From Clostridium sartagoforme AAU1 (GTDB taxonomy: Bacteria > Bacillota > Clostridia > Clostridiales > Clostridiaceae), in the NCBI RefSeq assembly GCF_000401215.1, contig NZ_ASRV01000034.1, positions 1 through 38,657 on the forward strand: a DNA stretch of 38,657 nt. The letters run 5' to 3'. How positions within the stretch are numbered: position 1 is the stretch's first letter; each line of letters starts with the position of its first letter. This document shows, in pieces, positions 1-38,657 of this stretch. The notes below the pieces were generated by a model. That model was not told the origin of the DNA. It was given only the letters and a program-made list of their open reading frames with translations, and searched no databases. The translations under genes were made by a program, and so were the position numbers.

Positions 1-432
1 TATTAATATTTATTTCTATTCCATCTCTAGTCTTAAAATTAGTATAATTTTCATTAGTTACTTTATTCTTATGTCTTAAAAATTTATCAATTATTTTAGC
101 TACATCATCTATATGATATGGTTTTGTTATAAAGTCATGACAATTAACTTTTTTTAAGGCATCTATTATATATCCAATTTGCCCACTTATAAACACTATT
201 GGGGATAATTCATATTTTACAATTTTTCTAATATTTTCTGCTAATTCTAATCCTGAAATTCCTTTCAATTTAATGTCTAGAAAAATATATCTATATCTAC
301 TTTTTCTATAATTTTCATTGATTCTTTGGCAGATTCTGCTTCATATACCCGCACATCAATGTACTTCATTTCTACAATATTTTTAAAATAAGTACTCTGA
401 ATTGAGTCATCCTCAACTAGTAATATATTCAT
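1..432 (-). pseudogene. LytTR-type response regulator, frameshifted and cut by the window edge
   Basis: Starting from ATG at 432 behind GGGAGGACTT, the minus strand encodes MNILLVEDD and a receiver domain for 51 residues, then hits TAG at 277-279. Shifting by one base at the A5 run 281-285 (plus strand) restores LDIKLKGISGLELAENIR, SPIVFISG and a KPYHIDD segment, which are the beta3 Asp, beta4 and conserved Lys regions of a receiver. The reading continues open to base 1 and ends in NFKTRDGIEINI, which resembles the start of a LytTR DNA-binding domain. The break falls one residue before the Asp that would be phosphorylated. A partner kinase, if any, would lie outside the window. The frameshift may be a sequencing error, since five other genes here have similar lesions. 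Confidence 0.72.
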
Positions 433-558
433 AAGTCCTCCCTTAAACTGTATATTTATAAATATTTGTATTTCTGTAAGCTATATATATTATATATTGT
501 GTTTTCCTTATTTGTAAATATATAGAACACAGTTAAAGTTTTTATTCATCTTTGAAGC

Positions 559-613
559 AAAATATCCTCTCTAAGATGAATAGGTTTAAAATTCATCTTA
601 TCAAGGATATTTT
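559..613 (-). terminator. Two-part hairpin at the end of the molybdenum hydroxylase operon
   Basis: Outer arms AAAATATCCT (559-568) and AGGATATTTT (604-613) and inner arms AAGATGAAT (573-581) and ATTCATCTT (591-599) pair perfectly, separated by a symmetric 4/4 internal loop. The hairpin lies 75 bases beyond the stop of the FAD subunit. The minus-strand side ends in TTTT; the plus strand has a longer T-run after the stem, so it may act in both directions. Confidence 0.5.
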
Positions 614-686
614 AGCTTTTTTGATTTTGAATTTAACATATATTATTTATTTAATACATAATTAAATTTATATATTAATAAGTTTT

Positions 687-1505
687 CTAAATTCCATTGC
701 TTTTAAGAAAGTCTTTAAGTAAATTCATGCACACTGTTTTTCTATAATCTGCTGAAACTCTCCCTCTAATAGGAACAATAGCCTTATCGTAAGCTGATAA
801 GTATTCTTCCTTTATATTTTTTACTTCTTCAATAGTTTTACCTATAAGCATTTCATCAATATCTGCTCTTCTTAATATAACATCACTAACCGCACCAAAA
901 GCTGTACTACAGTTATTTATTTTATTATTATTAATATCAAGAATTCCTGCAAAAGATACCCTAGAAATTGCTAATGCATTTCTTGGACCTACTTTTGTAA
1001 AGTAATAGTTATCAATTCCTGTCTTTTTCATAATAATTTCAACTAATATCTCATCAGATTGAAGGGCTGTTTTCTTTCTTCCTAAGAAAAATTCATTAAT
1101 AGGGATTATTCGCTCTCCTTTATTACTTGCAAGCTTTAACTTTGAGTCTGTAGCAACAAATATTAATGCACTATCGCCCTTTGGTGAACCATTACATATA
1201 TTTCCTCCAACAGTTCCAAAATTTCTTATTGCTGGTGCCGCAATTTGTGAAACTGCTTCTTTCAAAATTTTAGGCGTTAGATTACTTTCAATTATATCTG
1301 TAAAAGTACAAGCTGCTCCAATATAGATATATTCATCATCTTCTACAATTTTTTTTAGTTCAGGTATTTTATTAAGAAATAAATATGTTGCATCTTCTTT
1401 TGATTCAATCATTAAATCTGTACCACCACTATATGGAGTAACTTCTTCTCTTGCAAGTATATCTAAAGCATCTTTTAAGGAGCTTACATTATATCCGTTT
1501 ACCAT
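687..1505 (-). CDS. Molybdenum hydroxylase FAD-binding subunit (XDH/CO-dehydrogenase medium-subunit family)
   Basis: 272 residues, the usual length for the medium subunit of xanthine dehydrogenase-type enzymes. The FAD-binding signatures are visible: YSGGTDLMI near residues 25-33 and the flavin-loop motif TVGGNICNGSPKGD near 98-111. The C-terminal part matches the CO-dehydrogenase flavoprotein C-terminal domain in layout. In this family the subunit takes electrons from the two [2Fe-2S] clusters and passes them to NAD+ or another acceptor; the protein is cytoplasmic. The ATG at 1505 has an AGGAGGG site and overlaps the end of the iron-sulfur gene by 7 bases, so the two are translationally coupled. 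The substrate of the enzyme (purine, nicotinate or another heterocycle) cannot be told from this subunit. Confidence 0.9.
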   Translation of the reverse strand: MVNGYNVSSLKDALDILAREEVTPYSGGTDLMIESKEDATYLFLNKIPELKKIVEDDEYIYIGAACTFTDIIESNLTPKILKEAVSQIAAPAIRNFGTVGGNICNGSPKGDSALIFVATDSKLKLASNKGERIIPINEFFLGRKKTALQSDEILVEIIMKKTGIDNYYFTKVGPRNALAISRVSFAGILDINNNKINNCSTAFGAVSDVILRRADIDEMLIGKTIEEVKNIKEEYLSAYDKAIVPIRGRVSADYRKTVCMNLLKDFLKSNGI

Positions 1506-1966
1506 AATCCTTTTCCCTCCTTAGCTGCAATACCAATAGCATTAACTATAGCATTATAACCAGTACACCTACAAAGATTTCCTGATATTCCATCACGAAT
1601 TTCCTCTTCTGTTGGATTTGGATTCTTAGCTAATATACATTCTGATGCAAGTATCATACCTGGAATACAAAATCCACATTGTACTGCACTAACTGATGCA
1701 TATGCCTTATCTAAAACTTTATATCTCTCTGTTTCACTATACCCCTCAATAGTTGTTACTGTACTTCCATCTATACTTCCCATAGCTACCATACAACTAT
1801 TAGCTAATCTTCCATCAAGAATAACTGAGCAAGCTCCACATTCTCCTTCTTTACATCCACATTTTACCCCTGTAATACTTAAATCATTTCTAAGTACATC
1901 AAGTAAGCGTTCATTACCTTTTGCATTTGAAGTCACTTCTTTTCCATTAAGAATAAATTTTATCAT
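1499..1966 (-). CDS. Molybdenum hydroxylase [2Fe-2S] subunit
   Basis: 155 residues, standard for the small subunit of xanthine dehydrogenase/aldehyde oxidase enzymes. The plant-type cluster ligands are Cys38, Cys43 and Cys46 in CKEGECGAC plus Cys58. The second cluster has Cys97 and Cys100 in QCGFC and Cys132 and Cys134 in LCRCTGY. All eight ligands are present, so the subunit should hold two [2Fe-2S] clusters and relay electrons from the molybdenum centre to FAD. Its ATG overlaps the stop codon of the upstream large subunit by one base (TAATG), which supports a single operon with the order large, small, medium. Confidence 0.95.
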   Translation of the reverse strand: MIKFILNGKEVTSNAKGNERLLDVLRNDLSITGVKCGCKEGECGACSVILDGRLANSCMVAMGSIDGSTVTTIEGYSETERYKVLDKAYASVSAVQCGFCIPGMILASECILAKNPNPTEEEIRDGISGNLCRCTGYNAIVNAIGIAAKEGKGLW

Positions 1967-4080
1967 TATTTAAGCACCTCCTGTAAAACTTTCATAGTAT
2001 CTTCTGCTGTAAATGGAATCTTATTAACATCTGTATTAATAGCATTTTCAAGCGCTTGTATATATGCTGCTGCTGGACCAACAGTTGGAAGCTCACCAGC
2101 ACCTTTTGCTCCAAATGGACCTTCAATATATGGATTATTCATGACTTCTGTTATAAGATTTGGAACGTCTACTGCTGTTGGTATTATATAATCACTGAAG
2201 CTATTATTACGTATTCTACCTTCTGAATTGTATGATATATTTTCCATAGATGCATAACCAATTCCTTGTAAGAATCCGCCTTGCATTTGTCCTTGTATTA
2301 TATTCATATCAATAGGCACTCCAACATCATATACTCCCCAAGCTCCAAGTACTTTTTGAGTAGCAGTAAGTGTATCAACCTCTACTTCTATAACGTTTAC
2401 TCCCCAAGCATAATCTGGGTAAGCATCACCTCTGAATTTTTCAATACTAAATGGTATCAAGAAATCAGGATGAACATAGTGCTCTTCTATTAATTGTTTT
2501 TCTCCAGATTTCCATTCTTTCTTAAGTCTTTCCGCAGCACGTCTAAGCAATTCTCCAACTACCATCAAAGAACGGCTTGCTGCTGTTGGACCTGAATCTG
2601 GAACTTGATCAGTATCAGGATTTTCTACAATTACTCTTTCATTAGGAATTCCAAGAGTCTTTGCAACTATCTTGCTAAAGGTTGTTTTAATACCTTGTCC
2701 CATATCTGTATTAGCAGTTAATATTTCCACAGTATCATCTGAATTTTTTCTTAACTTAGCAACAGCTTTAATTAAATCTCTCTCTCCACTTCCAGTGAAA
2801 CCGCATCCATGGAAAAATAGAGACATTCCAATTCCCTTACGATATCTTCCTGTTTGATTTTTATATAACTTAGTTTTATTACGATAATCAGTAATAGTAT
2901 CTATTCTATCAATCATTTCTGGCAAAGGCACATGGAAATGATATTTGCCACTAGTTGAAGTTGCATCACCTTGCTTAACAATATGTTGTGCTTTGAATTC
3001 AAGTGGATCCTTTTCCAATTTCTTTGCAACATGATCCATCATCATTTCTACAGCAAAAAATGTTTGAGGAGCTCCAAATCCACGGAATGCACCATTAGGA
3101 ATAGTATTGGTTTTCACAGCTCGTCCAGCAACACATAAATTTTCTATATTATATACACCACTTGAGCATATTAATCCTCTTTGTAACACTACAGGAGTAA
3201 GTGTAGTATATGCGCCACTATTATACATAACATCGATATCCATTCCTGTAACTTTTCCATCTTTAACTGCAACTTTATAAGTAGATAAAGATGGATGTCT
3301 CTTAGAAGTAAATTCCATATCTTCTCTTCTATCAAATACAACTTTTACTGGTTTATTAACCTTTTTGGCTGCTACTGCTGTTTGACAGGCAAGTATTGAT
3401 GGGTAACCCTCTTTGCCTCCAAAGCCTCCACCAGTAACATCTTGAATTACTTGTATATCTTTTTCCTCATACCCCAAGGCCATAGCAATTGCTCTATAAA
3501 TATAATATGGACATTGCATTGAACCTCTAACAACCATACGTCCATTATTAGGGTAAGCAATCATCCCTTGGGTTTCAAGGTAAGCTTGTTCTTGATGACC
3601 CGTTTGAAAAGTTTCTATAAAAACGTTATCAGCTTCTTTTAACGCCTTTTGAATATCACCCTTTTCATAATTATAATTAAAGAATATAGTATCAGATTTT
3701 TGCATATCTAAAATAGGCTCTAATTCTTCATATACAACAATAATTTCATTTAGTATTCTTTCAACTTCTTTTAAATTTTCCCCTACAACCATTAAAATTG
3801 GATCGCCAATATACTCTACTGTGTCTTCTGCAAAAACTGGAGTATCATCAAGCACAATATGAACTTTATTTTTACCAGTTACATCATTTTTATCTACAAT
3901 GAAATACCCTTCTGGTAAATCTGGTTTAATGATATTAATTATACGAGCTTTGGCTTTTGACGATCTAAGTATCCTTCCATATAGCATATCTTCCATTTTA
4001 TGATCATCAACATACATCGCACGCCCACTTACTTTAGCATCATGATCTTTTTTCTTTATAGATTCACTTATATTTCCCAT
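1966..4080 (-). CDS. Molybdenum hydroxylase molybdopterin-binding catalytic subunit (xanthine dehydrogenase family)
   Basis: 704 residues, in the normal range for a separate large subunit. The N-terminal part has SGRAMYVDD, typical of the aldehyde oxidase/xanthine dehydrogenase a/b hammerhead domain. Cofactor-binding motifs are GGGFGGKE (217-224), GAFRGFGAPQ (330-339) and DMGQG; the expected catalytic Glu is Glu663 in GAKGAGELP. In this family the Mo-pterin cofactor hydroxylates purines or other N-heterocycles with water as oxygen donor. The gene follows the MobA-ModE fusion gene on the same strand after a 181-base gap that contains inverted repeats. Xanthine/purine hydroxylation is the most likely role, but nicotinate or aldehyde substrates are possible. 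Confidence 0.93.
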   Translation of the reverse strand: MGNISESIKKKDHDAKVSGRAMYVDDHKMEDMLYGRILRSSKAKARIINIIKPDLPEGYFIVDKNDVTGKNKVHIVLDDTPVFAEDTVEYIGDPILMVVGENLKEVERILNEIIVVYEELEPILDMQKSDTIFFNYNYEKGDIQKALKEADNVFIETFQTGHQEQAYLETQGMIAYPNNGRMVVRGSMQCPYYIYRAIAMALGYEEKDIQVIQDVTGGGFGGKEGYPSILACQTAVAAKKVNKPVKVVFDRREDMEFTSKRHPSLSTYKVAVKDGKVTGMDIDVMYNSGAYTTLTPVVLQRGLICSSGVYNIENLCVAGRAVKTNTIPNGAFRGFGAPQTFFAVEMMMDHVAKKLEKDPLEFKAQHIVKQGDATSTSGKYHFHVPLPEMIDRIDTITDYRNKTKLYKNQTGRYRKGIGMSLFFHGCGFTGSGERDLIKAVAKLRKNSDDTVEILTANTDMGQGIKTTFSKIVAKTLGIPNERVIVENPDTDQVPDSGPTAASRSLMVVGELLRRAAERLKKEWKSGEKQLIEEHYVHPDFLIPFSIEKFRGDAYPDYAWGVNVIEVEVDTLTATQKVLGAWGVYDVGVPIDMNIIQGQMQGGFLQGIGYASMENISYNSEGRIRNNSFSDYIIPTAVDVPNLITEVMNNPYIEGPFGAKGAGELPTVGPAAAYIQALENAINTDVNKIPFTAEDTMKVLQEVLK

Positions 4081-4157
4081 AATACCCTCCCATATATTTT
4101 AATTTTTTATTTAGTGATTACCCAATATAATACTATTAGTATTCAAGGTAAAGATAA

Positions 4158-4217
4158 AACCTCCAGCATTATAATAATTTAGTAATTATTTACTATCTTA
4201 ATTATAAAACAGAGGTT
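4158..4217 (-). promoter_or_regulatory. Nested inverted repeats ahead of the hydroxylase large-subunit gene
   Basis: The gap between the fusion regulator gene and the large subunit carries a perfect palindrome AATAATT-TAGT-AATTATT (4173-4190), about 95 bases upstream of the ATG at 4080. It lies within a wider pair AACCTC (4158-4163) and GAGGTT (4212-4217). This could be an operator for the ModE-type DNA-binding domain encoded immediately upstream, or an RNA fold controlling read-through; the sequence alone does not decide. Confidence 0.35.
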
Positions 4218-4261
4218 GTAAATCATCAAATTCTTTCTAAAAAGAACTTGCTTTATATAAT

Positions 4262-5185
4262 TTAAAATTTAAAACATTTATTAAATTCACTTTGTGCATA
4301 TTTGCGAACATTATCTTCAAATTTTTGATATTTTTCTAAAAATTCAATTCCTTCTTTTGTTAATAAAGTTTTTCCACCGTTTTTCCCACCATGCTGCCTT
4401 TGAACAACTGAATAACCTAGCTCTTCTTCTAATTTGTTTATCATATTCCACGCCTTACCATATGATAATGCAATATGATTACATGCACTTCTTACAGAAT
4501 GTTTTTCTTGAATTAATAATAAAAGTAACTTTGTCCTTGAATTAAAAAATAGTGTTTCATTTTCAATACTTATTCTAACAAAAGGATGTAATATATTTTG
4601 ATTATGTTCTTTTAAAAGTTCATCTAGTTTTTCAATATCATCTGTATTGCGAAATATTCCTTCATCTTCTACATTCATCCAATATCTTTCAACTCCAATA
4701 TTATTAATAGCACCTCTCAGCCCCATATCACCATTATATTTTAAAATTTTAGGTATTAAATCACATGCTATTAATAAAGGATGTCCAGATTTTCCGTTAT
4801 ATGATGGTGAAACCAGTTTTTCTTCTAATTCTATCATTTTTTGAATAGTTTTTGGAGTAAACATAGGAATATTACCTGGGCTAAAAATTACCTGTTCACA
4901 CTTATCTTGTAAAAAACTTAAACCTATTTTTACAGAATCAAGCATTTCTGAGCCTTCATAATTTTCATTTTTTAAAAATATAACTCCATAATCAGCTAAG
5001 TCATGCTCGATCTTTTCTGATTCATGTCCTGTAACTACTACAATTGGTGAGATTCCAACTTGTTGAAATGTTAACACGACCCTCTTTATTACAGTAATAG
5101 AGCCTATCTTTAATAATGGCTTTTCTGATATTCTCTTTGCTGCAACTATTACTCCACCTGTAGTTTTCTTTATTTCTTTCCTCAT
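4262..5185 (-). CDS. MobA/MocA-like nucleotidyltransferase domain fused to a ModE-type winged-helix domain
   Basis: 307 residues from the ATG at 5185, chosen because AGGGG lies 7 bases upstream; an upstream in-frame TTG at 5206 is less likely. The N-terminal two thirds resemble CTP:molybdopterin cytidylyltransferases, with VIVAAK..KPLLKIG, VVVTGHES and YNGKSGHPLLI. The C-terminal ~100 residues match the ModE N-terminal DNA-binding domain (SYGKAWNMINKLEEELGY and GGKNGGKTLLT). Two catalytic signatures look damaged. The AAGxSxRMG nucleotide-binding loop is shortened to AAKRISEKP, and the PxDxP metal-binding Asp is replaced in SPGNIPMF. I infer a cofactor- or molybdenum-responsive regulator that may no longer transfer nucleotides. 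It heads the hydroxylase operon. Confidence 0.85.
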   Translation of the reverse strand: MRKEIKKTTGGVIVAAKRISEKPLLKIGSITVIKRVVLTFQQVGISPIVVVTGHESEKIEHDLADYGVIFLKNENYEGSEMLDSVKIGLSFLQDKCEQVIFSPGNIPMFTPKTIQKMIELEEKLVSPSYNGKSGHPLLIACDLIPKILKYNGDMGLRGAINNIGVERYWMNVEDEGIFRNTDDIEKLDELLKEHNQNILHPFVRISIENETLFFNSRTKLLLLLIQEKHSVRSACNHIALSYGKAWNMINKLEEELGYSVVQRQHGGKNGGKTLLTKEGIEFLEKYQKFEDNVRKYAQSEFNKCFKF

Positions 5186-5215
5186 ACCTATACCCCTATT
5201 ATTCAATTAACAATT

Positions 5216-5261
5216 CGTAATTCACAGTTCACAGTTTAGGATGAAACTACTGTGTAGTTTC
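5216..5261. repeat. Candidate dispersed intergenic repeat with hairpin
   Basis: Upstream of the fusion regulator gene the sequence has degenerate AATTCACAGTTCACAG-type repeats followed by a perfect hairpin GAAACTAC-TGT-GTAGTTTC (5243-5261). Short units of this type are familiar from clostridial intergenic regions, but only this copy is in the window, so the repeat status rests on general knowledge. Confidence 0.3.
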
Positions 5262-5446
5262 TAAGACTGATATAATAATTTCTTCATTCTTTCATTTTCT
5301 CATCATTAATTTTGTTTTGAAAAATATTACAGCTTCTATATACTAATTTTATATATCACCACAGTAATTTTCAAGAGATTTATATAATTCTTCGTTTTTA
5401 GGTATTTTTATATACACTGTTTATTTTTATTTTAAATATGTTTTTA

Positions 5447-6367
5447 TTATTTTAGACGTTTATTTTCGTATTTTTTTAATAATCGTATATAATGATTAGC
5501 TTCTCTTAATACATGGTCAGCTAAAAGCGGTAATATTATTGATTTTATCTTACATTCTTCTATTCCTTCAACACCAGCTTCCTTGAAATCTCTTAATTTC
5601 TTTGTCTCCTTCAAAGTATTTTCTGTTAAATCTAATATACTAGATTCATTCATATGCTTTGCTTCTTCAATTAAATCATTATATATCTTTACAAAATTAT
5701 TTGATGAGTTTATTAAATTGCCTTCTGATGGATCAAGTAATCCTCTAATAAATAATGCATGCTCCATCATAATATGATTCCAAAATAACTGAGTTTCTTT
5801 TATATTTTTTTCCTTAATGTCTTCATTATTCTCAATTGAATATATATATGAACGATATAATTTTGCTTCATGTATTAAATGTTCAACAAATGTAGGATAG
5901 TTTGAGGAGAAAAGCATACAACTTAGTATCTCATCTAAAATCCTGCTTTTAAAATCTATAAAATCATCTAGTAATTTTATAACTCTACTATTAAATTTTC
6001 TTATGTTATTTATTGTTCTTTCATTTATTTCATTATTTTTAGATTTTATCTTTGACTGCATATCAGTTATTTTTGGGTTTATTTCTATACCTGTATAATA
6101 TTGTGTTTTATTTTCAGCATTTAATGTATATTCAGTATAAAGTTCTTTGGATTCTAATATATCTTCTTTAACTATCCCTTTGCTTAATTTAATTATATCT
6201 ATCAGATATTTTTCAAATTGTACTTTATATTCATCTGCTTCTTTTGAAAGTTTAGTATTCTTTTGTGGAAATCCTGCTTCTAAAAAAATAGCATGATCCC
6301 TCATAATCTTTGTGTAAAATAAATGTAGTTCTAGAGATAAATCAACATATTTTTCACGACTTAACAT
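5447..6367 (-). CDS. DUF2935 family protein (ferritin-like helical repeats)
   Basis: 306 residues with two related helical halves. The first begins LELHLFYTKIMRDHAIFLEAGF (near residues 12-33) and the second has ETQLFWNHIMMEHALFIRGLLDP, each carrying the His/Glu pattern FW/FY..IM.(D/E)HA characteristic of DUF2935. The fold is described as ferritin-like, with His and Glu residues that could bind metal; no activity is established. The gene is on its own between a region of repeats and the DDAH-like gene, with an ATG behind a weak ribosome site (GGAGTGAT). I recognise the family but not a specific function. Confidence 0.85.
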   Translation of the reverse strand: MLSREKYVDLSLELHLFYTKIMRDHAIFLEAGFPQKNTKLSKEADEYKVQFEKYLIDIIKLSKGIVKEDILESKELYTEYTLNAENKTQYYTGIEINPKITDMQSKIKSKNNEINERTINNIRKFNSRVIKLLDDFIDFKSRILDEILSCMLFSSNYPTFVEHLIHEAKLYRSYIYSIENNEDIKEKNIKETQLFWNHIMMEHALFIRGLLDPSEGNLINSSNNFVKIYNDLIEEAKHMNESSILDLTENTLKETKKLRDFKEAGVEGIEECKIKSIILPLLADHVLREANHYIRLLKKYENKRLK

Positions 6368-6440
6368 ATAATCACTCCATAAAATTTTATTATATTATAT
6401 TCATGAAATATGTTTTTGTTAATATAAATAATACTTTATA

Positions 6441-7254
6441 TTACTCTCTCAAGGTAAACATACATGAGCATCCTAAACTTCCTTTTGCTTTTATTATTTC
6501 ACCATAATCTATAAATTCTACTTCATATCCTTCTTTTTTTAAATATTCAGTAACATTTCTATTACTGCTTAATATCTTTTTATTACCTAAATATATATAA
6601 TTAGTTCCTAATTCATCTGCATCTTTCTTTGATATTTCGTATAAGTTTTTATATATTTTTCTATTACCTTTTATCATAAATATAAGGTGATATAACTGCA
6701 CTTCCCTTATCTAAAATATTAAATACACAATCTAAATGTATTTTACTCGTATCAAAGTATATAGGAATTACTTTATATTTGAAATTCATATTTATCAATA
6801 CTTCTTGAAGTTCATTTGCAGCTTCTATTGTTGTTCTGTCACTTATTCCTACGAAAATAACATTATCATATTTAATTATATCCCCACCTTCCATAATATT
6901 ACTCATTTCATAATGCTTAATGTTATTTTCTTTCACAAAAGATTTAAAAGAATCCGTTTCAATTTTCCTGTCATTTTCTTTCATATTACTTATAAATAAT
7001 ACATCATTTATTACAAATCCAATATCTTGGGTAAACACTTGTTGAGTCGCATTTTTATTAATATCAATAAAATATAAGCTTATATTATTTTTGCTTAATG
7101 TATTTATAAATTTATTATATTGGCTATAAAGTAAATCATAATTTATTTTGTTATAATACTCACTGCTTTTATTATTTATTTTAAAATTTACTGGATAGCA
7201 AATTATGCATGATTTTAAAGTCCCATATTGGCTTACATTATATATTTTCATCAA
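6441..7254 (-). pseudogene. DDAH/arginine deiminase-superfamily amidinohydrolase, frameshifted
   Basis: The first frame (7254-6664) begins MMKIYNVSQYGTLKSCIICYP and contains MEGGD, GISDRTT and IHLDCVFNIL. These match the substrate-binding Asp/Glu and catalytic His regions of dimethylarginine dimethylaminohydrolase and amidinotransferases. It stops after YIYDKR. The second frame (to 6441) continues NRKIYKNLYEISKKDADEL and ends GSLGCSC, where the nucleophilic Cys of the family is expected. Removing one T from the T4 run 6669-6672 joins them into a 270-residue protein of normal length. As sequenced, the product lacks the nucleophile. Likely substrates are arginine or methylated/guanidino compounds. 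The lesion could be real or a base-calling error. Confidence 0.8.
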
Positions 7255-7430
7255 CTAATTTCCCCTTTATATTTATAAAATTTATTATTTTCTCATTTTA
7301 TATTTTCTCTACATCTTTAATAATATTCATTAATTTAAGTTTTCTTTTATCCACAATTATTACTATCTGTTAACAGGTTTATTACCACTTGAATATATTG
7401 CTATAGATAAAATTTATATAGGAGAGTTTT

Positions 7431-8243
7431 ATGAAATACTTTGTTAAAATAAGTGATGATTCTAGAATATTATTGGAGGATCTAAACCCTGATGCTGAAA
7501 AAACCATACTATTTATTCATGGATGGCCATTAAATCACAATATCTATGAATATCAGTTGAATTTTTTCCCCGATAAAGGATTTAGATGTGTTGCTGTTGA
7601 CCTGAGAGGATTTGGTGAATCTGATAGACCTTATTCTGGTTATGACTATGATTCTATGGCTGCTGATATAAAAAAAGTAATTGATGTTCTTAAACTAGAT
7701 AAAGTAACTTTAGTTGGACATTCCATGGGTGGAGCTCTATGTATAAGATACTTATCTAAATATAACAATTATAAAGTATCAAAACTTTGCTTAATTAGTC
7801 CAGCTGCTCCTAGTTGGGTTCAAATGCAAGATTGGCCTTATGGATATACTAAAGAGCAGGTGGACGGCTTTATAAATCAGTCTATTAATGATAGGCCTAA
7901 GCTTCTAAATGATATTTCAGGCTTATTCTTCTTCCAATATACTTCTCCACCTATGCTAAATTGGTTTAATAATATATCACTAACTGCTTCATCTTGGGCT
8001 ACTTCTCAATGCTTGAATACACTTAAGACTGAAACTTTATTTAATGACATTCCTAAAATTAAAGTTCCTACATTAATACTTCATGGAGTACATGATACTG
8101 TTTGTCCATACGAATTTGCTGAATATATAAATAAAAATATTATAGAGTCTAAACTTATTCCATTACAAAACAGCGGACATGCAGGGTTTATTGAAGAAAA
8201 AGAAATAGTGAACAATGAAATTCTAAAATTTATAGAAGAATAG
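7431..8243 (+). CDS. Alpha/beta hydrolase
   Basis: 270 residues. The oxyanion-hole motif HGWPLN lies near residues 30-35, the nucleophile elbow is GHSMGG near residue 97, the acidic residue is in LHGVHDTVCP and the catalytic His is in NSGHAGF. The fold is that of the chloroperoxidase/arylesterase/haloalkane-dehalogenase-like hydrolases; no signal peptide is visible, so it is cytoplasmic. The ATG follows TAGGAGAG with good spacing. It is transcribed away from the DDAH-like gene and ends at a strong terminator shared with the convergent superoxide dismutase gene. Substrate unknown. Confidence 0.88.
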   Translation: MKYFVKISDDSRILLEDLNPDAEKTILFIHGWPLNHNIYEYQLNFFPDKGFRCVAVDLRGFGESDRPYSGYDYDSMAADIKKVIDVLKLDKVTLVGHSMGGALCIRYLSKYNNYKVSKLCLISPAAPSWVQMQDWPYGYTKEQVDGFINQSINDRPKLLNDISGLFFFQYTSPPMLNWFNNISLTASSWATSQCLNTLKTETLFNDIPKIKVPTLILHGVHDTVCPYEFAEYINKNIIESKLIPLQNSGHAGFIEEKEIVNNEILKFIEE

Positions 8244-8335
8244 AAATACTGCCGCAAGGACAACTAAATCAAAAATTAATAGCAACTAATTATTAATGTA
8301 ATTTTGTTCTAAATTACTAAAAATAATTTAATTTT

Positions 8336-8358
8336 AAAAACTCCTACGGGAGTTTTTT
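8336..8358. terminator. Bidirectional terminator between hydrolase and superoxide dismutase genes
   Basis: AAAAACTCC and GGAGTTTTTT pair around a TACG loop closed by C-G, the very stable UNCG tetraloop class. A-runs and T-runs flank both sides, so it can serve the two convergent genes. Confidence 0.85.
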
Positions 8359-8406
8359 CATTAATTTTTCATTTATATTTTGGGTTGCTCTGCGACAGTT
8401 TTTTAC

Positions 8407-9024
8407 TTAAATGTTGTGGCAATCTTCATAAAGACCTTGAACTTTTTCCCAATCTATTACATTCCATATATTCTTCACATAATCTGCTCTTAGATTTTTG
8501 TACTTTAGATAATATGCATGCTCCCATACATCTATTGTTAATATAGGAATAAGATTATCCATTACTGGTGAATTTTGATTAACTCTTTTTACTATTGATA
8601 ATTTCCCATCTTTATCTTTAACTAAAAATCCATATCCTGATCCGAATTGTGTTATAGATGCATTAGTCAATTCTTCTTTTAAGTTTTCCAAGCTTCCAAA
8701 AGTCTTATTTATTTCATCAAGCAATTTTCCTGTTGGTTCTTTTTTAGGATTTGGTGAAAGAATTGAAAAATATAAATTATGATTTGACACACCTCCACCA
8801 TTGTTTACAACTGCTGGTCTTATTTCTTCTGGTAGATCTTCTATATCCTTAATTAATTGATCTAGTGTCTTTCCTTTTGTATATTCTTCATATCCTTCCA
8901 ATGCCTTATTTAAATTTGTTTCATACGTGTTAAGATGTTTTTCATAGTGTGTCCTTACTGTTTCTTCATCTATATATGGTTCTAATGCATCGAAGGCATA
9001 TGGTAATTTAATTTTATTATACAT
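8407..9024 (-). CDS. sodA: Superoxide dismutase, Mn/Fe family
   Basis: 205 residues. The four metal ligands are His26 (THYEKH), His82 (SNHNLYF), Asp165 and His169 (TIDVWEHAYYLKYKN). The segment NQNSP near residue 149 carries the Gln that in Mn-type enzymes comes from the C-terminal half, so a Mn or cambialistic enzyme is more likely than a strict Fe enzyme. It converts superoxide to oxygen and hydrogen peroxide in the cytoplasm. No export signal is seen. It is divergent from the HMA/cupredoxin protein gene, with a 22-bp palindrome between them. The ATG has a GGAGAG site upstream. Confidence 0.95.
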   Translation of the reverse strand: MYNKIKLPYAFDALEPYIDEETVRTHYEKHLNTYETNLNKALEGYEEYTKGKTLDQLIKDIEDLPEEIRPAVVNNGGGVSNHNLYFSILSPNPKKEPTGKLLDEINKTFGSLENLKEELTNASITQFGSGYGFLVKDKDGKLSIVKRVNQNSPVMDNLIPILTIDVWEHAYYLKYKNLRADYVKNIWNVIDWEKVQGLYEDCHNI

Positions 9025-9086
9025 ATTTATCTCTCCTTTATTTTAATCTCTTAATACAAATCAATATTAATTTCCCCTAATTCTCT

Positions 9087-9108
9087 AATGATTATGTATA
9101 TAATCATT
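9087..9108. promoter_or_regulatory. Palindrome between sodA and the metal-domain protein gene
   Basis: AATGATTAT-GTAT-ATAATCATT is a perfect 9-bp inverted repeat in a 169-base divergent intergenic region. Its composition resembles sites of the Fur/PerR family, but the spacing differs from the classical 7-1-7 box, so the regulator is not identified. The plus-strand arm contains a TATAAT. Confidence 0.45.
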
Positions 9109-9193
9109 ATTTTTAATATGTTGTGTTTTATCTTCATAAAAATAACACATTTATTTCATATACTTTTTTTAATGAATATTTAGGAGGACTTTT

Positions 9194-10957
9194 ATGAGTA
9201 TTAAGAGAGAAAAAATTAAAGTATATGATATGACTTGTACTTCATGCGAAAAAAGAATTGAAAACTCTATAAAAAAGATAAATGGTGTTAAAAATGCTAA
9301 AGCTGATTACACCAAAGAAACTCTTGAAATTGATTATGATAGTAAACTTTGTAATATTGAAGACATTAAAAAACTTATTAGAAAAATAGGATATTCCACA
9401 GAATCTTCTAGTAATTTAGGCTTTATAGGGATACTTATAATAATATTTGTTATTTTTACTCTTGGTTTAAGAACTAGTGGTTTTGATATGGAGTCTAAAC
9501 TTAATAATGCTTCATACGCATTCCTTTTTGTTGTAGGAATTTTTACATCTATTCACTGTGTTGGTATGTGCGGTGGAATAATGATTTCTCAAAGCTTGTC
9601 CTTTGCTAAAGAAAGCAAAAGTAAATTAGAATCCATAACTCCCTCTCTGCTATATAACTTAGGTAGAGTACTGTCTTATTCCATTTTAGGTGGTCTAATT
9701 GGCGGTATTGGCTCTGTATTTTCTCTTTCTATTACTGCCAAAGCCTTTATCCAAATCTTTGCAGGATTATTTATGGTTATAATGGGTTTAAACATATCTG
9801 GATTTAAGTTATTTAGAAAATTTAGCATAAAAATACCTAACTTTTTATCTAAATATAAAAGAAAGTTTAATTCACCTTTTTTAGTCGGTTTTTTAAATGG
9901 GTTTATGCCTTGTGGACCGCTTCAAACTATGCAATTATTTGCCCTTGGAACTGGAAGTGCTTTAAAGGGAGCATTATCCATGTTTATATTTGCATTAGGT
10001 ACTGTTCCATTAATGCTTACATTTGGAGCAATATCCGGATTCTTAAGTAAAGGATATACTAAAAAGCTTCTTAAATTTAGTGGAGTTCTTATTATTGTTT
10101 TAGGTTTAATAATGAGTAATAGAGGTTTATCACTTTCTGGAATAAATATAAATCCTTTAAGTTACGTTATGGCAAGTTCATTTAATTCGAATTCTAGTAC
10201 TGATTCTTCTAAAGCGATCTTAGAAGATGGTGTTCAAATTATTAATATGACTGCTAACAATAATGGTTATAGCCCTAATGTTTTTTATGTTCAAAAGGGA
10301 GTTCCTGTTAAATGGGTAATTAATGGAGAAAGTCTTAATTACTGTAATAATTCAATAGTAGTAAATTCATTAAATATTCAACAAAAACTTAAAAGTGGAG
10401 AAAACATAATTGAATTTACTCCTACTGATAAGGACATAAACTTCAGCTGCTGGATGGGAATGATAAGAGGTGTTATAAAGGTAGTTGATGATTTAGATTC
10501 AACTGATACTTCCAAATATGACCCTTCATTACCTAGTGCAAGTAATGGACCTAGCTGTTGTGCTGTACCATTAAATAATTCTGCTACTTATCCTGAAAAC
10601 TTAATTACTACTTCTAAAGTAACTAATGAATTTCAAACAGCAATAATTAAGGGAGAAGGTAGTAGTTTAAATCCTTTAATACTAGTTGCTCAAAATAATT
10701 TAAAATTCCTTTTAACTATTGATCTTAATAATTATACTGATTTTCAAGGAGAATATACAATTTCAAATTTAGAAGATGGAAGTGTTTTATCATCATTTAC
10801 AGGGAAAAAATCAATATTTGAAATAGAATTAAATTCTATTAAATCTGGTGGTTACTCTATTACTAAAAATGATGAAATCCTAGGCATAATTGAATTCGTT
10901 GAAGATGTCCAAAATAGTGATTTAGATACTATTATAAATAAATATATTAATTTTTAA
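9194..10957 (+). CDS. HMA domain / UreH-type membrane domain / cupredoxin-like fusion protein
   Basis: 587 residues in several parts. Residues ~5-70 form a heavy-metal-associated domain with MTCTSCEKR (Cys15, Cys18). After a hydrophobic segment near 75-92 comes a six-helix UreH_2/TauE-like membrane domain with FTSIHCVGMCGG and LNGFMPCGPLQTMQ, both typical of this family. Residues ~340-432 look like a cupredoxin-type domain, with NYCNNS and FSCWMGM containing possible copper-ligand Cys and Met residues. A C-terminal domain of unknown fold follows, after GPSCCAVP. I infer copper (or thiol/redox) handling at the membrane. The ATG is preceded by AGGAGGAC. Related fusions occur in other Firmicutes; the actual cargo is not proven. 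Confidence 0.85.
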   Translation: MSIKREKIKVYDMTCTSCEKRIENSIKKINGVKNAKADYTKETLEIDYDSKLCNIEDIKKLIRKIGYSTESSSNLGFIGILIIIFVIFTLGLRTSGFDMESKLNNASYAFLFVVGIFTSIHCVGMCGGIMISQSLSFAKESKSKLESITPSLLYNLGRVLSYSILGGLIGGIGSVFSLSITAKAFIQIFAGLFMVIMGLNISGFKLFRKFSIKIPNFLSKYKRKFNSPFLVGFLNGFMPCGPLQTMQLFALGTGSALKGALSMFIFALGTVPLMLTFGAISGFLSKGYTKKLLKFSGVLIIVLGLIMSNRGLSLSGININPLSYVMASSFNSNSSTDSSKAILEDGVQIINMTANNNGYSPNVFYVQKGVPVKWVINGESLNYCNNSIVVNSLNIQQKLKSGENIIEFTPTDKDINFSCWMGMIRGVIKVVDDLDSTDTSKYDPSLPSASNGPSCCAVPLNNSATYPENLITTSKVTNEFQTAIIKGEGSSLNPLILVAQNNLKFLLTIDLNNYTDFQGEYTISNLEDGSVLSSFTGKKSIFEIELNSIKSGGYSITKNDEILGIIEFVEDVQNSDLDTIINKYINF

Positions 10958-10966
10958 GTAAAGTTA

Positions 10967-10985
10967 TATTTTGCGAAGCAAAATA
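10967..10985. repeat. TTTTGCGAAGCAAAA palindromic element
   Basis: TATTTTGC-GAA-GCAAAATA is a perfect inverted repeat just after the stop of the preceding gene. Partial copies occur at 552-562 and 33413-33425, suggesting a small dispersed element. It may also add to termination. Confidence 0.4.
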
Positions 10986-11030
10986 GTGAAAAAGTGAAAA
11001 GTTACTTCACAATTTTAGACTAAAACTCAT

Positions 11031-11070
11031 TAAGGATCTTAGATAAATTAAATTTATCTAAGATCCCTTA
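11031..11070. terminator. Bidirectional terminator between convergent genes
   Basis: GGATCTTAGATAAAT (11034-11048) pairs perfectly with 11052-11066 around a TAA loop. Three more pairs continue outside a single bulged C. It separates the metal-domain protein gene from the convergent sensor kinase gene. Confidence 0.75.
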
Positions 11071-11074
11071 CATT

Positions 11075-12448
11075 TTATGCTTTTGTATTATTAAAGTTTA
11101 TTTTAAAGCTTGTTCCTACTCCTTCTTCACTTTCCACATCAATAGATGCATAATGAAGATTTAATATTTTTTTCACTATTGTTAATCCTATACCATTTCC
11201 TTCTATACTTTGTCTACTTTTATCACCTCTATAAAGTCTTTCAAATATAAATGGTAAATCTTCTTGTTTTATTCCTATTCCATTATCTTTAATTTCAACT
11301 ATTGTACTTTCATTATTTTTATATAAATATAAATTTATATATCCATTGCTATTTGTAAATTTTATAGAGTTAGATATAAGATTTATAAATACTTGTTTTA
11401 ATTTATCTCTATCACCATAAATCAAATAAGATTCTTCTTTATCTATTGTACATTCAAAGTTTATATTTTTACTTTTAGCTTCCAATGAAAATTCATGTAC
11501 TATCTCCATAATAAATTCGTCTAAAATAATATTTTCAAAATCTATACATATACTTTCATCTTCAAATTCTTTTAGTGTATCTAGGTTATTTAATAACTTT
11601 CCAAATCTAATTACTTCCTCATTTAAAGAAACTAATCTTTGATTATTTACTGGAAATATTCCATCTATCATTGCTTCTAAGTTATTTTGTAATACATTTA
11701 ATGGAGTTCTGATTTCATGAGATATATCTGAAACTAATCTTTTTCTTAACATATCCTGATATCTTAACTTTTCTCCTAATATATTTATATTGTCTCTTAG
11801 TTCTTCAATTTCTTCAATATCACTTTCATAATAAGATTTTGCATTAAAGTTACCATTGGAAAGCCTTTTTGAAGTTTTTGCAATCTTCCTTATTGGTATT
11901 GATAATTCATTAGAAAGATATAAACTTATAAGTATTACTATTCCTAAAGTTCCTATTCCACTTAAAATTATACTTCTATTTATTGATGACTTGAATTCTA
12001 TATCTTCTTCTGTTAATAAAATAGATGAATATTGTCCTAGTTCAACATATCCAACTGTACTTCCATCAACTATTACATCAAACTTTTTATTAACATAAAC
12101 TCCTTTATTTTCTACATTCATATTACTTAAATGACTACTATCTATTATATTAGATGGATCCATTCCCCATATTACATTACCATTTGTATCTCTTAATGTT
12201 AAACAGTAATTTCCCATATATGCTTCATGCATAAGCTCTATTCCAGAGTCTTCCTTCCACATATTATCTCTTTTGTAAACTTCTTCAAAATAAGAAACTA
12301 TTCTTTCATTTCTTTTATTTTGAATATCAAGCATATACTTGTTAAATTTATTATTAATAGTTATATTTACAAATAATATTGTTAATAAAATTGCTATAAG
12401 TGATGATATAGCAAACAAAATACTTAGCCGTTTTCTTATGCTTTGCAT
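11075..12448 (-). CDS. Sensor histidine kinase with extracytoplasmic sensor and HAMP domain
   Basis: 457 residues. The first membrane helix spans about 7-28, an external sensing region about 30-160, the second helix about 163-182, followed by HAMP. The phosphoacceptor is His244 in SHEIRTPL. N, G1 and G2 boxes are present (NLISNSIKFTN, DNGIGI and GNGIGLTIV). It autophosphorylates in response to an unknown envelope signal and passes phosphate to the adjacent OmpR-type regulator. Its ATG lies at 12448, directly after the regulator's restored stop codon (12449-12451), so the two genes form an operon. The stimulus and targets cannot be read from the sequence. Confidence 0.93.
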   Translation of the reverse strand: MQSIRKRLSILFAISSLIAILLTILFVNITINNKFNKYMLDIQNKRNERIVSYFEEVYKRDNMWKEDSGIELMHEAYMGNYCLTLRDTNGNVIWGMDPSNIIDSSHLSNMNVENKGVYVNKKFDVIVDGSTVGYVELGQYSSILLTEEDIEFKSSINRSIILSGIGTLGIVILISLYLSNELSIPIRKIAKTSKRLSNGNFNAKSYYESDIEEIEELRDNINILGEKLRYQDMLRKRLVSDISHEIRTPLNVLQNNLEAMIDGIFPVNNQRLVSLNEEVIRFGKLLNNLDTLKEFEDESICIDFENIILDEFIMEIVHEFSLEAKSKNINFECTIDKEESYLIYGDRDKLKQVFINLISNSIKFTNSNGYINLYLYKNNESTIVEIKDNGIGIKQEDLPFIFERLYRGDKSRQSIEGNGIGLTIVKKILNLHYASIDVESEEGVGTSFKINFNNTKA

Positions 12449-13131
12449 TTATATTTCACCGCCAAACTTATATCCAACCTTTGTCACTGTTATTATGTAT
12501 TTAGGACTTCTAGTATCTTCTTCTATCTTTTTCTGATATTCTTAATATGTACATCTATAGTTCTATCATAGCCATCAAAGTCCATACCAAATACTCTTTC
12601 TATAAGTTGTTCCCTACTTAATACCTTACCCTTATTAATAATTAAAGTATATAATATATCAAATTCACTTGGAGTAAGTGATATTTCTATCTCATTTAAT
12701 TTTACTATTCTTTTTTCATAATCTATTCGTAGTATTCCATCATTAAATAAGTCTTTTACATCAGACTTTGTATTTATTCTTCTAAATAATGCATTTACTC
12801 TTGCTGTTAATTCTCTAGGACTAAATGGTTTTACTAAGTATTCATCAGCACCTAAATTAAGTCCATTAATTCTATCATTTAAACTTGCTTTAGAAGTAAG
12901 CATAAAAATATATACATTAGAAATTTCTCTTATTATTTTACATACTTCTTCTCCATCTATATCTGGAAGCATTAAATCCAATATAACTAAATCAAAATTT
13001 ATTTTTTTAAAAATTTCTAAGGATTCTAATCCCGAATTACATATATAAACATTGTAACTTTCTTTATCTAAATATGCCTTTATTACATTAGCTACACTTT
13101 CTTCATCTTCAACTATTAAAATGTTACTCAT
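12449..13131 (-). pseudogene. OmpR-family response regulator, frameshifted near the C-terminus
   Basis: The receiver begins MSNILIVEDEE, with the phosphoacceptor Asp52 in VILDLMLPD and the conserved Lys in EYLVKPFSPREL. The winged-helix domain follows, with TPSEFDILYTL and YDRTIDVHIKNIRK. As sequenced it ends at 12523 with IRKR. Adding one base to the T5 run 12528-12532 (plus strand) gives KKIEEDTRSPKYIITV and GYKFGGEI, the standard OmpR-family end, and a 227-residue protein. Without it, the beta-hairpin wing of the DNA-binding domain is lost. The restored stop lies directly before the kinase ATG, which supports a sequencing error or a very recent mutation. Strong AGGAAAG site upstream of the ATG at 13131. 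Confidence 0.85.
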
Positions 13132-13227
13132 ATAAAACTTTCCTTTCTAATTTTTATGATTCACTTTAACTTTAACAAAGTTTTTTAAAGAGATTATGAA
13201 GATATTATATAACTATTCTTAAAATAT

Positions 13228-13626
13228 TTATTTTACTTCATGACCACAGTACGGGCAATATTTATATCCTGAATCAACAACTTTACCACAATTATTACAA
13301 ACATTATTTATATTGTCTTTGTAATATCCATTACTATAAGAATTATTAATTTCTTTTAAATCCCAATAAGTTATCTCTATATTTTCATTTTTTTCAATAG
13401 CTTTTCCCTTTTCTTTTGAAATAGAGAATACTTTTCTGCAGCTTTCACATTGGATATAATATTTTTCATTCCATTTAAATATTGGTATAAAAAAGAAGTG
13501 AAAAAATTCATAACTCTTTATAACTCTTGCCATAGTTAATCTATTACAACCTTTACAGGTCAAATTATTTATAATTTTTATTTCCTTTTCCTTGTTTTCT
13601 ATCCCAAATATACCTATAAAAAACAT
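13228..13626 (-). CDS. Zinc-ribbon protein
   Basis: 132 residues. There are three CxxC-type pairs: CKGCNR (near residue 24), CESCRK (near 59) and the C-terminal double ribbon CNNCG...CPYCGHEVK (near 110-130). The middle has an aromatic stretch (FFHFFFIPIFKWNEKYYIQC) typical of the zinc-ribbon_15 group. Its role is unknown; zinc binding is inferred from the cysteines. It stands alone between the two-component genes and a small hypothetical gene. The ATG follows AAGGAGAG. Confidence 0.8.
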   Translation of the reverse strand: MFFIGIFGIENKEKEIKIINNLTCKGCNRLTMARVIKSYEFFHFFFIPIFKWNEKYYIQCESCRKVFSISKEKGKAIEKNENIEITYWDLKEINNSYSNGYYKDNINNVCNNCGKVVDSGYKYCPYCGHEVK

Positions 13627-13760
13627 ATATACTCTCCTTATTCACCTTATTCATTAATTCTAAAATATAATTAAGTTCATATTCTATAAATACTTACATT
13701 TATTAATTTTATTAAATTATTAATTAATCTCTAACCTTATTCTATCATTTTTAAAATAAA

Positions 13761-13796
13761 TAAGAAGCTAGAATTTATTATAACTCTAACTTCTTA
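13761..13796 (-). terminator. Terminator downstream of the small hypothetical gene
   Basis: Arms TAAGAAGCTAGA (13761-13772) and TCTAACTTCTTA (13785-13796) form a 12-bp stem with one mismatch/wobble. On the minus strand it is followed by TTTATTTT. The surrounding 13627-13965 gap is otherwise AT-rich, with a minor hairpin TATAGTA/TACTATA at 13879-13897 and no convincing gene. Confidence 0.6.
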
Positions 13797-13965
13797 CCTA
13801 AAAATAATATTCATTTATATTCATATTACCTCTCATATTATTACTTTTACAAATTTTTATATTAAATAAATTTTAAACTATAGTAAAAAATACTATAATG
13901 CTAATTATTATCAAGGTATACTCCTCTCTATAAATTTATTTTCAAATAAAAACAGTAATAATATA

Positions 13966-14160
13966 TTATCCTTTACTCATATTTAATGAATATCTAATTT
14001 TTTCCCATGTATTGTATATATCTCTTTCTATTTCTTGTGTTAGTAATTTTTTTTCTTCTTCGCTATAATATATTGAATTATTTATGTTTTGTTTTTTATA
14101 AAATAAACTTCTTACAGCTTTATTTAAGCTACAATGTTTATTCACATCTACTTTTATCAT
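13966..14160 (-). CDS. Small hypothetical protein (64 aa)
   Basis: 64 residues, starting MIKVDVNKHCSLNKAVRSLF and rich in charged residues, with no membrane segment, no signal peptide and one Cys. The reason to accept it is the near-perfect ribosome site TAAGGAGGTGAGAAT directly upstream of the ATG at 14160. A terminator-like hairpin lies downstream. The C-terminal half (YYSEEEKKLLTQEIERDIYNTWEKIR) should be helical. I do not recognise the family. Confidence 0.6.
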   Translation of the reverse strand: MIKVDVNKHCSLNKAVRSLFYKKQNINNSIYYSEEEKKLLTQEIERDIYNTWEKIRYSLNMSKG

Positions 14161-14282
14161 ATTCTCACCTCCTTATTATTTATCTTACTACTATTATAAA
14201 ATGATTTATTGACATTTTCGTTACAAATTATTCTAACTTTAGCATATTTAATGAAATCTTAATATTTTTTTTATTTAAAGGA

Positions 14283-14301
14283 GGCTGTCACACAGACAGC
14301 C
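14283..14301 (-). terminator. Terminator of the 2-oxoacid oxidoreductase operon
   Basis: GGCTGTC and GACAGCC pair perfectly around ACACA, 9 bases after the gamma-subunit stop. The T-run on the minus strand is short, so strength is uncertain. Confidence 0.55.
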
Positions 14302-14309
14302 CTTATACT

Positions 14310-14855
14310 TTAATTTGTATTATATTTCTTAGCTTCTTTAGCACCAAACTCTATTGCTTCTTTATTTAAATTATAATGCTCTTTTTTTCCATGAATCTTA
14401 ACAGAGGCTAGTAATTCTTCAATTGTTATAATTTTAAGCTTCTCAACTAAAAAACCAAGTAGTATCATGTTAGCATTCCTTTTATCCCCAAAACCTTCTG
14501 CCTTTGTCTCAGCATCAATTTTATATACTTGTATTTTCTCTAAATTGATTTTCTCTTTAATCATGTCTGAATCTATTACTAATATCCCATCTCTTTTTAT
14601 TGAATTTATAAATTTATCTAATGATGGTTTATTCATTGCAATAAGCGCATCTGCTTCTGATATTACTGGTGATCCAACTTCTTCGCTAGATATTATTACT
14701 GAACAATTTGCTGTACCACCTCTCATTTCTGGTCCATAGGATGGTAACCAAGAAACATTCAATCCCTTATCCATAGCAGCATAAGCTAGTAGTTTACCAA
14801 TAGTTAATATTCCTTGCCCTCCAAAGCCTGCAAAAATTACTTCCTTTTTTATCAT
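14310..14855 (-). CDS. 2-oxoacid:ferredoxin oxidoreductase gamma subunit
   Basis: 181 residues, full length for the gamma domain of 2-oxoacid oxidoreductases. The start AGFGGQGILTIGKLLAYAA and the motif SYGPEMRGGTANCSVIISS are diagnostic. It is the last gene of the operon and abuts the beta subunit stop with no gap (14856). In the complex it helps bind coenzyme A and joins the alpha and beta subunits. The substrate class (branched-chain 2-oxoacids or 2-oxoglutarate) is shared with the rest of the operon. Confidence 0.94.
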   Translation of the reverse strand: MIKKEVIFAGFGGQGILTIGKLLAYAAMDKGLNVSWLPSYGPEMRGGTANCSVIISSEEVGSPVISEADALIAMNKPSLDKFINSIKRDGILVIDSDMIKEKINLEKIQVYKIDAETKAEGFGDKRNANMILLGFLVEKLKIITIEELLASVKIHGKKEHYNLNKEAIEFGAKEAKKYNTN

Positions 14856-15605
14856 TTATCTATGCCCCCCTTTTAACTCCTTCTTAACTCCTAATGGATA
14901 ATAGGGAATCATATTTTCTCTAAGCCACTTCAAAGCTTCAACTGGTGCTAATCCCCAGTTAGTTGGACATGTAGATAGTACCTCTATAAAAGAATATCCT
15001 AGTCCTTGGATTGAATTATCGAAAGCTTTTTTAATTGCTTTTTTGGCTTTTGTTAAATTTGCTATATTATCTACACTTACTCTTTCAACATAGCATGCCC
15101 CCTCTAAAGTAGATATCATTTCTGCTACTCTTATTGGATAACCTTGAGTATTAACATCTCTTCCGTAGGGAGATGTTTCAGTAACTTGTCCAGCTAAACT
15201 TGTAGGTGCCATTTGCCCACCTGTCATACCGTATATGCAATTGTTTACAAAAATAGTTACAATATTTTCTCCTCTTGCTGCTGCATGAACAACCTCTCCA
15301 GTTCCTATGGCTATTAAGTCTCCATCTCCTTGATAAGTAAACACTACTTTATCTGGATTAGCTCTTTTTATACCTGTAGCTACTGCTGGAGCCCTTCCAT
15401 GTGCTGATTGAAACATATCACAAGCAAAATAATCATATGCAAGAACAGAGCATCCAACAGATGCAACTCCTATAGTTTTGTGTAATATTCCTAATTCTTC
15501 TATTACTTCTCCTACTAACTTATGGATTATTCCATGTGTGCATCCTGGACAATAATGTGTAGGTACATCTAAAAGTGCCTTTGTTGGACTATAAACTATA
15601 CTCAT
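14856..15605 (-). CDS. 2-oxoacid:ferredoxin oxidoreductase beta subunit (thiamine pyrophosphate-binding)
   Basis: 249 residues. The thiamine pyrophosphate motif runs from YQGDGDLIAIGTGE to NNCIYGMTGGQ, and the N-terminal HYCPGCTHGIIHK is typical of the beta subunits of VOR/KOR enzymes. It holds the thiamine cofactor where the 2-oxoacid is decarboxylated. Its start overlaps the end of the alpha subunit gene by 17 bases, supporting coupled translation. Together with alpha, gamma and delta it makes a four-subunit enzyme that reduces ferredoxin and releases acyl-CoA. Confidence 0.95.
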   Translation of the reverse strand: MSIVYSPTKALLDVPTHYCPGCTHGIIHKLVGEVIEELGILHKTIGVASVGCSVLAYDYFACDMFQSAHGRAPAVATGIKRANPDKVVFTYQGDGDLIAIGTGEVVHAAARGENIVTIFVNNCIYGMTGGQMAPTSLAGQVTETSPYGRDVNTQGYPIRVAEMISTLEGACYVERVSVDNIANLTKAKKAIKKAFDNSIQGLGYSFIEVLSTCPTNWGLAPVEALKWLRENMIPYYPLGVKKELKGGHR

Positions 15606-16674
15606 TTTCTATACCTCCAATAATAGATTTTATATTTTCATATATTTCATCTACTTTTGGTATCATTCCACCTGTCCTACCATAAAATCTAACCTCTTCA
15701 TTTCCATTAACAGCTAATTTCACATCTTCAACCATTTGTCCACAATTCATCTCTACAGATAAATATCCAAATTTACTTTTTCCTAATGTCTTAGTAAATG
15801 CTTCATAAGGAAATGGCCATGTTGTTATAGGCCTTATTAATCCTAAATTTATTCCATCATTTTTTGCAAGGTTTATAACACTCTTACATATTCTTGAGGT
15901 TATCCCATAAGAAACTAATATTAAATCACATGAATTTTCACAATTATACAACTCATATTTACTTTCTTTTTCTTTTATTACTTTATATTTATCTTGAAGT
16001 TTCAAATTTAATTCTTCTAGTTTTTCTGGATTTAGTTCTAAAGAATTAATTATATTATGTTTTTTTCTATTTCCAAGTCCATTAGCAGCCCAAGTTTTTT
16101 CTGGTAATTCTCTTTTTTCTTTATCTTTAAATTCCACAGCTTCCATCATTTGTCCAATCATTCCATCGGCCATTATCATTACTGGTGTTCTGTATAAATC
16201 ACTTAAATCAAATGCATCATGTATTAATTCGGTCATTTCTTGAATTGATGCTGGTGCATAAACTAATATATTAAAATCTCCATGGCCTAATCCCTTATTT
16301 ACAAATAAATAATCTGATTGAGCTGGCTGTATCCCTCCAAGCCCTGGTCCACATCTAACTATATCTACCAATACGCAAGGAATCTCTGCTGCTGCTAAAT
16401 ATGAAATTCCTTCTGACATTAAACTTATTCCTGGACTAGATGATGAAGTCATGCATCTAACTCCAGTTCCCCCACATCCATAAACCATATTAATAGCTGC
16501 AATTTCACTTTCAGCTTGCAAAAAAACGCCATTGACTTTTCCCATATTCTTTGCCATATATGCTATTAATTCAGTTTGAGGAGTTATAGGATAACCAAAA
16601 AAACATTTACATCCAGCCCTAATAGCTGCTTCTGCTATAGCTTCATTTCCCTTCATTAAAAACTTTTCCCCCAT
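15589..16674 (-). CDS. vorB: 2-oxoacid:ferredoxin oxidoreductase alpha subunit (VorB/KorA type)
   Basis: 361 residues. The pyrimidine-binding domain begins MKGNEAIAEAAIRAGCKCFFGYPITPQTE, and TSSSSPGISLMSEGISYLAAAEIPCVLVDIVR follows, both hallmarks of the alpha subunit. The C-terminal part has LILVSYG and the transketolase C-like domain. The four-gene order delta-alpha-beta-gamma fits either 3-methyl-2-oxobutanoate (branched-chain) or 2-oxoglutarate ferredoxin oxidoreductase. The symbol follows the usual clostridial naming and is not a claim of tested specificity. The ATG at 16674 has GGGG six bases upstream and a 9-base gap from the ferredoxin subunit. Confidence 0.92.
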   Translation of the reverse strand: MGEKFLMKGNEAIAEAAIRAGCKCFFGYPITPQTELIAYMAKNMGKVNGVFLQAESEIAAINMVYGCGGTGVRCMTSSSSPGISLMSEGISYLAAAEIPCVLVDIVRCGPGLGGIQPAQSDYLFVNKGLGHGDFNILVYAPASIQEMTELIHDAFDLSDLYRTPVMIMADGMIGQMMEAVEFKDKEKRELPEKTWAANGLGNRKKHNIINSLELNPEKLEELNLKLQDKYKVIKEKESKYELYNCENSCDLILVSYGITSRICKSVINLAKNDGINLGLIRPITTWPFPYEAFTKTLGKSKFGYLSVEMNCGQMVEDVKLAVNGNEEVRFYGRTGGMIPKVDEIYENIKSIIGGIENEYSL

Positions 16675-16683
16675 AGTTATCCC

Positions 16684-16893
16684 CTACCTTTCAATTGTTA
16701 TTACACAATCAGGACAAATTTTTCCACAAGATGCACAAGCTATACATTGTGTCATGAGATCTTCCTCTATTCCCGCTGGATGATATCCCTTACTATTAAA
16801 AATTTCTTTAAAGCTTATAATTTTTTTAGGGCATATATTTATGCAATGCCCACATCCTTTGCATCTTTCCTCTTTAAATATAACCTTAGCCAT
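16684..16893 (-). CDS. 2-oxoacid:ferredoxin oxidoreductase delta subunit (2x[4Fe-4S] ferredoxin)
   Basis: 69 residues with two four-cysteine motifs, CKGCGHCINICP near residues 11-22 and CIACASCGKICPDC near 50-63. It should carry two [4Fe-4S] clusters that accept electrons from the thiamine-bound intermediate and pass them to free ferredoxin. It is the second gene of the operon; the AGGAGG site overlaps the end region of the ATPase gene. Confidence 0.95.
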   Translation of the reverse strand: MAKVIFKEERCKGCGHCINICPKKIISFKEIFNSKGYHPAGIEEDLMTQCIACASCGKICPDCVITIER

Positions 16894-16907
16894 TTAATTC
16901 CTCCTTA

Positions 16908-17573
16908 TTATTCCCAAGGTATGTCCATATATAATTCTATAGGTAATACTTCTCCATTAACTTTATCCTCTATTACCTCTTCAAACTCTCTAGTACACAC
17001 AGTGTATTTGTAAGGAATGCTTAAAAACTTAGATAACTCCAAAGATTCTATATCTCCTTTCAATATATGCTTACATTCTGTTTCCTTCATCATGTGAGTA
17101 TTTGATATAATATTAGTAACTTTTAATCTACTAGCTAATTCTATAGATTTTAGATATTTACTTGCCATACTACAATTTAAGGTTTCTGGTCTTGAATTAT
17201 TTAAAACAAAATACATTGAATAATCTTCTTCTTCAAAGTACTTGTTATATACACCTAGAACCCTTGCACCTACATTATCTCCACCAATATCTAATATAAC
17301 TTCATATGATTTATCATTAAATACAGATAATATTTCTCCTGATAGTACCATTAGCTCTGCATTAACTAAATCTTTTTTTGTGCTTATAACTCTTATTTTA
17401 TAATCATTCTCTAAAGTTGCTTTAATATCTCTTACACAAAAATAAGGATTTATTACATCCATATCAACTAATGCTACCTTTTTACCTTCCTTAGCCATCT
17501 TTATAGCGTAATTAATTGCAATTTCTGTCTTACCACTACCAAAGTGTCCAGTAAATATCTTAATCCTACTCAC
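16908..17573 (-). CDS. P-loop ATP-binding protein (MinD/CobQ-like)
   Basis: 221 residues from the GTG at 17573, chosen because GAGGAG lies seven bases upstream; a longer reading from 17588 would place the start inside the ribosome site. The Walker A motif GHFGSGKTE is near residue 8-16, a DMDVINPYFC segment near 42 looks like the Walker A' / switch region of ParA/MinD ATPases, and LDIGGDNVGARVLG near 112 is the Walker B region. It is the first gene of the oxidoreductase operon, 14 bases before the delta subunit. A role in assembling or controlling the enzyme is only inferred from position. Confidence 0.8.
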   Translation of the reverse strand: MSRIKIFTGHFGSGKTEIAINYAIKMAKEGKKVALVDMDVINPYFCVRDIKATLENDYKIRVISTKKDLVNAELMVLSGEILSVFNDKSYEVILDIGGDNVGARVLGVYNKYFEEEDYSMYFVLNNSRPETLNCSMASKYLKSIELASRLKVTNIISNTHMMKETECKHILKGDIESLELSKFLSIPYKYTVCTREFEEVIEDKVNGEVLPIELYMDIPWE

Positions 17574-17770
17574 ACTAACACTCCTCATTAAACATTCTTA
17601 CTATAAGTATACTTTATATTTTATTTTACTATCAATAAAAAGTGTGATCCTGTTGTACGTTTTATTAGTATCTCTAGGAAACTATCTATATCTAATTAAA
17701 TCTTTAAAAATTTATCAAATTATATATTATATTAATTACATTTATGGTAATTCTTTGCAATATAATAAAA

Positions 17771-17795
17771 GAGCCTTAGAATAACTCTAAAACTC
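17771..17795 (-). terminator. Terminator of the BFD-like gene
   Basis: GAGCCTTAGA and TCTAAAACTC form a 10-bp stem with two G-U pairs around ATAAC. On the minus strand it is followed by TTTTATTAT, 10 bases after the stop of the small ferredoxin gene. The rest of 17589-17770 is AT-rich and shows no gene. Confidence 0.6.
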
Positions 17796-17805
17796 CTTAA
17801 CAAAA

Positions 17806-17979
17806 CTATTTGTTTTCTCTAATTAATTCTTCTATCTTACATTTACATCTACTAGCTCTACAATATCCTGTTCCTGCTTCAGTATCTAGCTGAACCTTTT
17901 CAAATGTATCTGCACCATCTTTTACTGACTTTATTATTATGTCTTTTTCTATTCCTTTGCATAAACAAACTAAATCCAT
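17806..17979 (-). CDS. BFD-like [2Fe-2S]-binding protein, 57 aa
   Basis: 57 residues: MDLVCLCKGI at the start and a C-terminal TGYCRASRCKCKIEELI. The spacing C-x-C (Cys5, Cys7) with a later C-x4-C (Cys40, Cys45) and the T.AGTG turn match the bacterioferritin-associated ferredoxin-like domain, which binds a [2Fe-2S] cluster. The ATG has GAGGTGTAGAA upstream and the gene ends 10 bases before a terminator hairpin, so it is a stand-alone small gene. It may act as a small electron carrier or an iron-responsive helper; the partner is unknown. Confidence 0.82.
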   Translation of the reverse strand: MDLVCLCKGIEKDIIIKSVKDGADTFEKVQLDTEAGTGYCRASRCKCKIEELIRENK

Positions 17980-18107
17980 TTCTACACCTCAATTTCTATA
18001 ATCATTTCTATATATTATTTCTAAAATAAAACTTTTTATTATAGCTCGGTCTCATTATATAATAATTTTCTAATAAATAAAATATATTATTTAAAAATTA
18101 TTATTAT

Positions 18108-19010
18108 TTAATTTATTATCTTAGCTATTATAGGTATAGTAATTATGGATAACAAGGTTGTGATAAATACAACTATTGCTGAATATTCCTCTTCTTTATT
18201 AAAGTCAGCCGCAAATATTGAGGTCATAGCTGCTGCTGGCATGGCTTGTACGATTATTATAGTATTTATTATAGTACTATTATCATTTAGAACTTTTTTA
18301 ATAATTAATAAACCTAAAGGAATTATTATAAGCTTTATTAATGATCCATAGTATATTGAAAACTCCTTAAATACATCTTTTATTTTTACCTTGGATAATA
18401 TACTTCCCACTATTATCATTGAAATTGGTGCAGTCATATCTCCAACAATTTTAGTTGTATCTAGTAAAAATGCTGGCAACTTTATATTAAATAACATCAT
18501 AGGAATGCCTAGATATACTGCTATTATTGCTGGATTCAATAAAACCTTTTTTATATTATCCTTTGACATTTTATCTGAAAAAATCATAACTCCATATGTC
18601 CATAAAGCTATTGTAAACACCATATTAAATATTGAGGTATAAACTACCCCTTCAGCTCCAAATATACTATTGATTATTGGGAAACCTATAAAGCCACAGT
18701 TTGAGAATACATTTGCAAAATGAAGAATCTTTTTCTTCTCACCTTTAAATGGAAATAAGAAAATATAAGATATAATGGCTCCAACTATCATAAAGGCTAT
18801 ACTATAAATAAATGATATTAAAACATTTCGTCCCATCCCCCCACTAAATTCAAAACTAAAGGAATTTATTACCAATAGTGGTAGTGTTATTTCTAATAAT
18901 ATTTTTCTTAGTCCTTTATTAACTTCTTCATTTATTATGCTTTTTCTTGTTCCATATGCCCCTATTAATATTATTAAGAATAAAGAGATTATTTTATTTA
19001 AAACTGTCAT
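18108..19010 (-). CDS. AEC (auxin efflux carrier) family transporter
   Basis: 300 residues and about ten hydrophobic helices. Family features are the start FLIILIGAYGTRKSIINEEVNKGLRKILLEITLPLLVINSF, ANVFSNCGFIGFPIINSIFG in the middle and QAMPAAAMTSIFAADF near the C-terminus. AEC transporters move malate, malonate and other small organic acids or amino-acid-like compounds; the substrate cannot be predicted here. The gene stands alone on the minus strand, divergent from the mntP leader. Confidence 0.9.
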   Translation of the reverse strand: MTVLNKIISLFLIILIGAYGTRKSIINEEVNKGLRKILLEITLPLLVINSFSFEFSGGMGRNVLISFIYSIAFMIVGAIISYIFLFPFKGEKKKILHFANVFSNCGFIGFPIINSIFGAEGVVYTSIFNMVFTIALWTYGVMIFSDKMSKDNIKKVLLNPAIIAVYLGIPMMLFNIKLPAFLLDTTKIVGDMTAPISMIIVGSILSKVKIKDVFKEFSIYYGSLIKLIIIPLGLLIIKKVLNDNSTIINTIIIVQAMPAAAMTSIFAADFNKEEEYSAIVVFITTLLSIITIPIIAKIIN

Positions 19011-19110
19011 ACTTTTCTCCTATAAATAAATCTTTTTATTTACATTATATACGATTTATTGAATGAAGTTATATAGGAATTTTTTTTTATTAACTATCTC
19101 ACTAAATATA

Positions 19111-19142
19111 TTGATAAACTTACACTTTTTTGGTATTATAAT
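19111..19142 (+). promoter_or_regulatory. Candidate promoter of the mntP leader
   Basis: TTGATA at 19111-19116 and TATTAT at 19134-19139 are separated by 17 bases. An overlapping TATAAT at 19137-19142 would give a 20-base spacer. Transcription would begin about 15 bases before the riboswitch. Confidence 0.5.
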
Positions 19143-19154
19143 GATATTGATTTT

Positions 19155-19240
19155 TCTGTATAGGGGAGTAGTTAACTCTAATTGTGTAAGAGTTACTAAG
19201 TCAACATATTGAACGTTGTTCTGGCTTAGTATTAAATAAC
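19155..19240 (+). promoter_or_regulatory. yybP-ykoY (Mn2+) riboswitch
   Basis: The leader contains the two conserved segments of the yybP-ykoY RNA: GGGGAGTAG at 19163-19171 and GTCAACATA around 19200-19208, with GTTCTGGCTTAG following. A helix is formed between AACTCTAA and the GAGTTACTAA side. This RNA binds Mn2+ and controls manganese exporters and related genes. It lies 120 bases upstream of mntP and is followed directly by an intrinsic terminator, so metal binding should favour read-through. The exact ends are approximate. Confidence 0.88.
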
Positions 19241-19241
19241 G

Positions 19242-19280
19242 AGACTTATGCGTAGCTTTGCTGCGTATAAGTCTTTTTTT
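19242..19280 (+). terminator. Riboswitch-controlled terminator before mntP
   Basis: A 15-bp stem with two G-U pairs (19242-19256 with 19260-19274) and a TTT loop is followed by T7. The 5' side can instead be drawn into the riboswitch 3' region, as expected for an expression platform. Confidence 0.85.
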
Positions 19281-19367
19281 ATTCGTTTATAATCCATAAA
19301 GAGGCAATAAAATCCTAAATATTATTTAGGATTTTGCAATAAATTCTATAATAAAGGAGTACATACA

Positions 19368-19949
19368 ATGGGGTTTTTTTCAATTTTTATGACAGGAATA
19401 GGCTTATCTATGGATGCCTTTGCTGTTTCATTAGCTAAGGGGATTTGTTTAAAAGAAGATGAATTTAAATGCTCTTTTAGAGTTGCAGCATTCTTTGGCG
19501 GCTTCCAAGCCTTTATGCCTTTACTAGGCTGGTGGTTTGGCAGGTATTTTGAAATCTATATAAAATCTTTTGATCATTGGATAGCTTTTATACTACTTGG
19601 AATTATAGGTGGAAAAATGTTAATAGAATCTATTAAAGAACTAAAAGCTGATAAAGATACAGAGCTAGCTACAGAATGTGAAAGAGATGAATTTTCTTAT
19701 AAGAAACTAACTGTTTTAGCTATTGCAACTAGTATTGATGCTTTAGCAGTTGGGGTAAGCTTTGCATTTTTAAGTGTTAGTATTGTTCCCTCTATAACAA
19801 TAATAGGAATAACTACTTTTGTATTAAGCTTTTTAGCAGTTTTTCTTGGCAAAAAACTTGGACAGTATGTTCAAAATTATGCAGAAATGATTGGTGGAGT
19901 CATTTTAATAGGCATAGGAATTAAAATACTAATTGAACACTTAATGTAA
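19368..19949 (+). CDS. mntP: Manganese efflux pump MntP
   Basis: 193 residues with six predicted helices in two repeats. The repeat signatures are GIGLSMDAFAVSLAKG near residue 11-26 and ATSIDALAVGVSFAFL near 122-137; the Asp residues in both (SMDAF, SIDAL) are the ones associated with metal transport in MntP. The family exports Mn2+ and protects against manganese excess. The Mn2+ riboswitch and terminator upstream fit this function exactly. The ATG follows AAAGGAGTAC. It has no co-directional downstream gene; the next gene is on the minus strand. Confidence 0.95.
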   Translation: MGFFSIFMTGIGLSMDAFAVSLAKGICLKEDEFKCSFRVAAFFGGFQAFMPLLGWWFGRYFEIYIKSFDHWIAFILLGIIGGKMLIESIKELKADKDTELATECERDEFSYKKLTVLAIATSIDALAVGVSFAFLSVSIVPSITIIGITTFVLSFLAVFLGKKLGQYVQNYAEMIGGVILIGIGIKILIEHLM

Positions 19950-19976
19950 GGTTAGAAATAAAAAAATGAAAAGCAA

Positions 19977-20118
19977 AGAGGTTTTACCTCTAAAAACATA
20001 AATTTAACTTATGAGAAGCATTAAATGCTTAATGAAGTTGAATTTATCCATAACTGAACTTAGTATTAAAGCCCATCTTCTTAAGCTTACCTAAAGTAGA
20101 TTGGCTTTAAATACTTAA
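19977..20118. other. Structured intergenic region (three successive hairpins)
   Basis: After mntP come AGAGGT-TTT-ACCTCT (19977-19991), a larger stem AAATTTAACTT (20000-20010) with AAGTTGAATTT (20035-20045) enclosing GCATTAAATGC, and a long imperfect stem in which AGTATTAAAGCC (20062-20073) and ATCT pair with AGAT, GGCTTT and AATACT (20098-20115). No gene is seen. It may be a repeat element, a terminator pair for the convergent genes or a small RNA. Confidence 0.45.
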
Positions 20119-20141
20119 TTCAACCATAAATTTATCTGCAA

Positions 20142-20399
20142 TTATTTTCTATGCAAATTATAAAATTTCTTTAATTCTAACTTGCGCTCATCTGTCAGTA
20201 ATGTCTTTTTAAATCCTTGCAATGCACCCTCTAATGCTAGCAATCTGTTCATACATGCAGATTCATCAATTCCCTGTATTCTAAGCCATGCATTTTCAGC
20301 TCCTAAGTGTTTCAATTCGTCATATGTAGTTACACCAACTTGATTCAATTGTCGCTCAATTTCATTACCTATGTTTGGTAACTTTGATAATTTACCCAT
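20142..20399 (-). CDS. TfoX/Sxy C-terminal domain protein
   Basis: 85 residues, the size of a stand-alone TfoX C-terminal domain. It starts LSKLPNIGNEIERQLNQVGV, continues TTYDELKHLGAENAWLRI, and has CMNRLLALEGALQG, all typical of this helix-hairpin-helix-like domain. Stand-alone members are common in Firmicutes and have no proven function; the full-length TfoX of gammaproteobacteria controls competence. The ATG follows GAGGTGATATA. It is 44 bases downstream of the methyltransferase on the same strand and may be co-transcribed and so be under the Rrf2 operator. Confidence 0.88.
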   Translation of the reverse strand: MGKLSKLPNIGNEIERQLNQVGVTTYDELKHLGAENAWLRIQGIDESACMNRLLALEGALQGFKKTLLTDERKLELKKFYNLHRK

Positions 20400-20443
20400 T
20401 ATATCACCTCGCTAAATTCCTATTTCACTCTTATTTAAACTAT

Positions 20444-21067
20444 TTACTTTTTACATTTTATTAATAAAAACTTCATTGGCGGTTTATCTTTATTATCACT
20501 ATCTCTTTCTTCAATCTCATAAAATTCTACAAGTCCATATTCTTGAAACTCCTTTTTTATTGACTCAGAATCATAAAAAAAGATTTTTACTCCTGACATT
20601 GTTTCATAATAATTTTCATTAATTTTTCTACCTTTTCCAAACATAGGCGCCTTTTGGGAGATAGCCGTAAATATCATATATCCATTTTGTTTTAATTGTT
20701 TGTAACAATCACTAATAAACTTTTTTCTCTCACTTTCATTTAATAAATGAATAAGTGCATAGCTAAATATCCCTTCATAAAGCTTATTTTCAAAAGGCAT
20801 ATCTGCAACTGAACCATTATAAATATTAATATTAATACCATATTGTCTTGCCAAATCAATAGCTGTTTTTGAAATCTCGATTCCTGTAACATTTATATTA
20901 TTATCAATAAACACCTTTGCATTTCTTCCGTAACCAATGCCTGGTATTAATATATCTTTTATATTATTTTCAACAAAAAAATCTTTTACCCTAATAGCTG
21001 ATTCTGATGGTTCAAATCCCCACATCGTTTGCTTTTCTATAAAACTTTTTTCCCAAAACTCAGTCAT
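20444..21067 (-). CDS. Class I SAM-dependent methyltransferase
   Basis: 207 residues. The AdoMet-binding motif I is ILIPGIGYGRNAKVF near residues 39-53, motif II is VTGIEISKTAIDLAR, and YNGSVADMPF is the acidic adenine loop. The N-terminus FWEKSFIEKQTMWGFEPSESA resembles the thiopurine/tellurite-resistance (TehB-like) and related small-molecule methyltransferases. The substrate is unknown. It lies 107 bases downstream of the Rrf2 regulator gene and is preceded by a perfect operator-like palindrome that overlaps its likely -10 region. That makes it a probable Rrf2 target. Confidence 0.85.
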   Translation of the reverse strand: MTEFWEKSFIEKQTMWGFEPSESAIRVKDFFVENNIKDILIPGIGYGRNAKVFIDNNINVTGIEISKTAIDLARQYGININIYNGSVADMPFENKLYEGIFSYALIHLLNESERKKFISDCYKQLKQNGYMIFTAISQKAPMFGKGRKINENYYETMSGVKIFFYDSESIKKEFQEYGLVEFYEIEERDSDNKDKPPMKFLLIKCKK

Positions 21068-21114
21068 ATTTTATTCTCCTTTAAATATATTTTTTGCTTT
21101 ATTATTTAATTAAC

Positions 21115-21145
21115 CATATTATAGATTCGAATTGTCTATAATATG
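21115..21145. promoter_or_regulatory. Rrf2 operator ahead of the methyltransferase gene
   Basis: CATATTATAGA-N9-TCTATAATATG: perfect 11-bp arms with a 9-base spacer, 48 bases upstream of the methyltransferase ATG. The arm nearer the gene holds a TATAAT in the correct direction. It shares 10 bp per arm and the same spacing with the site upstream of the Rrf2 gene. Confidence 0.8.
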
Positions 21146-21173
21146 AATATGAAAATATTTTATATATTTTAAA

Positions 21174-21548
21174 TTATTTCAAATATTTTTTGTTTTTAAG
21201 GTATATTTTCATTACACCCTCTGCCTCTAATATAGCATTTTGAATTTTACATTCACTTTTTTCCTGCATTTCACAAGTGAATATGCTGCTATTTCCTTCT
21301 ATTGCCTCAATAACATCTAAAAGTGAAATATCTTCTTTATTTTTATATAATATATATCCTCCATTTACACCTGGAGTTGATTGGATTATATCAGCTTTTA
21401 CTAACTTGGTTAAAATTTTAGATAAATAGCTTGGAGATATATTAAAGTAATTCGCTAAAGGATATAAGCTTATATTTTTTCCATCATCATTTTTAATTAT
21501 ATATGCAACTATATGTAGTGCATAATTTGTAGCTTTAGTATATTTCAC
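21174..21548 (-). CDS. Rrf2 family transcriptional regulator
   Basis: 124 residues. The start YTKATNYALHIVAYI and the winged-helix segment ISPSYLSKILTKLVKADII...GVNGGY are diagnostic for Rrf2. Near the dimerisation helix there are two cysteines (Cys92 and Cys100) rather than the three that hold the Fe-S cluster in IscR/NsrR. A thiol-based or non-cluster sensor is therefore possible. The GTG at 21548 is used because AGGAG lies seven bases upstream; the ATGATG just ahead is out of frame and meets TGA at once. A perfect inverted repeat overlaps its own promoter, so it is very probably autoregulated. Confidence 0.92.
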   Translation of the reverse strand: MKYTKATNYALHIVAYIIKNDDGKNISLYPLANYFNISPSYLSKILTKLVKADIIQSTPGVNGGYILYKNKEDISLLDVIEAIEGNSSIFTCEMQEKSECKIQNAILEAEGVMKIYLKNKKYLK

Positions 21549-21570
21549 ATCATTTCTCCTTAACTAATAT

Positions 21571-21624
21571 TATATTATAGACTGTATTTATCTATAATAT
21601 ACTTAATCATATTTAGTGTCAATA
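21571..21624 (-). promoter_or_regulatory. Rrf2 gene promoter and overlapping operator
   Basis: On the minus strand TTGACA, a 17-base spacer and TATTAT form a near-consensus promoter. The -10 lies in the first arm of TATATTATAGA-N9-TCTATAATATA (21571-21601), a perfect 11-bp inverted repeat. Binding there would block RNA polymerase, as expected for autoregulation. Confidence 0.8.
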
Positions 21625-21649
21625 TAAATAATATTCTTAACTATAAAAA

Positions 21650-21690
21650 TAGACTTAATAATTATACAATTGCTTAAGTCTACTTTTTTT
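21650..21690. terminator. Terminator downstream of the GyrI-like gene
   Basis: TAGACTTAA (21650-21658) and TTAAGTCTA (21674-21682) form a 9-bp stem. T-runs flank both sides (T7 on plus, T5 on minus), so it can end the minus-strand gene at 21741 and insulate the Rrf2 promoter. Confidence 0.65.
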
Positions 21691-21740
21691 CATTTATCTA
21701 TTAATATTTTTAATTATTTTTTAGAGCTTTATATAAAACT

Positions 21741-22052
21741 CTATATTTCTCTTTTTAATATTGGTACATAGATATCCATTACAGTATCTATAACTGGATG
21801 ACACCTCTCATCATAATATTCGAAATCTAATTTTGTTTCATCAAATACATATCCGCTGTCTTTAAACCACTCTTCAAATATATATTTCCAAGTTTTTTTA
21901 ATAACATTTGCAAAATCATTATTTCCAGCCTCAGTACTTGTATTAATAGGAGGCGTTGTAAATACAGCATAAGTTAATTCATTTTTAATATTTTCCTCAA
22001 TGAATTCAATACATATTTCTATCGCATCATTATAATCCAAACTTTCACTCAC
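21741..22052 (-). CDS. GyrI-like/AraC effector-binding domain protein (short)
   Basis: 103 residues. The C-terminal two thirds match the small-molecule-binding GyrI/AraC effector domain: ELTYAVFTTPP, then TWKYIFEEWFKDSGYVFDE, FEYYDERC and YVPI at the end. Family members are usually about 150 residues; the N-terminal strand is missing, so this is either a short form or a remnant. The GTG start at 22052 has only GGGG upstream. A CCACGTGG palindrome lies just before it at 22059-22066. The ligand is unknown. Confidence 0.7.
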   Translation of the reverse strand: MSESLDYNDAIEICIEFIEENIKNELTYAVFTTPPINTSTEAGNNDFANVIKKTWKYIFEEWFKDSGYVFDETKLDFEYYDERCHPVIDTVMDIYVPILKREI

Positions 22053-22221
22053 ATTTCCCCACGTGGTAGTTATAGTATAACATCAAGAATAAATGAAAAC
22101 TGTTCCTAATTTGCTGAAAGTAGTTAATCTATTCAGTATTCTTAATAAATTTGAGCTTTAGATATACAAAGCATCATTGATAATATTCAGATCTTAAATT
22201 CCAGTTAAATTTCACAAAAAA

Positions 22222-22257
22222 ATAAGCAGTAAAATTAATACAAATTCTACTACTTAT
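22222..22257 (-). terminator. Terminator of the two-component/ABC operon
   Basis: A 15-bp stem with two G-U pairs (22222-22236 with 22243-22257) is followed on the minus strand by T7. The stem includes the kinase stop codon. Confidence 0.8.
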
Positions 22258-23173
22258 GTATATTTTTTATTTTCCATATTATTATGATACTTAATTTACC
22301 ATCTTTTAGTTCAGATGAAATTTCATGTCCCATCTGTTCCACTAATTCTTTTGTTATAGCAAGACCAATACCAGTGCTCTTACCACTTCTAGTACGATCT
22401 GCTGTAAAAAACCTTTGAAATAAGCACTTTGAATCTTCTTCACTTAAGTTTTTAGCCTCATTTGTAAAAGTTGTAATTATATAATCATCTCTATGCTTTA
22501 AACTTATTGATACAAAGCTTTCTCCATACTTCAACGCATTTTGTATTAAATTAAATAATATCCTCTTTACAGCATTTTCATCTCCAATAATACTAGGTGC
22601 GTTTTCATCTATATCAATATAAGGCTCTATACCTTTATTGGTAAAATCATTATAAAATGAAGCTATTGAATCACAAATCAAATTAGATAGATTAATTAAT
22701 TCGAAATTAAATTTATATTCCTTCCCTTCAAGTCTTGATAAATCATAGAAACTAGTTATTAACATCTGTAAAGATTTTGTTCTATCCTTTATTATATTCA
22801 TATACTCGTTTTTCTCAAACTGGCTTATATTAGGATCCTCCATGAGCTGCAAATATCCCATTACCGATGTAAGAGGTGTTCTAAGATCATGTGATATATT
22901 GGAAATTGATTCTTTAAGTTCTAAATCCATCTTTCTGTAATTAACTTCTGTTTTCTGTTTTAAATCTATATTATTATTTATTTCTAAAATTAACCTCTCA
23001 ACATTCTTATTTCCTGTCTTCAATAATACCCTTGAATTTGTTTTATTTTTATTTATATACCTAAGTTGATTCTCCACACTTTTTATTTCTTTTCTTAATA
23101 AGATGTAAAGTGTGACAACTATACTCAATATAATGGTAAGACAAATAACTATTATAAAAATCATATATGTCAC
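22250..23173 (-). CDS. Sensor histidine kinase with a single N-terminal membrane helix
   Basis: 307 residues (an ATG nine bases in, at 23164, is an equally good start). One membrane helix spans residues ~4-26 with almost no external part. The phosphoacceptor is His95 in SHDLRTPL, and N, G1 and G2 regions are present (NLIQNALKYGE, STGIGLAITKE). Kinases lacking an extracellular sensor often sense through a partner ABC transporter, which fits the two transporter genes upstream in the same operon. Confidence 0.9.
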   Translation of the reverse strand: MTYMIFIIVICLTIILSIVVTLYILLRKEIKSVENQLRYINKNKTNSRVLLKTGNKNVERLILEINNNIDLKQKTEVNYRKMDLELKESISNISHDLRTPLTSVMGYLQLMEDPNISQFEKNEYMNIIKDRTKSLQMLITSFYDLSRLEGKEYKFNFELINLSNLICDSIASFYNDFTNKGIEPYIDIDENAPSIIGDENAVKRILFNLIQNALKYGESFVSISLKHRDDYIITTFTNEAKNLSEEDSKCLFQRFFTADRTRSGKSTGIGLAITKELVEQMGHEISSELKDGKLSIIIIWKIKNIHK

Positions 23174-23212
23174 ACCTTTCTCTTTAATCTTTAGAATTAA
23201 ATTTATAAATAT

Positions 23213-23950
23213 CTATTTAATTTCTTTCTTCCTTAAATATAACATACTTAATCCTGTAAATACTACAGTGTATACAACTCCTACTAGTATTGCAGGTCCT
23301 ATATTTTCAATAGTTAAAGGCTCACTAGCTAAAATATTTAACTTAGTAGAAATAAGGTAATTATTTAAATAGCTAAATTTCTCCCAAACAAGTAGTGATA
23401 ATATAGCTATAATATTTTTAGTCATTAAGAATATTCCAAAATATACAAAAGCAGAAATATTGCTACTATTAAAAACTAATGCTATAAATGTACCTATAGA
23501 TATTGCTGCTATCCATAATACACTTGCCAGTGCAAATCTGATAAGAAATTCTGATAAGAAGTCACTTGGTCCCCCTAAAAATATTAAACCACTTATTGAA
23601 AATGCAGTTAATATAATAAATGCTGATAGCATTGAAAGAATAACTGCAGTAATAACCTTAGAAATAGCTATTGTATTTCTTGTAACTCCAAAAGATACTA
23701 CATTTTTAAAGGTTTGATTTTTTTGCTCATCACTAGTTGCCATTTCAACAAATACTCCTACTAAATATATAGGAAGAGTAAATGCTTGAGTAGCTATATC
23801 AAGTACTAAATTAAAATTTTTATCTGGAATACTTGAAATCTTAAAAAGCACTGTAACTAATACTGACATTGCAGCTATTATTCCTGTATAAATCCAAAAA
23901 TATTTTCTATTAAGATTCCTGTAAATATCTGCTCTTATATAATTAAGCAT
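23213..23950 (-). CDS. ABC-2 type transporter permease
   Basis: 245 residues from ATG 23950 (GGTGG upstream); it overlaps the ATPase gene by 8 bases. Six hydrophobic segments are visible: near 20-40, 50-70, 95-120, 140-165, 170-195 and 215-235. It starts MLNYIRADIYRNLNRKYFWIY, a common start of permeases paired with BcrA-like ATPases. It should form a dimeric export or removal pump with the ATPase encoded before it, moving a peptide antibiotic or lipid out of the membrane. Confidence 0.85.
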   Translation of the reverse strand: MLNYIRADIYRNLNRKYFWIYTGIIAAMSVLVTVLFKISSIPDKNFNLVLDIATQAFTLPIYLVGVFVEMATSDEQKNQTFKNVVSFGVTRNTIAISKVITAVILSMLSAFIILTAFSISGLIFLGGPSDFLSEFLIRFALASVLWIAAISIGTFIALVFNSSNISAFVYFGIFLMTKNIIAILSLLVWEKFSYLNNYLISTKLNILASEPLTIENIGPAILVGVVYTVVFTGLSMLYLRKKEIK

Positions 23951-24863
23951 TATGTCCACCCCCAATTAAATTTATAAAGTAATTTTCTAGGTTTACTCCT
24001 TCTGAACTCATGGAGTATAACATAATATTATTATTTATAAGAACTTTAGACACCTTCTCCGGAACATTCATAAGATCATACAATTTTATTTCATTATCAT
24101 TTAGAATTTCATATTCACTGCTTCCAAGTTCTCTCTCAATTATAGCAGCTGCTTTTGCTGTATCACTTACCTTTATAGCCAAGGCTTTTCTACACTTGTT
24201 ACTTAGCTCCTCTGAAGATAATTGTTCTAAAAATACACCATTATGAATGAAGCCATAAGTAGTTGCAAGTTGAGAAAGTTCACTTAATATATGACTTGAT
24301 ATAAGTATTGTTGTATTTCTCTCTCTATTAAGCTTTAATAATATCTCCCTAAATTCTACTATTCCAGTAGGATCAAGACCATTTATAGGCTCGTCTAAAA
24401 TAAGTATATCTGGACTAGACATTATTGTAAGTGCTAATCCCAATCTTTGCTTCATACCTAGAGAGAAATTCTTGAATTTTTTATTTCCTGTATCATGTAA
24501 CCCTACAATTTTAAGAGCATAATCTATGGAGTCTTTTTCTGCTATCCCTCTTTGAATCCTATAATATTCAAGATTCTTTTTTGCGGATAAATAAGGGAAA
24601 AAGCTAGGCGTTTCAATTATAGCTCCCGTTCTCATTCTTGATTTATTTAATCCTTGAGATGATGTTTCATTAAACAAATCAATTTCCCCACTAGATGGCA
24701 TTGTAAGCCCACTTATCATTCTAAGAAGAGTTGTTTTTCCTGCTCCATTTTTTCCAACAAGTCCATATATATCTCCTTGTTTTATTTCCATATTAACATT
24801 ATTTACTGCCAATTGATTATGATACTTCTTAGTTAAATTTTTTGTTTTAAGTATTGTATCCAT
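23943..24863 (-). CDS. ABC transporter ATP-binding protein (BcrA/lantibiotic-resistance type)
   Basis: 306 residues. Walker A GKNGAGKTT (near residue 37), the signature FSLGMKQRLGLA (near 134) and Walker B ILILDEPINGLDP (near 153) are all intact. The C-terminal ~90 residues are the extra domain seen in BcrA-like ATPases. It supplies energy to the permease encoded next. With the regulator and kinase of the same operon it forms a self-contained peptide-antibiotic sensing and resistance module, by analogy with known families. The drug is unknown. Confidence 0.92.
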   Translation of the reverse strand: MDTILKTKNLTKKYHNQLAVNNVNMEIKQGDIYGLVGKNGAGKTTLLRMISGLTMPSSGEIDLFNETSSQGLNKSRMRTGAIIETPSFFPYLSAKKNLEYYRIQRGIAEKDSIDYALKIVGLHDTGNKKFKNFSLGMKQRLGLALTIMSSPDILILDEPINGLDPTGIVEFREILLKLNRERNTTILISSHILSELSQLATTYGFIHNGVFLEQLSSEELSNKCRKALAIKVSDTAKAAAIIERELGSSEYEILNDNEIKLYDLMNVPEKVSKVLINNNIMLYSMSSEGVNLENYFINLIGGGHNA

Positions 24864-24885
24864 AACTCAAATTTTCCTCCTTTTC

Positions 24886-24945
24886 TTGTATAACTATATA
24901 TTAAAGTATAATCAACAAGATACCTTAAAGAAAAACTTAAGAAAG
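24886..24945 (-). promoter_or_regulatory. Direct repeats and candidate promoter before the ABC ATPase gene
   Basis: In the gap between the regulator and ATPase genes CTTAAAGAAA (24924-24933) and CTTAAGAAA (24936-24944) repeat in tandem 12 bases apart, a spacing suited to an OmpR-type regulator. A TTGATT...TATACA promoter-like pair follows on the minus strand. Confidence 0.4.
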
Positions 24946-24953
24946 TATTAATT

Positions 24954-25649
24954 TTATTGACTTATCTTAAATCCAATTCCCCATACAGTATGAATATACT
25001 CATCATTAGGTTTGATTTTAGAAAGCTTTGAGCGAAGATTACTTATATGAACATTTATTGTATTGTCATCTCCTAAGAATTCCTCATTCCAAACATGTTC
25101 AAATAAATTTGACTTTGTAAATACCTTATTGGGATTAGCCATTAAAAGCTCTAATATACAAAACTCTCTTGCTGTAAGAATAACAGGCTTTCCATCTAAG
25201 GTAACCTCTACAGTATCTCTATTTAAAATTAAATCCTTATGTCTTAATATCCGATCTTTCTCCTTAGGCTTTGAAAATACCATATAGCGTCTTAATTGAG
25301 ACTGAACCCTTGCTATGACCTCATTGGTATCAAAGGGTTTTGATATAAAATCATCTGCTCCAAGCCTAAGAGTTTCTACCTTAACATCTTGTTCAGCCTT
25401 TGCAGATATAACTATTATAGGCATTGTTTTTATCTTTCTTATATGCTTAATAATCTCTTCTCCACTTATTCCTGGTAACATTAAATCAAGCAAAATAAGA
25501 TGATACTCATACTGTTCCATACACATTCTAGCTTCTGTTCCTGAATATGCAGATCTTATATTATATCCTTCTTTAATTAATATCTTACATAGAAGATTAT
25601 TTATATCTAAATCATCCTCTACAACTAATATATTTATATTATTATCCAT
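24954..25649 (-). CDS. OmpR-family response regulator
   Basis: 231 residues. The receiver has EDD at residues 11-13, the phosphoacceptor Asp55 in LLDLMLPG, and the Lys in ISKPFD. The winged-helix domain has LTAREFCILELLM and ends TVWGIGFKI, complete. It should activate the ABC genes that follow when phosphorylated by the kinase at the end of the operon. The ATG at 25649 lacks a close ribosome site; a short GTG reading frame with an ideal site overlaps it. Confidence 0.95.
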   Translation of the reverse strand: MDNNINILVVEDDLDINNLLCKILIKEGYNIRSAYSGTEARMCMEQYEYHLILLDLMLPGISGEEIIKHIRKIKTMPIIVISAKAEQDVKVETLRLGADDFISKPFDTNEVIARVQSQLRRYMVFSKPKEKDRILRHKDLILNRDTVEVTLDGKPVILTAREFCILELLMANPNKVFTKSNLFEHVWNEEFLGDDNTINVHISNLRSKLSKIKPNDEYIHTVWGIGFKISQ

Positions 25650-25683
25650 AAAATTTCTTTAGTATCCCCACTAAAGTTCCTCC
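25642..25683 (-). promoter_or_regulatory. Short leader reading frame or hairpin at the response-regulator start
   Basis: GGAGG (25679-25683) is seven bases before a GTG at 25671 that opens a nine-codon frame (MGILKKFYG) ending in TAA 25642-25644, overlapping the regulator start by eight bases. The same bases form the hairpin CTTTAGT-GGGGAT-ACTAAAG, which would bring GGAGG close to the ATG. Alternatively one T of the run before the ATG is extra and the GTG is the real start. Confidence 0.4.
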
Positions 25684-25893
25684 TTTCTTTTTTACCCTAT
25701 AAAATTATATAAATATTGCATCGTATATTATTATATCATTTATTATAATTTCTTATATATATCTATTAACTTATTCTTATACCTCTATCACTGATTTCTT
25801 ATTATTTTTTATACATTAAACATTTATACTAATACATTCATGAACTGTACGTGTATCGCTATTTTATAATTTTATCTGTTATGATTAAATTTT

Positions 25894-25946
25894 AACCTCA
25901 TTTATATGTGTTACGATTCTCCATAACTACTGCAAGTGAGGTTTTT
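25894..25946 (+). other. Orphan terminator-like hairpin in a gene-free stretch
   Basis: Between the response regulator and LysR genes (25684-26056) no gene is seen. AACCTCA (25894-25900) pairs with TGAGGTT (25937-25943), followed by T5 on the plus strand. There is no upstream plus-strand gene, so it could end a small RNA or be a remnant. Confidence 0.25.
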
Positions 25947-26056
25947 ATATTGAAATTATCCTTTAACCATCATGAAATTATTATAAATTATATTTGAAAT
26001 TTTACAATACACACAATAGACAATCTTTTAACATTATGTATAGTTAATTAACTAAT

Positions 26057-26944
26057 CTACTTTTTAATAACTTCAATAAACTTCTGCGTTGCTGTAGACA
26101 TAGGAATATCCTTTTTAATTGCTATTCCAAGAGATCTTTCTGGAATTTTTTCTTTAATAGAAACTTCATATAATTCTTTCTCTTCTAATTCCTTTTGAAC
26201 ATAATCTTTTATAACATTTGAAACTCCAAAACCTTTTTTAGCAGATTCAATCAATAATTCCATGTTACTTAACTCCATTTGTGGTACTACTGTTACACCA
26301 TTTGAAGTAAAATAATTATCTAAATACTCTCTTGTGTTTCCACCCTTGCCAAGGAGAAGAATAGGATAATTATCTATTAGTTTCTTCAAGTCTATTTGCT
26401 CCTTTGTAATATCTTTATATTTATCTCCAACAACAAAACAATCTTGTATTTTAAATGTTTTAACAATCTCAATAGAACTATTAGTTTCTATGTGCATATT
26501 AAAGATTCCTATATCTATTTCTCCAGAATTTAAAGATTTTAATATTTCATGACTTGCCATATCTTTAATATAAATTTTTATATTTGGATAATTTAAATTA
26601 TATTCTTCTAGATACTTCATTAAATAATGTTTGCATAATGCACTACATACAGCAATTCTTACTTGTCCTATATTAAGATTCTTCAGTTCTAAAAACTTTC
26701 TTTCTGCCGTCTGCATAAGCCCATATCCTTGCTCTATATATTTAAAAAGAACTTCGCCTTCTACTGTAAGACAAACTCCTTTTGGTGTTCTATAAAACAA
26801 TTGTCCCCCTAACTTTCCTTCTAATAGCTTTATAGATTGACTAACTGCTGGTTGTGATGTGAAAAGTTCTTTAGCTGCCTTAGATATGCTACCTAATTTC
26901 GCAGTAATGTAAAAAATTTTATAAAGTTCAAAATTAATATCCAT
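26057..26944 (-). CDS. LysR family transcriptional regulator
   Basis: 295 residues. The N-terminal helix-turn-helix is LGSISKAAKELFTSQPAVSQSIKLLEGKLGGQLFYRTPKGVCLT (near residues 16-60, canonical), followed by the periplasmic-binding-like effector domain (residues ~90-290). It is divergent from the DMT transporter gene, which is probably its target, as is normal for LysR proteins. The effector is unknown. The ATG is preceded by AGGAGGTATATTAAAATTTTAT, so spacing is somewhat long. Confidence 0.93.
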   Translation of the reverse strand: MDINFELYKIFYITAKLGSISKAAKELFTSQPAVSQSIKLLEGKLGGQLFYRTPKGVCLTVEGEVLFKYIEQGYGLMQTAERKFLELKNLNIGQVRIAVCSALCKHYLMKYLEEYNLNYPNIKIYIKDMASHEILKSLNSGEIDIGIFNMHIETNSSIEIVKTFKIQDCFVVGDKYKDITKEQIDLKKLIDNYPILLLGKGGNTREYLDNYFTSNGVTVVPQMELSNMELLIESAKKGFGVSNVIKDYVQKELEEKELYEVSIKEKIPERSLGIAIKKDIPMSTATQKFIEVIKK

Positions 26945-26972
26945 ATAAAATTTTAATATACCTCCTATACTA

Positions 26973-26984
26973 AAAATCGATTTT
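26973..26984. promoter_or_regulatory. Palindrome between LysR and DMT transporter genes
   Basis: AAAATCGATTTT is a perfect palindrome in the 113-base divergent gap, where the LysR protein would be expected to bind. Confidence 0.4.
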
Positions 26985-27057
26985 ACTTATATCATTGTTT
27001 CTAATTATAATTTCTTTAGAAAAGTTAATCAATAAATAAAAAGTTGGAGGTTTTAAA

Positions 27058-27513
27058 TTGATATTTTTATATTACTTGCTGTCATTAGTTGCTGGATTTG
27101 CCTTAACTATGCAAAGTGGATTAAATAGAGTTCTTCGTTCAAAAATAGGAAATCCTATAATTTCATCTCTCATTAGCTTTGGTGTAGGAACTCTAGGACT
27201 TGCAATAGTATTATTCTTTACAGTAATAAATGGCTCTACTTCATTAAATGTTTCTAATAACATTAAAAATATAAGATGGTGGATGCTATCTGGAGGATTA
27301 CTTGGAGCCTTTTATATTCTAACAACAATACTTTCTTCTCCTAAAATTGGATTTGCAAATATGTTTAGCCTTATTATATGTGGACAGATACTCTTATCTG
27401 TTATATTTGATCATTTTGGCTTATTAGGAAATCAGACTCACTTGCTAACAGGAAAAAGAATACTAGGCGTAATTTTATTAATCCTAGGTGTTTACATTAT
27501 TCAAAATAATTAA
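27058..27513 (+). CDS. DMT-family transporter (YdcZ/DUF606)
   Basis: 151 residues with five hydrophobic segments. It matches the DUF606 (YdcZ) half-size family of the drug/metabolite superfamily: GFALTMQSGLNRVLRSKIGNPIISSLISFGVGT near the N-terminus and GLLGNQTHLLTGKRILGVILLILGVYII at the end. Half-size members work as dimers. The start is TTG at 27058 with GGAGG eight bases upstream. Divergent from LysR. Substrate unknown. Confidence 0.88.
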   Translation: MIFLYYLLSLVAGFALTMQSGLNRVLRSKIGNPIISSLISFGVGTLGLAIVLFFTVINGSTSLNVSNNIKNIRWWMLSGGLLGAFYILTTILSSPKIGFANMFSLIICGQILLSVIFDHFGLLGNQTHLLTGKRILGVILLILGVYIIQNN

Positions 27514-27563
27514 TTATAAATTTATATTAAATCTAAATTAAAAAAATATTTAGGAGGTACCTT

Positions 27564-28142
27564 ATGAAAAGAATCTGTATTTATTCTGGATCAAATCTTG
27601 GTTCTAAACCAGAATACAAAGAAAATACTAAACTACTTGGAAAAATACTAGCTAAAAACAATATTGAATTGGTATATGGAGGCTCAAGAATTGGCCTTAT
27701 GGGGGAAATCGCAAATGAAGTTTTAAATAATAAGGGAAAAGTTATTGGGGTTATGCCCAAAAGACTTTTTTCAGGCGAAATGGTTCATAATAACTTAACT
27801 GAACTTATTGAAGTTAAAAACATGCATGAAAGAAAACAAATTATGGCTGATCTTTCAGATGGATTTATAGCTCTTCCTGGTGGATTAGGAACTTTTGAAG
27901 AACTCTTTGAAATACTTAGTTGGTCTCAGCTTGGTATTCACAAAAAACCTATTGGAGTATTAAATATATCAAGTTTCTTTGATCCTCTTATACATATGAT
28001 TAAAAATTCTTGTGATGAAGGTTTCATGAGAGAATCAAACCTTAAACTTATATCAATCTCAGATTCTCCTTCAGAACTAATAAAACTAATGGAAAACTAT
28101 ACTCCTCCTTTAATGGAAAATAAATGGAGGCAATTGAAATAA
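27564..28142 (+). CDS. LOG family protein (nucleoside 5'-monophosphate phosphoribohydrolase type)
   Basis: 192 residues. It has the LOG signature PGGLGTFEELFE near residues 107-118 and the upstream GGSRIGLMGEIANEV near 39-53, both forming the Rossmann-type nucleotide site. The family releases free bases (for instance cytokinin-like adenines) from nucleoside monophosphates; older databases call it a lysine decarboxylase, which is not supported. ATG with AGGAGGTACCTT. It follows the DMT gene on the same strand by 50 bases and ends at a terminator. Confidence 0.92.
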   Translation: MKRICIYSGSNLGSKPEYKENTKLLGKILAKNNIELVYGGSRIGLMGEIANEVLNNKGKVIGVMPKRLFSGEMVHNNLTELIEVKNMHERKQIMADLSDGFIALPGGLGTFEELFEILSWSQLGIHKKPIGVLNISSFFDPLIHMIKNSCDEGFMRESNLKLISISDSPSELIKLMENYTPPLMENKWRQLK

Positions 28143-28181
28143 GGATATCTTTATTTTCTATCAAATAACTTTAAGAAAGGT

Positions 28182-28233
28182 ATAGACAGTTGACTATAAT
28201 AAGTTAAATTACAATCAGCTGTCTATTTTAATT
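28182..28233 (+). terminator. Terminator after the LOG-family gene
   Basis: ATAGACAGTTGA (28182-28193) and TCAGCTGTCTAT (28215-28226) form a 12-bp stem with one G-U pair; TTTTAATTTTTT follows. Confidence 0.75.
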
Positions 28234-28303
28234 TTTTAAAATATAATTTATTTATGGTACGGTTCATAATTCTTAATCATGGCACCCGTAGATATGACCT
28301 TTT

Positions 28304-28846
28304 TTATTTTTGAGAAGCGTATAGGAATCTACAGTAGCCAATTTCAGCGGCATTCTTCATAAGTTCAACATTTAACCATGCTACAAGTTCATAAAAAGGC
28401 CTATCTGTAAATGGCCATTTAGTTCTTTCAGTAGAAATAAAATCTTCATCAGATAAAGAAGTCAATATTCTCATCCACTCTTCACGGAGTTCATATATTT
28501 TTTTCTTAACATCTATAATATTACCAGGCCAATTTATATAATTCCTAGTTAAAGTTCCTTCTCCAAAAGAATGATCTAAGACCATTGACCACCAATAAAT
28601 TATATGCCAAGTAACCCAAGCAATACTTGCTGGTCCAATACTATACTCTTCTGTTTCTGGCCAATCTGCACACCATACTCCTGAATTCTTATAAACATGA
28701 AGTCCATTTGAAGCAGGTCTCCAAATACATTCTTCATCTTCAATATTCGTAAGATGAAACTCTAACAATTGCCATGATATATCAAACTGAAACTTTAAAG
28801 TATTTTTAATTGTATTAGTTGAATCTTTAATATCTATAGAATTCAT
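28304..28846 (-). CDS. DinB-family protein
   Basis: 180 residues from the ATG at 28846, which has AGGAGGG upstream; a longer reading from 28870 is less likely. The DinB four-helix fold is suggested by FQFDISWQLLEFHL near the start, the metal-ligand type His in AWVTWHIIYWW, and the late VAWLNVELMKNAAEIG. Many aromatic residues fill the core. Family members are thiol- or metal-dependent enzymes of mostly unknown substrate. It is next to GNAT and DUF2087 genes on the same strand. Confidence 0.82.
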   Translation of the reverse strand: MNSIDIKDSTNTIKNTLKFQFDISWQLLEFHLTNIEDEECIWRPASNGLHVYKNSGVWCADWPETEEYSIGPASIAWVTWHIIYWWSMVLDHSFGEGTLTRNYINWPGNIIDVKKKIYELREEWMRILTSLSDEDFISTERTKWPFTDRPFYELVAWLNVELMKNAAEIGYCRFLYASQK

Positions 28847-28896
28847 GGTAACCCTCCTAATTATAGTCAATGAAATATTAAATAAATATGTTTCAC

Positions 28897-29754
28897 TTAT
28901 CTAATTTCTATCCAATCACTTAATTTATTATAAACCTTAAATCCTCTCTTTTTATACATTTCATAAGCAATGTCATTCTTTTCTATTACTGTTAAGCAAA
29001 TTTCTTCTACTTCCTTTTCATTTAAGTATTGTATTGCTGTTTCTAATAATTTTTTACCATAGCCTTTTCCCCTATACTCTTTTATTAATCCTATATCGAA
29101 AAAGCCTTTATTTCCTTCAATACTGGTATTTAAAAAACCTATGCTTTCACCTTTATCTATTATAATAAAATGATCTTCATTGTCATTTTTATTTTCTAAA
29201 TATCCTTCTGCTTCTTCAATTTCTATATAGGTTCCATGAGGCATATCCATAAAAGACTTATTATATACATCAACATATTCCTTAATATTTTTCTTTGATA
29301 ATTTAATTTTATCTAATACATCATTTTCTTTCTCTCTATTATTTAAAATCATATTAAAGGATGAATAACTTCTTTCTAACCCAATTTCTTGTGCTAGGTT
29401 AAGTAAATCCTTATCTCTTATTCCAAGTAGAACTTTATTTGCTTTGTATTTATTAGCTAATTCTAATGAACTGTGAATTAGTTTATTTAATATTTCTTTA
29501 TTATCCTTTTGACAAATTACTTTATTAATATAAATAGTTTTTAATTTATCTACAACCTCTAATATTACTGATAACTTACCTGCTATTTTATCTTTATGAA
29601 AATAAAATAATACACCTTCCCCATAATTAGAAATCTTACCCTTAAGATCTTTTTCAATTTCATATAATGATAATTTAGTATTTTCATTATTTTTTATATA
29701 CTCTAATGCTGAAATTCTTTCATCATTATTTAATTCTAAAATATTCTTTATCAT
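28897..29754 (-). CDS. GNAT-family N-acetyltransferase
   Basis: 285 residues from ATG 29754 (AAGGAATA upstream); a TTG start at 29769 is possible. There are two halves: a degenerate GNAT-like N-terminal part and an intact C-terminal GNAT domain with the acetyl-CoA motif GLIKEYRGKGYGKKLLETAIQYL near residues 223-243 and ending in the usual N..A..MYKKRGF. The start overlaps the stop of the DUF2087 gene by one base (TAATG), so they are one operon. Acceptor substrate unknown. Confidence 0.87.
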   Translation of the reverse strand: MIKNILELNNDERISALEYIKNNENTKLSLYEIEKDLKGKISNYGEGVLFYFHKDKIAGKLSVILEVVDKLKTIYINKVICQKDNKEILNKLIHSSLELANKYKANKVLLGIRDKDLLNLAQEIGLERSYSSFNMILNNREKENDVLDKIKLSKKNIKEYVDVYNKSFMDMPHGTYIEIEEAEGYLENKNDNEDHFIIIDKGESIGFLNTSIEGNKGFFDIGLIKEYRGKGYGKKLLETAIQYLNEKEVEEICLTVIEKNDIAYEMYKKRGFKVYNKLSDWIEIR

Positions 29755-30515
29755 TATTCCTTCACCCAATATTCACTACAATCTTTAGATCTATCCAAAA
29801 ATCCATATTGAATTAAAGCTCTTCTTATTGTTGCATAGTCTTCATATATTCTTTTTAATACCCTATTTATTTCTTTTTCAGAATATATCTTTCCAACATT
29901 AAAGTTTTTAGTTATTTCTTCTAATATTATGATTTTTTTCTTTTCTCTAGCTGGATAACTCTTTAATGCACCATTTTCATCTACATAAGTTTCTATTACT
30001 TTAATTTTTTCTTCCTTAGTTATATTAAATCTATCATCTAAGGTTGTTGCCCCTTTGTGTGCATCACAAATAACATCTTCTTCCAGCATGTTTATATCTT
30101 TATTTGTATTTTTAGCAAGTAAATTCATAGTGGCTAAAAATAACTTAGCTTGCTTTTCTTTTTCTCTTAATTTATACCTATGATTTCTAATAGTAGAATT
30201 TGCAATACCCAATTTTGATGCTATTTCTTTATCGTTAAGTCCTAAAGCTATTAATTCAATTATTGCTTTTTGAGATGATGATATTCCTGTATAAAGGGAG
30301 TTCATACTCAGTAAATAACCTAACATAGAATTGTGTTTTTCTTTTACATGAAGCTGCGCAGCCTTTTTAGCATCATATAAATTATCACCTATCTCGTATA
30401 TTCTGCCTTTAATAAATACTTCTTCACATACTATACATTTTATATATTCTTCAGTTTCTACAAATCCATTTTCTATTTCATCTATAGAAGCTCTCCAAAA
30501 AAACTCATTATCCAT
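29754..30515 (-). CDS. DUF2087 domain protein with a LuxR-type helix-turn-helix
   Basis: 253 residues from the ATG at 30515 (GGAGGTATAATA upstream). The first ~60 residues hold CIVCEEVF plus HVKEKH, a possible zinc-finger-like element. The middle LIALGLNDKEIASKLGIANSTIRNHRYKLREK (about residues 90-122) is a LuxR-type helix-turn-helix. The C-terminal part from about 188 matches DUF2087 (YPAREKKKIIILEEITKNF, YSEKEINRVLKRIYEDYATIRRALIQYGFLDR). It is likely a transcriptional regulator translated together with the acetyltransferase gene. Confidence 0.88.
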   Translation of the reverse strand: MDNEFFWRASIDEIENGFVETEEYIKCIVCEEVFIKGRIYEIGDNLYDAKKAAQLHVKEKHNSMLGYLLSMNSLYTGISSSQKAIIELIALGLNDKEIASKLGIANSTIRNHRYKLREKEKQAKLFLATMNLLAKNTNKDINMLEEDVICDAHKGATTLDDRFNITKEEKIKVIETYVDENGALKSYPAREKKKIIILEEITKNFNVGKIYSEKEINRVLKRIYEDYATIRRALIQYGFLDRSKDCSEYWVKE

Positions 30516-30616
30516 TATTATACCTCCATAATATTTCATTTATTAAATTTTACAACAATTTATTGTTTTTGTCTACAAATTCATAGACTTTATTGCGTTT
30601 GGTTTGTTATTATATA

Positions 30617-30648
30617 AAATTAGGAGCTGTGATAACAGCTCCTAATTT
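30617..30648 (-). terminator. Terminator of the LytTR/ABC operon
   Basis: AAATTAGGAGCTGT and ACAGCTCCTAATTT form a perfect 14-bp stem with a GATA loop, 69 bases past the permease stop. TTTT continues on the minus side. Confidence 0.85.
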
Positions 30649-30716
30649 AAAAATATATTTATTTTTAAGTTTTACACTTTTCATTATTAATTTTATATTG
30701 TAGCAAAGCTTCTGTT

Positions 30717-31535
30717 TTAATTTATATTCATATCCTTCTTTTTATAAATGACACTAGAAATAAGTAATGATATTGCTATAAGCAAAAAGCCTAATATTAT
30801 AAACTTTGCTTCAAATCCATCCTTTATTATATTTGATGGAATTACCCATTCATATGGAGAGAAGTATTTTATAAATGAAAATTCTTCTTTTAGTTTAGAT
30901 AAAATACCTAGTATATATGTCATAAAAAACAAACTTACTCCTATACTAGTTGCAGCTTTCCCCCTTTTTAGAATTGTTGATATAGCTACTCCAATTGCCA
31001 TAAATATATATCCTAAAAATGCCATTCCAATAAACATACTTTTTATATTTATTGAAAGATCTATCATATTTACTTCAGTTGGCTTAACTGTAATAGATAT
31101 ACCTACCGTAACAGCTACAACAATAACTAAAAATACAAGAAGATATACAACTCTTGATAATATCTTACTCCAAAGAATTTTATTTCTTGATACTGGCTTA
31201 GAATACAAAAATTCTATTGTCCCTTCGCTTTCTTCTTCAATTATAGAGTTAACCCCTAGCATTGCACCATAAATACCAAAAGCCATTGCAACATATTGAA
31301 GACAATATGCAAGAAAATCATTTATGTTACTAAAATCAGTAGTACTTGAAAAATTAAAGGCTTCTAGAATAGCTGGTGGAAGTGAATCTAATTTGGCACC
31401 TACTAACTCCTTCATTCCCATATCCTTCATGCTTGGAAATAATGCCATAAATAAAACTATAATTGCAGAAGTTCCTATGCTCCAATATATTAATGATTTT
31501 ATATTTCTTTTAAATTCAAATTTAAATATATTCAT
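30717..31535 (-). CDS. ABC-2 type transporter permease
   Basis: 272 residues with six membrane segments and a long first external loop. It starts MNIFKFEFKRNIKSLIYWSIG. The segment EESEGTIEFLYSKPVSRNKILWSKI near residues 90-115 is a coupling-helix type sequence common in ABC-2 permeases. It directly follows the ATPase gene with its first base at the last base of that gene. It should transport an unknown compound, perhaps a toxic peptide or antibiotic, with the ATPase encoded upstream. Confidence 0.9.
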   Translation of the reverse strand: MNIFKFEFKRNIKSLIYWSIGTSAIIVLFMALFPSMKDMGMKELVGAKLDSLPPAILEAFNFSSTTDFSNINDFLAYCLQYVAMAFGIYGAMLGVNSIIEEESEGTIEFLYSKPVSRNKILWSKILSRVVYLLVFLVIVVAVTVGISITVKPTEVNMIDLSINIKSMFIGMAFLGYIFMAIGVAISTILKRGKAATSIGVSLFFMTYILGILSKLKEEFSFIKYFSPYEWVIPSNIIKDGFEAKFIILGFLLIAISLLISSVIYKKKDMNIN

Positions 31536-32425
31536 TATTTATTCTCTCCTTCATAATAATTTAAAAAGGCTTCTTCTAATTTAACTTCTTCAATTAGCAA
31601 CTTATCCAAATTATATTTAGCTAATAAATTTATTAGCTCATTTATATTGCCTTTATAAATAAACTCAATTTCTTCATTAACATATTTAAAGCTTTCACTT
31701 ATACCTTCAATTTCTTTCATATCCATATTGATAGATTTTAGAGTTATTCTTTTACCTAAATCTCTATCCATATTATTTAAATCTAGTATATCTATTATTT
31801 CCCCTTCTTTTATAACTGCAACTCTATCACAAAACTTTTCTATTTCAGATAGATTATGTGATGATAAAAATATGGTTTTACCTTTTGCTTTTTCCTTTAA
31901 TAATATATTAAATAGTTTTTGTTGAATTAATGGATCTAAGCCATTTGTTGGCTCATCTAAAATTACTATTTTAGGATTACTTAAAAGCGCTTGAACTATA
32001 GCTACCTTCTTTTTATTTCCAAGGCTAAGTTCTTCAATTTTTTTATCTAGTTCAACTTCTAATTCATTACAAAGTTCATTTAAATAATTTCTATCACAAT
32101 AATCAAAAAATGAAATTGCATAATTCAATATATCCTTTACTTTAACTTCTGAGTAATATTTTACTTCACTTGGTACATAACTTGTAAATTCCTTAATAAG
32201 TTTACTTTCACTAACAATATCTTTTCCTAATATTTTAGCACTTCCTAATGTAGGAAAAATAAAATTAAGCAATGTCTTTATAGTTGTAGATTTACCAGCT
32301 CCATTTGGACCTATAAATCCATATATCTCTCCTTCTCTAATTTCTAAGTTCACATTTTTTATTCCCCTGTTTTTTCCGTAACTTTTAGTCAAATTGTTTA
32401 TTTTAATAGCTTCCATATTTACCAC
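31535..32425 (-). CDS. ABC transporter ATP-binding protein
   Basis: 296 residues. Walker A GPNGAGKST (near residue 39), signature LSLGNKKKVAIVQ (near 137) and Walker B IVILDEPTNGLDP (near 158) are intact, with a ~90-residue C-terminal extension. It lies four bases after the DUF3021 gene and pairs with the permease that follows. The whole unit is transcribed from the LytTR gene onward. Confidence 0.92.
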   Translation of the reverse strand: MVNMEAIKINNLTKSYGKNRGIKNVNLEIREGEIYGFIGPNGAGKSTTIKTLLNFIFPTLGSAKILGKDIVSESKLIKEFTSYVPSEVKYYSEVKVKDILNYAISFFDYCDRNYLNELCNELEVELDKKIEELSLGNKKKVAIVQALLSNPKIVILDEPTNGLDPLIQQKLFNILLKEKAKGKTIFLSSHNLSEIEKFCDRVAVIKEGEIIDILDLNNMDRDLGKRITLKSINMDMKEIEGISESFKYVNEEIEFIYKGNINELINLLAKYNLDKLLIEEVKLEEAFLNYYEGENK

Positions 32426-32429
32426 CCCA

Positions 32430-32861
32430 CTATAAATTTTCTTTATATTTTATTAATTTATCATTAAACCTTTCCCCTGTTAATTTTTTATACGCATAAA
32501 AGTTTATTGTTACTAGCATAAAATAGCCTGTATATATCATAAAGAATATGCTATTAGATATTCCCCATAACTCTGTCCAATTAAAGTAATTAATAAAAAT
32601 ATTTAAAATACCTAAAAGTATTAAATAGTGTGCTACTACTTTAATTTTTATTGATACCTTAGATAAAAATTTTTCACTATATAAAATAAATTGAATTATA
32701 CTAATTATTAATGCTAATGAAATAAATTCCCATAGTAATCCTAAAGGCATTATTTTATTTCCAATAAAAAGACTTACTACCCCATAGGTCAATATTATCA
32801 TCATAAAAAATAATCCAGTTAATGATTTTAATTCATATCCCATATTATAAAAATCCTTCAT
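32430..32861 (-). CDS. DUF3021 membrane protein
   Basis: 143 residues and four hydrophobic helices (about 15-33, 43-62, 74-93, 105-125). The layout, with a short N-terminal tail and a basic C-terminus, matches DUF3021, a family nearly always next to a LytTR DNA-binding protein. In related systems the membrane partner holds the LytTR regulator inactive until a signal arrives; that role is inferred here from position. It is 15 bases after the restored stop of the LytTR gene. Confidence 0.85.
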   Translation of the reverse strand: MKDFYNMGYELKSLTGLFFMMIILTYGVVSLFIGNKIMPLGLLWEFISLALIISIIQFILYSEKFLSKVSIKIKVVAHYLILLGILNIFINYFNWTELWGISNSIFFMIYTGYFMLVTINFYAYKKLTGERFNDKLIKYKENL

Positions 32862-32876
32862 TAATTTCGTCTCCTT

Positions 32877-33313
32877 TTAATAATCTAATTTTGCTTTAAG
32901 TATGGGAACATATTGTCTTGAAACTATTAATTTTTCTTTATTTTCAAGTAGAACTTCAATACGTCCCCCCATTATAGGATTTATTACTGAAATTTTAGAG
33001 ATATTTATTATTGTTGATTTAGACGCTCTAAAAAATGATATGTAGAAAACTTTTCTTCAATTTCATAAAGCCTTAAATTGCTTTCATAAATATCTTTTTT
33101 AGTGTACATAAATGTTTTCTTATCTACAGATTCAAAATACAATATATTATCTGGTTTTATAATATAAACCTTATTATCTTTAAGTCCTGTAATAACATTT
33201 TCCTCTTCTTTTAATTTAGAAAGTATATTAATTACATCCTCGTTTATACTTTTACAATTTATAATTACTTCGATTTCATTATTATTTTCATCTTCATTAA
33301 TTATTACTTTCAT
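32877..33313 (-). pseudogene. LytTR-domain transcriptional regulator without receiver, frameshifted
   Basis: As sequenced the frame gives 101 residues: MKVIINEDENNNEIEVII at the start and the LytTR segment KPDNILYFESVDKKTFMYTKKDIYESNLRL, then it stops at 33008. Adding one base to the A6 run 33030-33035 continues YHFFRASKSTIINISKIS, GGRIEVLLENKEKLIVSRQYVP and stops at 32877. That gives 145 residues, the normal size for a LytTR regulator lacking a receiver. The lost part contains DNA-contacting strands, so the truncated form should be inactive. It is the first gene of an operon with DUF3021 and an ABC transporter. A candidate binding site lies 68-97 bases upstream. Confidence 0.87.
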
Positions 33314-33380
33314 AATAACTCTCCTTAGACTTTTATAATCTCATACTACTACTTTTAATAAATATATCAATAATATTATC

Positions 33381-33410
33381 CTAAGATGCATTATTTTAAT
33401 ACCAAGATGT
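33381..33410. promoter_or_regulatory. Candidate LytTR binding site (direct repeat, 21-bp phase)
   Basis: CTAAGATGC (33381-33389) and CCAAGATGT (33402-33410) are 9-bp near-identical repeats separated by 12 bases, so they lie on the same face of the helix. Extending to 17 bases, 14 match. This is the classical architecture of AgrA/ComE/LytTR sites. Confidence 0.7.
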
Positions 33411-33412
33411 AA

Positions 33413-33425
33413 TATTTTGCGAAGC
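33413..33425. repeat. Partial TTTTGCGAAGCA element
   Basis: TATTTTGCGAAGCA matches the left part of the perfect palindrome at 10967-10985; the right arm is degraded. Confidence 0.35.
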
Positions 33426-33504
33426 AGTTTATAAATTTTAAGTATTAATAATTAGTAAATTATATATACTAAACTATAGAAAAATTATTATTGGGAGGTA
33501 TAAG

Positions 33505-34857
33505 ATGCATAATAAATATAATGATCTTTTTGATACTCTAGTGCGCTCTTATTACGAAGGAAATTTTGATGAAACTCTTTCTAAAATTATGGTATGTCAT
33601 GAAGTTTCACCTCAGGAAACCTTCAAAATTATTACATCACTTTGTGGAGTATCTTTAGAATTTGATAATAATTACGTTTATAACTTAAAAAAAGCCATTA
33701 CAAACTATAGTGTAAATAAAAGATTTATTGAAAAACTTGATAGTTGTAATATTAATTGTAAACAAGATGAAAATAATAAATTCAAATGTCAATCTAGTTG
33801 TCCATTTGATGCAATATCATATGATGATTCTAATAAATCTACATATATAAATTATGATTTATGCGTTGGTTGTGGATTATGTATTGATTCTTGTAAGGAT
33901 GGTAAGTTCTTAGATAAAATTGACTTTCTTCCAATACTAGATTTATTAAAAAATAATAAAACTGTAATTGCTGCTGTTGCTCCTGCTATTATTGGACAAT
34001 TTGGAGAAAATGTTACTATGGATCAATTGCGTGCTGCTTTTATAAAGATAGGATTTAGTGATATGATTGAAGTCGCTTTTGCAGCTGATATGATAACAAT
34101 TAAAGAGGCTGTTGAATTTAATCATCATGTTAATGGACCTAATGATTTAATGATAACTTCTTGTTGTTGCCCTATGTGGGTTGGTATGTTGAAAAAAGTT
34201 TATAAGGAGCTAGTTCCAGACTTATCTCCATCTGTTTCTCCTATGGTTGGTGCTGGAAGAGTAATAAAGAAATTAAATCCACATACTAAAGTTGTGTTTA
34301 TTGGTCCTTGTATAGCAAAAAAGGCTGAAGCTAAAGAACCTGATCTATCTAAAGATATTGATTTTGTGTTAACTTTTCAAGAATTAGATAATATATTTAA
34401 ATCTCTTGAAATCAAACTTGATAAACTTCAGGGGATTCCTTCAAAAGATTATGCGTCAAGAGGTGGAAGATTATATGCGCGTACAGGTGGGGTTTCTATA
34501 GCTGTGGGGGAAGCTGTTGCAGAGCTATATCCTAAGAAATCAAAACTATTTAAATCTGTTAAAGCTGAAGGAGTTAGAGAATGTAAAGACATTTTAAATA
34601 AAGCCTTAAGTGGTGAAATAGAAGCAAATTTTATAGAAGGAATGGGTTGTGTTGGAGGATGCGTTGGAGGTCCTAAAGCCCTTATACCTAAAGAACAAGG
34701 TAAAATTGCTGTAGATTCCTTTGCATATAATTCTCCTATAAAAATAGCTACTCATAGTGATACTATGGATACAGTATTAGAAAAGCTCAACATTCATTCA
34801 TTAAAGGATTTTGAAGATGATTCTAAAACTGAAATATTCCATAGGGATTTTCATTAA
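33505..34857 (+). CDS. [FeFe]-hydrogenase-like protein (group D-like)
   Basis: 450 residues. The N-terminal ~130 residues carry Fe-S cysteine sets: CNINC, CQSSCP and CVGCGLCIDSC. The H-cluster motifs are T218-S-C-C-C-P-M-W225, GPC269IAKKAEA and EGMGC382VGGC386VGGPKAL. These differ from the standard hydrogen-evolving TSCCPxW / MPCxxKxxE / MACxGGCxxGGG and match those I associate with group D enzymes, whose function is not established. All four Cys that hold the cluster are present. Catalysis is therefore possible, but a sensing role is as likely. It is a single gene with ATG after GGGAGGTATAAG, divergent from the LytTR operon and closed by a strong terminator. Confidence 0.88.
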   Translation: MHNKYNDLFDTLVRSYYEGNFDETLSKIMVCHEVSPQETFKIITSLCGVSLEFDNNYVYNLKKAITNYSVNKRFIEKLDSCNINCKQDENNKFKCQSSCPFDAISYDDSNKSTYINYDLCVGCGLCIDSCKDGKFLDKIDFLPILDLLKNNKTVIAAVAPAIIGQFGENVTMDQLRAAFIKIGFSDMIEVAFAADMITIKEAVEFNHHVNGPNDLMITSCCCPMWVGMLKKVYKELVPDLSPSVSPMVGAGRVIKKLNPHTKVVFIGPCIAKKAEAKEPDLSKDIDFVLTFQELDNIFKSLEIKLDKLQGIPSKDYASRGGRLYARTGGVSIAVGEAVAELYPKKSKLFKSVKAEGVRECKDILNKALSGEIEANFIEGMGCVGGCVGGPKALIPKEQGKIAVDSFAYNSPIKIATHSDTMDTVLEKLNIHSLKDFEDDSKTEIFHRDFH

Positions 34858-34914
34858 AAGATATAATTCTTATAATAAATTATTAATTATATTTTGTTTT
34901 ATAGCTTTTATTAA

Positions 34915-34958
34915 AAAATGGAGAATATATAATTCAAAAATTATATATTCTCCATTTT
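34915..34958. terminator. Bidirectional terminator between hydrogenase and glycosyltransferase genes
   Basis: A perfect 20-bp stem (34915-34934 with 34939-34958) with a four-base loop sits between two convergent genes. A-rich and T-rich ends allow it to work both ways. Confidence 0.85.
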
Positions 34959-34974
34959 AAATTTTGATTACTTA

Positions 34975-36896
34975 TTATTCTTCCCATTTCTTTAAGTTAG
35001 GACTATGATCCAATATTGAATTATACTGATTTAGTATTCCATATCTTCCATTTGGATCTAATGTCATATACCTATTATATTTTTCTATTCTATCCTCTAA
35101 TCTGGACCAACCATAATGTTTTAATCTTAAATCGCTAATACTATATGCTAAGTTATTACAATTATATGGCATTCTTCCACAATGCTGAGGAGTTTCTCTA
35201 AATAAATAATTATAATTTTCTTGATATCTTATCATAAATAATCTATAGGTATTATGAGCATTCCATAGGCTATCTTCTCTGTAATGATCTTCATCCCAAA
35301 AATCATATAACCTAAACATATATCCATCAACTTCAGTATTTCTCATAAGATCTTTAACTTTATATTTAAATTTATCTTCAAATATCTCATCTGCATCTAA
35401 AAATACTATCCAATCTGGATTAGTTTTTATTGTTTCAATCCATTGTTGTTTTCTTAAAGTTACCTCATTACTAAATTTTGAAGTTTTATTTTCTATTAAA
35501 ACATATGGTATATTCTTTAATACATCATTTATTATTTCGATAGTATCATCCGTACTACCATCATCTATAATAACTGCATTGTCTATATACTGTATTGCTT
35601 CCTCTAATACTTTTCTTAAGAATCTCTTCCCTTCATTTTTTACTACCATTGATAAGGTTAACTTATTATTTTCTTCTTTTACTTTTCTTATAAGAGGCTT
35701 TACTAATGGTTCAATTTCCTTTTCAATTATCCATTTAGCAATTTTATAGTTGTCCTCTTCATCCTTTTGTAATACACATTTTCCTTGTTTCTCTTTATGA
35801 TAGCTATATCCATTTTTATATCCTTCTTCGTTATATATAACTTTAACAACAATTTCATTAAAATTATTAGTAAATGGGATTTGATAGTTAACTATATTTA
35901 ATTTATTAGTTATCTTTTCTTCTAATATAATTTTTCTCATATTTTCCAGTTTATTTTTTAACCTTTGCCTTTCATCATGTGTAAAATACTTGAGATATCC
36001 TACTGGTAGCTCTTTTTTATAACTATAATCACTAATACCTTGAAGTGCTACCTTAATAACTTCTCTTGCTTTATAACTATTAATTTGAAAATCCTTATTT
36101 TTATTATTTAATTTATATGAGGCTACTTTTAATAAATCCTCACTTCTATATATATGATGAGCTGGATAATAGGTATCAACATATAATTGAATTCCTAGAA
36201 CTGCTGCTCTTACGCAAAAATGCCTATCTTCTCCCCAAAAAGAAATATTATAAATCTTATTAAAATTTACTCCCTTATTTAAAGCTGATTTATATATTAA
36301 TGTACATGCACCTAAGCCTCCAACCTTATAAGTCCCAGGTTTCTTTAACATTTCTAAGAACTCTGATGATTTTTTAAAGTTTCTGCTTCAGTAAGTCCTA
36401 CTCCACCTTCACTATCATATAAAGTATATGTGTCTTTTAACCATACTTGAGGTTGCTCATATGAATCTGGTTGCCACTTTGTCCAGAATATATTAGAAAT
36501 TATCTCTTTATTTAATGATACTAATCTTTTCAAAGTATTAGGATGTAATATTAAATCTGAATCTATAAGAAAAAGATAATCAAAATTTTCTTTTATAGCT
36601 CTCTGTATTATAATATTTTTAAACTTCGATACTTTTTCTATTAATTCATTAGACCATCTATGAGTATAGTCATCGCAAATGTATAAGGATGTATTATTAT
36701 TTTTTAATATAGTAACCTTTTTTTCTTCTTCTTTAAATTTCGCTAATATTAAAGAGGATTCCATTATACTATTGTCATCTATGAAACAATATTGAATATC
36801 TAATTCATCTTTTTTTAATTCTTTCAATGAAATTAAAAACTCTCTTAATATATCAGGTTTTTGATGAATCGGACTTCCTACCAAAACTTTAATCAT
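34975..36896 (-). pseudogene. Two-domain family 2 glycosyltransferase, frameshifted
   Basis: The true start is ATG 36896 (GGAGGAAACTT upstream), giving MIKVLVGSPIHQKPD. The first domain has DYLFLIDSDLILHP (metal-binding DSD) and stops at 36354 after LKNHQSS. Adding one base to the T6 run 36370-36375 joins it to KKSSEFLEMLKKPGTYKVGGLGACTLIYK and onward to 34975, 640 residues in all. The second domain is a full GT2 domain: LSMVVKNEGKRFL, IIDDGSTDDT, WIVFLDADEIF. Both domains resemble glycosyltransferases of clostridial surface or spore-coat glycans. The acceptor is unknown. Confidence 0.85.
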
Positions 36897-37087
36897 AAGT
36901 TTCCTCCAATTTCTTAATCTAAATAATATACTTATACTTATCATATTATGCTTATTTTTAATAAAATAACCTCTAATAAGTAAATTTAAGTAGAAATAGC
37001 CAATATTATCTAGTTTTCTATTATTAGCAGATTTCATTTATTATCATATTGTATAGTGAAACAACTTTTATTGGAGGTAAATTTTCT

Positions 37088-38088
37088 TTGGGTACTTTAA
37101 GCGTTTGTATTATAGCTAAAAATGAAGAAGAAAATCTAGTTAGATGTCTTAAAAGCGTACAGAACATTGCTGATGAAATAATTTTAATTGATACCGGATC
37201 TATTGATAATACAATTAATATATCCAATGAATTTAATGCTAAAGTAATACACTTTTTATGGAATAATGACTTTAGCGCTGCAAAAAACAAAGCCTTAGAA
37301 GTTGCCTCTAAGGATTGGATTTTATGCATTGATTGTGATGAGGCATTAGATATTACTCAAATTATTAAATTAAAAAGTATATTAAATAATTCTTCTCATC
37401 TTGGCTTTAGATTACAACTTATAAACATAATTGATAATAAACCCTATAAAGGTGGATATTTACTTAGGATTATAAAAAATAACTCTGGTTTTTATTTTTC
37501 TGGAAAAATTAATGAAAGTCTTAAAAATTCTATATATAAAGATTCTTATATTAATAAAGTTTTGAATTCAGAGATGCTTTTATATAACTTTGGATATGAC
37601 TATAATAAAAAATCTTTAATGAAGCGTTGCAATAGAAATCTTTCTATTTACCTTTCTTTTGATAATTATAAGAAAGACTATTTATATTATTACAATATTG
37701 CTAATGAATACTTTCTTTTAAAGAATTATACTAAAGCTATTGATAACTATATTAAAGCTCTTGATTTAAGTAGTAATTATTTTATAGAAAGCTATATGAG
37801 TTTTTTAATTGTAAAAACTTATTATAAAATGAATAACTTTAAGGAAGCAATATTTATTGGAGAAAGCTTATCAATTAAATATAATGCTTTTAGAGAAATT
37901 TATCTACTTTTAAGCATATGCTATGAAAAATAGATGATTTAGATAAATCGAAGAACTATTTAAAAACTTACTTAAGTTTATACTCTAAGGGGCCTCCTTA
38001 CTGTTTTAGACTAGACTATATAAATATGAATAATATAATTCCAGAAATGTTTGGTTTTAAATTAGATGATTTAGAAAACTTAATTTAA
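37088..38088 (+). pseudogene. Family 2 glycosyltransferase with TPR-like C-terminus, frameshifted
   Basis: The start is likely TTG 37088, since GGAGG is ten bases upstream and TLSVCIIAKNEEENLVRCL follows at once; an ATG at 37049 is possible. The GT2 domain has IILIDTGSIDNT, FSAAKNKALEVASKDWILCIDCDEAL (Asp-x-Asp) and a helical repeat region with YYYNIANEYFLLKNYTKAIDNYIKALDL. The frame stops at 37933 after CYEK. One base more in the A5 run 37926-37930 gives IDDLDKSKNYLKTYLSLYSKGPPYC and ends at 38088, total 333 residues. The family includes peptide and surface glycosyltransferases. It is divergent from the two-domain glycosyltransferase gene. Confidence 0.85.
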
Positions 38089-38097
38089 AAATGTTAA

Positions 38098-38128
38098 AAG
38101 GAGGATAAGTATTGCTACTTTCCTCCTT
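38098..38128. terminator. Terminator after the second glycosyltransferase gene
   Basis: AAGGAGGA and AAGTA (38098-38111, one bulged T) pair with TACTTTCCTCCTT (38116-38128) around TTGC. The T-rich side is on the minus strand, so it may also serve the gene at 38219. Confidence 0.6.
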
Positions 38129-38218
38129 GTTACATTCATTAATAAAATAATATAGGTTTTTAGTGGAACCATTTAAAGTTTAAAATATAGATTATTGCAT
38201 GATAATATAATTATTAGA

Positions 38219-38473
38219 TTATTCTTCTCTTTTTTTCATTAATATTTGTTCTAATACATTAAGTCTAGTTTTCCCTAAAATTTGTTTTGGTTTTTTAGCT
38301 ATCTCATTATCTTTATAAAATTTAACCTTATTACATTCTACAACTTTGAATATTTTTTCTTCTAAAGCTTCATCCTCTATGTTGCCTTCAAAATAATCAT
38401 CTATGTAATCTCTTAAGGCATAACTAAGTTCCTCTTGATTTTTATAATATAATCTAATTCCACCCTTATTCAA
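38219..38473 (-). CDS. Small conserved protein, possibly TIGR04540-like
   Basis: 84 residues from the TTG at 38473, with GGGAGGATAATATTC upstream. It starts LYYKNQEELSYALRDYIDDYFEGNIEDEALEEKI and ends LGKTRLNVLEQIL, an all-helical pattern. This looks like the family of ~80-residue clostridial proteins called TIGR04540, but I recall that family only loosely. The function is unknown. Bases 38474-38657 beyond it are very AT-rich and show no gene. Confidence 0.7.
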   Translation of the reverse strand: MNKGGIRLYYKNQEELSYALRDYIDDYFEGNIEDEALEEKIFKVVECNKVKFYKDNEIAKKPKQILGKTRLNVLEQILMKKREE

Positions 38474-38657
38474 GAATATTATCCTCCCTAAAATCTACTT
38501 TTATAATATGTTTATGATAAAAAATCTACTTTTAAAATATATTTTATACTAAAATATCCTATATACAATATGTATTAAAATTATTAATTTTTATTTAATT
38601 AATTAAGTGTTAGTATATATTATTACTATATTATAAAGTTTTAACTTATATATAGTT

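Follow-up and report, generated by a model that had tools for sequence, protein, structure and literature searches.

A degenerate MocA-like domain fused to a ModE-type winged helix beside a Clostridium molybdenum hydroxylase operon: candidate sensor of molybdenum-cofactor supply

In the 38,657-nucleotide stretch of Clostridium sartagoforme AAU1 analysed here (contig NZ_ASRV01000034.1; hereafter the window), a gene on the minus strand (4262..5185; start ATG at 5185, stop codon ending at 4262) encodes a 307 AA protein in which domain matches and an AlphaFold2 model revealed a MobA/MocA-like pseudoenzyme followed by a ModE-type winged helix. Downstream and on the same strand are the three subunit genes of a molybdenum hydroxylase (xdh), encoding the large subunit of 704 AA (1966..4080; PF02738, PF20256, PF01315), the [2Fe-2S] subunit of 155 AA (1499..1966; PF01799, PF00111) and the FAD subunit of 272 AA (687..1505; PF00941, PF03450). 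A response-regulator-like reading frame in two pieces occupies positions 2-432, at the contig end. The first-pass annotation had placed the fusion gene at the head of the hydroxylase operon, and it does lie directly upstream, but a conserved promoter-like site and an inverted repeat lie between the two, before xdh, so the fusion gene is the operon's upstream neighbour and not simply its first gene.

The N-terminal domain (residues 9-197; 4595..5161, minus strand) was assigned from PF12804 (MobA-like), which covers residues 21-161 (E 3.8e-21 for the whole protein), and from Foldseek, for which the best matches of the modelled domain were chains of the MocA-like structure 3d5n (TM-score by target 0.80-0.86), with E. 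coli MobA (1e5k) at 0.76. The AlphaFold2 model was built with 50 relatives (pLDDT 91.1, pTM 0.86) and superseded an earlier run with 14 sequences (pLDDT 71.4). Two further profiles matched below their cut-offs, TIGR03310 (MocA) with 90 bits against 186.45, and NF045665 (DVU_1551 family NTP transferase) with 147.9 bits against 315 and over profile positions 15-195 of 359 only. The C-terminal domain (residues 205-305; 4271..4573, minus strand) is a winged helix-turn-helix of the ModE type. It was matched at residues 220-302 by TIGR00637 (ModE_repress; 62.9 bits, E 2.3e-17, the cut-off of 98.5 bits not being reached), and a family profile from alignment A4 found the ModE structures 2ijl and 1b9m (E 8.4e-14 for the latter). 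A Pfam scan of the 307 residues at E-values up to 1 found no MOP/TOBE molybdate-binding domain. A cytidylyltransferase-type fold joined to a ModE-type DNA-binding domain, and differing from known ModE proteins in its sensing part, was what the first-pass annotation had proposed, and the profiles and the model bear this out, the ModE match at a score below cut-off.

The same annotation had read the N-terminal domain as catalytically dead from two changes, both of which we found in alignments with relatives and MocAs. The nucleotide-binding loop AAGxSxRMG is shortened to AAKRISEKP, in a degenerate stretch AAKRISEKPL at residues 15-24 (5114..5143, minus strand), and the metal-binding Asp of PxDxP is replaced by Asn105 (4871..4873, minus strand; SPGNIPMF). 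The GHP motif (residues 134-136; 4778..4786, minus strand) is retained and is invariant in alignments A1 and A4 (A4 without L091-L097). In an alignment that included MocAs, that of E. coli among them, we scored five residues that we take to be catalytic, a choice guided by the MocA sequences and by what is known of the fold: the loop Gly, the loop Arg, the following Lys, the PxDxP Asp and the second Asp of a DxD motif. The window protein has one of the five, with loop Gly, Arg, Lys and metal Asp all missing together. Sequencing error, which the annotation had considered, is an unlikely source of the altered loop, since the shorter loop leaves the reading frame intact and relatives, too, differ in loop length (L003/L033, L004/L034, L014).

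Throughout the Clostridium clade the metal Asp is replaced by Asn or Ser (17 of 17 proteins, including that of the window). When N-domain columns conserved in at least 80% of 15 intact proteins were followed into 22 proteins of the Clostridium set, 38 were retained and 29 were not, with the loop Ser, the Arg, the following Lys and the metal Asp among those lost and GHP, R35, G152, G155, G158, A159, D174 and G176 among those retained. The GxxGxxGA motif is kept in the Clostridium clade, and the DxD motif is eroded, D180 being present in 59% and D182 in 77% of the 22 proteins. Of 153 pairs, 86 had a dS below 1.5, and in these dN/dS of the N-domain ranged from 0.10 to 0.37, which indicates purifying selection and argues that the domain is not decaying. 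For this protein, the sequence evidence as a whole gives good support to both a loss of catalysis and a role in regulation.

For a broader survey, 80 loci were retained from 103 relatives, of which 62 encode whole fusions; with the window, 63 fusions were compared, and the excluded loci were 12 longer proteins (L101-L112), three stand-alone proteins (L085, L090, L100), two cut ones (L089, L098) and a broken one (L099). Every catalytic motif is present in 11 of the 63, whereas the other 52 are degenerate, with three or fewer of the five residues. Nine intact fusions score five, and L062 and L064 score four because the chosen start excludes a loop Gly that is present upstream. The metal Asp is replaced in 35 of the 63 fusions and the remaining 17 degenerate ones all lack the loop Arg; of the 52 degenerate fusions, 49 are without this Arg, 48 without the Lys and 30 without the second DxD Asp. 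GHP is present in 56 of the 63 fusions and 45 of the 52 degenerate ones, a retention that was partly selected for, as the fusion search used patterns containing the HP and TG motifs of alignment A1. The most degenerate fusions, L092-L097, have lost both the loop motif and GHP and share a set of neighbours, an amidohydrolase gene and others, read as purine genes. Relatives with full motifs, which the first-pass annotation had named as evidence against its reading, do exist, but none of the 11 belongs to the Clostridium clade and the eight that were aligned are about 35-42% identical to the window protein; the conserved loss holds within that clade, while elsewhere some fusions are intact. Most intact fusions adjoin genes of Moco-synthesis or molybdate-uptake type. 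Another cofactor-enzyme fusion was seen in L016 and L017, where an intact MocA domain precedes a long C-terminal region resembling an HD domain.

A MocA profile was then run over 44 fusion genomes (those of L033-L049, L061 and L070 not included) and the motifs of the matches were read. A second MocA was found in 27 of the 33 genomes with a degenerate fusion versus none of the 11 whose fusion is intact (Fisher p 1.6e-6), although these genomes are related, giving at most four independent pairs on the tree and one on well-supported branches, and several are metagenome-assembled and possibly incomplete. Other profile matches in the intact-fusion genomes were partial and reached at most 55 bits; three of the 27 separate MocAs were weak (G210, 94 bits; G226, 65; G230, 56), and the profile found no other MocA in six of the 33 degenerate-fusion genomes. 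A phylogenetically controlled test of this association was set aside, the independent pairs being too few. Repeated loss of catalysis was likewise rejected as a firm result, parsimony giving four changes yet a single clade of intact fusions not being rejected (AU p 0.22). The window's own genome encodes an intact MocA on contig C69, adjoining an ssnA-like gene.

Turning to the DNA before xdh, a 24-bp inverted repeat, CAAGTTCTTTTNANAAAGAATTTG (4227..4250; minus strand CAAGTTCTTTTTAGAAAGAATTTG), overlaps the -35 box of the hydroxylase operon and is a likely operator, judging from its conservation in related loci and a scan of the genus. Its half-site is CAARTWCTT and its layout 9-N6-9, as in ModE boxes. 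The predicted xdh promoter is TTGATG-17-TATAAT (4201..4229, minus strand), the first hexamer being overlapped by the repeat. A promoter scan of 3900-5600 returned 15 promoter-like sites against 11.6 expected, so the promoter assignment rests on conservation and not on the scan. Where a fusion gene precedes the repeat, an exact TATAAT lies 20 nt behind it at 21 of 24 sites; the same holds for one of six sites without a fusion upstream, the other five having TATACT (two), TGTACT (one), TATAAT at 21 nt (one) or none (one).

In the genome of 3.98 Mb, CAARTWCTT-N6-AAGWAYTTG is matched exactly by the window repeat and nowhere else; with up to three mismatches the pattern was found at 120 places versus 65 for a control pattern, and within the window once, against 0.97 expected by chance. 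With at most one mismatch it occurred 22 times in 25 related loci and in none of 10 block shuffles, and the genus scan gave 16 sites in 13 of 68 genomes with none for the control pattern, bearing in mind that the consensus was derived from loci in which it was later counted and that the genus scan overlaps those loci. Sites were present in 12 of 14 fusion genomes versus one of 54 others. That single genome, G056, holds two of the 16 sites and carries a deletion remnant, in which the region upstream of the fusion gene is joined to roughly the last 21 codons of the fusion. At L232 (10300-10900) the fusion gene is deleted, with the upstream region and the final codons left and the xdh operator still in place. 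The fusion genomes in which the scan found no site, G004 and G011, both have divergent fusions, and divergent loci related to theirs carry CAAATACTT variants. The repeat was not found at the L042 locus, and no shared repeats were found in the intact-fusion loci.

Adjoining the repeat, a long hairpin is predicted (4153..4217, minus strand; folding z -3.88 in the window), of which the 5' arm overlaps the -10 region and the 3' arm is a former Shine-Dalgarno sequence. Comparison with L033, where mocA is still whole, identifies 4126..4165 (minus strand) as a relic of the Shine-Dalgarno sequence and first codons of that gene, which has apparently been lost from the xdh operon of the window. Among loci of the Clostridium clade in which the fusion gene immediately precedes its targets, most have the hairpin, with the surroundings of the -10 box paired to the Shine-Dalgarno sequence that serves the first target gene. 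Folding z was -2.8 to -6.9 in 15 of 17 loci folded (exceptions L035 and L038), and the Shine-Dalgarno sequence was paired with the promoter-side arm in 12 of the 16 loci with the fusion directly upstream (the window and L033-L050, minus L035, L038 and L042). L050 forms a different hairpin. L035, in which no fusion gene precedes xdh, lacks the hairpin; in L232, an operon without a fusion, four of five Shine-Dalgarno bases are still paired and overall folding is weak. We rejected the hairpin as a general feature, as it is confined to the Clostridium clade and was found at that position in none of seven deeper loci. Because transcription from the promoter is expected to start after the 5' arm, both arms would be present in read-through transcripts only, which suggests that the arrangement insulates against transcription running on from the regulator gene.

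Outside the Clostridium clade, many fusions adjoin MoaA, MoaC, XdhC and moeA-like genes and ABC transporters. Genes were named by sequence cluster, with a single representative checked for each of MoaA, MoaC, XdhC and moeA-like; ModA, ModB and ModC are a reading of general transporter families. Within the genus, MoCoBD_2 hydroxylases are encoded in 14 of 14 fusion genomes versus 25 of 54 others. No other ModE-domain match above 31.4 bits was found in any of the 25 fusion genomes tested, one of which (G067) has two fusions; the fusion genomes G081, G093 and G094 of the family also have an HTH-only relative. Histidine-phosphatase plus HD-domain proteins adjoin the fusion in L055, L059, L062, L064 and L086 (checked for L059), and in L079 and L087 a MocA-like domain is C-terminal to a histidine-phosphatase within one protein.

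The E. coli ModE site also consists of two 9-bp half-sites around N6, ATCGNTATATA-N6-TATATANCGAT (PMC545781). Boxes resembling it occur in five of 48 other loci, all of the sister clade (L069, L073, L077, L081, L087); in this degenerate clade (L069-L091) they are close to CGTTATATT-N6-AATATAACG and precede modA- or moeA-type genes. With up to three mismatches there were six matches in the 48 loci versus 0-2 per shuffle, and looser scans were weak (14 versus 1-8 with four mismatches, 51 versus 23-43 with five). The 9-N6-9 layout, common to both, favours the view that the Clostridium repeat is a ModE-type site that has diverged. Putative operators of ModE geometry lie at molybdenum genes both at xdh, as the repeat, and in the five sister-clade loci, as boxes.

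Starting from the architecture, the conserved loss, the selection on the N-domain and the conservation and placement of the repeat, all established at the level of sequence, we hold with moderate confidence that the fusion is a transcription factor whose pseudoenzyme sensor controls xdh by molybdenum-cofactor supply. The ModE-type winged helix, presumably dimeric, would bind the inverted repeat over the xdh -35 box. The N-domain would have given up cytidylyl transfer, with the remaining half of the MocA pocket largely preserved, and would most likely bind a molybdopterin-type ligand, whether Mo-MPT, MPT or MCD. The C-terminal part of MobA is described in PMC9103625 as harbouring a possible MPT site; unchanged MPT binding is less likely here, as the DxD motif in that part is partly eroded. 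Ligand binding would alter DNA affinity, with control of either sign, so that the hydroxylase genes would be expressed according to cofactor supply. The ancestor would have been a bifunctional MocA-ModE protein, a type still present in other Clostridia. A sensor controlling xdh had been suggested by the first-pass annotation, and the conserved loss, the purifying selection, the likely operator and the lack of a molybdate-binding domain in the Pfam scan favour it; the cofactor or its nucleotide is a candidate ligand.

Somewhat unlikely, though the best of the alternatives, is the same regulator answering to a different signal, its N-domain binding molybdate or tungstate, CTP or a purine-type metabolite, or docking to a protein such as MocA, XdhC or the apo-hydroxylase. 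Loss of the nucleotide loop, together with partial loss of the DxD motif, would fit such a change of signal, as would the sites in G009 and G019, which precede genes not known to need molybdenum (an HgdD/BcrA-type pair and a solute-binding transporter), and the amidohydrolase and permease genes, read as purine genes, at several loci. However, the GHP and GxxGxxGA columns are conserved in the Clostridium set, and in the various clades the fusions adjoin molybdenum hydroxylases, MoaA, MoaC, XdhC, moeA-like genes and presumed ModABC transporters. At L231 an operator-like repeat (4320-4343) lies before an HgdD/BcrA-type pair (4396-6333), both downstream of hypD and a hypE-like AIRS gene, with the genome's fusion on another contig.

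We regard it as improbable that the inverted repeat is an RNA feature, either a terminator of the fusion gene or a leader hairpin, and not a DNA operator, even though it stands right behind the fusion stop codon in most loci and T-rich stretches follow the stem in L049-L052. In C. beijerinckii (L035), where the fusion gene is found downstream of xdh, the repeat still precedes xdh, as it does in L234, where the fusion is likewise elsewhere, and in L233, a second xdh operon with no fusion adjoining. The repeat overlaps the promoter-like site at a fixed spacing, and L061 and L056 carry changes that break a stem pair. An Rfam search of 3500-6700 gave two matches, both far under the gathering score, and no terminator-like site was found in 3900-5600 of the window. 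Least credible of all, and very improbable, is a bifunctional enzyme-regulator still making the dinucleotide through an altered active site, for although the 11 fusions with all motifs are the only MocA found in their genomes, the loop Gly and Arg, the Lys and the metal Asp are all gone from the window protein, whose genome has an intact MocA on another contig.

Extending the cofactor-sensor reading to the family is more tentative, and we offer it as possible and short of probable. After a separate MocA had become available, bifunctional MocA-ModE proteins may have given up catalysis, perhaps more than once, and become a family of protein sensors for the cofactor itself, pseudoenzymes that repress or activate according to its supply. 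In one Clostridium clade, the hairpin from the -10 region to the Shine-Dalgarno sequence would silence transcripts that read through from the regulator gene, leaving those begun at the controlled promoter as the only ones to be translated.

Compared with MocA (E. coli MocA, TIGR03310, and 3d5n as the nearest solved fold), the window protein shares the fold and much of the conserved pocket but has no nucleotide loop, Lys or metal Asp, and a DNA-binding domain is attached. Trigger enzymes such as BirA and NadR combine a cofactor enzyme and a DNA-binding domain in one protein; the 11 intact fusions would be comparable to these, whereas the window protein is without the catalytic residues. With ModE of the E. 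coli type (TIGR00637 plus MOP/TOBE) it has the winged-helix domain in common, and it differs in its lack of a molybdate domain, its MocA-like N-terminus, its half-site CAARTWCTT and its sub-cut-off TIGR00637 score. HTH-only ModE proteins (PDB 2ijl; those of Desulfovibrio described in PMC545781) likewise have the ModE DNA-binding domain without molybdate domains but, unlike the window protein, carry no fused sensor domain. A MobA-ModE fusion is not described in the literature that we found, the subscription literature lying mostly beyond the reach of the search, nor in the accessible parts of PMC5640608, PMC7759655 and PMC13197769.

If the cofactor-sensor reading is true, a protein sensor would read the finished or near-finished molybdenum cofactor, whereas known ModE reads molybdate. 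The intact and degenerate fusions would then be living intermediates for studying the step from enzyme to sensor. The repeat is a candidate operator for molybdenum hydroxylase genes of Clostridium, including those of acetogens such as C. ljungdahlii (L044), and, where a genome showed no further ModE-domain protein, the fusion is a candidate molybdenum regulator.
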